In this document: positions 1-64,000 of the stretch, in pieces
Numbering within the stretch: position 1 is the stretch's first letter
Layout of the letters: every line of letters starts with the position of its first letter
NCBI GenBank assembly: GCA_025936825.1
Contig: JAICSO010000008.1
Coordinates: 124,001-188,000 of the forward strand
Direction: 5' to 3'
Source of the DNA: Terriglobales bacterium
GTDB taxonomy: Bacteria > Acidobacteriota > Terriglobia > Terriglobales > Acidobacteriaceae
Length of the DNA: 64,000 nt
Notes under the pieces: model-generated
What the model saw: the letters and a program-made list of their open reading frames with translations, nothing else
Told to the model about the DNA's origin: nothing
Databases searched by the model: none
Made by a program: the position numbers and the translations under genes

Positions 1-225
1 AGAGCTGTCGAGGAACAACTTGGGTTGCCATATTATCGAGTCCTCGCAGGTCAGTATATCGTCGCTGCAGCAGATAACTGCGTCTTGCTCCGGCGCGCAG
101 ACCTTCAAACAGAGATGTCATTCGGAGGAGTGGAGCGCAGCGGAACGACGAGGAACCTGCTTTTCCCGTATGTCCCTGCTGTTGGCGACCAGCAGGTTCC
201 TCGTCGCTTCCGCGCCTCGGAATGA
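1..225 (+). CDS. 3' end of an unidentified ORF (partial)
   Basis: A frame is open from base 1 to a TGA at 223-225 and would encode about 74 residues, entering the window without its start. The first 37 residues look like ordinary protein (a PYYRVLAGQYIVAAADNC stretch), but I do not recognise a family. The last 37 or so codons lie entirely inside the palindromic element at 114-229, so the C-terminus, if real, is encoded by a repeat. It would be convergent with queA. Alternatively the true gene ended earlier and the repeat destroyed its stop codon, or this is chance. Confidence 0.35.
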   Translation, partial: RAVEEQLGLPYYRVLAGQYIVAAADNCVLLRRADLQTEMSFGGVERSGTTRNLLFPYVPAVGDQQVPRRFRASE

Positions 226-229
226 CATC
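114..229. repeat. Large palindromic element, family A
   Basis: The arms begin GATGTCATTC and end GAATGACATC. Inside them, ACGAGGAACCTGCT on the left is matched by AGCAGGTTCCTCGT on the right, around a loop near 165-190. A second copy with the same ends and the same inner arm occurs at 27686-27786 inside the methyltransferase gene. The element could fold as a long hairpin on either strand. Confidence 0.85.
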
Positions 230-339
230 AGTAGGGTTGAGCGAATAGCCAAAGGAATGCGCAGAGAAGAGGTCGCCAACGGACACTCAGAAGGGGCATA
301 TGTATCGTCCGCGGCTCACATGGCGAAAAATACATGGCA

Positions 340-1425
340 CTATTCCACCAGCATGCAATCCCCGTACGAATAAAACCTATACTTCTCCTCCACCGTATGC
401 CGATACGCAGCCATCACCTGCTCTTTGCCGCCAAATGCACATACAAGCATCAACAGCGTCGATTGGGGCAAATGAAAATTGGTCAGCATTGCTCCCACCA
501 CATGAAATTGAAATCCCGGATAGACGAACAGGTCAGCTTCACCACTGCCCGCCTGCACCCGCCCCGTTTCCCGAGCTGCATATTCCAGAGTTCTCACCGT
601 CGTCGTTCCGATCGCGACAACTCGCCGCCTGTCGTCCAGCGCTCGGTTTATGCTCTCCGCGGCTGAATTTGAAATGTTATAAGTCTCCTGATGGAGCCTA
701 TGCTCTTCGACTTTTTCCACCCGCACCGGCTGAAACGTCCCCAGGCCGACATGCAACGTGACCTCGGCAGTCCCGATTCCACGCTCGCCCAACCTGGCAA
801 GAATCTTCGGAGTGAAGTGCAAGCCAGCCGTGGGCGCGGCCACCGATCCCCGTTCTCGTGCATACACCGTCTGATAGCGGTCCCGATCACCGCTCCGGTC
901 TTCCCGGGCAATGTAAGGAGGCAGAGGCACATGCCCGAGCCGTTCCACTCGCTGGAAGAAGTCTGGAACAGGATCAAACCGGATCCGGCGCTCTCCAAAA
1001 GTTCCCCGGCCCACGACCTCTGCAAGCAATTCGTCGTTCCCGAAGAACAGCTTCTCTCCCACTCCGATCTTGCGACCGGGACGTACCAGGCACTCCCAAT
1101 CGTTGGGGGCCTCTGAAAGCTGCTTTGTGAGTAGGACCTCGACGCGTCCATGCAGAAAATCCCGTGAGGCAGGGTTGTTCGCGCTGAGCGGCTGTGCTCG
1201 GGACCCGCTTCGATGCCCGTAAAGCCTGGCCGGGAACACCTTAGTGTTGTTGAAAACAACCAGATCGCCTTGCTGCAGCAAGTCAGGAAAATCGCGAAAA
1301 CAACGGTCTTCTATTCTGCCATCCTCTCGCGTCATCCGGAGCATGCGCGAGGCCGCTCGATCCTCGAGTGGCTCCTGGGCAATCAGTTCTTCCGGAAGAT
1401 GGTAATCGAACTCTGAAACCAGCAC
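340..1425 (-). CDS. queA: S-adenosylmethionine:tRNA ribosyltransferase-isomerase
   Basis: QueA moves the ribosyl part of S-adenosylmethionine to 7-aminomethyl-7-deazaguanine in tRNA to give epoxyqueuosine, the second-last step of queuosine synthesis in the cytoplasm. The 361-residue protein has the full family length and hallmark segments: the N-terminal [18 protein letters not shown], then [11 protein letters not shown] (about residue 200), [11 protein letters not shown] and the C-terminal [19 protein letters not shown]. The start is the only sensible one, directly before the conserved N-terminus. It is transcribed away from the class II aldolase gene; about 100 bp separate the two starts. 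No other queuosine gene is in the window. Confidence 0.97.
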
Positions 1426-1521
1426 GCCTCGACTGTATCAGTTCTGTAATTTCGATTTTCTTATGAAACTATGCATTGTTTCCTGTGCATCAGTGAGGTA
1501 ACATTCGGGCTGCTCGGGGAA

Positions 1522-2301
1522 ATGGCTACAGAACACCACCTACGGCGTGAAATCATACGCTGCGGCGCACTCCTGCACACTAGCGGGTTTATAGCGGCGA
1601 CGGACGGCAACCTCTCCGTCCGTCTGGACGACAAGCGCGTCCTCGTCACCCCCACCGGCATGTCTAAAGGAATGATGAAGACCTCCGACCTCGTCATCGT
1701 GGACATGGAAGGCCGCAAACTGAAGGGCCGTCGTGAGGTAACCAGCGAGATCGGTATGCACCTGCTGATTTACCGTATGCGCCCGGACGTCAACGCTGTG
1801 GTGCATGCGCACCCACGTACCGCCACTGGGTTCGCTGCTGCGGGAATCGCGCTCAATCAGCCGCTAGTCTGCGAAGTCGTGATTGGACTTGGCCAGATTC
1901 CGTTGGCGCCATATGGCACTCCGGGCACCCCGGAGTTGGCCGAGACCCTGAAGCCATTGATCCCGGACTTCGACGCCATCTTGATGGCGAACCATGGTGT
2001 GGTCACCTACGGCACCGACCTGCAATCGGCTTACATGAAGATGGAAACCGTCGAGCATTTTGCCCAGATCACACTGGTGACTCACCTGCTGGGAAAACAA
2101 CAGCCGCTCGACGTTGCTCACCTCGAAAAACTTCTGGCCGTGCGTAGCCGGTATATGGGCGACGTGACCTCCGCTGCGCGGATGCCTGCGTTCTTCAACG
2201 ATCATCCGGCGGACGATCTCGTCGAAGAACCCGTGGGTGAGAGCAAGTCATTCCACTCTATTCGCCACCGACCCGGAAGCGGATTCCGGCGCGGAAATTA
2301 G
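1522..2301 (+). CDS. Class II aldolase/adducin family protein
   Basis: This is a zinc-dependent class II aldolase of the L-fuculose-phosphate aldolase / ribulose-phosphate 4-epimerase type. Such enzymes cleave or epimerise sugar phosphates by retro-aldol chemistry. Visible motifs are TDGNLSVR near the N-terminus, the HAHPRT metal-binding His-x-His, a Glu in EVTSEIGMH, and the later MANHGVVTYG histidine. The ATG at 1522 starts the conserved part (MATEHHLRRE); an in-frame ATG at 1471 would add 17 residues. The C-terminus (after about residue 230) is low-complexity, and its last 44 bp overlap the convergent TonB-receptor gene. The substrate cannot be told from sequence. Confidence 0.88.
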   Translation: MATEHHLRREIIRCGALLHTSGFIAATDGNLSVRLDDKRVLVTPTGMSKGMMKTSDLVIVDMEGRKLKGRREVTSEIGMHLLIYRMRPDVNAVVHAHPRTATGFAAAGIALNQPLVCEVVIGLGQIPLAPYGTPGTPELAETLKPLIPDFDAILMANHGVVTYGTDLQSAYMKMETVEHFAQITLVTHLLGKQQPLDVAHLEKLLAVRSRYMGDVTSAARMPAFFNDHPADDLVEEPVGESKSFHSIRHRPGSGFRRGN

Positions 2302-4474
2302 CTCCCAGCGCGGGATAGCCCACAACCTCCTCGTAGAAGCGGTTCGTGAGGTTCTCGCCCGCCACATAGAACCGCAATCGCGAATTCAGCGCGTACCACG
2401 CCCCGGCATTCACCAGCAGGTAGCCCGGCGTGTGATCGTAACCTAAACCGTAGAAGTCCGAATCGACACGTCGACCCACGAAGCTTCCTCCCAGGTCGCC
2501 GCCCCAGCGTTTCGACAGGTACGTAAGCAAGAGCGATGCGGCATGCTTAGGCCTGCGGAAGAGTGGCTTTCCCGTGCCAAAGATCGTTGTGTCGCAGAAT
2601 TGCGCCGGCGTACAGGCGGGAGCTTGCAGGATCTGGGTCGAGGTGTACGTGTACCCGGTCGTGAGGGACAGATGCGATCGCAGGCGCGCATCGAACTGCA
2701 ACTCGGCACCGTGCGCCAGGGATTTGTTGATGTTTACGTATTGTCCTATGAAGGTTGCCGGGTCGAATGGATACGCGATCTGATCGCGGAAGAGATTGTT
2801 GAAGTAGTTCGCCTGCACCGATGCTTTTCCCGAAAAGAGTTGCTGCTGAGTCCCTGCCTCGAAACTGCGGCTGCGTTCCGGACGCAATCCAGGGTTCGGC
2901 ATTGAGGACGGCCGGCCAGCGAACGTCTCCTCCAATCGCGGCTCTTTGAATCCCTTTGCATACGAAAATACAAGCCGTGTCCCCGAGAGCGTCTGACCGC
3001 CGCGGGCTAGCAGGTAAGTAGCACCGACTTGAGGTACGCCTGTGTTGCCGAACTTGCTGTTATGGACGAATCGCCCGCCCGCAATGGCGCTGAACCGTCT
3101 CAACACGATGCTCTGCTGCGCATACAGTTCATGGTTCGTTCGTTGCCCGTGAGTGATGCCGAAGTTCACATCCCCGACAAAGCCGTTCTCGTCCTCGCCG
3201 TAGTACCCAAAGGTCGTCTGTGCCCAGCCGTTCTCAACATAGCTGCCCTGATATTCAAACCCGGCCCGATTCAGGTCCGCGATAGCATGGAACGAGAATA
3301 GATCGGGATCGAGAGACCCCGATTGCTGGTCGTTGAGGCTATCAATGTTCGTTCGATGTGTGACATGCTCGAATCCTGTGAAACGATGTTGCCAGTTCGA
3401 AGGTCCTCGGACGTCCAGTTCCAGGCTGCTCAAAAGATTGTTCTGCCGCGCTCGCTGATCGCGATCCGGGGGAAGTAGCACATTACCGTTAAAGTTCCAT
3501 TCGTTTTGCACACCGGCGGCGCTGTTGTCGTGACGCAAGCGCAGCCGCAGCGATGCCCAATTGTTCAGCTTTGCCCCGAGATTCGCGCCCTCAAGCGAGT
3601 TGAAATAGTCATCATTCGGACCCGAGCCAGTTGTGTTGAACTGATTTGCAAACACGCTGTAATCGAAGCGGCCCTTGGCGCCGGAGAGCGACGCATAGCC
3701 ATTTTCTGTCCCGTAATTTCCGGCATCTGCACCGAAACGAAGTTCAGGAACCTCAGTGCTTCCCGTTCGACTCCACACCTGCACCACGCTGGTCATGGCA
3801 TCGGAGCCGTACAGAGTGCTCCCCGCCCCGCGCAGGAACTCCATGCGATCCGCTTCAAAAACGGGCACAGTACCGAAGTCGAAGGTCCCGCCGGGATCAT
3901 TAACGGGAACGCCGTCAACAATCACTTTGTTGTAGCGCGAGTCGCCCCCACGCACGAACAGTGACGACAATCCTCCACGCTGACCAGCAGTCGAAACTAC
4001 CGCCCCCGGCAAGAATCGGAGCGCATCGTTCGCAGCCACCGGATGCATGGTGTCGAGTTCGCTGCCGCTGAGCAGCGCGATCGATGATCCGGTTTCATCC
4101 GTCGGCAGCGGTGTTCGCGTGCTCGAGACTGTGACCGTTTCTGTTACCGGCGCCAATTGCAGAGCGATCGTAACCGTGGGTTGTTCTTTACTGCGGCGTG
4201 CCCAAACTTCTTGGTTCACTTCCGCGAACCCCGGCGCGAGCACGCGAATGTGAAATGGACCATCGGGAAGATTGGTGAAGGTTGCGATTCCTTGCGCAGA
4301 GGTCGTTTCGATGGCAAGCGGCCGGGAAGACAGTTCGGCAAAAATCTGTATTTCCGCGCCCGAAACCGCTGCCGAAGATGAATCGACAACTCTAAGGGTG
4401 AGATCAGAAGCCAGGGCAAGGCTTGGAAAGAAAGAGAGGACAACGACGGCGAAAAGCCCGGAGAGAAAACGCAT
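2258..4474 (-). CDS. TonB-dependent receptor, probable cobalamin/corrinoid transporter (BtuB-like)
   Basis: This outer-membrane receptor has a signal peptide (MRFLSGLFAVVVLSFFPSLA), then a carboxypeptidase-regulatory-like domain (about residues 20-100), a plug domain (FVRGGDSRYNKVIVDGVPVN, LRGAGSTLYGSDAMTSV) and a beta barrel, 738 residues in all. The start at 4474 has an AGGAGG ribosome site seven bases upstream; the open frame extends further upstream but would run through the riboswitch. The gene lies directly behind a cobalamin riboswitch, which is the main argument for corrinoid uptake. The C-terminus ends RFRVGGE instead of the usual aromatic residue. No BtuCDF or TonB genes are adjacent. 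Confidence 0.9.
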   Translation of the reverse strand: MRFLSGLFAVVVLSFFPSLALASDLTLRVVDSSSAAVSGAEIQIFAELSSRPLAIETTSAQGIATFTNLPDGPFHIRVLAPGFAEVNQEVWARRSKEQPTVTIALQLAPVTETVTVSSTRTPLPTDETGSSIALLSGSELDTMHPVAANDALRFLPGAVVSTAGQRGGLSSLFVRGGDSRYNKVIVDGVPVNDPGGTFDFGTVPVFEADRMEFLRGAGSTLYGSDAMTSVVQVWSRTGSTEVPELRFGADAGNYGTENGYASLSGAKGRFDYSVFANQFNTTGSGPNDDYFNSLEGANLGAKLNNWASLRLRLRHDNSAAGVQNEWNFNGNVLLPPDRDQRARQNNLLSSLELDVRGPSNWQHRFTGFEHVTHRTNIDSLNDQQSGSLDPDLFSFHAIADLNRAGFEYQGSYVENGWAQTTFGYYGEDENGFVGDVNFGITHGQRTNHELYAQQSIVLRRFSAIAGGRFVHNSKFGNTGVPQVGATYLLARGGQTLSGTRLVFSYAKGFKEPRLEETFAGRPSSMPNPGLRPERSRSFEAGTQQQLFSGKASVQANYFNNLFRDQIAYPFDPATFIGQYVNINKSLAHGAELQFDARLRSHLSLTTGYTYTSTQILQAPACTPAQFCDTTIFGTGKPLFRRPKHAASLLLTYLSKRWGGDLGGSFVGRRVDSDFYGLGYDHTPGYLLVNAGAWYALNSRLRFYVAGENLTNRFYEEVVGYPALGANFRAGIRFRVGGE

Positions 4475-4482
4475 GACTGCCT

Positions 4483-4499
4483 CCTTTACTCGCGAAAGG
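4483..4499 (-). promoter_or_regulatory. Hairpin hiding the receptor's ribosome-binding site
   Basis: On the minus strand CCTTT and AAAGG form a five-base-pair stem around a seven-base loop. The 3' arm is part of the AAAGGAGG ribosome site of the TonB receptor. Placed between the riboswitch and the start codon, it fits an expression platform that controls translation; this is inferred from position. Confidence 0.5.
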
Positions 4500-4514
4500 G
4501 GTTGAGTTGTGCGA

Positions 4515-4738
4515 TTCGCGCCGGTCTCCTGGCTTGCGAGTAAGGATGTCAGACGTGGAGGACGGGCGCCCTCGCCCGTCCGGCCGAGCGAAGCTCGGCA
4601 GTCTAGAACATTCCACTTTGCCCCGGCCCTTCCCGGATTTCTCCAGTGGCCCGAGGCGATGTCCTCGCTTACAGTTGCGCGGCAGCGCGGGATTTGCACC
4701 CGCTTCCCTGTCCTTGTGCGTGCGACGTACTCCTCGTC
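4515..4738 (-). promoter_or_regulatory. Cobalamin riboswitch
   Basis: Read on the minus strand, the region has the conserved parts of an adenosylcobalamin/cobalamin riboswitch in order: AGGGAAGCGGGTGCAAATCC near 4709, then GCGCAACTGTAAGCGAGGAC, GCCACTGGAGAAATCCGGGA, and the B12 box GCCAGGAGACCGGC at 4520-4533. It sits between a strong promoter (4774-4803) and the TonB receptor. Unusually, the peripheral segment before the B12 box holds two palindromes (4561-4580 and 4583-4599) that belong to the dispersed repeat family of this genome. Confidence 0.93.
4561..4599. repeat. Palindromic repeat pair inserted in the riboswitch
   Basis: GACGGGCGCCCTCGCCCGTC (4561-4580) is followed by GCCGAGCGAAGCTCGGC (4583-4599). 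The first matches repeats at 26340-26360, 27655-27675 and 36795-36822 and the ligA insert; the second matches the GAGC-TTCG-GCTC type hairpins next to the RAYT gene and at 26204-26219. Confidence 0.8.
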
Positions 4739-4773
4739 GCACAAGAACGCGCGAACGCATTGAAAGCACCACG

Positions 4774-4803
4774 AATGTACATGGCGCGGATGGAGGGTGT
4801 CAA
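4774..4803 (-). promoter_or_regulatory. Sigma70-type promoter of the riboswitch-receptor transcript
   Basis: On the minus strand a perfect TTGACA (4798-4803) is followed after 18 bp by TACATT (4774-4779). Transcription would start near 4767, just upstream of the riboswitch. Confidence 0.75.
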
Positions 4804-4848
4804 TTCAGAGAGGACAAGTCAGAAAATAACCCAAATAGACCTGAAATC

Positions 4849-5043
4849 TTACGGCATTTGCAGGACTTTGCCGCGAATTTGTGCTTCCTGCTTGCCTGCA
4901 AGAGTCTGTTCGCGCAGCAGTTTGCCGACCAGTCGCAGGGCATCAACTTCTTCCTGGAGGCGTTCGAGTTCGGCTTCTTTGCGTCGGAGTACTTCCACGG
5001 GGTTCTTCATATCGGTCGGGCGGCGGGGGACGTGGCCGCTCAT
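4849..5043 (-). CDS. Small coiled-coil protein of unknown function
   Basis: A short protein of about 64 residues, almost all of it a charged helical coiled coil (EVLRRKEAELERLQEEVDALRLVGKLL). I know similar small LRRKE...EALR proteins only as uncharacterised acidobacterial ORFs. The start is uncertain: ATG at 5043 is used here, ATG at 5010 or GTG at 5085 are possible, and none has a clear ribosome site. It lies on the same strand just downstream of rlmH and may be part of its operon. A coiled coil suggests self-association or a protein partner; no function can be assigned. Confidence 0.6.
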   Translation of the reverse strand: MSGHVPRRPTDMKNPVEVLRRKEAELERLQEEVDALRLVGKLLREQTLAGKQEAQIRGKVLQMP

Positions 5044-5111
5044 CAATAGAACTTTACGTTCGCGGGACGGGGCGGAAAACGTCACCTGAGTACAGGCCCA
5101 GAATCGACGTT

Positions 5112-5555
5112 TCAGTGCCCCAGATGGTACGGATGTCCCTTCAGGATGGTGAACCCACGATAGAGCTGTTCGAGCAAAAGAACGCGCGCCAGTTCATGGG
5201 CCATCGTCATCTTCCCCAGAGAAAGCGTGAAATCAGCTTGCTGGCGGGCGGTTTCGCTGAACCCATCGGCCGGACCAATGCCAAATACCAGCGGAACCGG
5301 GTTCGTGTCCTGGTGACCCCCTAAGAACTTCGCCAATTCTTCGGATGTAAGTTGCTTGCCGCGAGAATCGAGCAGAACCAAGCGTCGCCGCGCCCCACGG
5401 CCATCGCGACCGCAGCACTTCATCAGCGCGAGCTCGTCTTTAAGGGAGACTCCGTCGGCCTCGGCGTACTGGCGCAATCGCTTCAAGTAATCGTCCGTGA
5501 GCGATTGGATGGCAGCGTTCTTCGTCTTCCCAATCCATGCGATAGTGAGCTTCAT
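5112..5555 (-). CDS. rlmH: 23S rRNA (pseudouridine1915-N3)-methyltransferase
   Basis: RlmH is a SPOUT-fold methyltransferase that methylates N3 of pseudouridine 1915 in helix 69 of 23S rRNA on the assembled 70S ribosome. The 147-residue protein has near-usual family length, the knot motif VFGIGPADGFS (about residues 90-100) and the diagnostic C-terminal segment LSLGKMTMAHELARVLLLEQ followed by HPYHLGH. The start MKLTIAWIGKTK is typical. It follows rsfS on the same strand, separated by a repeat-bearing 170-bp gap; rsfS-rlmH neighbourhood is common in bacteria. Confidence 0.96.
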   Translation of the reverse strand: MKLTIAWIGKTKNAAIQSLTDDYLKRLRQYAEADGVSLKDELALMKCCGRDGRGARRRLVLLDSRGKQLTSEELAKFLGGHQDTNPVPLVFGIGPADGFSETARQQADFTLSLGKMTMAHELARVLLLEQLYRGFTILKGHPYHLGH

Positions 5556-5571
5556 CTCGGCTGCTAGGCAA

Positions 5572-5712
5572 AAACATTTACCGCAAAGTACGCAAAGACC
5601 GCGAAGAAAAACTAAATGAACGCCGCCTTCGCCGCGCTGTCCTCAATAGGCGAGTTCCTTGTGAGAACCCAGATGCGCTTTGCGAACTTTGCGATCTTTG
5701 CGGTCTAGATCT
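5572..5712. repeat. GCAAAG-type inverted repeat
   Basis: ACCGCAAAGTACGCAAAGAC near 5580 and GCGATCTTTGCGGT near 5690-5704 face each other. The same motif type recurs at 31705-31795 and 57971-58010. It fills the rsfS-rlmH gap and could form a hairpin in the transcript. Confidence 0.7.
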
Positions 5713-5725
5713 TCGCGGCTTGAGC

Positions 5726-6145
5726 TTACGCGCGTTTCCGGGCAACTGCCTTTCGCGCAGGCGCTCGCCTCCGCGGTTTGGCCGTGATCTCGGCAGGCTC
5801 TAACTTCTTGGCTGTGCGCCACAACCGCTCCAGATCGTAGTAATTCCGCGCTGTTGCCGAGAATACGTGCACCACAAAGTCCACATAGTCGAGCAGCACC
5901 CATTCCGCCTGTTTGTAGCCCTCGATGTTGTTTGGATAGGTGCCCGCCCGCTTCAGCCGGAGCTCGACCTCGTCGGAAATGGCCTGAATCTGCCGCGGGT
6001 TCGATCCGCTGCAAATGACGAAATAGTCGGTAAATGCGCCGGAACTCTTATCCATCTGCAGGATGGTTAGATCTTCGGCTTTCTTATCTTGGCAGGCCGC
6101 TATGGCGGTGGTGAGCTGGGAGGTGAGTTCGTTTTTCTTCTTCAT
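5726..6145 (-). CDS. rsfS: Ribosomal silencing factor RsfS
   Basis: RsfS binds ribosomal protein L14 on the large subunit and blocks joining with the small subunit, slowing translation under starvation. The 139-residue protein has the DUF143/Iojap fold: DLTILQMDKSSGAFTDYFVI, GSNPRQIQAISDEVE, and EWVLLDYVDFVVHVF ending in YYDLERLW. After residue 120 there is a basic tail (KPRRRAPARKAVARKRA) not needed for the fold that might contact rRNA. The start codon precedes the usual N-terminal helix. It sits in the conserved order obgE-nadD-rsfS-rlmH. Confidence 0.95.
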   Translation of the reverse strand: MKKKNELTSQLTTAIAACQDKKAEDLTILQMDKSSGAFTDYFVICSGSNPRQIQAISDEVELRLKRAGTYPNNIEGYKQAEWVLLDYVDFVVHVFSATARNYYDLERLWRTAKKLEPAEITAKPRRRAPARKAVARKRA

Positions 6146-6195
6146 TCAGGAGATATGCCGGGTATTTCGATCTTACAGCAGCCCGATGGAGCAGC

Positions 6196-6300
6196 CAAAT
6201 TGAACATTGAGTCATTGAATCATCGGATCATTAAAAGCGTCGGTCCTCTCCGGAGTTGGGTTCAATGATTTAATCTCTCAATGATTCGATGATTCAATTT
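6196..6300. repeat. ATTGAATC-type inverted repeat
   Basis: Tandem TTGAATCAT/ATTGAGTCAT units (6205-6230) and the reverse ATGATTCGATGATTCAA (6280-6297) flank about 50 bp. The right arm supplies the stop codon of nadD (TCA at 6294-6296). Related copies lie at 41275-41370, 62137-62255 and 63470-63510. Confidence 0.85.
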
Positions 6301-7001
6301 CCGTACAATCCTTCCTTCTTGATGTACTCTTCGATGCTCTCGGGCACATATTTTCTGACCGGTTTCTTGTCCGCCAGCGCTTGGCGGATCGCGGTTGCGG
6401 AGACATTCTGGTTGACGTTGTCCAGGAGGTGCAGGGTGACTCCAGGCAGTGCGAGATCTCCTTTGGCCGGCTGCTTCGAGAATGGCTTTGTTATCTCTTC
6501 CCGCGGCCGCAGCTTCTGCGGAAGCGCGGTGGCGACATCAGCCAACGAGTATCCCGGGCGGCTGGCAACGATGAACTCACACTCACTGAATAAAGCTTCC
6601 GCCTCCCTCCACTTGGGGATGTCCTTGAAAGCGTCGATACCGATGAGGAAGAACAAGCGATCGGCTTTCTTGAACTCGCGTTTCACCTTGCGGATGGTAT
6701 CAATGCTGTAGTTCGGAGCCGGAGCGACAGCGCCTCGCACCGCCTTTTTGTCGTGCACAACGAATTCGTTGGGCGCTTCGAGCAACGACGGCACGAACGC
6801 TTTCTCGCCCTCGGTGGCCAGCACCGTCATGGCGTACCGATGAAAGAACGACGCGACCGGCTGCGTGGTCTTGTGAGGCGGAACATTGGTGGGCACGAAA
6901 TAGATCCGTCCCAAATCGCAGCGCTCCCGGGCCGCCGCGGCAAGCGCCAGATGTCCCTTATGTATGGGATCGAAGGTACCGCCAAAAAGGCCAATGTTCA
7001 T
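6294..7001 (-). CDS. nadD: Nicotinate-nucleotide adenylyltransferase
   Basis: NadD joins nicotinate mononucleotide and ATP to form deamido-NAD, a step every NAD route in bacteria shares. The 235-residue protein starts with the nucleotidyltransferase signature [15 protein letters not shown] and has the second motif [11 protein letters not shown] near residue 205. Length is slightly above average, with an extra loop around [15 protein letters not shown]. It overlaps obgE by four bases (ATGA), so the two are translationally coupled. Its stop codon lies in a dispersed ATTGAATC repeat, so the last residues may have been altered by that repeat. Confidence 0.96.
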
Positions 7002-8083
7002 GATGCGTCGTTCGTTATTGGTCGTTCGTCGTTCGCGGAAAGCCGGGCAGATTGATCTTGATTCGCATCAGCACGCCGGACCTCTTCCACCTTCTCTGCC
7101 ATCGCGTACTTGAGTTTATCCACGCCCTCGCCCGTCACCGCCGAAATCGGGTATAGATCCAGGTCGCGGCTCTTGGCGAACTTCTTCAATTTCGCCAGTT
7201 TGGTCTTGTTCGCCACATCGCACTTCGAGGCGACCAGGATCATTGGCTTCGACTCCAGCTTCGCACCGAACCTCTCCAGTTCACCCATGATCACTTCAAA
7301 ATCTTTCACAGGCTCGGGGCGACCGCTGGCGTCCGATACATCGATCAAATGAACCAGCAATCGTGTGCGCTCGATGTGCCGCAAAAACTGTGTGCCCAGG
7401 CCAGCGCCTTCATGGGCGCCTTCAATCAACCCAGGAATATCAGCCACAACGAAGCTGACTTCCTTGGAAGCCTCACCGACCAGCACGACTCCCAGGTTCG
7501 GCTGCAGCGTGGTAAATGGGTAATCGGCAATTTTTGGCCTTGCAGCGGAGATCCTGGAAATCAATGTAGATTTTCCAACATTTGGATATCCCACCAGGCC
7601 CACGTCGGCCAGCAGCTTCAATTCCAGCCGAAGGGTCCGTTCTTCGCCCGGCCGCCCGTCCTCGTGCTCACGCGGCGCCTGATGGGTAGACGTCTTGAAC
7701 TGGGCATTGCCGCGGCCACCGCGGCCACCGCGAGCGATGACGACCCTCTCATCGGCATGTGAGAAGTCATGCACCTTTTCTCCAGACTCAGCGTCATAGA
7801 CGATCGTTCCGACTGGAACTTTTAGCACCACGCCTTCGCCATCGCGTCCAGTCTTGTTTGAACCTTCGCCGTGGCGTCCACGCTCGGCTTTGTATTCAGG
7901 ATTGAAGCGGAAGTGAACCAGCGTGTTGTGGCGCTCACTCGATTCCATTACCACGTCGCCGCCCTGCCCACCATCGCCACCGGAAGGGCCGCCGCGCGGG
8001 ACAAACTTCTCCCTCCTGAAGGCGAGGCAACCGTTGCCGCCGTCTCCAGCTTTCACGCGAATTGTGGCCTCATCAATGAACAT
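6998..8083 (-). CDS. obgE: Obg family GTPase
   Basis: Obg is an essential GTPase that binds the 50S subunit and links ribosome assembly to growth and stress. The 361-residue protein has the glycine-rich OBG fold (residues 1-158; [19 protein letters not shown]) and the G domain with [14 protein letters not shown] and SKCD. In the last motif the usual Asn of NKxD is Ser. After the G domain the tail ([21 protein letters not shown]) is encoded by a repetitive CGTTCGTTATTGG-type stretch at 6998-7060, not by a conserved domain. It overlaps nadD by four bases. Confidence 0.96.
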
Positions 8084-8120
8084 GGAACGAACTCTTAAGA
8101 GTATAGAGGACTAGGTTGAG

Positions 8121-10127
8121 TTACTTCGCCAGTGCGTTGCGTACTGCCGCCACCGTCCACCTGCTCTGCAGTTCTGGTTGGATCGTTTCCGCAATCGTGA
8201 ACGCACGCTGCAGTGCTTGGTGGCCTTCGTCTTGACGCCCGGATTGCATGAGCAACAATCCCAGCCGGGCTTGGGGCTGGAGGGAGTTCGGTGCGAGTTG
8301 AACAGCCATTTGAGCTTCCGCCATTGCCTGATCCATGTGTCCGGCCTTCTCCTGTATCTGCGACTGAGTGAGATGATTCAGCGCCGAGGCCAGGGGAATA
8401 TCGAAGTGACCATCGAAGACGAACACACCATGCTCAATCACTGCGGTGGGACGGAGCCGGGTGAACTGGTCATAAGGATTCAATTGATCCGGTCCGAACT
8501 CGTAGCCGGATAGAACTCCTGCGCTGATAAGAACGGGGCCATCGATGCTGGGTGGAACATCCATGGACTGCCGCAGCCACACGGACGCAATCGTCGTGAG
8601 CGGCTTACAGGGAACCCCGTAGTACTTCGGGTCTGTGACCACATCAGCAAAATACGCGAACCAGCAATTCTTCACGTGCCGACGATCGAGGTATTGGCTC
8701 ACTGACCTCAGCTGCTGCCCCCAATCGACATTCGAATCGCTCAAGTACTTGTAAGTATTTGCCGGGCCGCCCCACAGTTCATTCGCATAAGCCATGTATA
8801 CCGGGAACACTCGCAAGGATGAAAAAATTCCAAATGCGAGCACGACTGCCACCGCGTATGCCAGCTTGCGCTTCACTCTAATCAGTTCCGCGGCTCCCCA
8901 TCCCGCAAGGACGATGAGGAATGGATACACCGGCAGAATGTGTCGTATACCGATGTTGAGCGTCGAAATCACCGCCACCAGGAAATAAAGGCACGCAGGA
9001 ATGATCAGGAATGCCAGCTCCCGCCGGTATCGGGCGCCGCGAAAGGCTATAGCAAACGGCACGATGAGCAACAACAACAGCAACGATAGCGTCGATTTGA
9101 TCAGAAATGCCGCCGGGAAATAGAACCACACGCCATGCGGATACACGTGACCGAAGATGTAGCTGTGGCTGAAGTCGGCCGTGAACCCGACATCGGCGAG
9201 CCCATATAAGTACGCTTCCGGCAGCAAATGCCAGCGTGCCGCCTCAACGATGAGTACTTTTTGCAGTTGATGGTCCAGGCGCCCGGCATAGGCAACGACG
9301 CGCGGGCCGGCATCAGCCCCTCCCTCAGGATGGAGTCGAAACCCGTACGAAGCCCACAGTATCGCGATGGCAATAACTGCCGCTGCAATTAGCGCCTGAA
9401 AAATACGCAGGGCTCCTGCACCTGACGCGATCTGCGCAGGTGCGTAGCGCCTTCTTAACCACACCTCTGCCGTCGCCACAACAATCAAGATCGGAAACAC
9501 CAGGATGGCGGAGTGCTTGCTGGCCAGCGCGAGCCCCGCGGCGAGGCCCAATACGAGCAACCGCTTTGTGGACGGCTGCTTCACGTATCGATAAAACGCG
9601 TAAACCGTTGCCAGCAGCAAACAGGAGAAGCCGGTATCGGTAGTGACTTCCCATCCGTGCGCCAGGATGTTGGGTTCGAAAACAAGCAGCGTGAGTGCAA
9701 TCAGGGCCGCAGTTTTGCCAAACATCTCTCGCGCTGTTGTCAGCACCAGCAGGGCGAGACCAATACAAAATAGCGACGCCGCCATCCGCGTGCGGAACAG
9801 AATCTGATCGGCATTGTTCGAGTACACAAACTGCGTCGCGCTGATGAAGTCCTCTTCTTTCGAGAACAGGTCTTTACGCTCCGGACCTTTCAAGCGCAAG
9901 GACAGAAGGGGCGCAGCCGCAACAAGTTTTACCAACGGCGGGTGCTCCGGGTTCATCGCGAAATCGCCGCGCGTCCAATAGCGATAGCCCGCAAAAATGT
10001 GGCAAGCTTCGTCCCAGGTCTGCGTCTCGCGTCGAATTGTCAATGTCAGTTCCAGCGCGAGGATGACGAGAAGAGAAGTTGCTACCGCGGAAAAAAGCTT
10101 CTGGCGGGTACTGTCCGAAAGTTTCAC
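8121..10127 (-). CDS. Membrane glycosyltransferase (PMT/ArnT-like) with C-terminal TPR
   Basis: A 668-residue integral membrane protein with about ten hydrophobic segments. The first periplasmic loop carries WDEACHIFAGYRYWTRGDFA followed by NPEHPPLVKL, the acidic-loop signature of GT-C glycosyltransferases that take sugars from polyprenyl-phosphate donors. Near the C-terminus (about residues 600-660) there is a TPR-like helical pair (AEAQMAVQLAPNSLQPQARLGLLLMQSGRQDEGHQALQRA), probably for protein contacts. Acceptor unknown; glycosylation of a periplasmic protein or lipid is the likely job. It follows rpmA on the same strand after about 250 bp. Confidence 0.85.
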   Translation of the reverse strand: MKLSDSTRQKLFSAVATSLLVILALELTLTIRRETQTWDEACHIFAGYRYWTRGDFAMNPEHPPLVKLVAAAPLLSLRLKGPERKDLFSKEEDFISATQFVYSNNADQILFRTRMAASLFCIGLALLVLTTAREMFGKTAALIALTLLVFEPNILAHGWEVTTDTGFSCLLLATVYAFYRYVKQPSTKRLLVLGLAAGLALASKHSAILVFPILIVVATAEVWLRRRYAPAQIASGAGALRIFQALIAAAVIAIAILWASYGFRLHPEGGADAGPRVVAYAGRLDHQLQKVLIVEAARWHLLPEAYLYGLADVGFTADFSHSYIFGHVYPHGVWFYFPAAFLIKSTLSLLLLLLIVPFAIAFRGARYRRELAFLIIPACLYFLVAVISTLNIGIRHILPVYPFLIVLAGWGAAELIRVKRKLAYAVAVVLAFGIFSSLRVFPVYMAYANELWGGPANTYKYLSDSNVDWGQQLRSVSQYLDRRHVKNCWFAYFADVVTDPKYYGVPCKPLTTIASVWLRQSMDVPPSIDGPVLISAGVLSGYEFGPDQLNPYDQFTRLRPTAVIEHGVFVFDGHFDIPLASALNHLTQSQIQEKAGHMDQAMAEAQMAVQLAPNSLQPQARLGLLLMQSGRQDEGHQALQRAFTIAETIQPELQSRWTVAAVRNALAK

Positions 10128-10381
10128 GGTCGAGAAGTGTACCTTATTGATGGACGAAAAGGCTCAAGATACGTGAGCCTGCAAGGCGGCCGCAGTGCTT
10201 GAAATCACAAATATCCGATTTTTTGCGAATGCTTCTTGATCGCGAGAATCGCGTCAAGACGATGAGACACTGGGGTGAAGAAAATTAGTTCTGCAAACGA
10301 TGGTGTTCGACGGCCGGATGCCGCCCAAGATCTTAAACCTTTAACCGACGGGTCACAGACGAAGGCTCACAATCTGTCCCG
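10128..10381. other. Intergenic region between rpmA and the glycosyltransferase
   Basis: About 250 bp with no credible ORF. I see no clear terminator hairpin with a T-run after rpmA and no convincing promoter. Confidence 0.5.
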
Positions 10382-10645
10382 CTATTTCACTTCGACAGGC
10401 TCGACCATCACGAACTTGCCCATTTGTCCGCGGTCTTTGAAGATGATTTTCCCAGTGATCTTGGCAAAAAGAGTGTCGTCTTTGCCGCGGCCGACATTGA
10501 GGCCGGGCTTCACGCGAGTTCCGCGCTGACGCACGATTATGGTGCCGCCGGGGACAATCTGGCCGCCGAAGGCTTTAAACCCAAGCCGCTGCGCGTTCGA
10601 GTCGCGCCCGTTTCGTGAACTACCCAATCCCTTTTTGTGTGCCAT
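10382..10645 (-). CDS. rpmA: 50S ribosomal protein L27
   Basis: L27 sits at the peptidyl-transferase centre, its N-terminus reaching the tRNA acceptor ends. The 87-residue protein begins [20 protein letters not shown], so it needs no N-terminal processing of the Firmicute type. Conserved [20 protein letters not shown] follows. It lies 69 bp downstream of rplU in the standard rplU-rpmA order; obgE follows after the interposed glycosyltransferase gene. Confidence 0.98.
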
Positions 10646-10714
10646 AAAACCCGCTCCTAAGATCTAACTCAAATCGCGATAACTTGAAATCTGTAACCTG
10701 AATACCGCATCGCA

Positions 10715-11185
10715 CTACTTCTTCTTCGGCGTGCTCTTTTTAGCTGCCGTCTTCTTGGGAGCGGCCTTCTTCTTCGCAGAAGCCTTCGGCTTCGCAGTCT
10801 TTGCCTCTCCAGGCTCTGCCGTCGCGGCCTTCTTCACCTTGGGCTCTTTCTTCGGAAGTTCGGGGGCGCTGAACTTCTGGCCGTCGAATGCGATCTCGGT
10901 GATGCGCACAGCGGTGAACGGCTGCCGATGTCCCTGCAGCTTCTTGTACTGCTTCTTTTTCTTATAGTGGAAAACCAGAATCTTCTTGTTTCGGCCCTCG
11001 CCCATGACTTCGCCAGTCACCAACGCACCGGAACCCGGCTTCGCGATCTGGCCATCGCCGCCCGAGACTGCGAGCACATCATTGAACTCGACTTTTCCGT
11101 TGGCAGCGCTCTGTGTTTCAACTCGCAGTACGTCCCCGGGCGCCACCCGATACTGCTTGCCGCCGGCGCGAATAACCGCGTACAT
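10715..11185 (-). CDS. rplU: 50S ribosomal protein L21 with long basic tail
   Basis: L21 binds 23S rRNA in the large subunit. Residues 1-103 are ordinary L21 (MYAVIRAGGKQYRVAPGDVL ... KILVFHYKKKKQYKKLQGHR). The rest, about 50 residues, is a Lys/Ala/Pro-rich extension with repeated KKAA/PKK units, resembling histone-H1-like tails and absent from most L21 proteins. The ATG at 11185 has GGAGG six to seven bases upstream and starts exactly at the conserved N-terminus; an upstream in-frame start is rejected. It is the first gene of the rplU-rpmA unit, with a promoter at 11338-11367. Confidence 0.97.
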   Translation of the reverse strand: MYAVIRAGGKQYRVAPGDVLRVETQSAANGKVEFNDVLAVSGGDGQIAKPGSGALVTGEVMGEGRNKKILVFHYKKKKQYKKLQGHRQPFTAVRITEIAFDGQKFSAPELPKKEPKVKKAATAEPGEAKTAKPKASAKKKAAPKKTAAKKSTPKKK

Positions 11186-11337
11186 AAGAATGCCTCCATG
11201 TCCCAGGGCAGGGCGGACACACAATCAACGCTGAGCCCGAGGAGATCCTGAACTTGTGCTTGCTGTTTCCCGCCGATGCTTTCGGCAACCGCCGCGGAAG
11301 GCCTCAGAACGAGACCGAAGTACAGGCAAACTGAGTT

Positions 11338-11367
11338 ATTTTAGCGTGATAGCAAGAATGAGGTCAA
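11338..11367 (-). promoter_or_regulatory. Promoter of rplU-rpmA
   Basis: On the minus strand TTGACC (11362-11367) and TAAAAT (11338-11343) are 18 bp apart. Transcription would begin near 11331, leaving a leader of about 145 nt before rplU, long enough for autoregulation; I do not recognise a known L21 leader in it. Confidence 0.6.
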
Positions 11368-11483
11368 ACATCGCGTATTGCGAGGTTGTGAGTCAAGGGG
11401 CGCGTGCCGCCCGAATTGTGGAAGAACACAATCCATATCCAGGGCATGCTTCGGCATGTGGAAAGGTGTACACAGCGAAAGGG

Positions 11484-11535
11484 CGCGCTTTCGCGCGCCC
11501 TCATCACGGCGGACAAGAATGTCCGCCCACACACA
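11484..11535. repeat. Composite palindrome after rpoD
   Basis: GGGCGCGCTTTCGCGCGCCC is followed by GGCGGACAAGAATGTCCGCC and CACACA. The reverse complement has the same layout as the insert at 28238-28305 in the methyltransferase gene, and the second hairpin matches 56753-56782. It may also act as the rpoD or rplU-side terminator, though no T-run follows. Confidence 0.7.
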
Positions 11536-11588
11536 CTCAAAGCAGATTCCTCACTGCTGAAGCAGTTCGGACTGACAATCTGCTTGGT

Positions 11589-13271
11589 CTAGTCTCTTAC
11601 TCCATCCAAAAACGCCCTCAGCTTCCTCGATCGGCTCGGGTGCCGCAGTTTGCGCAGCGCCTTTGCCTCGATTTGCCGGATACGTTCGCGGGTGACAGCA
11701 AAGCTCTGGCCCACTTCTTCCAGCGTGTGCTCGCTGCCGTCTTCGAGACCAAACCGCATCTTGATGACCTTCTCCTCGCGCGGCGTCAGGGTGCGAAGCA
11801 CGTGCGAAGTTTGGTCTTTCAGGTTGACGTTGATGACCGCCTCGGCCGGTGAAACCACTGCGCGGTCTTCGATGAAGTCGCCAAGATGCGAATCTTCCTC
11901 TTCGCCGATCGGTGTTTCCAGCGAGATCGGTTCCTGAGCAATCTTCAGCACCTTGCGCACTTTGGCCACCGGAATGTCCATGCGCTTGGCGATTTCTTCC
12001 GACGTCGGTTCGCGTCCCAGTTCCTGCACCAGCTGCCGCGAAGTGCGGATCAGCTTGTTGATCGTTTCGATCATGTGCACCGGGATACGAATCGTACGCG
12101 CCTGGTCGGCGATCGCGCGAGTAATGGCCTGCCGAATCCACCACGTTGCATAAGTCGAGAACTTATACCCGCGGCGGTATTCGAACTTGTCCACGGCTTT
12201 CATCAGGCCGATGTTGCCTTCCTGAATCAGGTCGAGGAACTGCAGTCCGCGGTTGGTGTATTTCTTGGCGATTGAAACGACCAAACGAAGATTGGCTTCG
12301 ATCAGCTCCCTCTTCGCCTGCTCGGCATCCATGTCGCCCTGGATGATCTCGCGCTGTGTGCGCTTGAGTTCCAGGAACACCACGCCGGCTTCGAGCTCCA
12401 GTTTTTCGAGCTCGGCGCCGATGGTGCGGGCCTGCCGCTTATATTCCTTGCGCTGATCCTCGGAACGCGTGGCCTCGGCCTTCTTCTCCAGATTCTGGAT
12501 CTGGCGGTCGAGCGAGCGCATGGTGTCAACCGACTTGTACAGACGGTCGATCAGGCGCTTGCGTTCGACGTTGGTGAAGCCGAGGTTGCGTACCGCTTGT
12601 GAAACGCCAACCACCGCGCGCGCCAACTTGTTGCGCTCACGGCGATAGATTTTCGGGTTCTTTTTCTGCGAAAGCTCAGCGAACTTCTCCTGGACTTGCA
12701 TTGCCTTCTTGTAGGCTTTGGCAAGCTCGTCGATCTTTCCCGTGAATTCCTGCAGGCGCGCCTGCACGATCTCTTCCGTGATCTCTTCCTCGTCGAAAGT
12801 GACCACTTCCTTGATCGAGCGGACGCCCTTCTTCAGGTCCTCGCCCATAGCGAGCAATTCGCGGATCACGATGGGGGAACGCGAAAGCGCCTTCAGGACG
12901 CGGTTTTGCCCACGCTCGATGCGCTTGGCGATTTCCACCTCGCCTTCGCGCGTGAGCAGCGGAACGGTTCCCATCTCGCGGAGGTACATGCGGACGGGAT
13001 CATTGGTTTTTTCCAGTGCACCCGGCGTGAGGTCGAGTTCTACGTCCTCGCCGAGTTCTTCAGCTTCTTCACGGTCCAACGAGGGCATTTTGGGGCCCTC
13101 GAGTACATCAATTCCTTGCGTACCGATTGTGGTCAGCAGATCTTCGAGGTCGTCGGGACTTTGCACATCCTGCGGTATGAGGTCATTGACCTGGTCATAG
13201 GTGAGGTATCCCTTCTCTTTCCCCGTATCGATCAGCTTTTTTATATCGTCGAACTTGTCTTCAAGAGCCAA
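11589..13271 (-). CDS. rpoD: RNA polymerase primary sigma factor RpoD
   Basis: The housekeeping sigma factor, directing RNA polymerase to -35/-10 promoters. Domains in order: region 1.1 at the N-terminus ([20 protein letters not shown]), region 1.2 ([16 protein letters not shown]), region 2 with [20 protein letters not shown] and [18 protein letters not shown], region 3, and region 4 with [20 protein letters not shown]. The start is set at TTG 13271, giving 560 residues, because AGAGGA lies nine bases upstream and the conserved N-terminus begins there; a frame open to 13388 has unrelated residues upstream. A TAAAAT at 13392-13397 is a possible -10 box. The usual neighbour dnaG is absent. Confidence 0.96.
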
Positions 13272-13399
13272 GACGGATTGTCCTCTTCTTCGGCAGTTGG
13301 ATGAAGGTGCGCATCCGCAAGCCGAAATAAGATGTTTTCTAGTTAACGGTGGGAACAACAATGGCGAGCCGGACGCCGCACAAACCAATCGATTTTAGC

Positions 13400-13863
13400 A
13401 GAAAAGCGTCTGCCTGCGCAGCCATAAAGCTTTTGGCTCTTAGCTGTTAGCCCGTAGGTCTTCGGCGAATTGGCCGCTCTCTTGAGCAGGACCTTTTTCT
13501 GATTTGTTCCTGAAGCCTGACGCCGAGAGCCTGAAGCCTCGATTCCGGGGACCTCCCGACACGTTGCCCTATGTCCCTGCCGTTCAATTAATTAGATGGC
13601 GAGAGCGGGTGTTTAGTTTCAGCTAAGGAGCGGACTTGGGCGGTCTACACAATCGGGGTGCCGTCCGCTGGAAGCGGACTCGGAGAACCTGATGTTGCTC
13701 TCGTACGCTGACGACCCCCGTGTGAGAACTCTTCTTTCGCTCCTCCGGAGCTGGCCCTTTCCCACTGCTACCCGGGGCTCACCCCCCGGGCTTCATTCTT
13801 GCGCCGCTTCGCGGCTGCGGTTCCTTTCACAACGCATTAAGCAACATTGTGGATTCGACTCCT
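13400..13863. repeat. Intergenic region packed with dispersed repeats
   Basis: No gene seen. Contents: a GGCTCTTAGCTGTTAG copy of the AGCTAA family (13433-13451); GTGCCGTCCGCTGGAAGCGG (13659-13678); and CCCCCCGGGCTTCATTCTTG (13785-13804) followed by CGCCGCTTCGCGGC. The last two modules recur in reverse order at 35668-35760. Confidence 0.7.
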
Positions 13864-15009
13864 CTATTTCTTGCCGTTCCCATTCCCGTTCTGGGGACCT
13901 TCTTCGCCGAGCCACGCACCAATGGGCTTGAGCGATTCGACGTGATCGAAAATAATCTTCATTCCGGCGGTGATCGGAACAGCGAGAAGAAGTCCTAAGG
14001 CGCCCCAGAGCCATGCCCACACCAGCAGCGCAATCGTCACCGCCAATGGATTCAGCTGCAAACGCTTGCCCAGAATTTTGGGGTAGAGCACGTTCATTGC
14101 GATGATGTGGCAAGCCAGCACGGTAAGCAGAATCCAGCCAATCTCAGCAATCGTGAGGTGCCCGATCCCGAGAAAAAGCGGCGGAAGAGCGGCCAGTACA
14201 GCGCCAAGATAAGGCACCAGACTAATGAAACCGCTCACGAATCCGGCGAAGTAGAAGAAGGGTACGTGCAGTAATCCGAAGACGACCGTACTGATCGCGC
14301 CAATGATGAGCGCGATGACAACGTTTCCCACCATGAAGCTGCGGACCATGCCGGCGATCTGACCGAGCGCGGCGTGAGCGTCACGACGATATTCGAGCGG
14401 GAACAAACCTACGGTCGCGGTGCGCGCGTGCTCCTGCCAGGTGAGCATGAAAAATGCAAGGAAGGGGATGAACGACGCCGCCAGAACTACTTCGGTCAGT
14501 GATCCGAAGCCGCGGCTCAGCAGATCGGTGAAGCTCGTGGTCTGCTGCACCTTGATCGTCTGTTTATCGGCTGACGGATTGAGCGCCTCGAGCTTTTGCG
14601 TCTTGCGTGAGAGCTTGGCAATGTCCTGACGGATGCGGCCCGTGTACTTGGGCAATTGCTCGATCAGATTGGACGCCTGGTTCACGCCGTAATAGGTGGC
14701 CGCGCCGAATACAGCCAGCAGCAGGAAGACGGAAACTCCCGCCGCAACCGGGCGAGGAAGGCGGAGTCGCTGGAAGAAATCCGCGACCGGTGCAAGCACG
14801 AATGCGATCAAGATGGAGAGGAGGAGAACAACCAGGATTTCTTCAGCGAAGTAACAGCCTGCGAAAATGGCAGCAAAGCCAAGCGTCGTAAGCGCCCAGC
14901 CTTTGCCATGGGAACGTTGCCTCGCGACGGCAACCTCCGGCGGTGGCAGCTTCTCGACGGCCTGCGGACCAGGCCGGTTTTCTCCCAGGTTGGTGGCGGG
15001 CTGACCCAT
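13864..15009 (-). CDS. AI-2E family transporter / PerM-type permease
   Basis: A 381-residue inner-membrane protein of the AI-2E transporter superfamily (PF01594). Members export autoinducer-2 or act as sodium/proton antiporters; most, like this one, have no proven substrate. It has paired helices at about 38-75, a periplasmic helical stretch (residues 110-165, NQASNLIEQLPKYTGRIRQD), and the later helices with FVSGFISLVPYLGAVLAALP and NPLAVTIALLVWAWLWGALG. The C-terminus ends with a GNGNGKK tail. Its start codon lies only 11 bp from that of divergent ruvX, and the ruvX -10 box touches it. Confidence 0.88.
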   Translation of the reverse strand: MGQPATNLGENRPGPQAVEKLPPPEVAVARQRSHGKGWALTTLGFAAIFAGCYFAEEILVVLLLSILIAFVLAPVADFFQRLRLPRPVAAGVSVFLLLAVFGAATYYGVNQASNLIEQLPKYTGRIRQDIAKLSRKTQKLEALNPSADKQTIKVQQTTSFTDLLSRGFGSLTEVVLAASFIPFLAFFMLTWQEHARTATVGLFPLEYRRDAHAALGQIAGMVRSFMVGNVVIALIIGAISTVVFGLLHVPFFYFAGFVSGFISLVPYLGAVLAALPPLFLGIGHLTIAEIGWILLTVLACHIIAMNVLYPKILGKRLQLNPLAVTIALLVWAWLWGALGLLLAVPITAGMKIIFDHVESLKPIGAWLGEEGPQNGNGNGKK

Positions 15010-15014
15010 ATAAT
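15009..15014 (+). promoter_or_regulatory. Perfect -10 box six bases before ruvX
   Basis: TATAAT at 15009-15014 ends six bases before the ruvX ATG at 15021, so transcription would start at or next to the start codon, giving a leaderless mRNA. No good -35 was found at the expected distance. The box touches the start codon of the divergent permease gene. Confidence 0.5.
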
Positions 15015-15020
15015 CCCCAC

Positions 15021-15464
15021 ATGGACCCCGAAAGTGGCCCGCAAATCCGGCCCAGAGTCTTAGGCTTAGATGTCGGTTCGCGCACTATCGGTATGGCAGT
15101 TTCTGATCCACTCTGGATTACCGCGCAGGGCCTCGAAACCATCCGTCGTGAGAACAAGCGCAAGGACTTTGCCAAGCTCGCGGACGTCATCGTCGAGTAC
15201 CAGGTGGCGGAAATCGTGGTGGGATACCCTTTGCGCCTGAGCGGGGCTGAGGGAACTCAGTCAGAGAAAATGCAGGTTTTTGCGGAGGAGTTGCGCAAGC
15301 ATTTCAAACTCCCGGTGCACCTCTGGGATGAACGCTTAACCACTAGCCAGGCGCAGCGATTGTTGAAGGAAGCCGAAGTCTCGATTGAGAAGCGGGGCAA
15401 AGCGGTGGACCGCATGGCGGCGACTCTGATTCTGCAGAGTTGGATGGAAGCACAGGGGAGCTAG
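15021..15464 (+). CDS. ruvX: Putative pre-16S rRNA nuclease / Holliday junction resolvase-like protein
   Basis: YqgF/RuvX has an RNase H-like fold and in E. coli takes part in 5' processing of 16S rRNA. The 147-residue protein shows the family pattern: VLGLDVGSRTIGMAVSDP with the catalytic Asp, EIVVGYPLRLSG, the Glu of LWDERLTTSQAQR, and KAVDRMAATLILQSWM with the last Asp. The ATG at 15021 was chosen because the conserved domain begins about 17 residues later; the upstream frame is antisense to the permease gene. ruvX is commonly followed by mltG; here two extra genes lie between them. Confidence 0.94.
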   Translation: MDPESGPQIRPRVLGLDVGSRTIGMAVSDPLWITAQGLETIRRENKRKDFAKLADVIVEYQVAEIVVGYPLRLSGAEGTQSEKMQVFAEELRKHFKLPVHLWDERLTTSQAQRLLKEAEVSIEKRGKAVDRMAATLILQSWMEAQGS

Positions 15465-15716
15465 TCGCCGATGGTTCGGTCTTCGGCGGTCGCTTTTATG
15501 CTGGACCTACGGGGTACCGCCAGAGATTCATTTCGGGAACTTACCGAACTTGCATTCTCAGTTCCTGAGTCTTTAGATTCTTGACGTTTCTGCCTAACAA
15601 CCCGTCAGTCCCCAACCGATGCAGTCTAGCGTAGAGCGGCAGGAAGCCACAGGCTCAGCCAACGCATACCTTCGTAACACTCGGCACTGATTCGGAACTC
15701 TATGCTGAGGCTATCT

Positions 15717-16658
15717 ATGAAGAGGCACCGCATCATTCTTTCTCTGATCACGGTGGACAACGATTTCCAATTGGAGCAGGCGGCGTCCGCCGAAGAGGCG
15801 GCGCGCCACTTGGGAGTGGACGTAGAGGTCCTATTCGCCAATGGGGACAGCATCGAGCAGAGCCAACAGGTGCTTCGATTTGTGCAGGCCAAATCCAGCG
15901 AGCGCCCGGATGGAATTATCTTTGAGCCGGTTGGCGGACCGGCTCTGGCTGTGGCGGCGCGAGCGGCGGTGGATGCCGGAATCGGTTGGGTGGTACTCAA
16001 CAAGCAGGTGGAATACGTAAAAGAGTTGCGGCAACAACTGAAGGTCCCGGTTTTTTCGGTCACAAGTGATCATATGGAAATGGGGCGGATTCAGGGGTAT
16101 CAACTCGCGGCGCTGTTGCCAGAGGGTGGTTCAATTTTGTCGATTGAAGGACCGGCCGAAAGCGATGCATGCAAGCTGCGAGTGGTGGGACTGGCTGAAA
16201 CTAAGCCGGCAAATATTCGAATCAAAACCATGCGGGCAAGTTGGACGGAGTCCAGTGCGTTGAAGACTCTGAACTCATGGCTGCAACTTTCCACCTCGCG
16301 GCATGAACCCATCGTCGCGGTGGCGGCGCAGAATGATGCCATGGCGATGGGCGCGAAGACAGCGTTCGAAGAATTGACCCGGGACTCCGGCGGTGGTCGC
16401 TACTGGCACGAACTGCCCTTCCTGGGCATGGACGGCGTTCCGACAACGGGACAGGCATGGGTGAAAGCGCATTTGATGGCTGCTACCATTGTCGCTCCGC
16501 CGCCGTCTGGAACGGCAGTGGAGGTTCTTGTCGGCGCGCTACGAACGGGAGAAATTGCTCCCGAGACTACCGTGCTGGTCCCATATTCCTTCCCACCTTT
16601 GCCGGCCATCAAACCAATTAACGGGAAGCGGCGAATGGCGACTGTTGGGCATATGTAG
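15717..16658 (+). CDS. Sugar-binding-like protein (periplasmic-binding-protein fold, no signal peptide)
   Basis: A 313-residue protein with the fold of ribose-type ABC binding proteins (Peripla_BP_4): a first lobe with DNDFQLEQAASAEEAARHLG and PDGIIFEPVGGPALAVAARA, a hinge GSILSIEGPAESDACKLRVVG, and a second lobe with AVAAQNDAMAMGAKTAFEEL and PFLGMDGVP. It has no signal peptide or lipobox, and no DNA-binding domain like LacI, so it is expected in the cytoplasm. ATG 15717 has GAGG seven bases upstream. No transporter genes are near. It may be a cytoplasmic ligand sensor; this is inference. Confidence 0.8.
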   Translation: MKRHRIILSLITVDNDFQLEQAASAEEAARHLGVDVEVLFANGDSIEQSQQVLRFVQAKSSERPDGIIFEPVGGPALAVAARAAVDAGIGWVVLNKQVEYVKELRQQLKVPVFSVTSDHMEMGRIQGYQLAALLPEGGSILSIEGPAESDACKLRVVGLAETKPANIRIKTMRASWTESSALKTLNSWLQLSTSRHEPIVAVAAQNDAMAMGAKTAFEELTRDSGGGRYWHELPFLGMDGVPTTGQAWVKAHLMAATIVAPPPSGTAVEVLVGALRTGEIAPETTVLVPYSFPPLPAIKPINGKRRMATVGHM

Positions 16659-16700
16659 GGACAGCCGCCTCGGCTGTCCGGGCGAGCAGAGCTCGCCAGA
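16656..16700. repeat. REP-like palindrome pair, inverted orientation
   Basis: GGACAGCCGCCTCGGCTGTC is followed by GGGCGAGCAGAGCTCGCC. It is the same two-hairpin unit as 16781-16830 but on the other strand. Confidence 0.75.
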
Positions 16701-16780
16701 TTTCCCAATGCGGGAGACTGAGTAAAAACAGATGACAATTTTGCGGGGCCCGCAGTGAGTAATGCGAATAGACTGGCCCT

Positions 16781-16830
16781 GCGGAGCTTCGCTCCGCCCG
16801 ACAGCCGGGGGCGGCTGTCGCTACACGGAC
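16781..16830. repeat. REP-like unit, left copy
   Basis: A 17-bp hairpin GCGGAGCTTCGCTCCGC is followed by CGACAGCCGGGGGCGGCTGT and CGCTACACGGAC. It ends four bases before the transposase start. Confidence 0.85.
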
Positions 16831-16834
16831 ATTT

Positions 16835-17314
16835 ATGAGGGTAACGCGGCGCGGATTTTACCGACGACGGCTGCCGCATCTGCAGCGCGACTACAAGCCA
16901 CACTTCGTTACATTTTGTACTTACCAGCGATGGATTCTGCCGGAACTCGCACGAGACATCGTGCTGGAGTGCTGTCTGCACGACCACCAAGTCACGATGA
17001 CTCTGCATGCTTGTGTCGTGATGCCGGATCACGTGCATTTGATTTTCACCCCGAGAGTGGATGAGGAGCGAGGAGAGATTTTCTCATTGGCCAGAATAAT
17101 GGACGCAATTAAAGGAGCTTCCGCGCACAAGATGAATAAGGCTTTGGGAAGAGAAGGCCGTGTCTGGCAAAGCGAGTCGTTCGACCGTGTGGTGCGATCG
17201 TCGGAGAGTCTCGATGCAAAGGTAGCTTATGTTCTGGCAAATCCCGTTCGTGCTGGTCTGGCTGGCGTGAGCGGGGAGTACCGTTGGTTATGGCGAAGGG
17301 GAGGTTTGGAGTAA
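16835..17314 (+). CDS. REP-associated tyrosine transposase (RAYT, Y1 HUH family)
   Basis: RAYTs are single-domain Y1 transposases related to IS200/IS605 that cut and move REP/REPIN hairpins. The 159-residue protein has the HUH metal motif in MPDHVHLIF (His66, His68), WQSESFDRVV, and the catalytic tyrosine in AKVAYVLANPVRAGL (Tyr132). An upstream FVTFCTYQR strand is also typical. It has normal length and no frameshift, so it may be active. It is flanked on both sides by near-identical palindromes, and the same hairpins are scattered through the window, including within genes. Confidence 0.93.
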   Translation: MRVTRRGFYRRRLPHLQRDYKPHFVTFCTYQRWILPELARDIVLECCLHDHQVTMTLHACVVMPDHVHLIFTPRVDEERGEIFSLARIMDAIKGASAHKMNKALGREGRVWQSESFDRVVRSSESLDAKVAYVLANPVRAGLAGVSGEYRWLWRRGGLE

Positions 17315-17323
17315 CAGAGAACT

Positions 17324-17450
17324 GCGGAGCTTCGCTCCGCCCGACAGCCGAGGGCGGCTGTCGCTACACGGACAATTCCTGACAGCCAAGCGCGGCTGTT
17401 GCTACATGAACAATCCTGACAGCCGAGGGCGGCGTCTCTACATGTCGTAG
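17324..17450. repeat. REP-like cluster, right copies
   Basis: One complete unit (17324-17373) differs from the left unit by one base; two shorter GACAGCC...GGCTGT(T) copies follow near 17380-17410 and 17420-17445. Confidence 0.85.
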
Positions 17451-17498
17451 CACTTTGGTAAACCAGCCTAGGCGCGGACCTCCTCTAAACTAGGCAGA

Positions 17499-18479
17499 GT
17501 GCGCAAGGTTCTCGCCATCGTTTTTCTGTTGTTGCTCGCTGTCGCGGGATGGCTGGTTTTCAACATCTACGTGCCGGTGACGCCGCACGCGCAGACTTTT
17601 GTCCTGCTGCGCCCTGGATACTCTACACGCCGCATTGCCCGGGAACTGAAAAATGCCGGCGTGATTCGCAGCCGCGATGCCTTCGTGCTCTGGCATGCAT
17701 TTCATAAGAAACCGTCGCTCAAGGCCGGCGAATATCTTTTTGAGCATGATGCCAACGTAATGGAAGTTCATGGACGACTGGCACGCGGCGACGTTTATGT
17801 GCACACGGTGGTGATCCCCGAAGGCTTCAACATGTTCGACGTCGCGCACAGCATTGAAGCCGCGGGACTCGGGCCGGCAACAGAATTTCTAAAGGTTGCA
17901 ACCACCGAGACGAATCTGATCTCTGACCTCGCGCCGCAAGCAACGTCGCTGGAAGGCTATCTTTTTCCGAACACATACAACTTCACGCGCACGCAATCCA
18001 TGCGCGAGATGGCGGCAGAGATGGTGAAGCAGTTCCGCCAGGTGGCGGGCCAGGTCGGGCTCACGCAGGACGTGCAGCAAACGGTTACGTTGGCGTCGAT
18101 TGTCGAGAAAGAAACCGGTAACGCTGATGAGCGGGAAGAGGTTGCCGGCGTGTATACAAATCGCTTGGCCAAGCACATTCCGCTGCAGGCCGATCCCAGC
18201 GTTATATATGCGGAACTATTATCTGGAACTTACGGCGGCGCGTTGCATCATAATGACATGCAATTTGACTCGGCTTACAACACCTACCGTCATGCGGGAC
18301 TTCCGCCGGGTCCGATTGCGAATCCTGGGCGAAGCTCGCTGGAGGCCGCGCTCCATCCGGCGCAAACGAATTACTTTTATTTCGTTGCGGACGGAAACGG
18401 CCACCACAAGTTCGCCATTACTCTAGAGGAGCACAACAGGAACGTTGCCGCGTTCCGGCGCGCCGTAGCGCAGCGCTAA
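17499..18479 (+). CDS. mltG: Endolytic peptidoglycan transglycosylase MltG (YceG-like)
   Basis: MltG cleaves nascent glycan strands inside the chain and is thought to end peptidoglycan polymerisation. The 326-residue protein starts with a transmembrane anchor (about residues 4-26), a LysM-like region (FVLLRPGYSTRRIARELKNAGVI), then the YceG catalytic domain with TSLEGYLFPNTYNF, the catalytic Glu in LASIVEKET, QADPSVIYAE, YNTYRHAGLPPGPIANPG and NYFYFVADGNGHHKF. GTG at 17499 is used as start because it precedes the anchor. It probably once followed ruvX directly. Confidence 0.96.
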   Translation: MRKVLAIVFLLLLAVAGWLVFNIYVPVTPHAQTFVLLRPGYSTRRIARELKNAGVIRSRDAFVLWHAFHKKPSLKAGEYLFEHDANVMEVHGRLARGDVYVHTVVIPEGFNMFDVAHSIEAAGLGPATEFLKVATTETNLISDLAPQATSLEGYLFPNTYNFTRTQSMREMAAEMVKQFRQVAGQVGLTQDVQQTVTLASIVEKETGNADEREEVAGVYTNRLAKHIPLQADPSVIYAELLSGTYGGALHHNDMQFDSAYNTYRHAGLPPGPIANPGRSSLEAALHPAQTNYFYFVADGNGHHKFAITLEEHNRNVAAFRRAVAQR

Positions 18480-18574
18480 CTCATTCAGAAATCGTCGGGA
18501 ACCATATTATTTTGCGCCTTTCAGGCGAGAGGCGGGTTTGTTCTTTATACTAGAAGGACATCTTTCGAAGCAGA

Positions 18575-19492
18575 ATGGCATTCAAACAGCGCAGTGCAGC
18601 AGTCCTTATTGTTCTGGCCACCCTCCCGGTCAGCGGCTGTCTCTTCCGTACTCGTAAGGTTGAGCAGTCCTATAACCCCTTGACCCTGAAAACCGCAACC
18701 AAGCCGCAGCTGATCGCCTACATCAACCGGCAGGCAGCGCAGATCCAGACCATGCAGGCCACGGTCGATATTGATACATCGGTCGGCGGCGAGAAGAAGG
18801 GGAAGATCACCGAGTACAAAGAAATCCGCGGCTACGTTCTGGCGCGCAAGCCTGCCATGCTGCGGATGGAAGGCCTCATGCCGATCGTTCGCACCCGCGC
18901 GTTCGACATGGTCAGCGATGGCCAGCAGTTTAAAGTTTGGATTCCGCCGAAGAACCGGTTCGTGGTGGGCCAGAACGATGTCGTCAGCAGCAATCCGCGG
19001 CAACCGCTGGAAAACTTGCGGCCGCAGATTATTTACGACGCGCTACTGCTGCGCGAGATCAAACCGCCTGAAATCGCTGTATTGCAAGACGGCAAAGAAA
19101 CAATGGTGGGCAACAAAGGACACCGGTACGAACAGCCTGACTACGAAATTGACGTGATTCGAGATCAGGGGACGGACTACTGGCTGTCGCGGAAGATCGT
19201 TTTTAATCGGCAAACGCTGCTGCCGGACCGGCAGATGATCTACGATCAGTCAGGAACCTTGGTGACCGACGCGAAATACAGCGAGTACAAGGACTACAAC
19301 GGCGTGAGCTTCCCGTCGAGGATCGAGATCACTCGGCCACAAGAGGAGTACGACATCACGCTGAATGTTGTAAAAATGGACTTCAATAAGACGCTGAACG
19401 ACAATACGTTCGTGCTGGAGCAGCCACCAGGCGTGCAGGTGATTCACCTCGACCACAACGCAGAACCGAGCAACGGTGGCGGGACGAGGTAG
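18575..19492 (+). CDS. Outer-membrane lipoprotein, LolA/LolB-like fold (uncharacterised)
   Basis: A 305-residue protein with a type II signal peptide: hydrophobic VLIVLATLPVSG followed by the lipobox Cys (LPVSGC) at about residue 22. The body is rich in beta strands (RGYVLARKPAMLRMEGLMPI, FKVWIPPKNRFVVG, LPDRQMIYDQSGTLVTDAKY), the pattern of lipoprotein carrier-like or DUF4292-type proteins that hold lipids or sit at the outer membrane. It follows mltG by about 95 bp on the same strand. Exact function unknown. Confidence 0.8.
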   Translation: MAFKQRSAAVLIVLATLPVSGCLFRTRKVEQSYNPLTLKTATKPQLIAYINRQAAQIQTMQATVDIDTSVGGEKKGKITEYKEIRGYVLARKPAMLRMEGLMPIVRTRAFDMVSDGQQFKVWIPPKNRFVVGQNDVVSSNPRQPLENLRPQIIYDALLLREIKPPEIAVLQDGKETMVGNKGHRYEQPDYEIDVIRDQGTDYWLSRKIVFNRQTLLPDRQMIYDQSGTLVTDAKYSEYKDYNGVSFPSRIEITRPQEEYDITLNVVKMDFNKTLNDNTFVLEQPPGVQVIHLDHNAEPSNGGGTR

Positions 19493-19497
19493 AGTAG

Positions 19498-19640
19498 CTA
19501 GTCGCTAGTAGCCAGTTGCTAGACTTATGCCGAATGCAATGCCGCGTGCCGCGTTTCTCCTCGGCTTCTGCTAGAAATGTCCAAGAGCTCCCAAAAGTTT
19601 GTTTCGGAAAAGTCCGTGGCTAAAAGCTAGGAGCTAATAG
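19498..19640. repeat. AGCTAA-family repeat
   Basis: GCTAGTCGCTAGTAGCCAGT near 19498 and GGCTAAAAGCTAGGAGCTAA near 19619. One of six copies of a low-complexity family rich in AGCTAAAAGC/GCTTTTAGCT. Confidence 0.7.
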
Positions 19641-19648
19641 CTGCTTTT

Positions 19649-20752
19649 ATGATGAACAAACTGGTGGTTTCCAACCTCGCGCATCGGCCAGTGCGGTCGG
19701 CAATCAGCATCGTGGCAATCGCGATTGAGGTCACGCTGATTCTGCTCATTGTGGGCTTCTCGCTGGGAATGCTCAACGATTCGCGCTCACGCCAGGCGGG
19801 CATTGGCGCCGATGTTATCGTCCTTCCCCCCGGATCATCGAACCTGGTTGCAGTTACTGGCGCTCCTATGCCGGTCAAGATAGGGGACCTCATTGCGAAA
19901 CAACCTCATGTCTCGGTAGTTGCTCCGGTCTACATTCAAATCTCGACCGGTAGCGGGCATCTGCAGAACATCTACGGGATCGACCTTCAAAGCTACGAAG
20001 GGCTGCATCCGTTTACCTACTTGGCCGGCGGGCCATTTCAGACTCCCGATGACGTGATCGTCGACGATATCTACGCAAACGGCAATCATGTCAAAGTAGG
20101 ACAACCGGTCAACCTTTTGAACCAGAACTTCCGGGTGGCAGGGATCGTGGCACATGGCCAGGGTGCACGTATCTTTTTGGAGTTGGAGAAACTGCAGGAA
20201 CTGAATGGCGGTCAGGGAAAAGCTTCAGCCTTCTATGTTAAAGCCGACAATCCAGCTAATGCGGAGACCATAGTTCAGGAGATCAAGAACATCCCTCACA
20301 TGGACACCTACGGCGTGCATTCCATGAGCGAGTACTTGTCGATGCTGACGCCGGACAACATTCCCATGCTTTCGACATTCATCCGCATCGTCATCGGGAT
20401 TTCAGTGACGATTGGCTTCATCGTGATCTTCCAGGCGATGTACGCAGCAGTGATGGAACGGACGCGGGAGATCGGGATTCTGAAGTCGCTGGGCGCGTCG
20501 AAGTTTTACATCGTGAATGCGATCCTGCGCGAGACGACGGTGCTGTCGATCGGCGGAATTATTGTGGGATTCGTCATTAGCTTTGCCGCACGGATCGCAA
20601 TTCAGAGCCGCACGACGTTGCCTGTGGACATAACGTCTGGATGGATTCTGCGCGCGATTGGGATCGCACTTGTAGGATCTCTGCTGGGTGCGATTTATCC
20701 CGCCATGAAAGCCGCACAGAAGGATCCCATTGACGCGCTGGCGTACGAGTGA
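19649..20752 (+). CDS. ABC transporter permease, FtsX/MacB type
   Basis: A 367-residue inner-membrane permease: an N-terminal helix (SAISIVAIAIEVTLILLIVG), a periplasmic MacB-like domain to about residue 240, then three helices forming the FtsX domain with RTREIGILKSLGASKFYIVN and the end GSLLGAIYPAMKAAQKDPIDALAYE. Such permeases work with a MacB/LolD-type ATPase in export of lipids, lipoproteins or peptides, or in mechanotransmission. No ATPase gene is adjacent, so a partner elsewhere is needed. Two ATGs (19649, 19652) are possible. Confidence 0.9.
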   Translation: MMNKLVVSNLAHRPVRSAISIVAIAIEVTLILLIVGFSLGMLNDSRSRQAGIGADVIVLPPGSSNLVAVTGAPMPVKIGDLIAKQPHVSVVAPVYIQISTGSGHLQNIYGIDLQSYEGLHPFTYLAGGPFQTPDDVIVDDIYANGNHVKVGQPVNLLNQNFRVAGIVAHGQGARIFLELEKLQELNGGQGKASAFYVKADNPANAETIVQEIKNIPHMDTYGVHSMSEYLSMLTPDNIPMLSTFIRIVIGISVTIGFIVIFQAMYAAVMERTREIGILKSLGASKFYIVNAILRETTVLSIGGIIVGFVISFAARIAIQSRTTLPVDITSGWILRAIGIALVGSLLGAIYPAMKAAQKDPIDALAYE

Positions 20753-20754
20753 AG

Positions 20755-20830
20755 CCGTTGTTGGTTGTTGGCTATTGGTTGTTTGCGACTAGGTTCGTCT
20801 TCGTCAAAACCAATAACCACAACCGTTAGT
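20755..20830. repeat. Inverted TTGGTTGTTGG repeat
   Basis: GTTGTTGGCTATTGGTTGTT (20766 on) faces AAAACCAATAACCACAACC around 20808-20826, forming a long imperfect hairpin just after the permease stop. It may act as a terminator. Confidence 0.55.
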
Positions 20831-21039
20831 TCAGCTCTGCTACGGCGATGGTCCTGTCGTAGCCAGAATGCGACGTTCCGAATCCTCCCTTGTAGTTTGT
20901 ATACGCCTTTACAGTTCTTCACCAATCGATAGCAACTTTTACATCGGGTGGTGATACTAATCCTTTGTAGGACGCGCATCTTTCCCCTGTCGCGCCACTC
21001 GAAAGCCGCTGTGTAAGTGGGCTTTCGCAGGAGGTAGTT

Positions 21040-22281
21040 ATGGCAGGCAGTTCGGCTTTCCCTCTTCCTTGCCACTCAGCAGCTTTCATTTCCCGCCACA
21101 TAGTTTTGACGTTACTCTGCATGGTGGTTCTATCGACAAGAGTCATTCGGGCACAGAGCGCCAACGATGCGGTGCCGCAAGCTCCGTCGGCGGCAGAGGC
21201 ATCGAAACCAAATGATTCTCCTTCTGATACAAGCCGGGTTGTAATCCCTGTTGGCACGCGCATACCGCTGGTGCTCACGCATCCATTGAACAGTAACTCC
21301 GTGAAGAGTGGTGACGCCGTGTTTGCACAGATTGCGACACCTGTGGTGGTGGGAGATCAAGTTGCCATCCCGGCGGGAACGTTTGTGCGCGGCAAAGTCG
21401 AGAGTCTGACGCGGCGAGGAACGCGGGCGGAAGTGATTGTGCGATCGGCGGCGCTGGTCATGGGGAGTTCGCTTGTGGACGTGGGCGGGCCGGTGAAGAT
21501 CGAGAGCGAAGAATACACGGCATACAACAACCCTCAGGGGCGCAAGAAAGCCGCGATCATTCTGGCGCCGCTGCTCGGAACCGGTCTGGGGATGACGATC
21601 GGCGCTGCCACTGACCGGTCGCACACCACTACTCTTGGGAGCGGGTTTTCGATAACGAGCGGGGGGTTTGGAGGGTTACCTGGTCCCGTGCAGACGGTCC
21701 CACCGCTCACCGTCACGGAAAATTCACACACAGGGTTATTTGTCGGAAGCGCTGTGGGAGGCGCTGTGGGGCTCGTTACCTCACTCACCCTTATAGGACG
21801 CAACAAGCAGTTCTATCTGGAGGAAGGATCGCCGCTTTACCTTGAGGTTTCCAGCCCGGTGTCACTCACGCGAGCACAGATTTCGGAGGCGGAACGCAGC
21901 ACAGCTCCAGTTCAAGTCATCCGTCGAACGCGGTCTTGGCCGGGGCCAGCAAATAATCCGCCGATTGGATTTCCAGGTAGCACGCCTGCAACGGGTCCAT
22001 CGAGTTGCTCAGCGGGAGAAGAGTGGTGCATGGGATCGTGCAAGAGCACTATTGACTTCACGAATGATGACAATAACTGCGGGCGCTGCGGGAATTCCTG
22101 CCGTATCGGCGAGAGTTGCACCGGCGGCTCATGCGGCTGCGCTGCCGGCTACAGTTCATGCATGGGATCGTGCGTCAGCGACTCGTCATTTATTTCGGAC
22201 AACAACAATTGCGGAAGCTGCGGACACTCGTGCTCGATCGGCGAAAGCTGCACCGGCGGCATGTGCATGAAGCAGCCGTAA
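21040..22281 (+). CDS. Secreted protein with two Stig1-like Cys-rich repeats
   Basis: A 413-residue exported protein. After a signal segment (about residues 18-39, VLTLLCMVVLSTRVIRA) comes a beta domain (VVIPVGTRIPLVLTHPLNSN ... AIPAGTFVRGKVESL), a glycine-rich hydrophobic stretch, and two C-terminal repeats of eight cysteines (about 325-365 and 367-410), each with NCGxCGxxCxIGESCTGGxC. These resemble the Stig1 modules of plant stigma proteins and of some myxobacterial and acidobacterial surface proteins; they probably form disulfides outside the cell. AGGAGG precedes the ATG. Role unknown; surface binding is a guess. Confidence 0.8.
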   Translation: MAGSSAFPLPCHSAAFISRHIVLTLLCMVVLSTRVIRAQSANDAVPQAPSAAEASKPNDSPSDTSRVVIPVGTRIPLVLTHPLNSNSVKSGDAVFAQIATPVVVGDQVAIPAGTFVRGKVESLTRRGTRAEVIVRSAALVMGSSLVDVGGPVKIESEEYTAYNNPQGRKKAAIILAPLLGTGLGMTIGAATDRSHTTTLGSGFSITSGGFGGLPGPVQTVPPLTVTENSHTGLFVGSAVGGAVGLVTSLTLIGRNKQFYLEEGSPLYLEVSSPVSLTRAQISEAERSTAPVQVIRRTRSWPGPANNPPIGFPGSTPATGPSSCSAGEEWCMGSCKSTIDFTNDDNNCGRCGNSCRIGESCTGGSCGCAAGYSSCMGSCVSDSSFISDNNNCGSCGHSCSIGESCTGGMCMKQP

Positions 22282-22331
22282 GGATCTTCGCAGAGTTTGC
22301 TTTCTCAACGCTGATTAACGAGAGACTTAGG

Positions 22332-22697
22332 ATGAGATACTTCGTACTTGCTTGTTTGCTCGCATTCGCGGCCGTGCCGATGTTTGGTGAAGTTCAGGTG
22401 TATTCGTATTCCATGCCTTGCGGCGCGCTTTGGCCAGCAGTGAAAGATACCGTTCGGAATTCCGGGAACTACGCAACTGTGCTGCTGGATGATGCGGAGA
22501 TGGTGGCATCGTTTGCAATCGGAGTTGGCGACGGTTTTCGCATCGAGTCTGCCATATTGAATCCCACCGACAGCGGATGCACATTGCGCATCTCGCCCCT
22601 CTATCAGCCTGGTTTGGCCAATGACGCCGGGGACTTCCAAAAGCGGCTCGACAAGAAATTGTCGGTGCTGAAACCTCCCCCACACGGCTCGAAATAA
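22332..22697 (+). CDS. Small exported protein of unknown function
   Basis: A 121-residue protein with a clear signal peptide (MRYFVLACLLAFAAVPMFGE) and a mature part with SMPCGALWPAVKDTVRNSGN and IGVGDGFRIESAILNPTDSG. It has two cysteines that may pair. It follows the Stig1-repeat gene by 50 bp on the same strand and may be co-transcribed. I do not recognise the family. Confidence 0.65.
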   Translation: MRYFVLACLLAFAAVPMFGEVQVYSYSMPCGALWPAVKDTVRNSGNYATVLLDDAEMVASFAIGVGDGFRIESAILNPTDSGCTLRISPLYQPGLANDAGDFQKRLDKKLSVLKPPPHGSK

Positions 22698-22840
22698 GTA
22701 CTACTTGCAATTAAGCCGTTTTATCCGCCGCCAGTGGAATTCGAGATAGTGCCAACTGTGAACTCAGTACCGAGGCCTCCTGGCGCGCAGCCCTATCTCT
22801 GCCGTCCATCTTTCGCTTCAGCTTCTGCTACAACTATGGC

Positions 22841-23242
22841 GTGCAGCGTCCTGCTGGAGTGGTTGCCATCGCGGTTCTATTTTTCGCGGCTTCCGCGTAT
22901 CTCACGGCTCTCGCGATCATCTGGTTCGTCAACCCTGACGCATTCCCACTCTCGTTAGCTGGTCCATTGCTAAATGGGCTCGAGTTGGCCGGGCCTTATA
23001 TGTTCCTCATTTGCGCTGCGGTGGGGATAATTGTCGGGATCGGGCTGGTGCGGCTGAACAACTACGCGAGACGCGCCACGATCCTGATCGCGGTTGCTGG
23101 AGTCGTCATGTTGATTCCGAAGATGTCGGCGGCTGCGGTCGATATCTCGGCCAGTCTATTTATCGTCGCGATTCAGGTGATCGTCAGGGTAGTGATCGTC
23201 TGGTATTTGTGGCAGAAATGGACGGCAGAAGAATTCCATTGA
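22841..23242 (+). CDS. Small integral membrane protein of unknown function
   Basis: A 133-residue protein with four hydrophobic segments (for example AGVVAIAVLFFAASAYLTAL, MFLICAAVGIIVGIGLV, ATILIAVAGVVMLIPK, VAIQVIVRVVIVWYLW). GTG at 22841 is the best start because the RPAGVV segment typical of such proteins follows; there is no clear ribosome site. It is convergent with clpB. Function unknown. Confidence 0.6.
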   Translation: MQRPAGVVAIAVLFFAASAYLTALAIIWFVNPDAFPLSLAGPLLNGLELAGPYMFLICAAVGIIVGIGLVRLNNYARRATILIAVAGVVMLIPKMSAAAVDISASLFIVAIQVIVRVVIVWYLWQKWTAEEFH

Positions 23243-23327
23243 CCATCCGCGTCAGGCATTTCACACGTCGAAGATGGTTGCTGCGTTTCAGAGATCGGCG
23301 GGATGGAGGGACCATCCCGCCGGAGCA

Positions 23328-25958
23328 TTACCGCTTTGCTTCGACCGGCTCGCCGACGCGGTGGCTGACCTGGAACTGCATCTTTCCGGCTTTCGCATCG
23401 ACAACAACGTGATCGCCGTGCAGCACCTCGCCATCGAGAATCTTCAGTGCAAGCGGATCCTGAATGAGCTTCTGGATTGCGCGTTTCAGCGGACGCGCGC
23501 CGAAGTTGGGATCGAAGCCCTCGGTGAACAGAAGATCTTTCGCAGCATCGGTGAGCTCGATGGAAATCTTGCGATCGGCTAACAGACGGCGCACGTCTTC
23601 AAGCCGCAGATCGATGATCTTAACCAACTGTTCCTTGCCGAGCGGGGTGAAGACGATGATGTCGTCGACGCGGTTCAGGAACTCGGGCTTGAAGTGGCCG
23701 TGTAGTGCCTGCATCACGAGGTCGGTGGCACGCGCAAAATCTTCGGCGCTGCGCATGTTCTCGGCCTGCAGGTACGTCGAGCCGATGTTTGAGGTCATGA
23801 TGATGATCGTGTTCTTAAAGTCGACAACACGACCCTGACCGTCGGTGAGCCGACCGTCATCCATGATTTGCAATAGGATGTTGAAGACATCCTGGTGCGC
23901 CTTTTCGATTTCGTCGAACAGGATTACCGAGTATGGGCGGCGTCGCACCTGCTCGGTGAGCTGTCCGCCTTCTTCGTAGCCGACATATCCCGGAGGCGCG
24001 CCGATAAGACGCGAGACAGCGTGTCGCTCCATGTATTCGGACATGTCGACGCGCACCAGCGCGTGCTCGTCGTCAAAGAGAAATTCGGCGAGCGCACGGG
24101 CGAGTTCGGTCTTACCCACGCCGGTAGGTCCAAGAAATATGAAAGAACCAATCGGTCGCTTGGGATCGCTCAATCCCGCGCGCGAACGGCGGATTGCGTT
24201 CGACACCCGTTCGAGCGCGGTATCCTGCCCGACTACGCGTTGGCGCAGGCGGTCCTCCATCGTGACCAGCTTTTTGACTTCACCTTCAAGCATCTTGGAG
24301 ACGGGAATGCCGGTCCATCGCGAAACGATGCGAGCGATGTCTTCTTCGTCGACTTCCTCTTTCAGCATGCGCTCGCCGCCGGACTTCTCGATTTGCGCGG
24401 TGACGTTGGCCTGCTCCTGCTCGGTCTGACGAATCAGGCTGTACCGGATTTCCGCCACGCGCTGCAGGTCGCCTTTGCGTTCCGCTTGCTGCTCTTCGAC
24501 TTTGAGCTGCTCAATTTTCTCCTTCGACTGGCGCGAGCGCTGGATGAGTTCTTTCTCCTTCTGCCATCTCGCCTTCAGCGCACCCGACTGTTCACGGATT
24601 GCGGCAAGCTCCTTCTCGACATTCGCCAGGCGCTCCTTGGAGTTGGGATCGTTCTCCTTTTTCAAAGCCTGCTTTTCAATTTCGAGCTGCGTAGCGCGGC
24701 GCTCCAGCTTGTCGATGTCGGTGGGCATGGAGTCGATTTGAATGCGCAGCGATGCCGCGGCTTCGTCGACCAGGTCGATGGCCTTGTCCGGGAGAAAACG
24801 ATCCGAGATGTAGCGGTGCGACAGAGTCGCGGCCGCGACAATCGCCGAGTCCTTGATGCGAACGCCGTGGTGGACTTCGTACTTCTCTTTCAGCCCGCGG
24901 AGAATCGCGACGGTATCTTCGACGTTCGGCTCGCCAACAAACACAACCTGGAAACGGCGCTCGAGCGCCGCATCTTTCTCGATGTGCTTGCGGTACTCGT
25001 TCAGCGTCGTGGCGCCGATGGCGCGCAACTCTCCGCGAGCCAGCGCCGGCTTCAGCATGTTGGAGGCATCGATTGCGCCTTCGGCAGCTCCGGCACCAAC
25101 CAGCGTGTGCAACTCGTCGATGAAGAGAACGATCTTGCCCTGCGAGTCTTCGATTTCCTTCAGAACAGCCTTGAGGCGGTCTTCGAACTCGCCACGATAC
25201 TTCGCGCCGGCGAGCATGGACCCGAGGTCGAGAGAGATCACACGTTTGTTCTTCAGGATCTCAGGGACATCGCCGGAGACAATCCGCTGCGCGAGGCCTT
25301 CGACAATGGCCGTCTTGCCAACGCCGGGCTCGCCGATCAGAACGGGATTGTTCTTGGTGCGGCGAGAAAGAACCTGGACCACCCGGCGAATCTCTTCGTC
25401 ACGGCCAATGACGGGGTCGAGTTTTCCTCGGCGTGCGAGTTCGGTCAGGTCTTTCGCATAGCGTTCGAGCGCCTGGTACTTGGCTTCGGGATTCTGGTCG
25501 GTGATGCGCTGGGATCCGCGAACTGCGGTCAGCGCCTTGAGAATTGCGTCATGGGTGGCGCCGTGACGAGCAAGAATCTCCTGAGCCGCGTCACGCTTCT
25601 GATCGGTCGCGGCGAGAAGCAGGTGCTCGGTTGAGACGTACTCGTCCTTGAAATTGTCCGCCTCTTTGAAAGCGCGCTCCAGGAGTTGATTGGCGGCAGA
25701 AGAGAGCGTTGCCTGCTGTGCTCCTCCGGAGACTTTCGGCAAGCGATCGATCGCCGTGTAAGTGTCATTCAGCACGCCTTGCGGGCCGATGCCGATCTTC
25801 TCCAGTACAGGCGGAACGATGCCCTCGCGGTCTTCGAGCAAGGCCGCCAGCAAATGCAGCGGCAGCAGCTCGGGATTACCGTGCTCGGAAGCGATCTCGT
25901 TTCCGCGCTGCACGGCTTCCTGCGCCTTCAATGTGAATTTGTCCCAACGAATGGGCAT
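23328..25958 (-). CDS. clpB: ATP-dependent chaperone ClpB
   Basis: ClpB is a hexameric disaggregase that pulls proteins out of aggregates together with DnaK. The 876-residue protein has the N-domain ([20 protein letters not shown]), a first AAA+ domain with GEPGVGKT and [10 protein letters not shown], the coiled-coil M domain (about 400-530) that marks ClpB rather than ClpA/ClpC, and a second AAA+ domain with GPTGVGKT and [11 protein letters not shown]. There is no ClpP-binding IGF/L loop that I can see. ATG 25958 has GGAGG seven bases upstream. It lies downstream of hsp20 on the same strand. Confidence 0.97.
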
Positions 25959-25974
25959 GGGAACCTCCAAACAC

Positions 25975-26045
25975 AAGCTATTAGCTTTTAGCTCTTAGAT
26001 GAACCCACTTTGGCTAAGAGTAAAAGCTAAAAGGCAAAGAGCAAA
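25975..26045. repeat. AGCTAA-family inverted repeat
   Basis: AAGCTATTAGCTTTTAGCTC (25976 on) faces GAGTAAAAGCTAAAAGGCA near 26018-26036. It lies directly upstream of clpB. Confidence 0.75.
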
Positions 26046-26109
26046 AATGAAAGGGAGGCGTTCACGTTGCCGCCTCCCCGATGACCTCAGGGGGTAAAGC
26101 CCTGGGTTG

Positions 26110-26365
26110 TTGTTGACCTTTTCGGCACGACTGAAGTCGCGCCCTCCCGAGCCTTTCGGCACGACTAAACTCGTGCTTTCCCGGAAACAGCGCGCTTTTC
26201 TGCCGAGTTTCGCTCGGCCTGGACAGCCGAGGGCGGCTGTCCCTACGCGTGCTCGGCAGACACTCGAGCGCGGCTGTCCCTACGCGTGCTGCGCCGGATC
26301 CGTTCGACGCCCTCGCTTCGCTCAGTCGCTCAGGGCAGGCTAGGCGAGGGCGCCCGTCCCTCCAT
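26110..26365. repeat. Cluster of REP-like palindromes between hsp20 and clpB
   Basis: In order: TTCGGCACGACTGAAGTCG near 26121, a related TTCGGCACGACTAAACTCG near 26155, GCCGAGTTTCGCTCGGC (26203-26219), GGACAGCCGAGGGCGGCTGT (26221-26240), a second GCGGCTGTCCCTACGCGTGC (26270-26289), and GCGAGGGCGCCCGTCCCTCC (26343-26362). The same four modules occur inside dus and the methyltransferase. Confidence 0.85.
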
Positions 26366-26371
26366 TCTGGA

Positions 26372-26866
26372 TTACGCGGCTTTGCCGGTGCTCTTGGCTT
26401 CCTTGCCCTCGATCTGGCGCTCGCCGCTGACGTTTACCTTGATCTGCTTTGGCTTGGCTTCAGCTTTCTTGGCAAGCTGAATCTTCAGAATGCCCTTGCT
26501 GTAGCCGGCCTGAATGTTGTCAGTATCGACAGTGTTGGGCAGCGTGAACGAGCGCGTGAAGCTGCCATACTGGCGCTCCACACGGCGGAAGTTCTCTTCC
26601 TTCTGCTCTTTCTCGAACTTGCGCTCGCCGTGCACGGTCAGGACGTTGTTCTCCACGCGAACATCGATGTCCTTCTCGTCAATCCCAGGCACTTCGATGC
26701 TCAGCGTCACCTGGTGCTCGTCCTCATAAACATCCACCGGGGGCGCAAAGCTCGAGGCGGTCAGCGCCTCGTCGCGATCGCCATAGCTGTCGCGGAAAAG
26801 GCGGTTCATACGGTCCTGCAAAGTGGAAAACTCACGGAAAGGATCCCAGCGAGTTAGAACGGTCAT
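26372..26866 (-). CDS. Small heat-shock protein, Hsp20/alpha-crystallin family
   Basis: An ATP-independent holdase that binds unfolding proteins and hands them to ClpB/DnaK. The 164-residue protein has an N-terminal region with RWDPFREFSTLQDRMNRLF, the alpha-crystallin domain (about 42-140; VTLSIEVPGIDEKDIDVRVE, FTRSFTLPNTVDTDNIQAGY, GILKIQLAKK), and a C-terminal tail. The canonical IxI motif is weak (IKVNV follows the domain). It has its own strong promoter and is followed by clpB, a sensible heat-shock pair. Confidence 0.95.
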   Translation of the reverse strand: MTVLTRWDPFREFSTLQDRMNRLFRDSYGDRDEALTASSFAPPVDVYEDEHQVTLSIEVPGIDEKDIDVRVENNVLTVHGERKFEKEQKEENFRRVERQYGSFTRSFTLPNTVDTDNIQAGYSKGILKIQLAKKAEAKPKQIKVNVSGERQIEGKEAKSTGKAA

Positions 26867-26902
26867 GACAAATCCTCCTGAATCTTGATATTTCGGCTAT
26901 GT

Positions 26903-26919
26903 AGCGGCCCACGGCCGCT
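26903..26919 (-). promoter_or_regulatory. Hairpin in the hsp20 leader
   Basis: A perfect 7-bp GC-rich stem, AGCGGCC-GTG-GGCCGCT on the minus strand, lies in the ~70-nt leader between the promoter and the hsp20 start. It is upstream of, not over, the AGGAGG ribosome site. Confidence 0.5.
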
Positions 26920-26944
26920 CGGCTTTGTTGTTAAGCACAAACAA

Positions 26945-26973
26945 AGCATAAAATATGAGTGTCCTATTGTCAA
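26945..26973 (-). promoter_or_regulatory. Strong sigma70-type promoter of hsp20
   Basis: On the minus strand TTGACA (26968-26973) and TATGCT (26945-26950) are exactly 17 bp apart in a locally AT-rich stretch. No CIRCE or HAIR operator is visible. Confidence 0.75.
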
Positions 26974-26997
26974 TAATTGTATATAGCTTATTTTTCT

Positions 26998-28467
26998 TCA
27001 GCTTACGAATGAGATTAGGCATTTAAGGTAAGCCGTCTCGGGGACTCCCAGTACGTTCGGATGGTCCTTGGCTTGGCCACGGTTTTCCAGGATTCGGAGG
27101 TTCCTGTGGGAATCGAGGGCTGCAGATGCAAGGACTTCCAGCAGGTCGGAGGCGCTCACGTGGTAAGAGCAGGAGCAAGTCACGAGGATGCCGCCGGGCC
27201 GGAGCATCTTGAGCGCGCGAAGGTTCAGCTCCTTGTAGCCCCGGATTGCAGTATCGCGGTTCTGGCGGGACTTCGCGAACGCCGGGGGATCGAGAACGAT
27301 GGTGTCGTACTTCCGCCCTGCGTCAGAATAGTCGCGGAGAAGGTCAAAGGCGTTGGCCTCGATCCAATCGATCTCGCGGCCGTTGAGGGCGGCGTTCTGG
27401 TCGGCGGCTTCAAGCGCGGGGCGGGAACTGTCCACGCCCGTGACCTTGTCGCAAGAGCGGGCAAGATGGAGGGCGAAGCCACCCTGGTAAGTGAAAACGT
27501 CGAGTGCTTCACCTCGGGCGTACTTCTCCGCCGCGGCGTAGTTTTCGCGCTGATCGAGGAAGGCCCCGGTTTTCTGGCCGCCGAGGGCGTCGTAGAGGAA
27601 GCGCACGGAGTTCATTTGGAATTCGGTCGTAATCGCGGACGTCGAGCCTTCGACGGGCGAGGCGCCCGTCGCTCCTCTTTCACCTGATGTCATTCCGAGG
27701 AGTGGAGCGGAGCGGAACGACGAGGAACCTGCTTCTCGTCCGGGAACACCGGGTTCCTCACCGCTGAAGCGGTTCGGAATGACATCGTGGTTAGAGTATT
27801 TGAAACTATCTTCGTGGTTAGAGTATTTGGGACTATTCCCTTGCCACACGATCCCACTCTCGCGTTCCGGCAACTGCTCCAGCTTTCGCACCCGCGGATC
27901 GATGCGCTCGACGATCACCCGTGGGTTCAGTGCGACCCGCAGTTCAGAAAGAAATATGTTCCGCATGGGATCGGGATCCCAGGCTTGAGTGAGCACCTGA
28001 AGAGAAAGAATGTCGTTGTATTTATCGACGATGAGGCCGGGCAGAAAATCGCCTTCGCTGAAGATCACGCGATACGCATTAGTGTCCTGCACGAAGCGCT
28101 CGCGATAGACGATAGCGGCACGAATGCGCTCACGAATGAGCTGCTCGATGTCATTCACCGGCTTCGGCGAGATCATGCGGACAGCGATCTCAGAAGCGGT
28201 GCTGTAGAAAGCGGAGCCGAGGGTTCGAGTCACTGGAGGCCGTGTGGGTCGGACATTCTTGTCCGACAAGGTCGGTATGGCGCGGGCACTTTTGCCCGCG
28301 TGGCGTTTCGTTCCAGTGTCCCCGGCCTCTTGCACCAGCACCACGGCCCCGGGTTGCACACCTTCTGCCTCGACCACATCCGAGCGGTACACCCACACGT
28401 GTCCTGCACGTATGCGGTCGGCCCCGCGGCGGGAGACGGCTATAACAGGAGTTCTATCTGTCGTCAT
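26998..28467 (-). CDS. Class I rRNA large-subunit methyltransferase (RlmI-like) with two repeat insertions
   Basis: The protein has an N-terminal PUA domain (GADRIRAGHVWVYRSDVV) and a Rossmann methyltransferase domain (GQKTGAFLDQRENY, ALDVFTYQGGFALHLA, TIVLDPPAFAKS, LVTCSCSYHVS), as in RlmI, which makes m5C1962 in E. coli 23S rRNA. It has 489 residues instead of about 396. Two segments do not fit the family: residues 52-80 and 211-281. Both are encoded by palindromes and repeats of the dispersed families, in frame, between conserved strands, so the enzyme may still work. Its stop lies just beyond the hsp20 promoter. Confidence 0.92.
   Translation of the reverse strand: MTTDRTPVIAVSRRGADRIRAGHVWVYRSDVVEAEGVQPGAVVLVQEAGDTGTKRHAGKSARAIPTLSDKNVRPTRPPVTRTLGSAFYSTASEIAVRMISPKPVNDIEQLIRERIRAAIVYRERFVQDTNAYRVIFSEGDFLPGLIVDKYNDILSLQVLTQAWDPDPMRNIFLSELRVALNPRVIVERIDPRVRKLEQLPERESGIVWQGNSPKYSNHEDSFKYSNHDVIPNRFSGEEPGVPGREAGSSSFRSAPLLGMTSGERGATGASPVEGSTSAITTEFQMNSVRFLYDALGGQKTGAFLDQRENYAAAEKYARGEALDVFTYQGGFALHLARSCDKVTGVDSSRPALEAADQNAALNGREIDWIEANAFDLLRDYSDAGRKYDTIVLDPPAFAKSRQNRDTAIRGYKELNLRALKMLRPGGILVTCSCSYHVSASDLLEVLASAALDSHRNLRILENRGQAKDHPNVLGVPETAYLKCLISFVS
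27653..27840. repeat. In-frame repeat block inside the methyltransferase gene (second insert)
   Basis: Three parts: GACGGGCGAGGCGCCCGTC (27657-27675), a family A palindrome with GATGTCATTC/GAATGACATC ends (27686-27786), and two tandem 27-bp units (27786-27812 and 27813-27839, about 22 of 27 bases equal) that give the repeated residues KYSNH. Together they encode residues 211-281. Confidence 0.85.
28238..28305. repeat. In-frame composite palindrome inside the methyltransferase gene (first insert)
   Basis: GTCGGACATTCTTGTCCGAC is followed by GCGCGGGCACTTTTGCCCGC. Encodes most of residues 52-80. The first hairpin matches 11508-11530 and 56753-56782. Confidence 0.85.
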
Positions 28468-28543
28468 GACTCAATCTTAGCGGTGAAAAGGCCGGTACGG
28501 CCTGCCTGGCCGGAGTTGCCGAGTGCGGTGTCTAACTTCAGGT

Positions 28544-29614
28544 ATGGGGAGGAAGGCAGTTGTCGGCATTGCCGCCGCTTTGATCGTGTGTCCAATCGTT
28601 ACGCTGGTGGGCTATAAGCGCTGGATCGATACGCGCACCTTCAATCCGCTTGATATCCCGGTCTCGCTCTCGCAAGACCATTTCAAGACGCCAGAGTTTT
28701 ACGTCAACTTGAAAGGCCAGTATGCCGCAAAAATAAGCGTGGGCTATGCGGCCAGCGACAGGCCTGAGTGCCAGGAAGAGGCGCTGGAACCGCTCCGAGC
28801 GCACTTCATTGCTTACCAGAACGGAGTCCCGGTTGGTGAAACTGATCAACCTGGGTACGCAGGTTCCGGTTCTCTCGATTTAGAGATAAGAGGTTATTAC
28901 TCTCTCGATGTCAAAATTCTCTCCGATGCTAGTTGCCTTGACTCCGCCCATCCTAGATTGCAGGTGTGGACTTGGGGGTGGTACTACACCGATCGCTTCG
29001 ACACCGCACTTTGGGCCATACCGACGGTTGCAATTGCAGGCCTCGCCGTGCTTGGCTTCGTCGCGACCGTCCTTGCTCGGAAGGCGAAGCCGTGCAGAAT
29101 TGCTGAAACTGAGAAGGAAGAAGTACCAACTGGTTTGCCCGTATACAGGCACCGAACAGTCAAGCTGATGGCGGGCTTCCCGCACTTCCCACTGTTGTGC
29201 GCGACATTGCTGGCCTTGCTTGTGTTCATTTTGGCGATCTTGCAAACTCCGTTCCGTTCAAAGGGTCTCTATGTTTCCGTGGGTGTCAATCCTTCCGACG
29301 TAGGTAATCTCAATTCGCCCATGCCGCCGGTGGTGGTTCGAATTCGGTTACCGAGGCCAGGTGCTGCGCCGAAGCTCTCTGTCGATTCAACTTCCGTCGA
29401 TTGGGATGGCCTAGGAGACGCACTGAAAGTTCAGCTCAAACTTCGCGCACTTTGGGTCGTTTACGTCGACGGGGATTGCAACCTGCCGTGGCAAGATGTA
29501 GCCCAAGTGGCGGATATTGCGAAGGGAGTAAACGCCAAGGTGGTTCTGCTCACGCCTGAAACGAGGAAGCTAGTCGAACCTGAAATGGCGAGAAAAAAAT
29601 CCGCGCGACGATAA
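28544..29614 (+). CDS. Membrane protein with C-terminal ExbD/TolR-like domain
   Basis: A 356-residue protein with three membrane spans: near the N-terminus (VVGIAAALIVCPIVTLVGY), at about 155-180 (IPTVAIAGLAVLGFVATVLA) and at about 215-238 (LLCATLLALLVFILAIL). The last part resembles the periplasmic domain of ExbD/TolR (ALWVVYVDGDCNLPWQDVAQ, AKVVLLTPETRK), which couples proton flow to outer-membrane work. The first periplasmic domain (to residue 150) is unknown. There is no ExbB gene beside it. ATG 28544 is preferred; the frame is open to 28523. It ends one base before the convergent zinc-ribbon gene. Confidence 0.7.
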   Translation: MGRKAVVGIAAALIVCPIVTLVGYKRWIDTRTFNPLDIPVSLSQDHFKTPEFYVNLKGQYAAKISVGYAASDRPECQEEALEPLRAHFIAYQNGVPVGETDQPGYAGSGSLDLEIRGYYSLDVKILSDASCLDSAHPRLQVWTWGWYYTDRFDTALWAIPTVAIAGLAVLGFVATVLARKAKPCRIAETEKEEVPTGLPVYRHRTVKLMAGFPHFPLLCATLLALLVFILAILQTPFRSKGLYVSVGVNPSDVGNLNSPMPPVVVRIRLPRPGAAPKLSVDSTSVDWDGLGDALKVQLKLRALWVVYVDGDCNLPWQDVAQVADIAKGVNAKVVLLTPETRKLVEPEMARKKSARR

Positions 29615-29615
29615 G

Positions 29616-30722
29616 TTAGCTCGCCACGCTGGTGGGTGCAGACTCATGGTGCGTGGCCCGCTCAGCTTTCGCCAGGTCTAGATCTCGCTGGAGATGATCG
29701 AGAACAGAGCTGGGCAGCTCGTTTTCCCACTCGTCCTGCTCGGCATCGGTCCAGTTGCCATTCAGGCGGATGGCGTCGGTGATGTCTTCAGGGAAGGCCT
29801 GGCGATATGCGCCTTCGCGGACGAGGGGATCGCCGATTCTGCGGCCGGTGGCGGCGTCATACACGCGGCGCGAAGCCATGCCTTCGGTGTTTGAAAAACT
29901 GAGAAAGACCTCGCCTTCGGCATTGTATTCCGCGCGGTAATACCAGGCTTGGCTGGCATCAATCTTGGGGTGAGCGCGCTTACGGCTGGGCTTGTCTGCC
30001 TGCTGCTCGACAGGGGCTTCTTTCGAAGCGTCGTAGTAAAGAATGCGCTGGCAGGAGTCGCAGTAGATCAGCTTGCCCGTCTTCACCTCATTGAAGGTCT
30101 GCGGGCGCAGCATGACCGAACATCCCATGCACTTATGATCGCGAACTTCGGCGAGGCCGGAACCGCGGAACTTCAGCACGCGCTCATAATGCCGGATCAG
30201 GTCAGGATCAACGGCACTGCGGGCAGCCTCGCGTTTCGCGGTCCACTCGGCGAGCTCTTTTTCGTCCTTGGCAGTTTCTTCGCGCGCGTGCGCCTTTTCT
30301 TTTTCGATTTCCGACGTCTCGGCTTTCAACTCGGCTTCGGCAGCCTTGACTTCCTTTTCGCGAACCTCGGCGTTCACCATCAGCTCGAGAATCTTGTCCT
30401 CGTTGGCACCGATCTCCTGCTCGGCGAACTGGATCTCGTGCATCAACGCTTTGTACTGATCGTTGGTCTTTACGTCGAGCGACTGGTCGCGATACTTGGA
30501 AATCTTGGTGCGGAGGTCGTTGATGGCGGTTTCGTATTTGCGACGTGCAGCTTCGTCGCCCTTCACCGCGTTTTTTGCCTTCTCCAGAGCGGCCTTGGTG
30601 CCGGCCAGTTTCTGTTCAATGACAGCGACGCGTTTGGGGAGTTCAGCGACTTCCGCCTTCAGGCGGCGGATTTCGGCGTCGGCATGTTGCAGCGCGATTA
30701 AATGCTCTATTTCGGGAGACAT
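29616..30722 (-). CDS. Coiled-coil protein with C4 zinc ribbon
   Basis: A 368-residue protein: a long coiled coil (about residues 5-170; LIALQHADAEIRRLKAEVAE, AAEAELKAETSEIEKEKAHA), then a C4 zinc ribbon with CMGC and CDSC (about 200-225), the layout of the CT398/YbcI-type nucleic-acid-binding family (DUF164). After the ribbon it has an extra ~140-residue domain (IDASQAWYYRAEYNAEGEVF) not seen in the core family. It may bind RNA or DNA; the role is not established. It ends one base from the ExbD-like gene. Confidence 0.85.
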   Translation of the reverse strand: MSPEIEHLIALQHADAEIRRLKAEVAELPKRVAVIEQKLAGTKAALEKAKNAVKGDEAARRKYETAINDLRTKISKYRDQSLDVKTNDQYKALMHEIQFAEQEIGANEDKILELMVNAEVREKEVKAAEAELKAETSEIEKEKAHAREETAKDEKELAEWTAKREAARSAVDPDLIRHYERVLKFRGSGLAEVRDHKCMGCSVMLRPQTFNEVKTGKLIYCDSCQRILYYDASKEAPVEQQADKPSRKRAHPKIDASQAWYYRAEYNAEGEVFLSFSNTEGMASRRVYDAATGRRIGDPLVREGAYRQAFPEDITDAIRLNGNWTDAEQDEWENELPSSVLDHLQRDLDLAKAERATHHESAPTSVAS

Positions 30723-30754
30723 CAGGAGTTGCGGTCATTTTAGCACGCAGAACC

Positions 30755-30840
30755 CCAGCTCTTAGTCATTGGCTTTTTAGCTCTTAAGCTTGTCCCGACA
30801 GCCTTGGCTAAAAGCTAAGAGGGAACAGCTAAAAGCTACA
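30755..30840. repeat. AGCTAA-family inverted repeat
   Basis: AGCTCTTAGTCATTGGCTTT (30759 on) and GGCTAAAAGCTAAGAGGGAA (30803 on). It fills the divergent gap between the zinc-ribbon gene and the MBL hydrolase gene. Confidence 0.75.
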
Positions 30841-30849
30841 ATCGAAGAG

Positions 30850-31701
30850 ATGACACTTCCACGCATCTCCCTCGGCGACTTTGAACTTACCTCGCTTTCC
30901 GACGGCATCCATTATCTTGATGGGGGCGCCTATTTCAGTGTGGTGCCAAAAACGCTCTGGTCGAAGAAGCTGCAACCGGACGAGAATAACCGCGTTCCGT
31001 CCGGGTTGAACTCGGTTCTCATCCGCACCGGGGACAAGAACATTCTCATCGAGACAGGCATCGGTAATAAGCTGCCTCAAAAGATGGCGCAGATTTACGG
31101 GATGCCGGCAAAGCTGCTCGACAGCCTGCACGCCGTTGGCCTTGGCCCCGAGGACATTGATGTCGTTATCAATTCGCACCTGCACTTCGACCACTGCGGA
31201 TGGAACACCATCCGGGAGAACGGCAGCGTAAAGCCCACCTTCGCGAACGCCAAGTACTACGCCCAGGAGGGCGAGTGGCAGCACGCGCACGAGGACCAGC
31301 GCGACAGCGTCAGCTTCTTCACCGAGAATTACGACCCGCTGGTGCAGAGCGGGCAGATGCAGTTGTTGCGCGGGAGCGCGGAAATTCTGCCAGGGATTTC
31401 AGTGGAGGTCTATCCCGGGCACACGCGGGACATGCAGGGGATCTATCTTCGCAGTGCAGGCAAGACCGCGTGTTACATCTCAGACCTGATTCCAACGAGC
31501 AACCATCTCGACCTGTACTGGTTGATGTCTTTCGACCTTTACCCGGTTCAAAGCGTGGAGAGTCGAAAGCGGTTTTACTCACGGGCGATTCCGGAGAAGT
31601 GGCTCGTGATGTTTACGCATGACCACGAGACCCCGTGGGCATATCTGAAGAAAGATGAGCGGGGGAAGATTGCTCTTTCGTCGGAGTTCAACAAACTCTA
31701 A
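30850..31701 (+). CDS. MBL-fold metallo-hydrolase
   Basis: A 283-residue beta-lactamase-fold hydrolase with the zinc motif SHLHFDHCG, a later VYPGHTRDM His, the Asp in ISDLIPTSNHLD and a C-terminal HDHETPW. Members include lactonases and thioesterases; closest in overall look to quorum-quenching-lactonase/PhnP-like groups, but the substrate is not readable. ATG 30850 was chosen over an upstream frame that runs through a dispersed repeat; a GAAGAG stretch directly precedes it. No signal peptide, so it is cytoplasmic. Confidence 0.88.
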   Translation: MTLPRISLGDFELTSLSDGIHYLDGGAYFSVVPKTLWSKKLQPDENNRVPSGLNSVLIRTGDKNILIETGIGNKLPQKMAQIYGMPAKLLDSLHAVGLGPEDIDVVINSHLHFDHCGWNTIRENGSVKPTFANAKYYAQEGEWQHAHEDQRDSVSFFTENYDPLVQSGQMQLLRGSAEILPGISVEVYPGHTRDMQGIYLRSAGKTACYISDLIPTSNHLDLYWLMSFDLYPVQSVESRKRFYSRAIPEKWLVMFTHDHETPWAYLKKDERGKIALSSEFNKL

Positions 31702-31795
31702 CCGCAAAAGGACGCACAGGTCGCTAAGAAAACGAGATTGGAAGCTAAAAGGCTAAAACGTTCGGCCTGTGCGAGTTGGTGTTTTCTGCGGTTAA
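31698..31795. repeat. Mixed GCAAAG- and AGCTAA-type repeats
   Basis: AACCGCAAAAGGACGCACAG (31701 on), GGAAGCTAAAAGGCTAAAAC (31740 on) and TTTTCTGCGGTTAAA (31782-31796), the last facing the first. The right arm reaches the dus stop codon. Confidence 0.6.
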
Positions 31796-33213
31796 ATGGC
31801 TGCGACTGGCGCCACCAGCCGTTGTTCGAAAAAATTTTCCACTCGCGAGAGGATTTCGGGTGCTGCCTTGGACTCGTAAATTTCTTTGCGCAGGGCGGCG
31901 CCGCCGGGAACGCCGTGCGTGAACCATGAGGCGAACTGCTTCATTTTGCCGGTCGCGTCGGGCAGTTCTTCTTCGATCAGCATTTGAAAGTAAGTACGGA
32001 TCATTTGGTAGCGGTCGGCTTCGGAGGGGTGCTCGTAAAGCGCTCCGCGAGCGGCTTCGCCCGCGCAATCCGCCCCGAACTCAGGTCTTCGGGAGGGCAC
32101 GACTTCAGTGGTGCCGCTAGAACTCCCAAGTGGGACCGGGGCTTTAGCCCCAGAAGCCACCGCGGCTAAAGCCGCGTCACTAAATTCATCGTTTCCGGCA
32201 CGGCTGAAGCCGTGCCCTCCCGTCGGAACATCCGGAAAGGTGGCAGCGCCCATTCGACTCCCTCCGGGTCGGTCGCTCAGGACAACCTCGGGCCTTCGGC
32301 CCGATGGACAGCCGAGGGCGGCTGTCCCTACGCGAATCTTTTCGCAATACTGTTCAATTTGGCGGAAGATCCAGGGATTCGCTGGCGCGGTGCGACCAAT
32401 CATGACGGCGTCACACCCGGTTGCGGCCACCATGGCGCAGGCGTCTTCTGGAGTGCGGATGTCGCCGTTACCAATGACGGGAATCTTTACCGCGTCTTTC
32501 ACCGCCGCGATCCATTCCCAGCGCGCGTTTCCGCTGTAACCCTGCTCGCGGGTGCGGGCGTGCAGAGCGACCGCGCACAAACCGCAGTCCTCCGCCATCT
32601 TCGCCAGTTCGACGCAGACGATCTCTTCGTCGTTCCAGCCTGCGCGGAACTTCACCGTGAAGGGAGTCTTCACGGCAGTACGCACGGCCTTGAAGATTTC
32701 GCCGATACGCGGCAGATCGCGCAGCAGTCCTGAGCCGCCGTTACACTTCACGACTTTTTTCGCCGGACATCCGAGATTCAAGTCCACCAGATCAAAACCA
32801 AGGTCCTCGACGATTCGCGCGGCGTCCGCCATAACCTTGGGATCACTGCCGAACAGCTGCGCGGAGATCGGGTGCTCGTCTTCATAAAAATGAAGGTAGC
32901 GTTTGGCCTTCCTATCTTTGGCGCGGAGCACACCGTCGGCCGAGGTGAACTCGGTCATGATCAGGCCGCAGCCACCAAGATTGCGAATGAAGCGGCGGAA
33001 GACGGTGTCGGTGACACCGGCCATGGGCGCGAGAACGGTGGCGGGGGAGATAGTGACTGAACCGATCTGAAGCGAACCGGGAACCGGGACTTGCGCTGCT
33101 CGCGCCGGTGGGACTGCGGGTTGCGACAGGGCCTCGAAGCCAGCATTTACAGCATTGTCACAGCAATTGCTGGGTGCCGCAGGCTTCGGCGCATTGTCCC
33201 AAAACTTCTTCAC
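31792..33213 (-). CDS. tRNA-dihydrouridine synthase with a ~100-residue repeat insertion
   Basis: Dus enzymes reduce uridines to dihydrouridine in tRNA with FMN and NADPH. The TIM barrel shows VLAPMAGVTDTVFRRFI, DLNLGCPAKKVVKCNGGSGL with the catalytic Cys, FTVKFRAGWN, ALHARTREQGYSG and GNGDIRTPEDA. It is most like the DusB group. At 473 residues it is about 100 too long: residues 293-392, between WIFRQIEQYCEK and EHPSEADRYQMI, do not resemble Dus and are encoded by at least four REP-like palindromes in frame. The GTG start gives an N-terminal extension of about 45 residues before the barrel. Confidence 0.93.
   Translation of the reverse strand: MKKFWDNAPKPAAPSNCCDNAVNAGFEALSQPAVPPARAAQVPVPGSLQIGSVTISPATVLAPMAGVTDTVFRRFIRNLGGCGLIMTEFTSADGVLRAKDRKAKRYLHFYEDEHPISAQLFGSDPKVMADAARIVEDLGFDLVDLNLGCPAKKVVKCNGGSGLLRDLPRIGEIFKAVRTAVKTPFTVKFRAGWNDEEIVCVELAKMAEDCGLCAVALHARTREQGYSGNARWEWIAAVKDAVKIPVIGNGDIRTPEDACAMVAATGCDAVMIGRTAPANPWIFRQIEQYCEKIRVGTAALGCPSGRRPEVVLSDRPGGSRMGAATFPDVPTGGHGFSRAGNDEFSDAALAAVASGAKAPVPLGSSSGTTEVVPSRRPEFGADCAGEAARGALYEHPSEADRYQMIRTYFQMLIEEELPDATGKMKQFASWFTHGVPGGAALRKEIYESKAAPEILSRVENFFEQRLVAPVAAI
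32085..32335. repeat. Block of REP-like palindromes inside dus
   Basis: Includes GGGGCTTTAGCCCC (32139-32152), GCGGCTAAAGCCGC (32162-32175), GGCACGGCTGAAGCCGTGCC (32198-32217), GGGCCTTCGGCCC (32290-32302) and GGACAGCCGAGGGCGGCTGT (32306-32325) followed by CCCTACGCG. The third and last match the 26110-26365 cluster. Confidence 0.88.
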
Positions 33214-33280
33214 CCCTTTATTCTACTTGCTTTGGAATCGGTTTCCTCTATGCGACAATTCCCCGCGAGGTCCAGCAGGA

Positions 33281-33598
33281 ATGAAAAAGCTGCGTGAGGT
33301 CCTTCTTACTCAGTACATCGGTGCGATTACGATCGGCTTTGTGCTGGCGCAGATGATAATTGCTGTCGTCTCTGGAATCGTTCAGATCGGTGTGAACTAT
33401 ACATGGGCCAGCCGAGAGCCAAGCAGCGTGATGGGAGGGGCGGCGACGGTGGCGTTTCCCTGGAAAACGATCATCTACTTGCTGGTCACGGCTGTGTTGG
33501 AGCTACTGATTGCATTCATTTTGATCCGCTGGCTGTATGCGGAAGATGAGCCAGATGCTTCAATCGCTCCTCAGAACCAACCCGAAGAGACAGAATAA
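33281..33598 (+). CDS. Small membrane protein of unknown function
   Basis: A 105-residue protein with two hydrophobic helices (IGFVLAQMIIAVVSGIVQI and IIYLLVTAVLELLIAFILI) and an acidic C-terminal tail (EDEPDASIAPQNQPEETE). ATG 33281 has AGCAGGA just upstream. The stop codon overlaps the start of the next gene by one base (TAATG), so the two are coupled and probably work together. No family recognised. Confidence 0.7.
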   Translation: MKKLREVLLTQYIGAITIGFVLAQMIIAVVSGIVQIGVNYTWASREPSSVMGGAATVAFPWKTIIYLLVTAVLELLIAFILIRWLYAEDEPDASIAPQNQPEETE

Positions 33599-33909
33599 TG
33601 AACGTTGCATCAGCACGGCGATTTCCCAGTGCAAGCTTCTATGTTGGCCCAATTGTCGCTGCACTGCTGCTCTCTGCTGGAATAATCGCGATTGTAGACG
33701 CTGTTCGCGAGCCTCTGGCAGCAGCAGTGATAACGGGGATCAATTACGTATTGCATCATCGCTTCCCGGATACACTGCGCATTCAGGAAGCTCACGTATT
33801 CTGGCCAGTCGACGCAACGTACGCTGCTTTTGGAGCCCTCCTGTTGGGCGCCGGATTCTGCGTCGCTTTCTGGATCGCGGGTCAGTCTGATCCTTCAACC
33901 AAGAGTTAG
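33598..33909 (+). CDS. Small membrane protein of unknown function
   Basis: A 103-residue protein with two hydrophobic helices (YVGPIVAALLLSAGIIAIVD and AAFGALLLGAGFCVAFWIAG) around a soluble loop. Translation is coupled to the preceding small membrane protein by a one-base overlap. They may form one complex; the function is unknown. Confidence 0.7.
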   Translation: MNVASARRFPSASFYVGPIVAALLLSAGIIAIVDAVREPLAAAVITGINYVLHHRFPDTLRIQEAHVFWPVDATYAAFGALLLGAGFCVAFWIAGQSDPSTKS

Positions 33910-33951
33910 AAATTACGGGACTACACCTGATAGAATCTCTCGGCAGTTTAA

Positions 33952-33965
33952 AGTTAACGTTAACT
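33952..33965. promoter_or_regulatory. LacI-type operator before the fucosidase gene
   Basis: AGTTAACGTTAACT is a perfect 14-bp palindrome with the central CG and AACGTT core typical of LacI/GalR-family operators. It ends 27 bp before the fucosidase ATG and lies just downstream of a possible TAGAAT -10 box (33931-33936), a position fit for repression. Confidence 0.55.
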
Positions 33966-33992
33966 ATCACGGTTTTTGTGGAGAGCAAGCTT

Positions 33993-35615
33993 ATGTCCTT
34001 CAAGGCTTTTTGGTTGGTGCTTGGGGTAGCGATTTTGGCCGCGGTTCCTACGCGAAGCTCGGCGCAGAGCGATCCTTTTGCGCCCACCGCATCGCAGCCG
34101 CCCGAGGTTGTCGATCAGATCTGGCAGAAGTCGGTCGCGAAGTACGACGGCGAGCGCACGAAAATCTTGCAGCACGTCGACGAAATGAATGCTTCAGGTC
34201 CGTTTCGTCCGGATTGGGAGTCGCTCAAAACCTACCAGGTCCCGCAGTGGTATCAGGACGCCAAGTTCGGAATTTTCATTCACTGGGGCGTGTACTCGGT
34301 GCCAGCGTTCGGCAGCGAGTGGTATCCGCGAATGATGTACGTACCGGGCAGCGCGGAATACAAACATCATCTCGAGACATACGGCACGCAGGACAAGGCT
34401 GGCTACAAGGACTTTATCCCGAAGTTCAAAGCCGCGAATTACGATCCTGTCGCGTGGGCGAAGTTGTTCAAGGACTCCGGCGCAAAATATGTGGTTCCTG
34501 TGTTCGAGCACCATGACGGATTTCAGATGTACGACAGCGCGCTTTCCGATTGGACGGCGGTGAAAATGGGACCGCACCGCGATCTTTGGGGCGATCTCGC
34601 GAAAGCAGTACGCGCAGAGGGATTGCACCTGGGCGCATCATCACACCGCGTGGAGCATGATTTCTTTATGGGTGTAGGGCGCCAGATTCGGTCGGACGTC
34701 AACGATCCGCAGAATGCGTCGCTCTACGGTCCGGCGCACAACTGGCTCCAGAATCCCGGGGGAACGCCATTGGGGAACGACTTCACCTACGTTTCACAGG
34801 CGTGGACGCATGATTGGCTGGCGCGCTCAGCAGAAATCGTCGAGAAATATCATCCGGACCTGGTTTACTTCGACTGGTGGATTGGACAGCCATCGGTCCG
34901 CACCGACCTCGCACGCTTTGCCGCGTTCTACTACAACACGAGTGCGAGGAATGGCGGCACAGTGGGCGTCATCAATTACAAAGATTGGGCGATGCAGCCG
35001 CAATCCGGGGTTCTCGATGTCGAACGCGGGCAGCTTGCTGAAATCCGGCAGGAAAAATGGCAGACGGATACTTCGATCAGCAATCGGTCATGGGGATACA
35101 TCGAGAATGACAATTTCAAGTCGCCGCAATCCATTGTGCAGCTCCTCGCGGATGTGGTCAGCAAGAATGGGAACTTGTTGCTGAATGTTGGCCCGAAATC
35201 CGATGGCACTATTCCCGAGCAGGCGCAATCTATCCTTCACGAGATTGGCGCGTGGCTGAAGACGAATGGCGACGGGATTTACGGGACAAAGCCGTGGCGC
35301 GTTTATGGCGAGGGGCCGACCAAGCCCGCGGCAGGCTCGTTCCACGAAGGCGATGTGCCGTACAAGCCGGAAGATTTTCGGTTCACGACCAAGAACGGCG
35401 TTCTTTACGCGATTGAGATGGTGCCGCCCGCTGGCGAAGTGGTGATCCAGGCTCTGGGCGCGGGCACCGCCGGGCAGGAGAAGGTCGGGTCCGTCAGCCA
35501 GTTGGGCGCGAGCAGCGTTTCGTTTGAGCAGAGGGGCGATGGCCTGCACCTGAAGGTGGCAGCGCAAGACGGAAAGTTTCCGGTGGTGTACAAGATTCAG
35601 TTTGCGGGACGGTGA
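33993..35615 (+). CDS. Alpha-L-fucosidase, GH29
   Basis: A secreted glycosidase that removes terminal alpha-L-fucose from glycans by a retaining mechanism. The signal peptide is residues 1-25 (MSFKAFWLVLGVAILAAVPT, ending SSAQ). The catalytic barrel has KFGIFIHWGVYSVPAFGSEW, YVVPVFEHHDGFQMYDSALS, WTAVKMGPHRDLWGDLAKAV, and the nucleophile Asp in PDLVYFDWWIGQ, then a C-terminal beta domain. 540 residues is a normal GH29 size. ATG 33993 has GGAG eight bases upstream. A LacI-type operator upstream suggests control by a sugar. Confidence 0.95.
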   Translation: MSFKAFWLVLGVAILAAVPTRSSAQSDPFAPTASQPPEVVDQIWQKSVAKYDGERTKILQHVDEMNASGPFRPDWESLKTYQVPQWYQDAKFGIFIHWGVYSVPAFGSEWYPRMMYVPGSAEYKHHLETYGTQDKAGYKDFIPKFKAANYDPVAWAKLFKDSGAKYVVPVFEHHDGFQMYDSALSDWTAVKMGPHRDLWGDLAKAVRAEGLHLGASSHRVEHDFFMGVGRQIRSDVNDPQNASLYGPAHNWLQNPGGTPLGNDFTYVSQAWTHDWLARSAEIVEKYHPDLVYFDWWIGQPSVRTDLARFAAFYYNTSARNGGTVGVINYKDWAMQPQSGVLDVERGQLAEIRQEKWQTDTSISNRSWGYIENDNFKSPQSIVQLLADVVSKNGNLLLNVGPKSDGTIPEQAQSILHEIGAWLKTNGDGIYGTKPWRVYGEGPTKPAAGSFHEGDVPYKPEDFRFTTKNGVLYAIEMVPPAGEVVIQALGAGTAGQEKVGSVSQLGASSVSFEQRGDGLHLKVAAQDGKFPVVYKIQFAGR

Positions 35616-35619
35616 GACA

Positions 35620-35830
35620 GCCGGCCGATCTGTCGCCCCTTCGGGGCTGATCGTGTTTTTCCTTTCCCAGGGCTTACGCCCCGGGCTTTATTCTTGTGCC
35701 GCTTCGCGGCTCCTCGCTGGATGGGACTTTGTGCCGTCCGCTGAAACGGACTCGGTTCGTCCTGTTCGACTTCTCCCACACTTACGTGTGGGGCTATTTA
35801 TGTTCCACAGCTGCGCGGCTGGCTTAACCT
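35620..35830. repeat. Composite palindromic repeats after the fucosidase gene
   Basis: In order: CGCCCCTTCGGGGC (35634-35647), GGGCTTACGCCCCGGGCTTT (35671-35690) with ATTCTTGTGCCGCTTCGCGGC, GTGCCGTCCGCTGAAACGG (35730-35748), and CCCACACTTACGTGTGGGG near 35775. The middle modules recur at 13659-13820. No gene in this 260-bp gap. Confidence 0.8.
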
Positions 35831-35878
35831 GAACTTCCCCTATGTGCTGAACAGCATCCAAGAATCTCGAGGTGTGTC

Positions 35879-36757
35879 ATGCGGAAGCTGTTTGGCTGCG
35901 CAAGTTTGGCTCTGTCTGCGTTCTTGGTGTCGTGCGGCGGAGGGGGCGCAATTCATGTCAGCGGAACGACTCCTCCGGCTGCAGCCCATGTGGTCGTTGT
36001 GGTCGAGGAGAACCACAGCTACTCGCAGGTGATCGGCAATTCGTCGATGCCTTACCTGAACGGGCTTGCGTCGCAGTATGGTCTCGCAACCCAATACTTC
36101 GGGGATGTGCATCCCTCGATTGGCAACTACCTCATGCTCACGACCGGCATACCAGAGACGTTGAACGATGGATTTACGGGCACGATTTCCGACGACAACG
36201 TCGTTCGCGAACTGGTGAAGGCGAACAAGAGTTGGCGCAGCTACGCGGAGAGTTTGCCGAGCGTTGGCTACGTCGGCCGAGACGTGTATCCCTATCTGCG
36301 GCACCACAATCCTTTCACGTATTTCACCGATGTGAACGGAACTTCGCAGGCGAGCAATCTCGTTCCGTTTTCGCAGTTCGCCGCAGACGTAAATTCGGGC
36401 AACCTGCCTGATTTTTCATTCGTGGTTCCCAACGCGCTCAATGATGCGCACGACGGGACGCTCGCACAAGCCGATGGGTGGCTGCAGGCAAATATCGATG
36501 CGTTGATTAAGAGCAGCACGTTTCAGAAGGGTGGCGTGCTGATTATTGTCTTTGATGAGAGCGTCAAGACTGATGTCTCGCACGGCGGCGGACATGTGGC
36601 GATGGTGGTGGTTGGGCCGAACGCGAAGAAAGGATTTCAGAGCACGACGACCTATCAGCACCAGAGCACGTTGCGATTGGTGCTCTCAACGTTGGGAGTG
36701 AATTCCTTTCCAGGAGCAGCCGCGGCGGCGCCAGATATGGGGGAGTTTTTTCAGTGA
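35879..36757 (+). CDS. Lipoprotein phosphoesterase / acid phosphatase family
   Basis: A 292-residue exported lipoprotein with the lipobox LVSCGGGG (Cys19). The mature part belongs to the phosphoesterase family PF04185, which includes phospholipase C and AcpA-type phosphatases: VVVVVEENHSYSQVIG with the metal-binding Glu-Asn, FGDVHPSIGNYLMLTTG, and the late IIVFDESVKTDVSHGGGHVA with Asp and His ligands. The substrate may be phospholipids or phosphate monoesters at the cell surface. It shares strand with the fucosidase but the gap is filled by repeats. Confidence 0.85.
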   Translation: MRKLFGCASLALSAFLVSCGGGGAIHVSGTTPPAAAHVVVVVEENHSYSQVIGNSSMPYLNGLASQYGLATQYFGDVHPSIGNYLMLTTGIPETLNDGFTGTISDDNVVRELVKANKSWRSYAESLPSVGYVGRDVYPYLRHHNPFTYFTDVNGTSQASNLVPFSQFAADVNSGNLPDFSFVVPNALNDAHDGTLAQADGWLQANIDALIKSSTFQKGGVLIIVFDESVKTDVSHGGGHVAMVVVGPNAKKGFQSTTTYQHQSTLRLVLSTLGVNSFPGAAAAAPDMGEFFQ

Positions 36758-36769
36758 GCACGGGGCGGG

Positions 36770-36855
36770 GTGGTGTACTCATTCGCTTCGTAGTCGCACG
36801 GGCGAGGGCGCCCGTGCCTCCAGGTTTTTGGCAGGCGAGGGCGCGCGCCCCACAC
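36770..36855. repeat. REP-like palindromes between convergent genes
   Basis: GCACGGGCGAGGGCGCCCGT (36797-36816) with GCCTCCAG, then GGCGAGGGCGCGCGCCCC (36834-36851). The reverse complement of the first, including its GGAGGC shoulder, matches the ligA insert at all but three of about 32 positions. Confidence 0.85.
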
Positions 36856-36859
36856 CAAA

Positions 36860-38683
36860 CTATTCAGCTGAGAACGCGAGCAGGGCATTTCCATCCATCG
36901 CATTCGTGTAGCCGGTATTCACGAAGACCATGCCGCTGACCACGGTAGGACCGGCGCCGTTGAGAGATCCGCCGTGAGCCTTGAGACCGTTGGTCGTAGA
37001 GAACGGCTGAGCGGTGTTGAATTCCCACACGACCTTGCCAGTGCGTGAGTCGTAAGCGCGCAGGTAGCCGTCGAGTGATCCCGCAAGGACGGCGCCGGGA
37101 ATCACCGTTGGCGGCGCCATGTTCGCCGCACTGCATCCGAAGTTGGCGGTGCATGCGGGTTTGGGAGGAGCTGCGAACCAGACTTTCTTGCCGCTCTGGA
37201 GATTCAGCGCGACAACCCCGCCGCCGATTTCCGGATGATCGCCGTCCCAGTCGGACAGGGTGAAATACGCATAGCGTCCATCCGCGGCGCCTCCCCACTC
37301 GACACCGCCGAGTGGGCCGCCTTTTCCGATGCGGGTCTTCCATAACAGCTTGCCTTTGCGATGGGGATCGAGCGCATAAATCACCCCCGACTTCTGCGAC
37401 AGCAAGAGAACGTCTTTTCCATCGGTGCGGGTCTTCAGCATAGGCGGGGCACCAAAATCGAAATCGCCACCTTTGTCTTGAGGACAATTGTCCTTTGAGT
37501 CGGCAACACACGCGCCGTTCCACAAATCCCTTGGCGTGAACTGGCGATGCCACAAAATTTTACCGGTGTCGATGTTCATTGCGACGACGGCGTCGGCCAT
37601 CGGGCTCTCGGGCGCGGAGTAGTTGTTGCCCGTCGCAACGTATAGAACGTGGCGTTTCAGGTCGGCAGTTGGCGGCGACCACACGGCAGCGCCGGATGGT
37701 CCGAAGTACTGCGTCCCATTCGCCGCTTTGGTGGTGCGATCCGCAGGCTTGTCGATGGTGTAAGTCTTCCAGACAGTCGCGCCGTTGCTGACGTCCAGTG
37801 CGGCGACCGCGCCACGAAAAGTGCAGCACGGATAATGAGGGTCGGCTGCGGCCCCTTCTTCGCCGGACGAAACCGGCACATAAAGACGATTGCCGACCAG
37901 CAGCGGCGATCCAGTAATACGCGCGGCGGGATGCGCTTCGGGATGCACTCGCCAGATCGGCTTCCCATCCGCGGTATTGACTGCGTAAATGTAGCCGTTG
38001 GTGTCGCCGAAATATGCAGTCTGGCCATTATTGCCAATGGAAATCGCGGTCTTCACCGTGGTCGACGCTCGGAACTGCCACCACATGCACCCGGTGGCGG
38101 CATCCAGCGCATAAACGGTCCCGTCCTCGCTGCCAACGTAAATTCTTCCGGCGTAGGAGGTCGGCTGGCCGTAGGTGGCGGCTGCGCCGGGAAAGGCAAA
38201 CGCCCACTTCAATTTGAGGTTCTTAATTTTCTCGCGATCCAATCCGGAGGATGAGAGCGGCTGGAAACGTGTGTTGGTGGGAGTCACGCCCCATCCGGAC
38301 CAGACAGGCGGATCTGCGGGTGGATCAAGGTCACGCGCGCAGACGCCCATCAGACTCGCGGCCACAGCGAGGTCCGACTTGCCCAGGAATTCGGAGACTG
38401 CCGACTTTTCGGCGGACGAAAGGCGTTTGCCTTCCCAGCGCATACGCCCGGACTGCAGGGCTGTGAGGATCGCCGCACGCGACATATTCCGCAGCGCGGT
38501 AGGTTCCGGCGCGCGTAGATCATTGCCTTCAAAATGGCAACTGCCGCACTTCTTTGCAAATACCGCGGAGGCGTTGATCGCAGGCGCAGGGGCCTTATGC
38601 GAGCAGCCGAAAAGGCTGAACAACGAGACGGCGGTAATCCCGACCGCGCACTTCCCGCGAAGTGAACGCTTGATGCGTATCAA
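36860..38683 (-). CDS. PQQ-type beta-propeller protein with N-terminal cytochrome c
   Basis: A 607-residue exported protein, probably a lipoprotein (FSLFGCSHK). Residues 35-115 are a mono-haem cytochrome c domain with CGSCH and the Met ligand region near RMRWEGKRL. The rest is a propeller of PQQ-enzyme repeats (RIYVGSEDGTVYALDAATGC, YVATGNNYSAPESPMADAVV, VLAGSLDGYLRAYDSRTGKV). An adjacent cysteine pair (YPCCTF) recalls the vicinal disulfide of quinoprotein alcohol dehydrogenases. It would oxidise an alcohol in the periplasm and pass electrons to haem. The exact substrate is unknown; polyvinyl-alcohol-type dehydrogenases are the closest in domain order. Confidence 0.88.
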   Translation of the reverse strand: MIRIKRSLRGKCAVGITAVSLFSLFGCSHKAPAPAINASAVFAKKCGSCHFEGNDLRAPEPTALRNMSRAAILTALQSGRMRWEGKRLSSAEKSAVSEFLGKSDLAVAASLMGVCARDLDPPADPPVWSGWGVTPTNTRFQPLSSSGLDREKIKNLKLKWAFAFPGAAATYGQPTSYAGRIYVGSEDGTVYALDAATGCMWWQFRASTTVKTAISIGNNGQTAYFGDTNGYIYAVNTADGKPIWRVHPEAHPAARITGSPLLVGNRLYVPVSSGEEGAAADPHYPCCTFRGAVAALDVSNGATVWKTYTIDKPADRTTKAANGTQYFGPSGAAVWSPPTADLKRHVLYVATGNNYSAPESPMADAVVAMNIDTGKILWHRQFTPRDLWNGACVADSKDNCPQDKGGDFDFGAPPMLKTRTDGKDVLLLSQKSGVIYALDPHRKGKLLWKTRIGKGGPLGGVEWGGAADGRYAYFTLSDWDGDHPEIGGGVVALNLQSGKKVWFAAPPKPACTANFGCSAANMAPPTVIPGAVLAGSLDGYLRAYDSRTGKVVWEFNTAQPFSTTNGLKAHGGSLNGAGPTVVSGMVFVNTGYTNAMDGNALLAFSAE

Positions 38684-39017
38684 GCTGAGAGGGCCTCCAA
38701 CAGCGAAAGATGCTTACAGGTGAGATGCGGCAGAAGCGTTAAGGTTCCGTAAAGATTTGTTCGGGCCGCCAACAAGGTTTCGGTTTGGACCAGCATAAGG
38801 GCATCACTCGCAGCCGCAGCTGAAAAGATGATCAATTTGTGCGACCGGTTGTTAGTTGATGGCTATGGGGCAGCGGCAACTTGGGTGGCCAGAGCTGAGT
38901 CTACAGGCGTACTCTTACTCGCGAAGTTTCTTCCCTGTATTCCACAGCAGTTAACAAAATCTGCACCTTTTGTGCTACAGGATTGCCGTAAAAGGTACCT
39001 AAACCGCCAATTTTACT
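38684..39017. other. Intergenic region between the PQQ protein and the MerR-TPR gene
   Basis: About 330 bp between divergent genes. It is relatively AT-rich and repeat-free. Only the promoter at 39018-39046 could be recognised; the ORF at 38828-39046 has no protein-like features. Confidence 0.5.
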
Positions 39018-39046
39018 GTTGCAGTCAGAATTGCGGGTTCCGATAA
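39018..39046 (+). promoter_or_regulatory. Promoter of the MerR-TPR gene
   Basis: TTGCAG (39018-39023) and GATAAT (39041-39046) are separated by 17 bp. The start of transcription near 39053 leaves about 16 nt before the GTG start. Confidence 0.6.
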
Positions 39047-39068
39047 TGTTTTCAGAGTCAACTGCGCC

Positions 39069-39980
39069 GTGAACTACAGCCGAGAAGACCTGATCCGCAT
39101 CCTCCGCCTGAGCCCTCGCCAGCTAGGTGCCTGGGAAAAGTCTGGCCTATTGCGCGCTGCCTCGCGCTATACGTTTTTTGATCTGTTACAGGTCAAGAAG
39201 GTACGAGATCTGTGCGCTCGCCGAGTGCGACCGGTGGAGATTCGTGAGTCTGTAAACGCCATGCAGAAACAGGCGGCCGGTCTCGAAAACCCGTTGCTCG
39301 AAGCGAGTGCGGTCACAGCCGGACGACACCGCGTTGCTTTTCGACATGAAGGCAAGCTGCTGGAGCCGATAGCTGGGCAGTTCATGTTCGACTTTTCGCC
39401 GGAAGAGAAGGTCGTCACCAGCGTTCCGGTTGGAAAGGCTCCTACATCACCCAATAAGGACGATCGGTCAGCGAGCGACGCTGCGGAACTCTTCTCGCGC
39501 GGCGTGGCACTCGAAGAGGATCCGCGCAATCACATGCAGGCGATTGCGGTGTATCAGCGGGTACTGGAACTCGATCCGCAACATGCGGCGGCGCATATAA
39601 ATCTTGGGACGCTGCATTACAACCATCAGGACTACAGACTCGCGGAAGAGCACTATCGCAGCGCCCTCGAGATCGACCCTCGTTACGCATTGGCTCATTT
39701 TGACCTGGGCAATGTGCTCGATGAGACTGGTCGTGTAAGTGAGGCAATTCAGACTTACTTAACTGCTATCCAACTTGCTCCAACCTACGCCGACGCACAT
39801 TACAATCTCGCACTCGCGTACGAGAAGGCGAAGGAAGCGCGCAAAGCCCTCAAGCACTGGCAGGCATACGTGAAACTGGACGGCACCGGTCCGTGGGCCA
39901 CGCACGCGCGCAGCCAAGTCAAGCGAATCCTGAAGGCCGATCCGCTGAAGCTGGTGTTTGGCGGGCATTCCAGCAACTAG
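39069..39980 (+). CDS. MerR-type HTH and TPR fusion protein
   Basis: A 303-residue protein. Residues 1-70 look like a MerR-family winged helix (YSREDLIRILRLSPRQLGAW, RYTFFDLLQVKKVRDLCARR). A linker follows, and from about 135 there are at least four TPR units (AIAVYQRVLELDPQHAAAHI, AEEHYRSALEIDPRYALAHF, AIQTYLTAIQLAPTYADAHY, ALKHWQAYVKLDGTGPWATH). It seems to join DNA binding to a protein-interaction scaffold; there is no metal-binding MerR tail. GTG start. I know similar MerR-TPR proteins only as uncharacterised acidobacterial ORFs. Confidence 0.82.
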   Translation: MNYSREDLIRILRLSPRQLGAWEKSGLLRAASRYTFFDLLQVKKVRDLCARRVRPVEIRESVNAMQKQAAGLENPLLEASAVTAGRHRVAFRHEGKLLEPIAGQFMFDFSPEEKVVTSVPVGKAPTSPNKDDRSASDAAELFSRGVALEEDPRNHMQAIAVYQRVLELDPQHAAAHINLGTLHYNHQDYRLAEEHYRSALEIDPRYALAHFDLGNVLDETGRVSEAIQTYLTAIQLAPTYADAHYNLALAYEKAKEARKALKHWQAYVKLDGTGPWATHARSQVKRILKADPLKLVFGGHSSN

Positions 39981-40087
39981 TTACCACTCCCCCATATTTG
40001 TAAACGTCCTCCGCCTTTTGTTTTGGCGGGTGCAGGCCAAAGTGTCTTTGCAGTGCTAGAATTTTCCGTTTGCCTGGGAGTGCTTCT

Positions 40088-41260
40088 ATGCCGGACACCG
40101 CTGTGCAATCACCCGCGACTCCGCTCACAACTCTTTCTGAAGACGAAATCCTTTTTCGTGACAATGTTCGCCAGTTTGCGGAAGAGAAGGTGCGCCCTCT
40201 GGCGAAAGAGATGGACGAAAAGGGCTTATTTGATCACGCGCTGCTGGAGCAGTTCTTCCAGCTCGGGCTGATGGGAATCGAAATCCCTGAACAGTTTGGT
40301 GGCGCGGAGGGCAAGTTTTTCGATGCCATTCTTGCAGTCGAGGAACTCTCACGTGCCGACGCGTCGGCTGGCGTGGTGGTCGATGTGCAGAACACGCTAG
40401 TGAACAATGCGTTACTACGCTGGGGAAACCCGGAGCAGAAGAAGCGCTACCTGCCAAGCATGGTAGCGGATACCGTCGGCGCGTACGCATTGAGCGAGGC
40501 GGGATCGGGTTCGGATGCGTTTGCTTTGCAGACACGCGCCGAACTCAAAGGAAGCGAGTACGTCCTGAATGGGCGCAAGCTTTGGATCACCAATGGCAAA
40601 GAAGCGGGATTGTTTGTGTTGTTCGCTAACATCGATCCGGCGGCGGGATACAAGGGGATCACCGCTTTCATCGTCGAAAAGGGGTTTGCCGGGTTTACTG
40701 TTGGCAAGAAAGAGGACAAGCTTGGGATTCGGGCGTCGTCGACGTGCGAGCTGATCCTTGAGGATTGCCGAGTGCCGCGCGAGAACGTGCTGGGCGAAGT
40801 CGGCAAAGGCTACAAGATCGCAATCGAAACCCTGAATGAAGGCCGCATCGGAATTGGCGCACAGATGTTGGGGGTTGCGCGTGGCGCGTGGGAGTACGCC
40901 GCAAAATATGCGCAAGAACGGAAACAGTTTGGTAAAGTGCTGTCCGAGTTCCAGGGCATTCAGTTCCAGATCGCGCAGATGGCCACCGACATCGAAGCGG
41001 CGCGCCTTATGGTGTACAACGCGGCGCGAATGAAAGATGCGGGAGTGACGTTCGTCAAAGAAGCGGCCATGGCGAAGCTGTTCGCGTCGCAGGTGGCGGA
41101 GCGGGTAACCTCGCTGGCAATTGAAATTTACGGCGGTGCCGGCTTTACAAAGGACTATCCGGTCGAGAAATATTGGCGCGATTCGAAGATCGGGAAGATC
41201 TACGAAGGCACGTCGAATATGCAGCTGGCGACCATTGCGAAGCTGGTGATGGGAAAGTAG
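40088..41260 (+). CDS. Acyl-CoA dehydrogenase (short/branched-chain or butyryl-type)
   Basis: An FAD enzyme that makes the alpha-beta double bond in acyl-CoA, passing electrons to ETF. The 390-residue protein has the three usual domains: helical N-terminus (EILFRDNVRQFAEEKVRPLA), beta domain (AYALSEAGSGSDAF, WITNGKEAGLFVLFA), and C-terminal helices with the catalytic Glu in GKIYEGTSNMQLATIAKLVM. Position and context of that Glu match the short-chain/butyryl-CoA group. ATG 40088 has GGGAG eight bases upstream. No ETF or thiolase genes nearby. Confidence 0.93.
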   Translation: MPDTAVQSPATPLTTLSEDEILFRDNVRQFAEEKVRPLAKEMDEKGLFDHALLEQFFQLGLMGIEIPEQFGGAEGKFFDAILAVEELSRADASAGVVVDVQNTLVNNALLRWGNPEQKKRYLPSMVADTVGAYALSEAGSGSDAFALQTRAELKGSEYVLNGRKLWITNGKEAGLFVLFANIDPAAGYKGITAFIVEKGFAGFTVGKKEDKLGIRASSTCELILEDCRVPRENVLGEVGKGYKIAIETLNEGRIGIGAQMLGVARGAWEYAAKYAQERKQFGKVLSEFQGIQFQIAQMATDIEAARLMVYNAARMKDAGVTFVKEAAMAKLFASQVAERVTSLAIEIYGGAGFTKDYPVEKYWRDSKIGKIYEGTSNMQLATIAKLVMGK

Positions 41261-41274
41261 GGAAGAATTGGATC

Positions 41275-41370
41275 AACGGAGGATTGAATCATTGAAGGAT
41301 TGAAAACCTCAGATCTGAAGCGTTTTGTAATAATTCAATGATCCGATGATTCAATGATTCAAGGTTCTCT
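41275..41370. repeat. ATTGAATC-type inverted repeat
   Basis: GGATTGAATCATTGAAGGAT (41281 on) faces TTCAATGATCCGATGATTCA (41334-41353). Same family as 6196, 62137 and 63470. Confidence 0.85.
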
Positions 41371-41435
41371 TCTCATCAAAGAAAAGGCCATTGGGCAAAG
41401 AAGACGAGGTTGGGAGAACAATTTAAAATCATTCC

Positions 41436-41858
41436 ATGAGTGTTCCCCAACGCGGTACATCGAATCCCGAAGAACTAGAAGTAGCTCCCGGACGAGAGCG
41501 TGAAAACCTGGAAGGCTGGATCCCGCAGCTGGCCAGCGACGAAGAGGTCCGGCTTGCGCTGGAGAAGGCGTTTGACTACCGCGGCGACGTCAGCATCACG
41601 CTGAAGGATGGCAAAAAAATCGAGGGCTACATTTTCGATCGCCGCACAGGAAAGACGCTCGCTGACTCGGCGGTGCGGCTCTATCCCAAGAGCGGTAATG
41701 AGAAGATCTCAATTCCTTATGCCGAGATTGCGGCGCTCGCGTTCACCGGCAAAGACACTGCTGCCGGCAAGAGTTGGGAAGCATGGATGCAGCGCTATCG
41801 TGAGAAGAAAGCCGCCGGCGAGAAGAACATCGGGTTACATCCGGAAGAACTGGATTAG
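41436..41858 (+). CDS. Conserved hypothetical protein with Sm-like barrel
   Basis: A 140-residue cytoplasmic protein. Residues 45-108 have the strand pattern of a small Sm/Hfq-like barrel (YRGDVSITLKDGKKIEGYIF, EKISIPYAEIAALAFTGKDT). The flanking helices are charged. I do not recognise a named family; Sm-like folds often bind RNA, but that is inference. It is convergent with the GGDEF gene. Confidence 0.7.
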   Translation: MSVPQRGTSNPEELEVAPGRERENLEGWIPQLASDEEVRLALEKAFDYRGDVSITLKDGKKIEGYIFDRRTGKTLADSAVRLYPKSGNEKISIPYAEIAALAFTGKDTAAGKSWEAWMQRYREKKAAGEKNIGLHPEELD

Positions 41859-41877
41859 AACGAGCAAAACAGCAGCA

Positions 41878-42966
41878 TCAGCGACGCGCCGTTCCGGCAC
41901 GAGGAACCCGCCCCATAGAACGTTTTCGTACCGGTTTGGATTTGCCCTTCTTATGCTGATACATGAGGCCGTCGGCACGCTTCAGAAGGGTTTCGACCTC
42001 TTCCTCCTGGGAGTTGTCGCTGACGACAATGCCCATGCTGAGCGACAAGGGATAGCCGCGAGGCGGCGAATTCCGCTCGCGTTCGCTGAGTCTTTCTTCA
42101 ATTCTTCGAGCGATCTGTCCTTCGTCGGCCTCGGCAACGAAGATGGCGAATTCATCGCCACCAAGGCGCGCCAGGATGTCAGACTCGCGAAAACATTCGC
42201 GTAACAGGCTGGCGGTGTCGCGCAAGGCGCGATCACCTTCGAGATGGCCGAAGCTGTCATTGATTTCCTTCAGATCGTCGAGGTCAATAAAGGCGATTGA
42301 AAATGGCTCCCGGTTGCGATTGGCGAGCTTGACCCGGTGAGCTGCGAGCGCCAGAAATCCCTTGCGGTTGTAAAGGCCCGTCAGATCGTCCGTGAGTGAA
42401 ATGTTCTCCAGGATCTGATTCGACCGCGCTAATTCAGCCGCCTTTTCCGCCAGCGCCTGCTCCGCTATCTTTCGAGCGGCAATGTCCCGCTCCAGTTGAA
42501 GATTTACGCGCACAAGTTCGGCCGTCCGCTGAGCCACCAGCAACTCAAGGTGCTCTTTGTAATTTTGCAGTTCCTGCTCTGCTCGTCTACGCTGGGTCAT
42601 GTCCTGGGAGATACCCATCGTGCCCAGGACGCGGCCGGTGGCGTCGATCCAAGGCAGCTTGGTCGTGAGCACCCAGGTTTCAGTGCCGTCCGGCCAGGTT
42701 TCTTTTTCTTCTTTGTTCAGAATCGGAACTCCGGACCGGATGATCTCCTGCTCATCGTCGAAGGCTTGCTTGGCATGCTCGTCGCTGAACATGTCGAAGT
42801 CGGTTTTGCCAATCGCCAAATCCGGGTCTGCTAGACCAAATTTTTCGGCCTGAGACCTGCTTATCCGAACGAACCGACTCTCGCGATCCTTGAAGTACAC
42901 GCTCGCAGGAACGTGTTCCAAAAATGCGCGCACCAAGTCCTCGTTGGTGTGTAGGGGCGTATTCAT
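41878..42966 (-). CDS. PAS-GGDEF diguanylate cyclase
   Basis: A cytoplasmic enzyme that makes the second messenger c-di-GMP from two GTP. A PAS domain (about residues 10-125; FLEHVPASVYFKDRESRFVR) is followed by a coiled coil (ELQNYKEHLELLVAQRTAEL) and a GGDEF domain with the intact active site LGGDEFAIFVA. Five residues upstream is the RxxD inhibitory site (RESD), so product inhibition is expected. The start may be ATG 42966 or GTG 43005; ATG is used here. Signal sensed by PAS is unknown; there is no clear haem or flavin motif. Confidence 0.92.
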   Translation of the reverse strand: MNTPLHTNEDLVRAFLEHVPASVYFKDRESRFVRISRSQAEKFGLADPDLAIGKTDFDMFSDEHAKQAFDDEQEIIRSGVPILNKEEKETWPDGTETWVLTTKLPWIDATGRVLGTMGISQDMTQRRRAEQELQNYKEHLELLVAQRTAELVRVNLQLERDIAARKIAEQALAEKAAELARSNQILENISLTDDLTGLYNRKGFLALAAHRVKLANRNREPFSIAFIDLDDLKEINDSFGHLEGDRALRDTASLLRECFRESDILARLGGDEFAIFVAEADEGQIARRIEERLSERERNSPPRGYPLSLSMGIVVSDNSQEEEVETLLKRADGLMYQHKKGKSKPVRKRSMGRVPRAGTARR

Positions 42967-43275
42967 CTCGGGAACGCGTTCGATTTGGGCCTTTTTTAGC
43001 GCCACGAGCCTATCGTATTCCCCTGAGGAGAAGCCACATCGGTTACCTGCACACGAAGATAACTATTGGTAACCGCGCGCGTTGCAGAAGAGCGGGAGTT
43101 ATTGTAAGGCGTTGCTTGATGAAGCATCTAGGAAAATCCGCGTGGAAACAGAGCAGCTCGCAAAATCGTTTCTCCCGTGTTCCCGGTAACCCCAATTTTA
43201 GGATGTCCATAGTTCCAACCACCCCATCGGTTTTTCGCATCTCCATATCTGCAAATTCGATGGCGGAGGCCGAGG

Positions 43276-43653
43276 ATGAGACTACGTAAAGAAAATATTT
43301 TGTGGAACGTTCTGCTCGGGACAGGTGTGTACCTGCTCGATTCAGTGCGGGGCCGCTTGACCGATGTGATGGATGACTTCAGCGGAGTCGCCCGCGACAC
43401 GTACGGTGAAGCTTCCCGGCGCGTGAGCCGAGCTTCGGACGTAATCCGCGGCGAAGATCACCGCGGCATGAGCACTGCTGCCGCTCTGCTGATCGGCGTA
43501 GGAGTCGGAGTGGGAGTGGGAATGCTGTTGGCCCCGGCCAGCGGTGAAGAAACACGCAGCAATCTTTCCAACAAAGTCCACGAATTCAGCGATCGCATGC
43601 GGGACAAGTTTTCTTCGGGAGAAGAACCCTCGACAGGAACCTACGGCGCGTAG
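43276..43653 (+). CDS. YtxH domain protein
   Basis: A 125-residue protein with a single glycine-valine-rich membrane helix (AALLIGVGVGVGVGMLLAPA) followed by SGEETRSNLSNKVHEFSDRM, the typical YtxH arrangement. YtxH/gas-vesicle-like proteins are often stress-induced; the exact function is unknown. ATG follows GGAGG. Nothing known partners it here. Confidence 0.85.
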   Translation: MRLRKENILWNVLLGTGVYLLDSVRGRLTDVMDDFSGVARDTYGEASRRVSRASDVIRGEDHRGMSTAAALLIGVGVGVGVGMLLAPASGEETRSNLSNKVHEFSDRMRDKFSSGEEPSTGTYGA

Positions 43654-43691
43654 ATTCAGAACTGAATCCAGAGTGACGCGAACGGGAACTT

Positions 43692-43760
43692 AAACCACGA
43701 AGGACACAAGGTACACGAAGGAGCTGAAAGCTTCGTGTACCTGTGTGTCGTTTGTGGTCT
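43692..43760. repeat. CACGAAGG-type inverted repeat
   Basis: ACCACGAAGGACACAAGGTA (43694 on) faces CTTCGTGTACCTGTGTGTCG (43731-43750). It may form a long hairpin between the YtxH gene and the convergent polyferredoxin gene. Related copies are at 51040-51070 and 55044-55109. Confidence 0.8.
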
Positions 43761-43789
43761 GACCCCACAACCCTGATCGGCAGTGCTAA

Positions 43790-44887
43790 TTATTTCAGCG
43801 CTTCATCTCCCGGCATGGGATGAGAAACCTCGTCTGCGGATGGCACCAATACCCGGTAGATGTGGTCGGGAACGAAGGTCTTCCAGTGATGGGATGCCTT
43901 TGCGTACCCCACAATCCCGCAGAACACAACGGCTACAGCAGCCGCCATCAACCAAGCGGGCAGCGGCTTCCGGCGGACCACGTTGGGCGCATGCATGGCC
44001 AGCGCACCTTGCGCGGGGCAGATAGCCACACATTCCATGCACCCGGTGCATTCGGCGGACTTGATGGTGATCAGCTTGTCTACAGGCAGATTCGCCGGGC
44101 ATGCTTTCGCGCACTTTCCACAGTCAATGCAGGCGGAAGGAGTGCGGCGAATGTGCAAAGGACTGAGCAGGGAAGCGAATCCCAAAAGCGCGCCATAAGG
44201 GCAAAGATATCGGCACCAGAAGTTCTTTACCAGGATGGAGCCGAGTACCAGGATTCCGATAACGATCAGGCCAGTGCGATCCAGGTGGCGGAAGAAGTTC
44301 AGCATCTTCACGTCGGCGATGAGCCCATAAGGGCTGTGCATAAACCCGCCCAGCGCACGCGCCGACATTGACGACACCGCGTAAACGAAGAATCCCAGCA
44401 GCAGGTACTTCAGCCCGCGCAGGGGGATGTCCACCCATTTGGTGATCACGAAATTGCGGCGGAAAATCTTGCGGCCCAAGGTGGCCAGCATCTCTGACAG
44501 AGTGCCGATTGGGCATAGCCAACTGCAGAATGCCTTGCGAAGCAGAAAAGCCATGCTCACAAATGTGATCAGCAGGAACATCGCCGCGGGATGGACGGGC
44601 GGCACATTGCCGGTCAGAAGCCAGTACTTGAAGTTCATCATGCCGGCGATGGGCAGCCAACCTTCAACTCCCGGTGGACGGCTGGTCATCAGGTGCGTAC
44701 CACCCTCAAATTGCCGTACCCAGAAATAGAAGAGCGTCCCTAAGTAAAGGTTCAGGGCAAGGAAAACGCCCTGGAATAAGTGCCTGAGTTGTTGGGAGTA
44801 GTCGCGGTCCTGGCGGCGCACCAGTTTCTTTTTCGGCATTGGCCGCGGAACTCGATTTATGAGAGGAGGTTCAACCATTGTTGCCAT
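43790..44887 (-). CDS. NapH/CcoG-like membrane polyferredoxin
   Basis: A 365-residue inner-membrane iron-sulfur protein with about five membrane spans. Two CxxxCP sites of the NapH/YccM type (AFCSWLCPIG and WCRYLCPYG) come before two 4Fe-4S clusters at about residues 257-298 (CIDCGKCAKACP, CTGCMECVAICP). Such proteins move electrons across the membrane from quinol. It lacks the usual neighbouring reductase, so the acceptor is unknown. Upstream is a perfect CRP/FNR-type palindrome (44922-44937), suggesting control by redox or a nucleotide. Confidence 0.88.
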   Translation of the reverse strand: MATMVEPPLINRVPRPMPKKKLVRRQDRDYSQQLRHLFQGVFLALNLYLGTLFYFWVRQFEGGTHLMTSRPPGVEGWLPIAGMMNFKYWLLTGNVPPVHPAAMFLLITFVSMAFLLRKAFCSWLCPIGTLSEMLATLGRKIFRRNFVITKWVDIPLRGLKYLLLGFFVYAVSSMSARALGGFMHSPYGLIADVKMLNFFRHLDRTGLIVIGILVLGSILVKNFWCRYLCPYGALLGFASLLSPLHIRRTPSACIDCGKCAKACPANLPVDKLITIKSAECTGCMECVAICPAQGALAMHAPNVVRRKPLPAWLMAAAVAVVFCGIVGYAKASHHWKTFVPDHIYRVLVPSADEVSHPMPGDEALK

Positions 44888-44921
44888 GGTTCGACGCTAA
44901 CAGCGGCCCGGAGGACATGGA

Positions 44922-44937
44922 TGTGATTTAAGTCACA
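44922..44937. promoter_or_regulatory. CRP/FNR-family operator
   Basis: TGTGA-TTTAAG-TCACA is a perfect CRP-type palindrome (TGTGA-N6-TCACA) that lies 35 bp upstream of the polyferredoxin start. Which regulator binds it is unknown: no crp/fnr gene is in the window. Confidence 0.6.
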
Positions 44938-45256
44938 GGCGCGTGTTTGAGACCGGTTCGGGGAATCTGTAGGCGTTTCAGGGCGACGTTGGCCACACCG
45001 GAATCGGGGCCGAGATTTGGAGAGAAACTCGGTCGTCCCCCCGGGACTCGAAGCATTTGTTCTCCTTTACCCAGGACTGCCAGCTCGGTCGCCCCTGCGG
45101 GGCTGGAATTGAGGTCTCATCCCACCTGCCCTTAGTCGGAGTCGAGTTTCGTAACAGCCTCTTACGCCTCGTCGGCCTGTAGTCTTTCGAGGCTGATGGG
45201 GCTGAATTTCATTGCCACCGCGACCGATTTCTCCGCAACCTCTACCTTGTCGGATA
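44938..45256. other. Intergenic region between polyferredoxin and TauE-like gene
   Basis: About 320 bp. A CGCCCCTGCGGGGC hairpin lies near 45091-45104, resembling the module at 35634. No gene or clear promoter is visible. Confidence 0.5.
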
Positions 45257-46075
45257 ATGGCTCAGCTTTCCCGGGAAACATCTTTGCACTCACCCGAATT
45301 CAACTTGTTGAATGCAGTTCTGCTGTTCGCCGCGGCACTGCTTGCCGGCGCCTTGAATGCAGTGGCCGGGGGCGGGAGTTTCATTGCATTTCCGGCGTTG
45401 CTTTTCACTGGGGTACCTCCTATCCCCGCGAATGCCACAAATACGGTTGCGCTGTGGACCGGGCTAGTCTGCAGTGGCGGCGCATTCCGCCGGCATATCA
45501 ATGTGCCCTGGCTGGTTTTGAGCGTTCTGACCGCAGCCAGCATCGGCGGCGGGATTCTCGGCGCCCTGCTCCTGCTGCACACCCCGGCTCACACCTTTAT
45601 GCGCGTGCTGCCCTGGTTGATGCTGGCGGCGACTCTGCTTTTTATCTTCGGACGGTACGTGGTTCGTCCACGAGAAACTCAGGTCGTCCATGACACTGGA
45701 ATGACAGCCCTGTTGCTGGCGACAGGATTCCAATTTCTGGTCGCGATCTACGGCGGATATTTTGGCGGCGGGATGGGGATCGTCATCCTCGCTATGCTCA
45801 CCGCCTTCGGCATGGTCGATATCCATCAGATGAATGCGCTCAAAATCGTGCTGAGTACCGCCACGAATGGGGTTGCGGTGGCGATCTTTGTCGCGTCGCA
45901 CGCCGTGTACTGGCGGCAAGCGCTGGTGATGATCGTTGGCGCGGCGCTCGGCGGCTTCTTTGGCGCTCATTACTCGCTGCGCCTTCCGCAAAAGGTGGTG
46001 CGTTGGTTTGTGATCGGCGTCGGATCAAGTGTGACTGTCTATTTCTTTGCGCGCTCCTACTGGCTCGGCGGGTAA
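45257..46075 (+). CDS. TauE/SafE family membrane permease
   Basis: A 272-residue integral membrane protein with about eight helices of the TSUP (TauE/SafE) family, which moves sulfur-containing anions or other organic anions. Family features: GALNAVAGGGSFIAFPALLF in the first repeat, VAIYGGYFGGGMGIVILAML in the second, each with the paired glycine motif. Substrate cannot be told; no sulfur genes are near. ATG 45257 is used; 15 extra upstream residues are possible. Confidence 0.9.
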   Translation: MAQLSRETSLHSPEFNLLNAVLLFAAALLAGALNAVAGGGSFIAFPALLFTGVPPIPANATNTVALWTGLVCSGGAFRRHINVPWLVLSVLTAASIGGGILGALLLLHTPAHTFMRVLPWLMLAATLLFIFGRYVVRPRETQVVHDTGMTALLLATGFQFLVAIYGGYFGGGMGIVILAMLTAFGMVDIHQMNALKIVLSTATNGVAVAIFVASHAVYWRQALVMIVGAALGGFFGAHYSLRLPQKVVRWFVIGVGSSVTVYFFARSYWLGG

Positions 46076-46377
46076 CCGGAGTCTCCCGACAAGGGTCACC
46101 GCAGTAATGTTTTTGAGCGCCTCCCTCGCAGTTCCAATCCATTGTAAGTGACTGAATCCACAGTAGATCAGCAGTAGGCTCGGGTCCCCGCGCCGGGAAT
46201 CGCCACAAGGCAAATTTGAAAAATACCCAAAAGTGGAAGATTCCCGTTACCTGAGTACCGTTTTCCCTTTTCGGGTTCCTCGGAATAATCGCCACAGGTC
46301 ATGAACTTCCGAATCACTGACTGAGCCTTCGCTGAGATTGGGGCCAGCAAAACGGAAGCACCTATCGAGGGGGATCG
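46076..46377. other. Leader of the fibre-like gene cluster
   Basis: About 300 bp with no ORF of its own. GAGGGGG precedes the first subunit start. I looked for a c-di-GMP riboswitch and did not find its conserved core. Confidence 0.5.
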
Positions 46378-46962
46378 ATGAGAACAGGAACTTTCGTGCG
46401 AGTCGCCGTGGTTGCCATGGCGATGCTCTTCGCAGTATCGATGGCATCGGCGCAGTTGAACTCCGGCGCGCAGACGATTGCCTTGAATGCCAACCTGGCA
46501 GAATCGCTCACGCTGAGCCTTTCGGCTAACTCCGTCAACTTCACTTTGAGCGCGGGCAGCGCTACCAACGCGGGCAGCGCGAACATTACAGCTACGACCA
46601 AGTGGGTCCTGAAGCCGGGACGTACTGCGGTTGGCGTTTACGCCTATTTCGCCAGCGCTAGCGCGGCCCTGACGGGTACGGCCAGTGGCTCGACCATTCC
46701 TTCTTCCGCTTTCAGCATCACTGACACTGGCGCGGGCAGCGGCGGCGCGGGTACCTCCGGCGCACTGAGCAACACCGTGGCCTTCGGCGTGGCCAACTCT
46801 GGCTTGCAGATGGCCAACGTTTCCATCACGGGCGCGAACAAGAACGCCAGCCGTACCGATCAGATGGCGTTCAACATCGACCTGAGTGGCGGTACCTTGC
46901 CGCAACTTCCGGCTGACACCTACACCGGGACGCTGAACATTCAGGCCCAGGCGACTCCGTAA
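46378..46962 (+). CDS. Secreted fibre-subunit-like protein 1
   Basis: A 194-residue exported protein: signal peptide (VAVVAMAMLFAVSMASA), then a Ser/Ala/Thr-rich beta protein without any cysteine. The mature N-terminus (LNSGAQTIALNANLAESLTL) has the alternating pattern of a donor strand, and the C-terminus ends PADTYTGTLNIQAQATP, much like fimbrial subunits. It shares the whole layout with the next gene's product. Position upstream of a PapD-like chaperone suggests a surface fibre subunit. Alternatively it may be another secreted beta-sandwich. Confidence 0.75.
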   Translation: MRTGTFVRVAVVAMAMLFAVSMASAQLNSGAQTIALNANLAESLTLSLSANSVNFTLSAGSATNAGSANITATTKWVLKPGRTAVGVYAYFASASAALTGTASGSTIPSSAFSITDTGAGSGGAGTSGALSNTVAFGVANSGLQMANVSITGANKNASRTDQMAFNIDLSGGTLPQLPADTYTGTLNIQAQATP

Positions 46963-47044
46963 TTTCATCGCGATGATTGGCAGCTGAGGGTGGGTGCTGG
47001 GGCTCCCACCCTTGAGCTGTTCGGGGATGAATCGGAAACGAGCG

Positions 47045-47608
47045 ATGAAACTAAGACCACAATTCGGAGCAAGGCTAGCCACGATGGCGCTCGCCGTCCT
47101 TGTGCTGGCCGCCGGCGCACACGCGCAGGTGGTGAACTCCGGCGCCAGCACCATCAGCCTGAACGCGGTGCTGAACGACTCGATAACGGTTTCGCTTTCG
47201 TCCCATGCAGTCAACTTTACTTTGACCCAAGGCAGCGGCAGCAACCCCGGCAGCACGTCAATCACAGCGACGACAACATGGTTGCTGCGTCCGAATGTCG
47301 GCAGCCTGAAGCTGTACGCGTTCTTCGCAAGCTCAACGTCAGCCTTAACGGATGGCGCCGGTAACAACATTCCGTCAGCAGATTTTCAGATTTCCGACAA
47401 CGGCGGCGCATTCAATGCGCTGACTAACACGGTACCGTTTGGCGGTGCCAATGCCGGACTGCAGCTTTCTTCGACGCCGATCCTGGGCAACAACAAATCC
47501 GGAAGCCGAACCGACAACATGAATTTCAACATCAACCTGGTTCCGCTGCCGAACTTGCCGGCGGGCACTTACACGGGGACGTTAACGATCCAGGCGCAAG
47601 CGATCTGA
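47045..47608 (+). CDS. Secreted fibre-subunit-like protein 2 (paralogue)
   Basis: A 187-residue paralogue of the preceding protein. Matching segments: VNSGASTISLNAVLNDSITV, SSHAVNFTLTQGSGSNPGS, SITATTTWLLRPN, NTVPFGGANAGLQLSS, and PAGTYTGTLTIQAQAI at the end. Signal peptide at residues 10-27. It also lacks cysteine. ATG 47045 is preferred, with GGA eight bases before; ATG 47027 is possible. It lies 20 bp before the chaperone gene, so one transcript is likely. Confidence 0.75.
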   Translation: MKLRPQFGARLATMALAVLVLAAGAHAQVVNSGASTISLNAVLNDSITVSLSSHAVNFTLTQGSGSNPGSTSITATTTWLLRPNVGSLKLYAFFASSTSALTDGAGNNIPSADFQISDNGGAFNALTNTVPFGGANAGLQLSSTPILGNNKSGSRTDNMNFNINLVPLPNLPAGTYTGTLTIQAQAI

Positions 47609-47627
47609 TTCAGCAGGTGGGTGAAGT

Positions 47628-48434
47628 ATGAAAACGGGATTTCTCAGGGCGGCGTGCCGGCCTCTGGCCAGCGCGCTACTTGTATTGGTGCTGGGTGTAG
47701 CTGCGTCCGCCCAAACGGTGCGGCCGGTGATCAATGAACTGGTCGGCAACCCAGTGAAAGGGCGGGTCGAATATGTGAACGACAGCCTGACGCCGCTGAA
47801 CGTGGTGCTCGAGGCTAAAAGTTTCACGGTCGCGGAGTCGGGAGAGATCAGCTATCGGCCGCTGGACCCAGGTGTTCACGTGAAGTTCTCGGCAACCAGC
47901 TTCCGCATTCAGCCGCAGCAAACGTATTACGTTTTTTATGAGGCGACGTCGCCTCAAGTTCCGGCGTGGTTCGTGATTTACGCCAACTTCACCGGATTTG
48001 CGTTTCGTACGGCGCAGGGAATGAATGTGCGCTTGCAGTTGCCGCACACGGTCTACCTGCTGCCCAAGCAGTCGGTGGACAAGTCGGAACTGCATGTCAT
48101 TCGCGCCGATCTGGACGCAACCCAGAACAAGGTGACGATCGAAGTCGAGAACACTGGCGCGAACTTCGGGCGGATCCTGCAGACCCACTTGCTGTACTCG
48201 AAAAAGAAGCAGGAGGCGCCGGGCTTTCCGGTTTTTCCGCATAGCAAGCGGATTCTGGAAGTTCCGCTGGAGCAAAAGGCCGAAGGCGAGAACGTTCCAG
48301 TAGAGGTCTCTTTGGAGTTGGAGAAGTTCAAGCTGGAGCAGAAACTCGAGCGCCACAACTCCACGGAGGCGGTCTCGGCCGCGGCAACGTCCACGGTGGT
48401 TCCCGCGGGCTCACGAGGGGGCGACAAGCCTTAG
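47628..48434 (+). CDS. PapD-like periplasmic chaperone
   Basis: A 268-residue exported protein with signal peptide (LASALLVLVLGVAASA). It has the Ig-like fold of pilus chaperones: VKGRVEYVNDSLTPLNVVLE, FRIQPQQTYYVFYEATSPQV, PAWFVIYANFTGFAFRTAQG, then a second domain with ADLDATQNKVTIEVENTGAN. PapD chaperones give a strand to complete subunits before their assembly. A charged C-terminal extension (EKFKLEQKLERHNSTEA) is unusual. It sits two bases before the barrel gene. Confidence 0.78.
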   Translation: MKTGFLRAACRPLASALLVLVLGVAASAQTVRPVINELVGNPVKGRVEYVNDSLTPLNVVLEAKSFTVAESGEISYRPLDPGVHVKFSATSFRIQPQQTYYVFYEATSPQVPAWFVIYANFTGFAFRTAQGMNVRLQLPHTVYLLPKQSVDKSELHVIRADLDATQNKVTIEVENTGANFGRILQTHLLYSKKKQEAPGFPVFPHSKRILEVPLEQKAEGENVPVEVSLELEKFKLEQKLERHNSTEAVSAAATSTVVPAGSRGGDKP

Positions 48435-48439
48435 ATGTG

Positions 48440-50083
48440 ATGAGCCGGCGGACCCAATGCGCGCTTCTGTTTATGGTCGCCTTGATCACAGCGGGCGCTA
48501 GTGCGCAGGTTTTCCGGGTCCAGGGCGGAACGTCGACTATGTTGGACGCCCAAGGCGGCTCGGTCGAGTTCAAAGCTCCCAATTATGACGGCTCGTTCGG
48601 TCTTGGCTACTACAACGGCCAGGTAATGTTTGGCGGCGAGACCCGCTACAAATACCACGATTACACCGTACTCGCCGGGGATGACTCGGTCCGGTTTGAC
48701 CTTCCTACCGATGTTTTTGACCACAGTCATTACTTCTCCGCTCGCGGCGCGGGCATTACCACTTCCGACCATGACCGCAGCATGTATGCCTTCGCAGGTA
48801 CAACTTCCACCTGGCTTGGTACAGGATTTTTCAACGCTGCGACGAGTGACAGTCCAGTAGCAATTCTCTTCTATCAGCGTAAGCTGAGCGACAACGTGCG
48901 GTTCTTCTCGCGCAACATCCTGTCGAACCGGCAGACGCTCTTGCAGGGGCTGGAGTGGAGTCCGGAGAAGTGGGCGCATGCATCGGTCACTAGCGGCGTG
49001 GGTTCGAACCAAAAATACGGTGCGGCGGCGTTTGACGCTGAGACCGACAAGCTCGCCTTCAAGACCAGTTACGTCGTAACCGGAGATATGTTTCGCCGCG
49101 TGACCGTCATCAGCCCGATGAGTTCCGAGGTGAACAAAGGCAACGTGCAGATGCTGTATAAGCCGGACGAGCACATCAGCATCACCACCGGACATGAAAA
49201 CGTCCTGGAACCGGTCACGGTGGGCGCGCCCATGCAGGCGGCTTCAATCGAACAGATCTCGACCGACGTGCACATACAGCGCTTCTACTTCGGCACGGGC
49301 CTGTTTACGTCGCGGGCCTCGATCGGCAACTCGCGCGGGAAAAATCTTTACGTGGGCCGCAGGATTGGACGCCGCTTCGACGTGAGCACGAATTACTTCA
49401 ATAGCCATTCGGCGAACGGGTTCACTACAACCATTCTTTCGGGAGGGGTGCGCGAGAACTTCTCGTCGCGATTCAGCCTGCTGCAACTTATCTCGCGGAC
49501 GGCTGGCCAGACGACATACGCATTCGGCGGAGACTACATCAGCAATCGTCTCATGCTGAGCGTCAACTATCAGAATGTTTACTTGCCATTCCGTCCTAAT
49601 AATCCCTTTGAGCAGGCGCTAGCGTTGAATGCGTCATTTCGCGTGAGCGGACCACTGCAAATCACAGCAGCTTCAAACGTCGCACCTGACGGGCACTTGC
49701 GTTACTCGATTGGGGCGAGCACGTTCTTGTACAGGACGCGTGGCTTGGTAATGAAGGCCAACTCGCCAGACTCGTTTTCGATCTCGAAGTATGTGATCCA
49801 AGGATTGGTGCTTGATGATCAAGGCGCGCCGGTTGAGGGTGCAGCGCTGCACATCGGCAAGCAGGTCGCGTACACGGACAGCTCTGGTCATTTCATGCTG
49901 CGCTTCTCCAAGCGCGGATCGTTCCCGTTGAGCCTGGCGCCGGAGGAGTTCATGACCAACGGCGTGTACCAGGTAGTCTCAGCGCCGACTCAGGTGAATG
50001 CGGAATCAGAAGACAACGCTACGGATGTGCAGGTTGTGGTTCGCAGAGTCCCGCCACCGCAAGCAAAGCTGTACAACCAGTAG
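48440..50083 (+). CDS. Outer-membrane barrel with C-terminal Ig-like domain, possible reduced usher
   Basis: A 547-residue exported protein, almost all short amphipathic strands (FGLGYYNGQVMFGGETRYKY, YVGRRIGRRFDVSTNYFNS, LMLSVNYQNVYLPFRPNNPF), as in an outer-membrane barrel. The last ~80 residues form a carboxypeptidase-regulatory or usher-C-like Ig domain (GLVLDDQGAPVEGAALHIGK, AYTDSSGHFMLRFSKRGSFP). Full ushers (FimD) are about 800 residues with a plug and N-domain, which I cannot see here. Because it is adjacent to the chaperone (two-base gap) it may do the usher's job. Confidence 0.72.
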   Translation: MSRRTQCALLFMVALITAGASAQVFRVQGGTSTMLDAQGGSVEFKAPNYDGSFGLGYYNGQVMFGGETRYKYHDYTVLAGDDSVRFDLPTDVFDHSHYFSARGAGITTSDHDRSMYAFAGTTSTWLGTGFFNAATSDSPVAILFYQRKLSDNVRFFSRNILSNRQTLLQGLEWSPEKWAHASVTSGVGSNQKYGAAAFDAETDKLAFKTSYVVTGDMFRRVTVISPMSSEVNKGNVQMLYKPDEHISITTGHENVLEPVTVGAPMQAASIEQISTDVHIQRFYFGTGLFTSRASIGNSRGKNLYVGRRIGRRFDVSTNYFNSHSANGFTTTILSGGVRENFSSRFSLLQLISRTAGQTTYAFGGDYISNRLMLSVNYQNVYLPFRPNNPFEQALALNASFRVSGPLQITAASNVAPDGHLRYSIGASTFLYRTRGLVMKANSPDSFSISKYVIQGLVLDDQGAPVEGAALHIGKQVAYTDSSGHFMLRFSKRGSFPLSLAPEEFMTNGVYQVVSAPTQVNAESEDNATDVQVVVRRVPPPQAKLYNQ

Positions 50084-50092
50084 CCGGGTTGT

Positions 50093-50944
50093 TTATCCGG
50101 ACACTTTGTTGCTGCGCAGGGAGTCCACCATCTCTTTGGCTTCTTCTAAGCTGCAACCGTATAGTTTCCGCGCGGTATAGATGGCGTTGACGGTCTGGCC
50201 GCGGGCGGCGAGTTCTCGAAGTTGTTCCTGCTGAGCATCGCGACTGAGAGATTGCAGGTGCGCGAAATCGTGGGTGAGAGACACGGTATCGGAGATGACC
50301 GTGTAGGGGCGCAGCGCTTCCAAGAAAGCCTTCGCGCGAGGGATCACGTTCCAGCGAATGCGCAGGAACGGGGGCGCAGTCATGGTGACGGGATAATCCT
50401 GGTACAGAGTCGAGCTACTGCCGCCGTACCAGCGCTTGACCACGGGAGCGCTTTCGCCGCTTTCGGCATTTAATGCGCTCACCAGAGCAGAGGTGTTACC
50501 CGGAATTTCGAGTTCGACGTAACGGAGAAACTGGGTATTGGTCTGTCCCGGCTTCGCGGGGTCAGGCACCTCAACGCGTTCTTTCAGCAGGTGCGCCGAG
50601 GCGATTTCCCCAAACGAGAGGAACACGACCGAGGGATCGTCGGGCGGCAGTTCGTAATTCAGATACGAACGGTATTGGATGAACACTCCGGTGTCGTTCA
50701 TCCGCACCAGCCAATTAGAGGGATGGAAGCGAGCGGTGACGTATCGCTTCGTCCCCAGCACGAATAGCAGCAGAAGTACGCCAAAGAAATATCCGATAAC
50801 GAATTTGGCGGTGTAAGCGTAGTAAAACGACGCAACCATCCCGGCAATTTCAACCAGCCAAAGAATGAGACCGAGTATTCGCGAGTGGCGGAAGACGCGG
50901 TCGCTGGGGCCGATCTCGACATCCTGAAGTCGCAACAGGCGCAT
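50093..50944 (-). CDS. Membrane protein of unknown function
   Basis: A 283-residue protein with two membrane helices near the N-terminus (ILGLILWLVEIAGMVASFYY and FVIGYFFGVLLLLFVLG). The rest is soluble, with a PH-like beta region (WLVRMNDTGVFIQYRSYLNY, FLRYVELEIPGNTSALVSAL) and a C-terminal three-helix part (ARKLYGCSLEEAKEMVDSLR) similar to ribosomal L7/L12 C-terminal helices. It ends nine bases from the convergent barrel gene. No function can be assigned. Confidence 0.7.
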   Translation of the reverse strand: MRLLRLQDVEIGPSDRVFRHSRILGLILWLVEIAGMVASFYYAYTAKFVIGYFFGVLLLLFVLGTKRYVTARFHPSNWLVRMNDTGVFIQYRSYLNYELPPDDPSVVFLSFGEIASAHLLKERVEVPDPAKPGQTNTQFLRYVELEIPGNTSALVSALNAESGESAPVVKRWYGGSSSTLYQDYPVTMTAPPFLRIRWNVIPRAKAFLEALRPYTVISDTVSLTHDFAHLQSLSRDAQQEQLRELAARGQTVNAIYTARKLYGCSLEEAKEMVDSLRSNKVSG

Positions 50945-51039
50945 AGGGCTCCGGTAAACGACAGCAGTTTACCCGGTTGAGGCTTTACCGCGGGAGTGCT
51001 TTTTCTTGCATGCGGGGTCTCTTAAGAACCACAACTTTC

Positions 51040-51070
51040 ACCACAAAGGACACGAAGGTACACGAAGGAC
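51040..51070. repeat. CACGAAGG-type repeat
   Basis: CACCACAAAGGACACGAAGG followed by TACACGAAGG, upstream of ligA. Confidence 0.7.
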
Positions 51071-51094
51071 AATTACAGAAGTAGGCGGGAATAA

Positions 51095-53191
<2,097 letters not shown>

Positions 53192-53454
53192 TTTCACCCC
53201 CAGTAACGACAAGATCGCTGAGGAGACAGCGTTCTATGCACTCTGCTTCAGTCTCGTCGGAATGGCCAACACCGAACGGCTGGGATGATGTCCGAACTCC
53301 CAACTGAACTGGAGCACCTGGGATAGGGAACGCCCTGAGTGGGACAGAAGACATACATAAGAACCCCAAGACCTTTGTCTCTACCCAGAAAACTGGCCGA
53401 ATTACGATCTAAGTGGGATAAACTGGTCATAGGCGCGCTCGAACCCTGCAGTCG
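53192..53454. other. Intergenic region before pepP
   Basis: About 260 bp with no gene and no recognised repeat. A GGATAAACTGG stretch near 53415 could hold a -10 box, but no -35 is convincing. Confidence 0.45.
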
Positions 53455-54510
53455 TTGCAGGAGGAGATCCCTAAGCACAAGCTGGATGCGATCCTTGTCG
53501 GCCATCTGCCGAACATCCGGTATTTGTGCGGGTTCAGCGGGAGCGCGGGTTTGCTGGTGGTAAACGATCACGAAGCGCAGTTTTTTACCGATGGTCGATA
53601 CACCGTGCAAGCGCGCGAAGAAGTCAAAGGCGCACGGATTCGGATCCAGAACGGGAAGTCGGCGTTTGCGGCCGCGCTCGATTGGCTTGCCGAGCGCAAG
53701 CGGATCAAGCGGCTGGGCATTGAAGCCGCGTACATCACCGTCGCTGACCGGGACGTGCTGACGAAGCGGGTTGGGCGGGGCGTCAGAATCGTGAACGCAC
53801 CGCCATTGATCGAACGGATGCGGATGGTGAAGTCGGAGGACGAGATTGGGAAGATACGCTCTGCGTGCGAATTGGGGAGTCATCTTTTCGATACTCTCGC
53901 TGAAGCTCTGAAGCCGGACCGAACTGAATCCCAAGTTGCTGGCCAGCTTGAACTTGCAGCGCGCGATGCCGGTGCCGATCAGATGGCATTCACGACCATC
54001 ATTGCCGGAGGAAAGCGTTCGGCACTGCCTCACGGCAGAGCGTCGGTTGCGCCCATTCCCGACGAGGGATTCGTGGTCTGCGACTTCGGTGTTATACTCT
54101 CCGGCTATTGTTCCGATATGACCCGCACGCTGCACGTGGGCCGTCCTTCGGCGGAGGCGCGCAGGGTTTATGAAGCTGTCCGAGAAGCGCAGCAGGCAGC
54201 GCTGGAGGCCGTCAGGCCCGGAAAGACTGTTGGCGAAGTAGACGCTGCTGCTCGCAAGTTGTTGCACAAACGAGGATTAGGCAAATACTTTACGCACTCG
54301 ACCGGACACGGCCTGGGGCTTGAGATCCATGAGGCTCCGCGCGTCGCGGCTGGTCAGACGGAAATTCTGCGGCCCGGAACGGTCATTACGATCGAACCGG
54401 GCGTTTATCTGCCGGGAAAGTTCGGAGTGCGCATCGAAGACACGGTTGTGGTGACCGAAACTGGCTGCGACATCCTGACCAAATGCCCGAAAGAATTGCT
54501 TTCGGTTTAA
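53455..54510 (+). CDS. Xaa-Pro aminopeptidase (M24B)
   Basis: A cytoplasmic metallopeptidase that removes the residue before proline. The 351-residue protein has an N-terminal creatinase domain (IRYLCGFSGSAGLLVVNDHE) and a pita-bread domain with all five metal ligands: Asp in VVCDFGVILSGY, Asp in CSDMTRT, His in STGHGLGLEIHEAP, Glu in ITIEPGVYLPG and Glu in GVRIEDTVVV. No ATG or GTG is well placed; TTG 53455 is used, so the N-terminus is uncertain. It precedes accB by 34 bp, an order common in Acidobacteria and Firmicutes (with efp absent here). Confidence 0.92.
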   Translation: MQEEIPKHKLDAILVGHLPNIRYLCGFSGSAGLLVVNDHEAQFFTDGRYTVQAREEVKGARIRIQNGKSAFAAALDWLAERKRIKRLGIEAAYITVADRDVLTKRVGRGVRIVNAPPLIERMRMVKSEDEIGKIRSACELGSHLFDTLAEALKPDRTESQVAGQLELAARDAGADQMAFTTIIAGGKRSALPHGRASVAPIPDEGFVVCDFGVILSGYCSDMTRTLHVGRPSAEARRVYEAVREAQQAALEAVRPGKTVGEVDAAARKLLHKRGLGKYFTHSTGHGLGLEIHEAPRVAAGQTEILRPGTVITIEPGVYLPGKFGVRIEDTVVVTETGCDILTKCPKELLSV

Positions 54511-54544
54511 GTGATGGCTGGATTCATAGACTCACTGGGAACCC

Positions 54545-55039
54545 ATGAATCAAAAAGAGATCAAAGAACTTATAGAGTTTCTGATCGAGAAGGACATCGC
54601 CGAATTTGAGCTGGAGCGCGGTGATGTGAAGGTGCGGATCAAGCGGGCCGCGCCTGAGCCTCAGCAACCGGTGGAGCGGATTATCAGCGTGCCGACGCCT
54701 GTTCCGGCGGTACACATGCCCGTCGCGCACGCGCCGAGTGCAGCTCCGCCAATGCATCCGGCCGCACCACCAGCTGCTCCCGAGAAAAAGGAAGACCTGC
54801 ACATGGTGAAGTCGCCCATGGTGGGGACGTATTACGAGTCGCCGTCACCAGGATCGCCGCCATTCGTAAAACCCGGGGATTCCATCGAGATCGGGCAGTT
54901 GCTGTGTATCGTGGAAGCGATGAAGCTGATGAATGAGATCGAGTCCGATGTCGCCGGCGAAGTGGTTCAGTGCCTGGTGAAAAATGGCCAGCCGATCGAG
55001 TACGGGCAGGATTTGTTCGCGATAAGAGCCAAGAAGTGA
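54545..55039 (+). CDS. accB: Acetyl-CoA carboxylase biotin carboxyl carrier protein
   Basis: AccB carries biotin between biotin carboxylase and carboxyltransferase in the first step of fatty-acid synthesis. The 164-residue protein has an N-terminal helix region (EIKELIEFLIEKDIAEFELE), a Pro/Ala-rich linker (about 40-80), and the biotinyl domain with VKSPMVGTYYESPSPGSPPF and the biotin site EAMKLMNEI (Lys). Length is normal. It probably forms an operon with pepP and accC. Confidence 0.97.
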   Translation: MNQKEIKELIEFLIEKDIAEFELERGDVKVRIKRAAPEPQQPVERIISVPTPVPAVHMPVAHAPSAAPPMHPAAPPAAPEKKEDLHMVKSPMVGTYYESPSPGSPPFVKPGDSIEIGQLLCIVEAMKLMNEIESDVAGEVVQCLVKNGQPIEYGQDLFAIRAKK

Positions 55040-55043
55040 AAGC

Positions 55044-55109
55044 CCTTCGTGTACCTTTGTGACCTTCGTGGTTTGATCCAATGCAGGTCACGAAGGTACA
55101 CGAAGGAAG
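55044..55109. repeat. CACGAAGG-type inverted repeat between accB and accC
   Basis: CCTTCGTGTACCTTTGTGAC (55044 on) faces GGTCACGAAGGTACACGAAG (55085-55104). In the accB-accC mRNA it would be a long stem, perhaps modulating the ratio of the two subunits; that is inference. Confidence 0.85.
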
Positions 55110-55140
55110 CATCTAGCACGTCTGATCCAACCTCGGCCAA

Positions 55141-56499
55141 ATGTTCAACAAAATTCTGATTGCTAATCGAGGTGAGATTGCGCTGCGGGTGATTTGCGCC
55201 TGCAAGGAACTGGGCATCCGCACGGTCGCGATCTACAGCGAGGCGGACCGTAATTCTCTGCCGGTGCGTTTTGCAGATGAAGCGATCTGCGTCGGGCCTC
55301 CACAGTTATCGCAGAGTTATCTGAATATTCCGGCGGTGATCAGCGCCGCCGAGATCGCGAACGTGGATGCGATCCATCCGGGATACGGGCTGCTCTCCGA
55401 GAATGCCAACTTCGCAGAGGTTTGCGAGACCTGCAACATTAAGTTTATTGGGCCTCCGCCGGAAGTGATCCGCCTGATGGGCGAAAAAGAAAAGGCGCGC
55501 GCGGCGATGAAGAAGCATGGCGTACCGATTCTTCCCGGATCCGAAGGCGTGCTCGCCAGTGAAGGCGAAGCTCTGGAGTGGGCGAAATCCGTCGGCTTCC
55601 CCGTAATTATCAAAGCCTCTGCAGGCGGCGGCGGGCGCGGAATGAGAATCATCCGCTCTGAGGCAGAACTCGCAACCCTCTATGCTGCGGCGCAGGCGGA
55701 AGCGGCGGCGGCGTTCGGCAACGGCGATCTCTACATGGAGAAGTACGTCGAGCACCCGCGCCATATCGAGTTCCAGATTCTCGCGGACGAGCACGGCAAT
55801 GTAGTCAGTCTTGGCGAGCGCGAGTGCAGCATTCAGCGGCGTCATCAAAAGCTGCTAGAAGAATCGCCGTCGACGCAGGTCACGCCCGAGTTGCGAAAGC
55901 AGATCGGTGACATCCTTTCGAAGACTCTGTCTGAAATCGGATACGCGAACGCCGGCACGATCGAGTTCCTCATGGACAAGGACCGGCGGCTCCATTTCAT
56001 CGAGATGAACACACGCATTCAGGTGGAGCACCCGGTCACAGAAATGGTAACCGACGTTGACCTGGTGAAAGCGCAGATCGCGATTGCCATGGGCGAAAAG
56101 ATGGAGAGCGTCTTGCACGGCCCGATTGTGCATCGCGGACATGCGATTGAGTGCCGCATTAATGCGGAGCATCCGGAGAAGTTCACGCCGTCGGCAGGAA
56201 AGATTACGACGTTCCATCCGCCGGGAGGAACCGGCGTACGCATCGATACCGCGGCGTATGCAGAAGGGGTCATTCCTCCCTATTACGACTCACTCATCGC
56301 AAAACTTGTCGTTCGCGGCAAGGACCGCGAAGAAGCGATTTCCCGCATGTCGCGCGCGCTGGGAATGTTCATCGTGGAGGGCGTGCACACGACGATTCCG
56401 CTGCACCGGAAAATCCTTGCCGATCCCGAATTCCGCGCGGGGCACACGGATACCACCTTCATTGAACGCTTCCTGGCGAGAAACGGCGAGAAGAAGTAA
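55141..56499 (+). CDS. accC: Biotin carboxylase of acetyl-CoA carboxylase
   Basis: AccC carboxylates biotin with ATP and bicarbonate. The 452-residue protein has the family's full set: [40 protein letters not shown], the glycine loop [55 protein letters not shown], and [19 protein letters not shown] with catalytic residues. It starts with [13 protein letters not shown]. An inverted repeat separates it from accB. Confidence 0.98.
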
Positions 56500-56559
56500 A
56501 TTCCAGAAGCTTTGAACCAAGCGAGCGTGTCCGGCGTACCCTTTTCAGGGGAGGTCGCG

Positions 56560-56715
56560 ATGCAAAAGGAAGGCGCGGTTGCGGGCATTTCAATGGGAAC
56601 AGCGCTGGCAATGATTCTTTCGTTCCAGCTAAATCATTCCATTCTGTGGGCCATAGTGCACGGGGTGTGCTCGTGGTTTTACGTGATCTTTCGGGCGGTT
56701 AAGGGGAATTACTAG
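56560..56715 (+). CDS. Very small membrane protein
   Basis: A 51-residue protein with one or two hydrophobic helices (ISMGTALAMILSFQLNHSIL and WAIVHGVCSWFYVIFRAV). ATG 56560 has a GGGAGG ribosome site five bases upstream, which speaks for a real gene. It follows accC by 60 bp. The GWxxxHGxxxW(F)YVIFRA pattern is known to me only from uncharacterised small ORFs. Confidence 0.65.
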   Translation: MQKEGAVAGISMGTALAMILSFQLNHSILWAIVHGVCSWFYVIFRAVKGNY

Positions 56716-56752
56716 TTCGGCTGTGCTGTTATTCGACTGCGGCTGGCGTCCC

Positions 56753-56782
56753 ATGTCGGACAGGAATGTCCGACCCACAGAA
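56753..56782. repeat. GTCGGACA-type palindrome
   Basis: ATGTCGGACAGGAATGTCCG and ACCCACAGAA. It matches the first hairpin of the insert at 28238 and of 11508. It ends at the hpnH stop codon and could serve as terminator. Confidence 0.75.
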
Positions 56783-56783
56783 C

Positions 56784-57899
56784 CTAGACTCTCGTTTCTT
56801 CCAGCGACTTGGTTTCGATCTGCACCAGAGGATTGACGTGGTTGGATGAAATCTCGTCGAGCAGACGTGTCGCGCCGGGATCCGGATAGGCCCCAAACAA
56901 AGTCGCTTTGATGGTATCGACGAAGCCGCGAAGTGAGCCGAACGTCTCGTTCACGGCGGAGGCTTCATATCCGCTGTGCACCATGCAGTTCGCGCAACGC
57001 GGATTGCCCGATTCCGTGCCGTAGTTCTCCCAATCGGTAGTGTCGAGCAGTTCCTGGAAAGAATCGACGTAGCCGTCCTGCAGCAAGTAGCAGGGCTTCT
57101 GCCATCCGAAAATGTTGTAAGTCGGCATACCCCAGGGTGTGCAGGCGTAATGGCGCTTGCCCATCAGGAATTCCAGGAAGAGCAAGGACTGATTGAATTT
57201 CCAGCTCTTTTTGCGGTTGGACAAGATGGCGCGGAACAGTTTGCGCGTGCGGGCGCGGCCCAGGAAATGGTGCTGGTCGGGAGCTTTGTCGTAAGAGTAT
57301 CCCGGCGAGAGCATCATGCCTTCCACGCCGACTTCCATCAGTTCGTCGAAATGAGCGCGAACGCTTTTAGGATCGGCGCCGTCGAACAAAGTCGTGTTGG
57401 TCGTCACGCGGAAGCCGCGGTTCAGCGCCTCGCGAATCCCTTCCATTGCCTTCTCGTGTCCGCCTTCAAGGCAGACCGAAAGATCATGGTGCTCCTTCTG
57501 GCCGTCGAGGTGAACGCTGAAGGTCAAATACTTCGAAGGCTTGAAGAGGTGAATTTTCTCTTTCAGCAGGAGCGCGTTGGTGCAGAGGTAAATGTATTTC
57601 TTGCGCGCGACCAGGCCTTCGACGATCTCCTGAATCTGCGGGTGGAGCAGCGGTTCCCCGCCGGGAATCGAGACCATGGGCGTTCCGCATTCGTCGACAG
57701 CCTTGAAGCACTCTTCCGGCGTGAGCTGGCGCTTCAGAATATGGCCGGGATACTGAATCTTGCCGCAGCCGGCGCAAGCCAGGTTGCAGCGGAACAGCGG
57801 CTCAAGCATCAGGACAAAGGGATAGCGCTTGCGCCCGGCCAGTTTCTGCCTGATGACGTAGGTTGCCACCGTCCACATTTGCGATACAGGAACACTCAT
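56784..57899 (-). CDS. hpnH: Adenosyl-hopene transferase HpnH (radical SAM)
   Basis: HpnH joins a 5'-deoxyadenosyl group to diploptene to give adenosyl-hopane, the first step in building C35 bacteriohopanepolyols. The 371-residue protein has the radical-SAM cluster CNLACAGC (about residue 38-45), the glycine motif [29 protein letters not shown] and further C-terminal cysteines in [13 protein letters not shown]. Length and motifs agree with HpnH. No squalene-hopene cyclase or hpnG is adjacent. Confidence 0.94.
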
Positions 57900-58320
57900 T
57901 CTCGAATCAACCCGTGTCTTATGGTATCAGGTCGAGGTCGGCTGATCGGCCACCGCGAACAAAAGCATTCAACCGCAGAGTACGCCGAGATCGCAGAGAA
58001 GAACGAGCAAAGAACTTCTCGGTACGCCCTCCGCATCACTGCGACGAAATGATTTGTTTTGATGCAGAAAACTGCCTTAAAAAGAGCCGTTTACATTGGC
58101 GGTTCAGGGGTCGAAAAAAGGCCTGAGCTGTGGTAAAATTCTGTATAGTCAAAGATGCCTTAAGTGATTGGAAATTCAGTAATTTGTGGGAAATTCAGGG
58201 CATCAAGAAGGGCATTGGAGAATCGTTGCTGCCGTGCTTCGCTTTGGCTCCCCTGACGGACGATTCAGGGTTGAGCGGGCACGAAGGAAAGGCACCGAAA
58301 TTAGTTCTCCTTCACACTGA
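57900..58320. other. Divergent region between hpnH and gyrB
   Basis: About 420 bp without a gene. It holds a GCAGAGTACGCCGAGATCGC repeat (57976-57995) and a long gyrB leader. TAAAAT at 58134-58139 with TCGAAA 17 bp upstream (58111-58116) is the best promoter for gyrB. Two copies of GGAAATTCAG (58169 and 58188) in the leader are notable. Confidence 0.5.
58111..58139 (+). promoter_or_regulatory. Possible gyrB promoter
   Basis: TCGAAA (58111-58116) and TAAAAT (58134-58139) are 17 bp apart; the -10 is good and the -35 is moderate. Confidence 0.45.
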
Positions 58321-60975
<2,655 letters not shown>

Positions 60976-60985
60976 ATCCAGTCTG

Positions 60986-61004
60986 GGCGGGCGCATCGCC
61001 CGCC
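60986..61004 (+). terminator. Possible gyrB terminator / short palindrome
   Basis: GGCGGGCG-CAT-CGCCCGCC is a perfect 8-bp stem just after the gyrB stop. A TTTTTG stretch lies 15 bases downstream, too far for a classic terminator. It may be another REP-like copy. Confidence 0.5.
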
Positions 61005-61503
61005 TCCGGCATTGGCCCATTTTTGTACCCGCTTTCTATGCCTCCTCTCCAAGTGGCGCAATCGACAGCTAAGTAGGGGTTGCTCTAACTTACGGAGAGG
61101 CTCGCAAATGCGGCTCCCAAGGGCTGTGGAAAGCTTGTGGATTCCTCATCCCGAGTACATGATTCGACGAAAACCGACCGAGTGGTCGGATAGCACTAAA
61201 GTTGTAAGGGTCGCCATGTGCTTAGAGAATCATGCACTTAGAGCGAAAGCTTCGCCGAGAGTTACGTAAGGCTTGTGATTACAATCCTTTAACTTGCCTC
61301 AAGACTTTTGCACACCCTAGTCGCGGAAATCGTATGGCTCACACGCGGTGGTATGAGAAAGGAAACCCTCAATATCTAGTCTTGGGACACGAAAATTGCT
61401 ACTGGCACTTGGCTCAGGAGGCTAATTCCAGGAGTATGAAGCGCTACCGAAGCACTGGTTTGAGTAGCAGCCCGCACGTTCTGCCGAGTTGCTCCGCATC
61501 CCG
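61005..61503. other. Unexplained 500-bp region after gyrB
   Basis: Composition is less GC-rich than the surrounding genes. An ORF on + (61232-61507, 91 codons) has no recognised motif and no ribosome site and overlaps the end of the phosphatidyltransferase gene. It may be a degraded or transferred fragment, or non-coding. Confidence 0.4.
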
Positions 61504-62136
61504 CTAGGCTGCGGCGGGCCGTTCGCCTTTCAACGGGCCATTGGTGCGAGCCCATGTGTACTGGATGCGGTGGATGACGGTTATGGTTGCGAGCACAGCG
61601 ATCACCCAAAGCGCCGGCGCCATCCGATTGAAGAGCGCGCCGAGGATGACCAACACTAAGCGTTCAGGGCGTTCCATGAATCCCACGCGGCAGGATCCGA
61701 TGAGCGACTCGGCTCGCGCGCGGCTGTAGCTGACCATGATTGCACTGACGATTACATACGCCGTGAGCACGACGTAAAAGAACCGATCACCGCGTGCAAA
61801 GAAGACCAATAAGCCAAAAAACTGCGACGCATCGCTATAGCGATCGACGACTGAGTCGAAAAAGGCACCGAAGCGGGTGACGCGATTCTGCGCACGCGCA
61901 ACCTCCCCATCGACGAGATCAAAAAATCCCGAGCCGATGATGATCAGGCCAGCGTAGAAAAACATCCTGCGCTGATTTTCGGCGGTCGCATAGCCGAAGA
62001 AGAACGCGGCCCAGGCGTTCACGACTAAGCCCATGAACGTGAGGACGTTGGGATTGATCTTCGTCAGCGCAAGCCAACGGACAATGGTGCGGAGCAGAAC
62101 CGCACAGGCGCGTCCGAAAGCGGAGGTCCAGGTCAT
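61504..62136 (-). CDS. CDP-alcohol phosphatidyltransferase
   Basis: A 210-residue integral membrane enzyme that transfers a phosphatidyl group from CDP-diacylglycerol to an alcohol to make phospholipid. The signature is complete: DGEVARAQNRVTRFGAFFDS followed by VVDRYSD, the DG-x2-AR-x8-G-x3-D-x3-D motif that binds CDP and metal. Five or six helices follow. The chemistry could make phosphatidylinositol phosphate, phosphatidylglycerol phosphate or phosphatidylserine; the SYSRARAES segment resembles inositol-phosphate synthases, so that is favoured but not proven. Confidence 0.9.
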   Translation of the reverse strand: MTWTSAFGRACAVLLRTIVRWLALTKINPNVLTFMGLVVNAWAAFFFGYATAENQRRMFFYAGLIIIGSGFFDLVDGEVARAQNRVTRFGAFFDSVVDRYSDASQFFGLLVFFARGDRFFYVVLTAYVIVSAIMVSYSRARAESLIGSCRVGFMERPERLVLVILGALFNRMAPALWVIAVLATITVIHRIQYTWARTNGPLKGERPAAA

Positions 62137-62255
62137 AGGGATTGAATCATTGAATCATTGAACGATGAATCATTGAAAGCCCGTGAGGAAAACCTCGGAA
62201 ATGATCTATAAAACAAGCAATGATTCAATGATCCGATCATTCAATGGTTCAATTC
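62137..62255. repeat. ATTGAATC-type inverted repeat
   Basis: GATTGAATCATTGAATCATT (62140 on) faces ATGATTCAATGATCCGATCA (62220 on), with GAATCATTGAAAG units between. It lies between the phosphatidyltransferase and greA. Confidence 0.85.
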
Positions 62256-62259
62256 TTTT

Positions 62260-62733
62260 CTAGCCTGCGAGGTCGTGAATTGTGCTCAGGGTCAAGATTT
62301 CCATTTCACGCTTGCCGTTCGGTGTTACGACCACAGCGGTGTCGCCGACCTTCTTGTTCAGGAGCGCCCGGCCGATCGGTGAAGTGGTCGAAATTTTTCC
62401 GGCAGCCACATCCGATTCTTCGCTGGTGACCAGGTTGTACTCGACTTCTGCGTTCTTGTCGTTATCGAAGACTTTGACCGTGGAACCCAGGCCCACTTTG
62501 TCCTTGGGGATGTTGTTCATGTTCACCATGGACAACTGGGCAAGACGCTGTCCGAGCTGGCGCACACGCGCCTTCACAAACTCCTGGCGCTGCTTGGCCA
62601 TGTGGTACTCGGCGTTTTCGCTCAGGTCGCCGAGTGCGGCCGCTTTCTTGATCTCTTTGGGGAGCTCATGAACGAGTTCGTGCTCGAGCGCGTTGATCTC
62701 GTCCTGGAGTTTCTTCCTGATTTGCTCGGTCAT
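62260..62733 (-). CDS. greA: Transcription elongation factor GreA
   Basis: GreA enters the RNA polymerase channel and promotes cleavage of backtracked RNA. The 157-residue protein has the N-terminal coiled coil (KKLQDEINALEHELVHELPK, DLSENAEYHMAKQRQEFVKA with the acidic tip) and the FKBP-like C-domain (GSTVKVFDNDKNAEVEYNLV, SPIGRALLNKKVGDTAVVVT). ATG 62733 begins the conserved coil; residues upstream are not conserved. There is no ribosome site, and a TATAAT ends ten bases upstream (62744-62749), so the mRNA is probably leaderless or nearly so. Confidence 0.96.
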   Translation of the reverse strand: MTEQIRKKLQDEINALEHELVHELPKEIKKAAALGDLSENAEYHMAKQRQEFVKARVRQLGQRLAQLSMVNMNNIPKDKVGLGSTVKVFDNDKNAEVEYNLVTSEESDVAAGKISTTSPIGRALLNKKVGDTAVVVTPNGKREMEILTLSTIHDLAG

Positions 62734-62743
62734 GCTGGAGGGA

Positions 62744-62749
62744 ATTATA
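62744..62749 (-). promoter_or_regulatory. -10 box directly before greA
   Basis: TATAAT on the minus strand ends ten bases before the greA ATG; transcription would begin within a few bases of the start codon. No clear -35. Confidence 0.45.
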
Positions 62750-62858
62750 ACCTGCGCAACGGTTGTGACGACGCGCACAAGGATAGGTTGTGGCTGAAAC
62801 TGGCGATGCTGCGGCGAGCTCTAAGTAATTGAAAATAAGTAGGCATCCAGTTAGCGAA

Positions 62859-62888
62859 TTGTGTCTCAGCTCATCACGCCTGTACAAT
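62859..62888 (+). promoter_or_regulatory. Promoter of carD
   Basis: TTGTGT (62859-62864) and TACAAT (62883-62888) are 18 bp apart. Transcription would start near 62895, about 28 nt before the carD ATG. Confidence 0.55.
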
Positions 62889-62922
62889 AGAGGTGTTCTC
62901 GCGTGGTGGGCTGTTCCTCATT

Positions 62923-63462
62923 ATGAGCAGCAACGGTAACGGTGTTTTCCACATAGGCGACCGGGTGGTTTATCCGAACCACGGCGTGGGGATTGTCGAG
63001 CAAATCGGCAGCCGCACCTTGGGCACTCAGTCCGAGCGCTACTACCTCCTCAACATCAAATCCAGCAACTTGAAAGTGACGGTCCCGTTTCATAGCGTGG
63101 AAACGGTAGGCTTGCGTCCGGTAGTGAAGAACGGTGAGATCAAAAAGATATTAGAGTTCCTCTCTGACGGCGAGGGCGGCAGCGACGCCGACTGGAAGGA
63201 TCGTTTCAAAGAGAATTCGGACCGAATGCGGACGGGATCGCTGCAAGAAGTGGCAGCGGTGTTGAAGAATTTGCTGTTGCTGCGGGAGTCGAAGAGCCTC
63301 TCGTTCCGCGAAAAGAAGATGCTGGAGCGCGCGCGTTATCTTCTGGTGAGTGAAATGGCGCTGGCGCGGAATTGCGAGGAAGCGCACATCGAAGTGCTGC
63401 TCACCGAGACCCTCGCAAAAACCAACCTGAAATTTCCCGAGGCCGCGGAACTGGAAGGGTAG
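62923..63462 (+). CDS. CarD family transcriptional regulator
   Basis: CarD proteins bind RNA polymerase beta and stabilise the open complex at many promoters, including rRNA. The 179-residue protein has the N-terminal RNAP-interaction Tudor-like domain (FHIGDRVVYPNHGVGIVEQI, YYLLNIKSSNLKVTVPFHSV) and the helical C-domain (LSFREKKMLERARYLLVSEM), which binds DNA. ATG 62923 is used because the next residues enter the conserved domain; the ribosome site is weak. It is divergent from greA, another factor that acts on RNA polymerase. Confidence 0.95.
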   Translation: MSSNGNGVFHIGDRVVYPNHGVGIVEQIGSRTLGTQSERYYLLNIKSSNLKVTVPFHSVETVGLRPVVKNGEIKKILEFLSDGEGGSDADWKDRFKENSDRMRTGSLQEVAAVLKNLLLLRESKSLSFREKKMLERARYLLVSEMALARNCEEAHIEVLLTETLAKTNLKFPEAAELEG

Positions 63463-63469
63463 TCAGAAA

Positions 63470-63510
63470 TTGGATCATTGAATCATCGGAGCATTGAATC
63501 ATTGAACACC
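63470..63510. repeat. ATTGAATC-type repeat after carD
   Basis: TTGGATCATTGAATCATCGG and AGCATTGAATCATTGAAC follow in tandem without an obvious facing arm. Confidence 0.75.
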
Positions 63511-63586
63511 ACGTCTGACATGCCGTGGTTCATGATGACGCTCCTCGGATAAGTATTGACCCAATCCTTTCGGCTTACCAGCCGCC

Positions 63587-63814
63587 CTAGTCTCTAGCTC
63601 TAAAGCACTCGCGCCCTTGCTTGCACTGCTTCGGGTGTGCGATCTGGTCGTCCGGTCCGGCAGAACCCATGGTGTCGAGGCACCAGTAAACAGCGGTAGT
63701 TGAGTCGCCGTTCTCCCAGAACGTAGGGCTTCCGATATAGGTGCCGAATGAAGTCTTGGTGCGCAGGCGACGGCAAATTCCTGATCCTTGCTGGATGATG
63801 TTCAACGGTGTCAT
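63587..63814 (-). CDS. Small protein coupled to the FAD-subunit gene
   Basis: A 75-residue protein with four cysteines and several Trp/Tyr (SFGTYIGSPTFWENGDSTTA, VYWCLDTMGSAGPDDQIAHP, KQCKQGRECF). Its ATG overlaps the stop of the FAD-subunit gene by ATGA, strong evidence that it is translated. It could be a small accessory protein of that dehydrogenase, or a Cys-rich metal-binding protein; I recognise no family. Confidence 0.65.
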   Translation of the reverse strand: MTPLNIIQQGSGICRRLRTKTSFGTYIGSPTFWENGDSTTAVYWCLDTMGSAGPDDQIAHPKQCKQGRECFRARD

Positions 63815-64000
63815 GCGGCAACTCCTTCGGCCTTCATGCCGGCAGCGCGTAGAATCGTCCGGCGGACGATCGCTTCGAAAATAGGAATCTTGTAAGCGTT
63901 TTTCTCCAGCGGCGTGGCATTGGCCATGGCGGCGTCGGCGGCAGCGCGCGCCGAGTCCTCGGTGATTTCAGAATTGTTGAGTTTGGCTTCAGCGGCCTTG
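63811..64000 (-). CDS. C-terminus of a molybdopterin-dehydrogenase FAD-binding subunit (partial)
   Basis: The last 62 residues of a protein that begins beyond the window. The sequence EITEDSARAAADAAMANATP, LEKNAYKIPIFEAIVRRTIL fits the CO_deh_flav_C end of the FAD subunit of xanthine dehydrogenase/CO dehydrogenase-like enzymes, which passes electrons between the molybdenum and iron-sulfur subunits and the acceptor. Stop codon TGA at 63811-63813 overlaps the start of the small downstream ORF. Confidence 0.8.
   Translation of the reverse strand, partial: KAAEAKLNNSEITEDSARAAADAAMANATPLEKNAYKIPIFEAIVRRTILRAAGMKAEGVAA

Follow-up and report, generated by a model that had tools for sequence, protein, structure and literature searches.

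A probable RAYT REPtron with two-hairpin GTAG REPs and REPINs of unlike arms in an acidobacterial genome

The closest described systems to the locus reported here are the REPtrons, in which a RAYT (TnpAREP) gene is associated with GTAG REPs (PMC2817692, 2010; PMC3733652, 2013; PMC6006769, 2018; PMC8266576, 2021). Like it, they consist of a gene for a Y1 HUH protein, one per REP type, with a palindrome on either side, and of further, dispersed copies of the palindrome; the foot is GT[AG]G and the stems co-vary. What sets the acidobacterial unit apart from the published GTAG REPs is an additional hairpin, distal to the REP hairpin, whose sequence varies in a compensatory manner. REPINs (PMC3116915, 2011) are also comparable, being formed by two inverted REPs with conserved ends and a divergent spacer with compensatory changes, at spacings of ~70-110 bp as against ~104-118 nt in all for the acidobacterial REPINs. 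In the former the spacer pairing spans the whole REPIN, whereas in the latter each arm carries a separate, local hairpin that always differs from that of the other arm. Within the Acidobacteriota, terminal inverted repeats (TIRs), some of them described as 'double palindromic', have been reported on either side of RAYT-like genes (TIRYT; PMC3733652). Going by the description in that source, Koribacter versatilis TIRYT ORF 1552 (PMC3733652, Fig. 9) shares with our locus an acidobacterial Y1 gene, a repeat family made up of its flanking inverted repeats and TIRs of which some are double palindromic; the two loci may represent one kind of element. In the literature searched, where the TIRs of that figure enter the comparison by description only, we found no report of a constant REP combined with a variable second hairpin.

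The locus lies in a window of 64,000 nucleotides (C97:124001-188000) from the 6.54 Mb assembly of a soil acidobacterium of the Terriglobales. We consider it probable (roughly 0.8) that it is a REPtron of the RAYT/TnpAREP kind, which moves GTAG-tagged REPs built on a hairpin termed B. A second hairpin, A, is never the same in the two arms of a REPIN. The gene (16835-17314, plus strand) is an intact open reading frame of 159 residues with an HVH motif at residues 66-68, a catalytic tyrosine at position 132 and a W111-Q112..D117-R118..R121 signature. It matches the Pfam Y1_Tnp domain (1.1e-7) and scores 88.5 bits against the NCBIfam model for REP-associated tyrosine transposases, NF047646 REP_Tyr_transpos (cutoff 80), and 31.2 against the IS200 model NF033573, which is below its cutoff of 55. 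A PDB search recovered a single weak match, TnpAREP (4er8), which is thus the nearest solved protein. H66, H68 and Tyr132, as well as W111, D117 and R121, are kept across an alignment of 27 RAYTs, and the intact Y1 transposase with HUH and tyrosine motifs that the sequence-only reading had described is accordingly upheld. The W-Q..D-R..R positions have been tied to GTAG recognition, with the aspartate typical of subclasses 2.5 and 2.7 (PMC6006769). Our protein has the GTAG-contact residues W, Q, D, R and R at the positions given for these subclasses, and thereby shows the residues that contact GTAG in E. coli. When related RAYTs were compared by eye, no clear correlation was seen between histidine or arginine at position 118 and a GTAG or GTGG foot. 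The nearest named relatives come from acidobacterial MAGs, of which two bear the label Candidatus Sulfotelmatobacter.

This RAYT is present in one copy, and is the only Y1 gene found in the genome with such flanking hairpins; three other Y1 genes are ~30% identical to it and have no GTAG-B hairpins. The locus combines a Y1 HUH protein with an HxH motif and one tyrosine, a score that favors RAYT over IS200, GT[AG]G-footed flanks and dispersed cognate palindromes, as is typical of RAYTs. Several copies of the gene and its ends as a mobile unit, the mark of the IS200/IS605 elements, were not found. In its gene and likely chemistry the locus is normal, and it is the repeat that is the variant part.

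The order of elements is an upstream REPIN, the RAYT, one downstream unit and then two decayed units. The left arm of the REPIN (16655-16697, plus strand), which was absent from the earlier note and was also found by a generic search, begins with a GTAG foot (16655-16658) followed by hairpin B (16659-16679) and hairpin A (GGCGAGC-AGA-GCTCGCC, 16681-16697); its DNA fold yields both hairpins (z = -6.1). The right arm (16781-16824, minus strand; z = -4.7) is in the opposite orientation and completes the REPIN, with A (GCGGAGC-TTC-GCTCCGC) at 16781-16797, B (CGACAGCCGGGGGCGGCTGTCG) at 16799-16820 and a CTAC at 16821-16824 that is the GTAG foot of the minus strand. The downstream unit (17324-17367, minus strand; z = -5.8), with A at 17324-17340, B at 17342-17363 and the foot at 17364-17367, is near-identical to this right arm. 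The claim that 50-bp units at 16781-16830 and 17324-17373 differ at one base and enclose the RAYT frame proved correct, and the near-identical repeat extends to 56 nt (16779-16834 and 17322-17377, with 54 of 56 positions matching). Beyond it lie two decayed B-only minus-strand units without an A hairpin, namely 17380-17405 (TGACAGCCAAGCGCGGCTGTTG plus CTAC) and 17416-17442 (GACAGCCGAGGGCGGCGTCTCTACA), which reach the conserved promoter-like block of mltG (CTTTGGTAAACCAG..CTCTAAACTA). A separate observation concerns the left edge of the locus, where the TAG stop of a periplasmic-binding-protein gene (15702-16658) sits within the GTAG foot of the left unit (16650-16658 region); a REP insertion may have set the C-terminal end of this protein.

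The direct-repeat arrangement raises the possibility of joint movement of the RAYT and one unit as an IS200-like element, with the units 16781-16824 and 17324-17367 arising by insertion of a circle of unit and gene at the GTAG of a unit already in place. In favor of this scheme, hairpin A and 54 of 56 positions are common to both flanks even though A varies between units elsewhere, and the same direct-repeat layout recurs at L026/L033, L041, L043 and L056. Nevertheless, the flanks differ in L027, the genome has one RAYT copy of this type, the IS200 model scores below its cutoff and transposition of whole REPtrons is reported not to occur (PMC6006769). We therefore regard joint movement of gene and unit as improbable.

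The notion that the element interrupts the usual ruvX-mltG neighborhood stands in part. In the congeners G151 and G092 ruvX and mltG are separated by a gap of ~110 bp, and in several other genera they are nearly adjacent. However, the Peripla_BP_4 (periplasmic/sugar-binding-protein) gene at 15702-16658 also lies here, between ruvX and the RAYT, and in four further congeners (G126, G150, G027 and G146) unrelated genes occupy the interval; these comprise a PIG-L-like deacetylase, an amidohydrolase and a ribulose-phosphate epimerase, identities that were read from sequence rather than from a family search. Hence, ruvX-mltG is a variable interval and not one broken by the RAYT alone. Together with the loci L062, L063, L066 and L076, the interval 15464-17498 seems to be a place where genes have turned over repeatedly, beside the conserved mltG promoter block.

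The repeats themselves are GTAG-tagged REPs: on the strand opposite to CTAC each unit opens with GTAG, by which the GTAG REP superfamily is tagged (PMC3733652). This tetranucleotide is followed by hairpin B, usually a single base, and then hairpin A, which has a 7-bp stem and a 3-base loop. Hairpin B, which adjoins the GTAG, is almost invariant (GACAGCC..GGCTGTC, closed by a C-G or G-C pair), while hairpin A varies in sequence by compensatory changes and keeps its shape. Folding as single-stranded DNA yields exactly hairpins A and B (z -4.7 to -6.1). Among 19 aligned units, changes on both sides of the helix were observed at nine pairs (6 of the 7 in helix A and 3 of the 8 in helix B), and 98.2% of cells were paired as compared to 87.0% in shuffles, none of the 500 shuffles being as high. 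Across 1.15 Mb of the genome nearly every 7-bp, 3-nt-loop hairpin of the GAGCnnnGCTC type adjoins a B-type hairpin, which indicates that A is part of the unit. The alternative that hairpin A is a pre-existing target site was rejected, as no lone GAGCnnnGCTC-type hairpins were found at non-REP intergenic sites in this 1.15 Mb. Mapping hairpin A on the RAYT tree gave no support for a single origin (7 changes with automatic labels, the detector having missed A in L028 and L032).

Related hairpins had been noticed elsewhere in the window, and indeed 10 pattern matches were found there against 0.02 expected. Those discussed include two minus-strand units, 26202-26278 (A 26202-26218, B 26221-26242, a CTAC foot and then a decayed B copy at 26259-26278) and 32288-32331 (A TCGGGCC-TTC-GGCCCGA at 32288-32304, B 32306-32327 and a CTAC foot). 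A third, on the plus strand at 4555-4602 (C97:128555-128602), belongs to a sister subfamily, with GGACGGGCGAGGGCGCCCGTCC as its B and GCCGAGC..GCTCGGC as its A. The genome-wide count that had been called for gave 21 to ~35 units in ~6.5 Mb, the higher figure coming from a pattern search that allowed up to 3 mismatches, and none with a reversed control pattern. In the 1.15 Mb of own sequence and a few other stretches there are 50 B-like cores, 29 of them with an A hairpin, the looser B-only matches in this set including some chance ones. The two sister subfamilies are GACAGCC and GACGGGC. Most dispersed units are of the G-closed type (GGACAGCC..GGCTGTCC), to which the left unit 16655-16697 also belongs, and the two near-identical RAYT flanks are of a rarer C-closed type with ~5 copies. 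Single units and pairs both occur in the sampled part of the genome, where all seven close pairs face outward, as the inverted REPs of REPINs do; REPINs were also aligned in congeners and found across the family. One doublet (C140:65154-65250) has a GACGGGC arm and a GACAGCC arm, and so unites both sister subfamilies. Other palindromes in the window (26100-26180 and 32130-32225) and at L002 and L003, namely GGCACGACTGAAGTCGTGCC, CCCGGGGCGTGAGCCCCGGG and GTCGGACAAGAATGTCCGAC, look like separate repeat families.

Units of this kind could instead be host elements under selection, such as terminators, RNA stabilizers or protein-binding sites, with the RAYT as an incidental neighbor. Their strong hairpins would fit such a role, as would their placement, since at least 11 of 23 sampled units fall outside ORFs that were called generously and cover 88.5% of the sequence (p = 1.7e-5), a conservative count given that the gene caller over-calls ORFs. 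On the other hand, the units are patchy across congeners and tightly associated with RAYT genes, and the stems beside these genes change along with them. Furthermore, an Rfam search of the locus returned no family match, and the one orthologous site tested is not occupied in most congeners (see below). A host-element origin is thus very unlikely.

The new part lies in the asymmetry of the REPINs. In this genome and its congeners, the two A hairpins of one REPIN always differ, so that its ends are distinguishable, and usually exactly one of them is GTCGAGC..GCTCGAC (here alpha). A family-wide search for exact B arms, read on both strands, gave 29 REPINs from several genera, of which 25 have one alpha arm, 4 have none and none has two, with A arms transcribed by hand and near-matches scored as alpha. 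No 7-nt A stem occurs in both arms of any of the 29. Under random pairing 5.3 alpha-alpha pairs would be expected, with a probability of 4.6e-5 for none. This figure overstates the strength of the result in view of the manual scoring and because the 29 REPINs share descent and two of them (in G248 and G366) look orthologous; the p-values given here in general overstate independence, as REPIN copies are related by descent. No REPIN with two exact GACGGGC arms was found in 32 genomes. An asymmetric doublet is known from the E. coli BIMEs, which pair different REP motifs, Y and Z. The composition of the E. coli REPtron with these motifs has been described (PMC6006769). In BIMEs it is the REP palindrome itself that differs, whereas in the acidobacterial REPINs B is the same in both arms and A differs. 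Doublet asymmetry as such has a precedent in these BIMEs and in the compensatory spacer changes of published REPINs (PMC3116915).

The cheapest explanation of unlike arms is descent from one asymmetric ancestor, and the data do not separate the alternatives, in which a long perfect palindrome is avoided or the ends are labelled. Hairpin A might accordingly mark the ends of the REPIN as different, or stop it from becoming one long perfect palindrome. A stronger proposal, which we regard as doubtful, is that the REPINs are functionally asymmetric, with A serving as a sequence label (alpha) at one end and as a label of shape alone at the other, like the left and right ends of IS200/IS605 elements, and with RAYT-mediated movement requiring one of each.

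Turnover of the units was followed at the REPIN C97:73194-73305, whose two neighboring genes are syntenic in congeners. In the orthologous interval a full REPIN is present in this genome and in G150, a remnant in G126 and another REP type in G027 and G146, while nothing similar to the REPIN was found in that interval in G092, G151 and G152. The units are therefore polymorphic at an orthologous site. The REPIN in G150 (C447:3498-3612, L231) has GTGG feet, its A hairpins are swapped relative to C97:73194-73305 and its best alignment is in reverse, which could reflect either an inversion between the B repeats or an independent insertion.

Across the family, 41 of 150 genomes have a RAYT at E 1e-20, and at least three units are present in 21 of these 41 as against 12 of the 109 other genomes (p = 5.7e-7). 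Nearly all family RAYTs have flanking hairpins with a GT[AG]G foot, and compensatory changes distinguish the stems from one RAYT to another, examples being GGGCAGACG..CGTCTGCCC in L026, CGACGGGCG..CGCCCGTCG in L043 and, on a GTGG foot, GGACAGCC in L027. These changing stems agree with the published coevolution of RAYTs and REPs (PMC2817692, PMC8266576). In other genera, long hairpins with a foot of the GGGTGGC type (e.g. CCACTCAAGCC..GGCTTGAGTGG) flank distant Y1 genes at L153, L167 and L169 and constitute a different hairpin class.

Whether the RAYT at 16835-17314, or a sister, spreads the hairpins is a claim that fares unevenly. The gene-repeat association, the single intact RAYT, its cognate flanks and the site polymorphism speak for it, but repeats also exist without a cognate RAYT, and the C-closed flanks are of the rarer type. 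Genomes that lack such a RAYT and carry as many elements, which the sequence-only reading had named as telling against it, do in part exist. At least three units occur in 12 RAYT-negative genomes, among them G059 (98% complete, 18 units), in which no related Y1 gene was detected at E 1e-5. The congener G027 (97% complete) has 13 units by pattern count and no RAYT flanked by a GACAGCC hairpin; it, G126 (8 units) and G150 keep GACAGCC units, with their own RAYTs flanked by other hairpins. Distant Y1 genes as hidden sources in RAYT-negative genomes were rejected for those inspected, as their hairpins differ. RAYT turnover with surviving repeats explains G027 and G059, and the general mechanism is left standing because REPtron loss with surviving REPs has been reported for E. 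coli, according to work cited in PMC3733652. These exceptions do lower the claim that this particular RAYT itself made the present copies. In another genome without a cognate RAYT, tandem B-only units with a 38-nt period were observed (G011:C25:30685-30889).

It is accordingly a real possibility, at somewhat under even odds, that most of the dispersed units were left behind by sister RAYTs since lost, and that the RAYT of the window, domesticated or recently acquired, only shares their hairpin code and at present moves few or none of them. The RAYT-free genomes with many units and the congeners with non-cognate RAYTs point this way, as does the prevalence of G-closed copies over the C-closed type of the near-identical flanks. 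So do the spacers between REPIN arms, which are not conserved, suggesting that the copies are not very young. Against it stand the intact single RAYT with exact cognate flanks, the G-closed left unit 16655-16697, the RAYT-unit association across the family and the full REPIN where three congeners have an empty site. Taken together, these observations make the 16835-17314 RAYT the best present-day candidate source, although much of the unit family is probably older than this gene or owes its spread to sister RAYTs since lost.

If the locus is a REPtron of the proposed kind, its RAYT, as a Y1 HUH single-strand endonuclease, would most likely recognize the GTAG and hairpin B in single-stranded DNA (the lagging-strand template). 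It would then cut at the foot and rejoin the strand, and REP doublets (REPINs of ~104-118 nt with feet outward) would reach new intergenic sites by copying or relocation. The mechanism by which RAYTs mobilize REPs is not settled, and the left and right ends of a palindromic doublet are a gap in the model. A constant REP hairpin joined to a variable second hairpin allows features of sequence that the enzyme may recognize to be told apart from features of shape, and the units with constant B and variable A provide natural variants for cleavage assays. In the genomes of this family, gains and losses of both RAYT and repeats are seen on one tree, which offers a direct test of whether the repeats outlive their transposase.

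Follow-up and report, generated by a model that had tools for sequence, protein, structure and literature searches.

The 64,000-nucleotide stretch of Terriglobales DNA analyzed in this work (hereafter the window) contains on its minus strand a gene for an RlmI-like 23S rRNA methyltransferase (26998-28467) with two inserts, and the question raised by this locus is where these extra protein segments came from and whether the enzyme that bears them still functions. The assignment of the gene is based upon Pfam, NCBIfam, and fold matches. Its 489 aa open reading frame matched both the Methyltrans_SAM (PF10672) and PUA_3 (PF17785) models, as well as the NCBIfam model for the 23S rRNA C1962 methyltransferase, for which the score (365 bits) lies below the equivalog cut-off of 575 bits. 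The RlmI motifs LDPPAFAKS and TCSCSYH are both retained in the alignment, and the predicted fold resembles the structures 1wxw, 2as0, and 3c0k (TM-scores, normalized by target length, of 0.86-0.92). With its PUA domain, Rossmann methyltransferase fold, and conserved motifs, this protein has the features of an RlmI-type enzyme, for which methylation at m5C1962 is predicted.

Sequence alignments were made for 20 orthologs from the family and, separately, for 75 RlmI proteins consisting of the window copy and 74 proteins from public genomes, in which loop lengths were measured from anchor to anchor. The congeners compared included Acidobacteriaceae bacterium RYN_4 (G004) and the gp1 Acidobacteria AA144 (G001), AA145 (G002), AA150 (G003), and AA146 (G007); their genus is placed close to Candidatus Sulfotelmatobacter (Terriglobales). 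In both alignments exactly two long variable segments were observed, at residues ~52-81 (site 1) and ~211-281 (site 2), which bears out an earlier note on this DNA that had singled out residues 52-80 and 211-281 as misfits to the family. At site 1 the most common length is 13 residues, found in 68 of the 75 proteins (among them the G002 protein, which is cut short by stops), vs. 43 residues in the window copy; for site 2 the mode is 16 residues and the window protein has 83. The longer form of site 1 was seen in only seven proteins, viz. that of the window genome and those from six loci, all of the same genus. The occurrence of the same segments in many unrelated genera, which the earlier note would have taken as evidence against insertion, was looked for in the 75-protein alignment, and the segments proved to be confined to this one genus. 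In an AlphaFold2 model the core of the protein has pLDDT values above 90, residues 54-64 and 214-275 score below 50, and the inserts are placed between the strands 42-47/82-88 and 205-209/280-285. Both inserts are thus predicted to be disordered loops on an intact core, and their low pLDDT is in part to be expected, as most of the aligned sequences do not contain them.

The site 1 insert (28225-28314, minus strand; about 30 additional codons with low pLDDT) is flanked on either side by a strand of the PUA-like domain. The earlier note had described a single palindrome here, whereas the sequence contains two hairpins of the REP type. The first of these (REP a; 28275-28300, minus strand, hairpin 28281-28300) consists of CGCGGGCA-AAAG-TGCCCGCG with the tail CCATAC, and the second (REP b; 28242-28267, minus strand, hairpin 28248-28267), which encodes the peptide SDKNVRPTR, consists of GTCGGACA-AGAA-TGTCCGAC with the tail CCACAC. 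The two are 33 bp apart and in direct orientation. Elements listed from 1.0 Mb of this genome share a common anatomy (a stem of 8-9 bp in one of several classes, a purine tetraloop, and a CYAC tail), and the commonest tetranucleotides beside the hairpins scanned in that 1.0 Mb are CTAC and CCAC, which correspond to GTAG and GTGG on the other strand. REP b has the CCAC tag and that of REP a (CCAT) is a single change away; a subset of REPs with a CTCC tail departs from the CYAC rule. The GTAG superfamily of REPs is characterized by hairpins of 20-40 bp with stems of 5-13 bp and loops of 2-20 nt, and the REPs of the window genome, with stems of 8-9 bp and 4-nt loops, follow this size rule. In their hairpin size, tag, dispersed copies, and the existence of a RAYT flanked by matching REPs, the site 1 elements fit the GTAG/GTRG REP superfamily.

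The dispersed nature of these elements was established by several means. A covariance model of dispersed hairpins gives a score of 41.6 bits at 28239-28273 (minus strand), but as this copy is itself part of the training set, independent support comes from 39 further places in the window genome that match this stretch (E ≤ 0.001) and from Markov controls that were nearly empty: under a strict definition 54 REPs were found in 2.0 Mb from two genomes, vs. one in 25 controls combined. Stem covariation in one alignment (A1) was set aside as evidence, because its sequences had been chosen as hairpins and the argument would be circular. A covariance model for REPs built from 24 copies matched at least 127 sites in the window genome (one of them between clpB and an hsp20-like gene at 26216-26251, plus strand) and at least 48-141 in each of five congeners, with none detectable up to an E-value of 0.1 in the two other congeners, G005 and G006. 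With stricter filters, the listed matches numbered 0-84 in other genera within the family, and beyond it there were few or no matches. Among the consensus REPs, three of the GTGG type have no stop in any of the six frames, a property shared by 26% of random 28-mers. The idea that GTGG-tagged elements are favored inside genes for want of a TAG was rejected, since by a hand count 9 of the 17 REPs with a CCAC tail and 8 of the 17 with a CTAC tail are internal to genes, and the GTGG type is therefore not enriched there.

Comparison at the DNA level provides further insight into the history of site 1. The site is empty in other genera; G001 carries a single REP there, G004, G007, and the window genome carry two each, and G003 has two decayed REPs; the empty, one-REP, and two-REP states share one codon position among the relatives. 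The stems at this site vary in sequence from species to species, yet they mostly stay paired, which is consistent with repeated insertion or with conversion between copies. In G005 and G006 the site is longer by 9 and 17 residues, respectively, without a recognizable REP, and the loop is therefore tolerant of length changes in any case. In the rlmI gene of G002 (L010, about 2700-2790), an in-frame TGA and a TAG lie next to the site 1 REP, with conservation retained over the remainder of the protein, and this reflects either a natural disruption, showing that insertion is not always frame-safe, or an error in the metagenome-assembled genome.

The site 2 insert (27625-27837, minus strand; a net gain of ~67 codons relative to G004, with pLDDT below 50) is of a composite nature. 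It contains a MITE-like element of 97 bp (27688-27784) bounded by inverted repeats of 11 bp (TGTCATTCCGA / TCGGAATGACA), two 25-bp direct repeats with a spacing of 27 (27785-27836), and a weak REP-like hairpin GACGGGCGCC-TCGCCCGTC (27651-27672, plus strand; covariance model, E = 0.08). Nine terminal-repeat pairs of the MITE-like family were found in 1.0 Mb of the window genome, and the copy at 27688-27784 is the sole one of these that is wholly inside a gene. The main part of site 2 is thus a second family, unrelated to the REPs of site 1. The central proposal of the earlier note, palindromic in-frame insertions in loops of a conserved RlmI, is upheld by the alignments, the hairpin copies, and the AlphaFold2 model. 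The palindromes that it placed at both sites are real and dispersed, but they belong mainly to two unrelated families, and the one at site 2 is accompanied by the direct repeat and the weak hairpin.

The RlmI gene is only one of many that carry such elements. The counts of REPs within genes cover 1.4 Mb of the 6.5-Mb window genome and 0.58 Mb of G004, and they are based upon a home-made gene caller. In the first 1.0 Mb of the window genome 26 of 51 REPs fall in predicted genes (22 away from the N-terminus), and in a further 400 kb 11 of 15 do so (7 internal), giving 37 of 66 in total with 29 internal. In comparison with a coding density of 87%, REPs are depleted from genes, yet far from excluded. 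The host genes encode ValS and the B12-dependent ribonucleotide reductase (three REPs each), MnmE (two), MurC, PcrA, YchF, MoeA, HypF, SelA, dGTPase, DusB, CarB, DnaE, NuoL, and PDH E2. Within the window, a REP (32301-32336, plus strand) is located inside dusB (31792-33213, minus strand) after residue ~292; its stem core GACAGCCG/CGGCTGTC and CTAC tail are the same as in the REPs of the window RAYT described below. In G004, 17 of 50 REPs are internal to genes, the hosts including ValS, GyrB, PurL, and Der, and the insertions in DusB, MoeA, ValS, and RlmI occupy positions common to this species and the window genome. When eight host proteins (ValS, MurC, MnmE, YchF, MoeA, PcrA, DusB, and RlmI) were compared with solved structures, the REP-encoded residues were in all eight cases within or at the edge of an insertion, and in MoeA a 13-residue insert consists wholly of REP peptide.

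These proteins very probably still work. A second ValS gene was sought in the window genome and not found, and as ValS is single-copy, the REP-bearing enzyme must be functional. The dN/dS ratios, which are rough because synonymous sites are nearly saturated (pS about 0.7), are 0.05-0.11 for the RlmI core and 0.05-0.08 for that of ValS, vs. 0.5-0.7 for RlmI insert 1 in three comparisons and 0.07 for this insert in the comparison with G001, which involves 12 codons. The core values point to clear constraint on both proteins, and for RlmI retained function is suggested by its low core dN/dS and by the same kind of insertion in single-copy essential genes. The simplest reading of the inserts is that they are tolerated loops, and their retention would be neutral.

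A candidate for the enzyme that moves the REPs is encoded in the window. A RAYT gene (Y1/HUH transposase, 16835-17314, plus strand), recognized by its match to PF01797 and its HVH motif, is preceded at ~15 bp from its start by a REP CGACAGCCG-GGGG-CGGCTGTCG-CTACACGG (16794-16829, plus strand) and followed ~30 bp downstream by a REP of the same class (17337-17372, plus strand); an extra REP of this class lies upstream in inverse orientation (16650-16684, minus strand). All three were identified by the covariance model. RAYTs situated between class-matched REPs were observed at L106 of the window genome, L144 of G002, and L142 and L138 of G001. The class of REP a (CGCGGGCA..CCACACGG) flanks the RAYT at L142 and that of REP b (GTCGGACA..CCACACGG) the one at L144; since a RAYT with the GTCGGACA class was found in this congener only and not in the window genome, we infer the mover of the REP b copy. 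Within the genus, a PF01797 match and REPs occur together in six of eight genomes, whereas in the other two, G005 and G006, neither REPs nor a Y1 transposase were detected and RlmI and ValS lack the REP peptide. This pattern supports, without proving, a link between RAYTs and REPs, as it was seen in a single genus with eight genomes, and the completeness of one negative genome is only 78%. It is consistent with the RAYT as the likely mover of the REPs. At L104 of the window genome (C108:30070 region; also C140 446614-448890) a Y1 transposase gene lies between inverted CCCATGTCTCG hairpins in a TIRYT-like arrangement, and further copies are present elsewhere. In G004 (C7 158490-160316; L057, L058) long CCCACTCAAGCC..GGCTTGAGTGGG hairpins, another REP- or TIR-like family, cluster around a Y1 transposase match.

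We consider it highly likely that the RlmI inserts arose when small mobile elements were copied into a conserved gene without disturbing its reading frame, and that they were then tolerated. Y1/HUH transposases (RAYT, TnpA-REP) probably copy the REPs by recognizing the tag and the hairpin in single-stranded form. An insertion that shifts the frame, introduces a stop, or strikes the core would be purged by selection, while one with a length of 3n in a surface loop would survive and now encode a disordered peptide. Site 2 would have grown in separate events, one of them involving a MITE-like element of another family.

A more far-reaching proposal, which spans essential enzymes and even a riboswitch loop in this acidobacterial genus, is that REPs continually supply proteins with new segments, with frequent RAYT-driven in-frame insertion, orthologous loops refilled, swapped, or expanded by different classes, and some of the segments functional; we regard this as rather unlikely. 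It also appears quite improbable that the inserts have been co-opted, i.e., that the loops are useful (e.g., in RNA binding, or as mRNA hairpins that delay translation or shield the transcript) and are kept by selection. Such a role would account for the pairing retained in the site 1 stems, for the apparent constraint on the insert relative to G001, and for the persistence of the four shared insertions in G004, but the higher insert dN/dS in the remaining comparisons, the free variation of insert lengths and sequences among the congeners, two of which do without them, and the predicted disorder all speak against it. Very improbable, in our assessment, is the origin of the RlmI segments as ordinary lineage-specific loops grown by slippage and point mutation, with hairpins that are coincidental GC-rich sequence. 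Both sites do vary in length in G005 and G006 without recognizable REPs, and site 2 has a tandem direct repeat; however, the site 1 hairpins match copies dispersed throughout the genome, of which controls yield almost none, and the same elements occur in intergenic DNA as well as in a large number of unrelated genes.

We give very little credence to the possibility that rlmI, as a non-essential modification gene, is turning into a pseudogene and for this reason gathers mobile elements. E. coli can dispense with RlmI, the G002 gene has two stops, and of the copies of the 97-bp MITE-like element only the one in the window rlmI is entirely within a gene; but the frame is intact in six of seven congeners, the core is constrained, the catalytic motifs are kept, and valS, dnaE, murC, and other single-copy genes of essential function carry insertions of the same kind. 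Lastly, an assembly artefact is unlikely, as genomes assembled independently of one another carry related inserts at matching positions.

The tolerated insertion of mobile elements proposed here for RlmI is a phenomenon of a known kind, for which the lineage is new and the extent unusual. According to Di Nocera et al. (2013; PMC3733652), GTAG/CGTC REPs are small hairpins with stems of 6-9 bp and a GTAG-type tag (in some families GTRG/GTGG), their RAYT genes are flanked by REPs, and intragenic in-frame copies, single or grouped, occur in known genes including those for UvrD/Rep helicase and tRNA synthetases. That work records intragenic REPs in Opitutus terrae, where most GTAG-20 elements bear GTGG tags, in Rickettsia conorii, Thauera, and others, and it equates the Rickettsia elements RPE-4 and RPE-6 with CGTC REPs; Acidobacteria figure in its main text for TIRYT transposases, not for intragenic REPs. 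Compared with what is described there, about half of the REPs here are in genes, including those for single-copy essential enzymes, and the presence of inserts can be compared with that of RAYTs among congeners; in relation to O. terrae, the richest GTAG case in that source, we do not claim the extent observed here as a record. A literature search largely outside the subscription journals found no earlier report of intragenic REPs in Acidobacteria.

Rickettsia palindromic elements (RPEs; Ogata et al., 2000, 2002) are, as reviewed in PMC10969869, ~150 bp of palindromic mobile DNA, of which in-frame copies are known from numerous unrelated housekeeping proteins. The likeness to them put forward in the earlier note is apt for how insertion works, as numerous protein genes unrelated to one another carry in-frame insertions here as well, but the anatomy of site 1 is better described by GTRG-tagged REPs with RAYTs. 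In contrast to RPEs (~100-150 bp), the REP units in this genome are ~30 bp and only the site 2 element reaches 97 bp; moreover, the RPE host is an intracellular alphaproteobacterium, whereas the present hosts are free-living soil Acidobacteria with a candidate transposase. The REPINs/BIMEs that accompany RAYTs (TnpA-REP) in Pseudomonas, Stenotrophomonas, and E. coli are mostly intergenic (PMC3116915, PMC8266576). With these systems the elements described here share the hairpin with its tag and the RAYT gene between REPs, but the two REPs of RlmI are in direct rather than inverse orientation. RAYTs cut single-stranded REPs, and in one system a change of the tag from GTAG to GTGG caused cutting in vitro at CC instead of CT (PMC8266576).

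In-frame palindromic insertions, best known from Rickettsia, are thus found here in large-genome, free-living soil bacteria and in single-copy essential enzymes. As a candidate transposase adjoins matching elements, and congeners apparently without both provide natural controls, the old question of how selfish DNA is turned into protein sequence is directly testable in this genus. For annotation, the occurrence of SDKNVRPTR or HVGTGALARPAE in acidobacterial proteins is to be understood as transposon-like sequence and not as an enzyme signature.

Two observations concern structured RNAs in the window. A cobalamin riboswitch (4502-4768, minus strand), located 5' of a gene for a BtuB-like TonB receptor, contains an insert of ~71 nt with a REP hairpin (4552-4586), which falls between model positions 151 and 152, a peripheral loop of the structured RNA. 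In addition, two matches to the Acido-Lenti-1 RNA (RF01687) are present at 13771-13816 and 35666-35711 on the plus strand.

Follow-up and report, generated by a model that had tools for sequence, protein, structure and literature searches.

A four-gene cassette of Acidobacteriota predicted to encode a stripped-down chaperone-usher fibre system

A group of four genes on the forward strand was examined within a 64,000-nucleotide stretch of DNA from Terriglobales bacterium (assembly GCA_025936825.1, contig JAICSO010000008.1, positions 124,001 to 188,000; hereafter the window). The first gene (46378–46962) encodes a putative fibre subunit of 194 amino acids and is followed by an 82-nt spacer (46963–47044) and a gene for a second, paralogous subunit (47045–47608, 187 amino acids from the ATG, with an in-frame GTG at 46994). 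A 19-nt gap separates this gene from one encoding a periplasmic chaperone of 268 amino acids (47628–48434), which is followed after 2 nt (5 nt from the ATG) by a gene encoding an outer-membrane barrel (48437–50083; 548 amino acids from the GTG, or 547 from the ATG at 48440). The coordinates, reading frames, and gaps given for these genes in an earlier note were thus confirmed. The two subunits share 54% identity. Judging from the sequences, all four proteins begin with a signal peptide ending near Ala-x-Ala-Gln. Both subunits are free of Cys, whereas the chaperone and the barrel have one Cys each, at residues 10 and 8, respectively, within the signal peptide, and the mature proteins therefore contain none. 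The genome encodes one copy of the chaperone and the barrel and two subunits, and no match to the usher family PF00577 or the chaperone family PF00345 was found anywhere in it. Promoter- and terminator-like sites were not above those in shuffled sequences.

The spacer between the two subunit genes folds into a long hairpin (MFE -41.2 kcal/mol, z -3.49 for 46957–47049). Of the spacers from nine other loci, six also folded better than shuffled sequences (L060, L061, L064, L066, L067, and L070; z -2.9 to -5.9, although a cut piece of L061 gave -1.3), whereas those of L062, L068, and L069 did not (z -1.2, -0.8, and +0.8). The hairpin was thus present in 7 of 10 spacers tested, with different sequence among relatives. 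We infer that it likely sets the ratio of subunit 1 to subunit 2, with more of subunit 1.

To determine whether the cassette is conserved, we searched 299 genomes of the class for the chaperone, using first a single sequence and then a profile, and both searches returned 33 genomes. Loci were fetched for 30 of these, including that of the window; the three remaining matches (genomes G076, G158, and G297) cover only about 150 residues. In all 30 loci, genes for a subunit, a chaperone, and a barrel lie side by side in that order. An initial scan of genome contigs with the barrel alone found nothing, but a second scan with a peptide pattern from the chaperone alignment resulted in 38 loci, all labelled as Acidobacteriota or groups within it, and all 38 have this order. 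Together these amount to about 55 distinct loci. Unrelated long ORFs would not be expected to keep this order in all fetched relatives, down to 26% identity of the chaperone. In 12 of the 38 loci a further subunit gene follows the barrel; in L080, L085, L092, L094, and L097 the extra subunits lack the usual N-terminal motif and are possible tip or base subunits. Only 1 of the 38 loci shares a flanking gene with the window among the six neighbours tested, suggesting that the cassette is not tied to one place, although contig ends limit this test. One contig (L069), titled Blastocatellia (subdivision 4), encodes a chaperone 58% identical to that of the window, reflecting either transfer or a wrongly binned contig. 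A search of the phylum with a barrel profile matched 65 of 347 genomes, but 60 of these match only the C-terminal part and the five full-length matches are all in the window's own family. No match was found in plasmids. Ordinary usher genes together with genes for PapD-type chaperones (L111–L114) were identified in 4 of the 299 genomes, none of which has the cassette described here. Conversely, none of the 33 genomes with the chaperone has a PF00577 match, but as only about 0.4 would be expected, this absence is uninformative.

Searches of Pfam, NCBIfam, and PDB sequences with single proteins gave no useful match for the chaperone or the subunits, and no Pfam usher, PapD, or pilin family matched at a meaningful level. 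We compared profiles. Against a profile of nine PapD-superfamily chaperones (eight from Acidobacteriota and FimC), the chaperone profile scored 96.8 (98.1% probability) over residues 10–248, whereas 40 column shuffles reached at most 17.9 and the reversed profile 14.7. By profile comparison, the protein is thus a distant member of the PapD superfamily with two domains. The start of domain 1 and the whole of domain 2 align well, and the donor-strand region also aligns. Archaic chaperones are reported to hold the subunit carboxylate with Arg89, Arg174, and Tyr196 of CsuC and to lack the classical Arg/Lys pair (PMC4654587). Arg174 corresponds to the invariant Arg182 of the present chaperone, but the other two positions appear to be Phe115 and Phe200, of which Phe200 is invariant; the middle of domain 1 could be assigned only by motif, and its alignment is uncertain. 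The classical pair, provided that it is correctly numbered as Arg8 and Lys112 of FimC, falls on Ile35 and Thr141. The domain 1 anchor residues of classical and archaic chaperones therefore appear not to be conserved by alignment, tentatively suggesting that the anchor may be of another kind.

The AlphaFold2 model of subunit 1 (pLDDT 83.3, 37 sequences) has a disordered stretch after the signal peptide (residues 25–39, mostly under pLDDT 50) and a confident Ig-like β-sandwich from residue 43 to 193, the last strand of which ends the protein. The N-terminal extension (about residues 26–41) has alternating hydrophobic residues (I34, L36, A38, and L40), conserved as a motif of the type tItLnAxLxES in most subunits. 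Foldseek returned no match under E 0.001, but ranks 1, 2, 4, 5, and 6 are CS17 or CfaB pilins. In a VIA structural comparison, 38 of the 50 best matches are chaperone-usher subunits (Z 6.5–7.9), most of them starting after their donor strand. These Z values are in a range that the tool calls common, and the other 12 matches, among them integrins, TasA-like fibres, and cannulae, reach similar values; a pilin-like fold is thus likely but not proven.

The model of the barrel (pLDDT 80.8, pTM 0.62, 30 sequences) has 26 strands by DSSP between residues 25 and 432, the exact number being unsettled, followed by one small C-terminal domain (about residues 452–540). Although the barrel has no Pfam usher match, the first 12 Foldseek matches are FimD or PapC, with other barrels following. 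The ten best VIA matches are likewise all FimD or PapC (Z 15.4–17.9, 314–402 residues aligned, rmsd 4.5–5.5 Å except for one at 15.8 Å), and 15 of the 50 matches in total are ushers; families absent from these lists are not excluded. The best match (Z 17.9, 331 residues, 4.8 Å) runs from model residue 24 to 431 against FimD 138–658. The best match to another family is OpdR (Z 15.3, 7.4 Å, 263 residues), so that by Z alone the gap to the lower ushers is small, and it is the aligned length and rmsd that set the ushers apart. Sequence similarity to ushers is weak, with profile scores of 26–35 against a maximum of 23.7 in 40 shuffles, and the register differs from the structural one by up to about two strands. 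In an attempt to locate the missing plug, 80 columns were excised at successive places in the usher profile; the alignment reached back past the plug site only for excisions at columns 210–260, but the score did not rise, so this is no proof. The segment comprising strands 5–7 scored 14–15 against ushers, without controls of its own, and the C-terminal domain alone scored 19.3 against a shuffle maximum of 19.9. The pore is thus usher-like by predicted fold, and common descent is likely but not shown.

Ushers are described as having five domains: an N-terminal domain that is the primary recruitment site, a pore, a plug that keeps the resting membrane sealed, and two C-terminal domains to which chaperone-subunit complexes are handed from the N-terminal domain (PMC3960871). 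In the present model the first strand starts at residue 25, no stretch between strands exceeds 18 residues, and 116 residues follow the barrel. In two alignments of 27 and 30 sequences, the barrel region spans 407–433 residues, the longest insertion is 25 residues, and at most 44 residues precede the barrel. The N-terminal domain, the plug, and one C-terminal domain are therefore absent throughout the aligned family. The remaining C-terminal domain matches CarboxypepD_reg in 27 of 27 barrels and, weakly, CooC_C in 8 of 27 (E up to 1, best 0.0031). None of the 27 matches PF00577 or PapC_C. By comparison, of three classical ushers from the same phylum, all match PF00577, two match PapC_N weakly, and one matches PapC_C weakly. 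Some relatives have longer C-terminal tails, and two of 27 match a SPOR domain at up to 5.5e-19 (L032:5885–7936 and L033:7693–9741, as assigned from the aligned tails).

Taken together, these data are best explained, with fairly good confidence, by a reduced chaperone-usher system. The earlier note had proposed chaperone-usher logic without a standard usher, and hence a reduced or separate surface-fibre system, which our results support, although that a fibre is made is unproven; its description of a short barrel in place of an usher requires correction, as the predicted fold is that of the usher pore itself. In the proposed mechanism, which is inferred, the chaperone lends a strand to the incomplete Ig fold of each subunit and delivers it to the pore, where the N-terminal extension of the next subunit replaces the chaperone strand and the fibre threads out. 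The single C-terminal domain, the only periplasmic part left that could receive the chaperone, or else the pore rim would then have to receive the chaperone-subunit complex, and the pore may be closed by that domain or by the fibre. It is about as likely as not that the cassette represents a further class of chaperone-usher pathway, known so far only from Acidobacteriota, in which a bare usher-like pore with one C-terminal domain and a changed subunit-carboxylate anchor does the whole job, and which would show that the N-terminal domain and the plug are not essential to the mechanism.

Other explanations were considered less likely. The barrel could be a pore that only exports single chaperone-held Ig proteins without polymerising a fibre, consistent with the lack of a recruiting N-terminal domain, plug, and second C-terminal domain, and with the subunit profile having identified only two subunits and no adhesin-like tip gene in this genome. 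However, the conserved N-terminal extension with alternating hydrophobic residues and the presence of two or more paralogues in many loci are as expected for a polymer, and one relative carries two subunit domains in tandem in one 357-amino-acid protein (L083:2254–3327), so we regard this alternative as unlikely. More doubtful still is that the barrel is a porin or transporter of other origin that happens to fold with about 24–26 strands and serves the chaperone and subunits only as an anchor. The lack of a significant sequence link to ushers and a C-terminal domain of the type also found at SusC/TonB-dependent proteins would fit this view, but usher pores are the best structural matches over the whole barrel, with lower rmsd in all but one than the other families (7 Å or more), and linkage to a PapD-superfamily chaperone is strict. 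Decay of a classical chaperone-usher operon might account for the loss of domains and for broken or short barrel frames in two contigs (L071 and L077), yet it is very improbable, as the same reduced shape is kept in all aligned relatives at 27–72% identity with invariant motifs.

A natural system retaining only the pore and one C-terminal domain would make it testable which usher parts are essential and how an unplugged pore is kept from leaking. The cassette also widens the known range, as the Pfam usher family is found in only 4 of 299 genomes of this class and the chaperone of this cassette in 33. A non-exhaustive literature search revealed no reduced usher, and archaic systems are listed in Proteobacteria, Cyanobacteria, and Deinococcus-Thermus (PMC4654587). 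With the archaic pathway (Csu of Acinetobacter), the cassette shares a chaperone of the same superfamily, and the Acidobacteriota PapD-type profile that matches the chaperone finds CsuC best in the PDB; it differs in the usher domains that are missing, in subunits without Cys, and apparently in two of the three carboxylate-anchor positions. Pilins of the alternative (CS1/CFA-I) pathway are the best matches to the subunit model in Foldseek, but the CooC_C matches seen in detail lie under the family cut-off, and the same domain matches CarboxypepD_reg better. With the type 1 and P pilus ushers FimD and PapC, the barrel shares the predicted pore fold over residues 24–431, but it has no PF00577, PapC_N, or PapC_C match and comprises 548 residues instead of the 878 of FimD of K-12.
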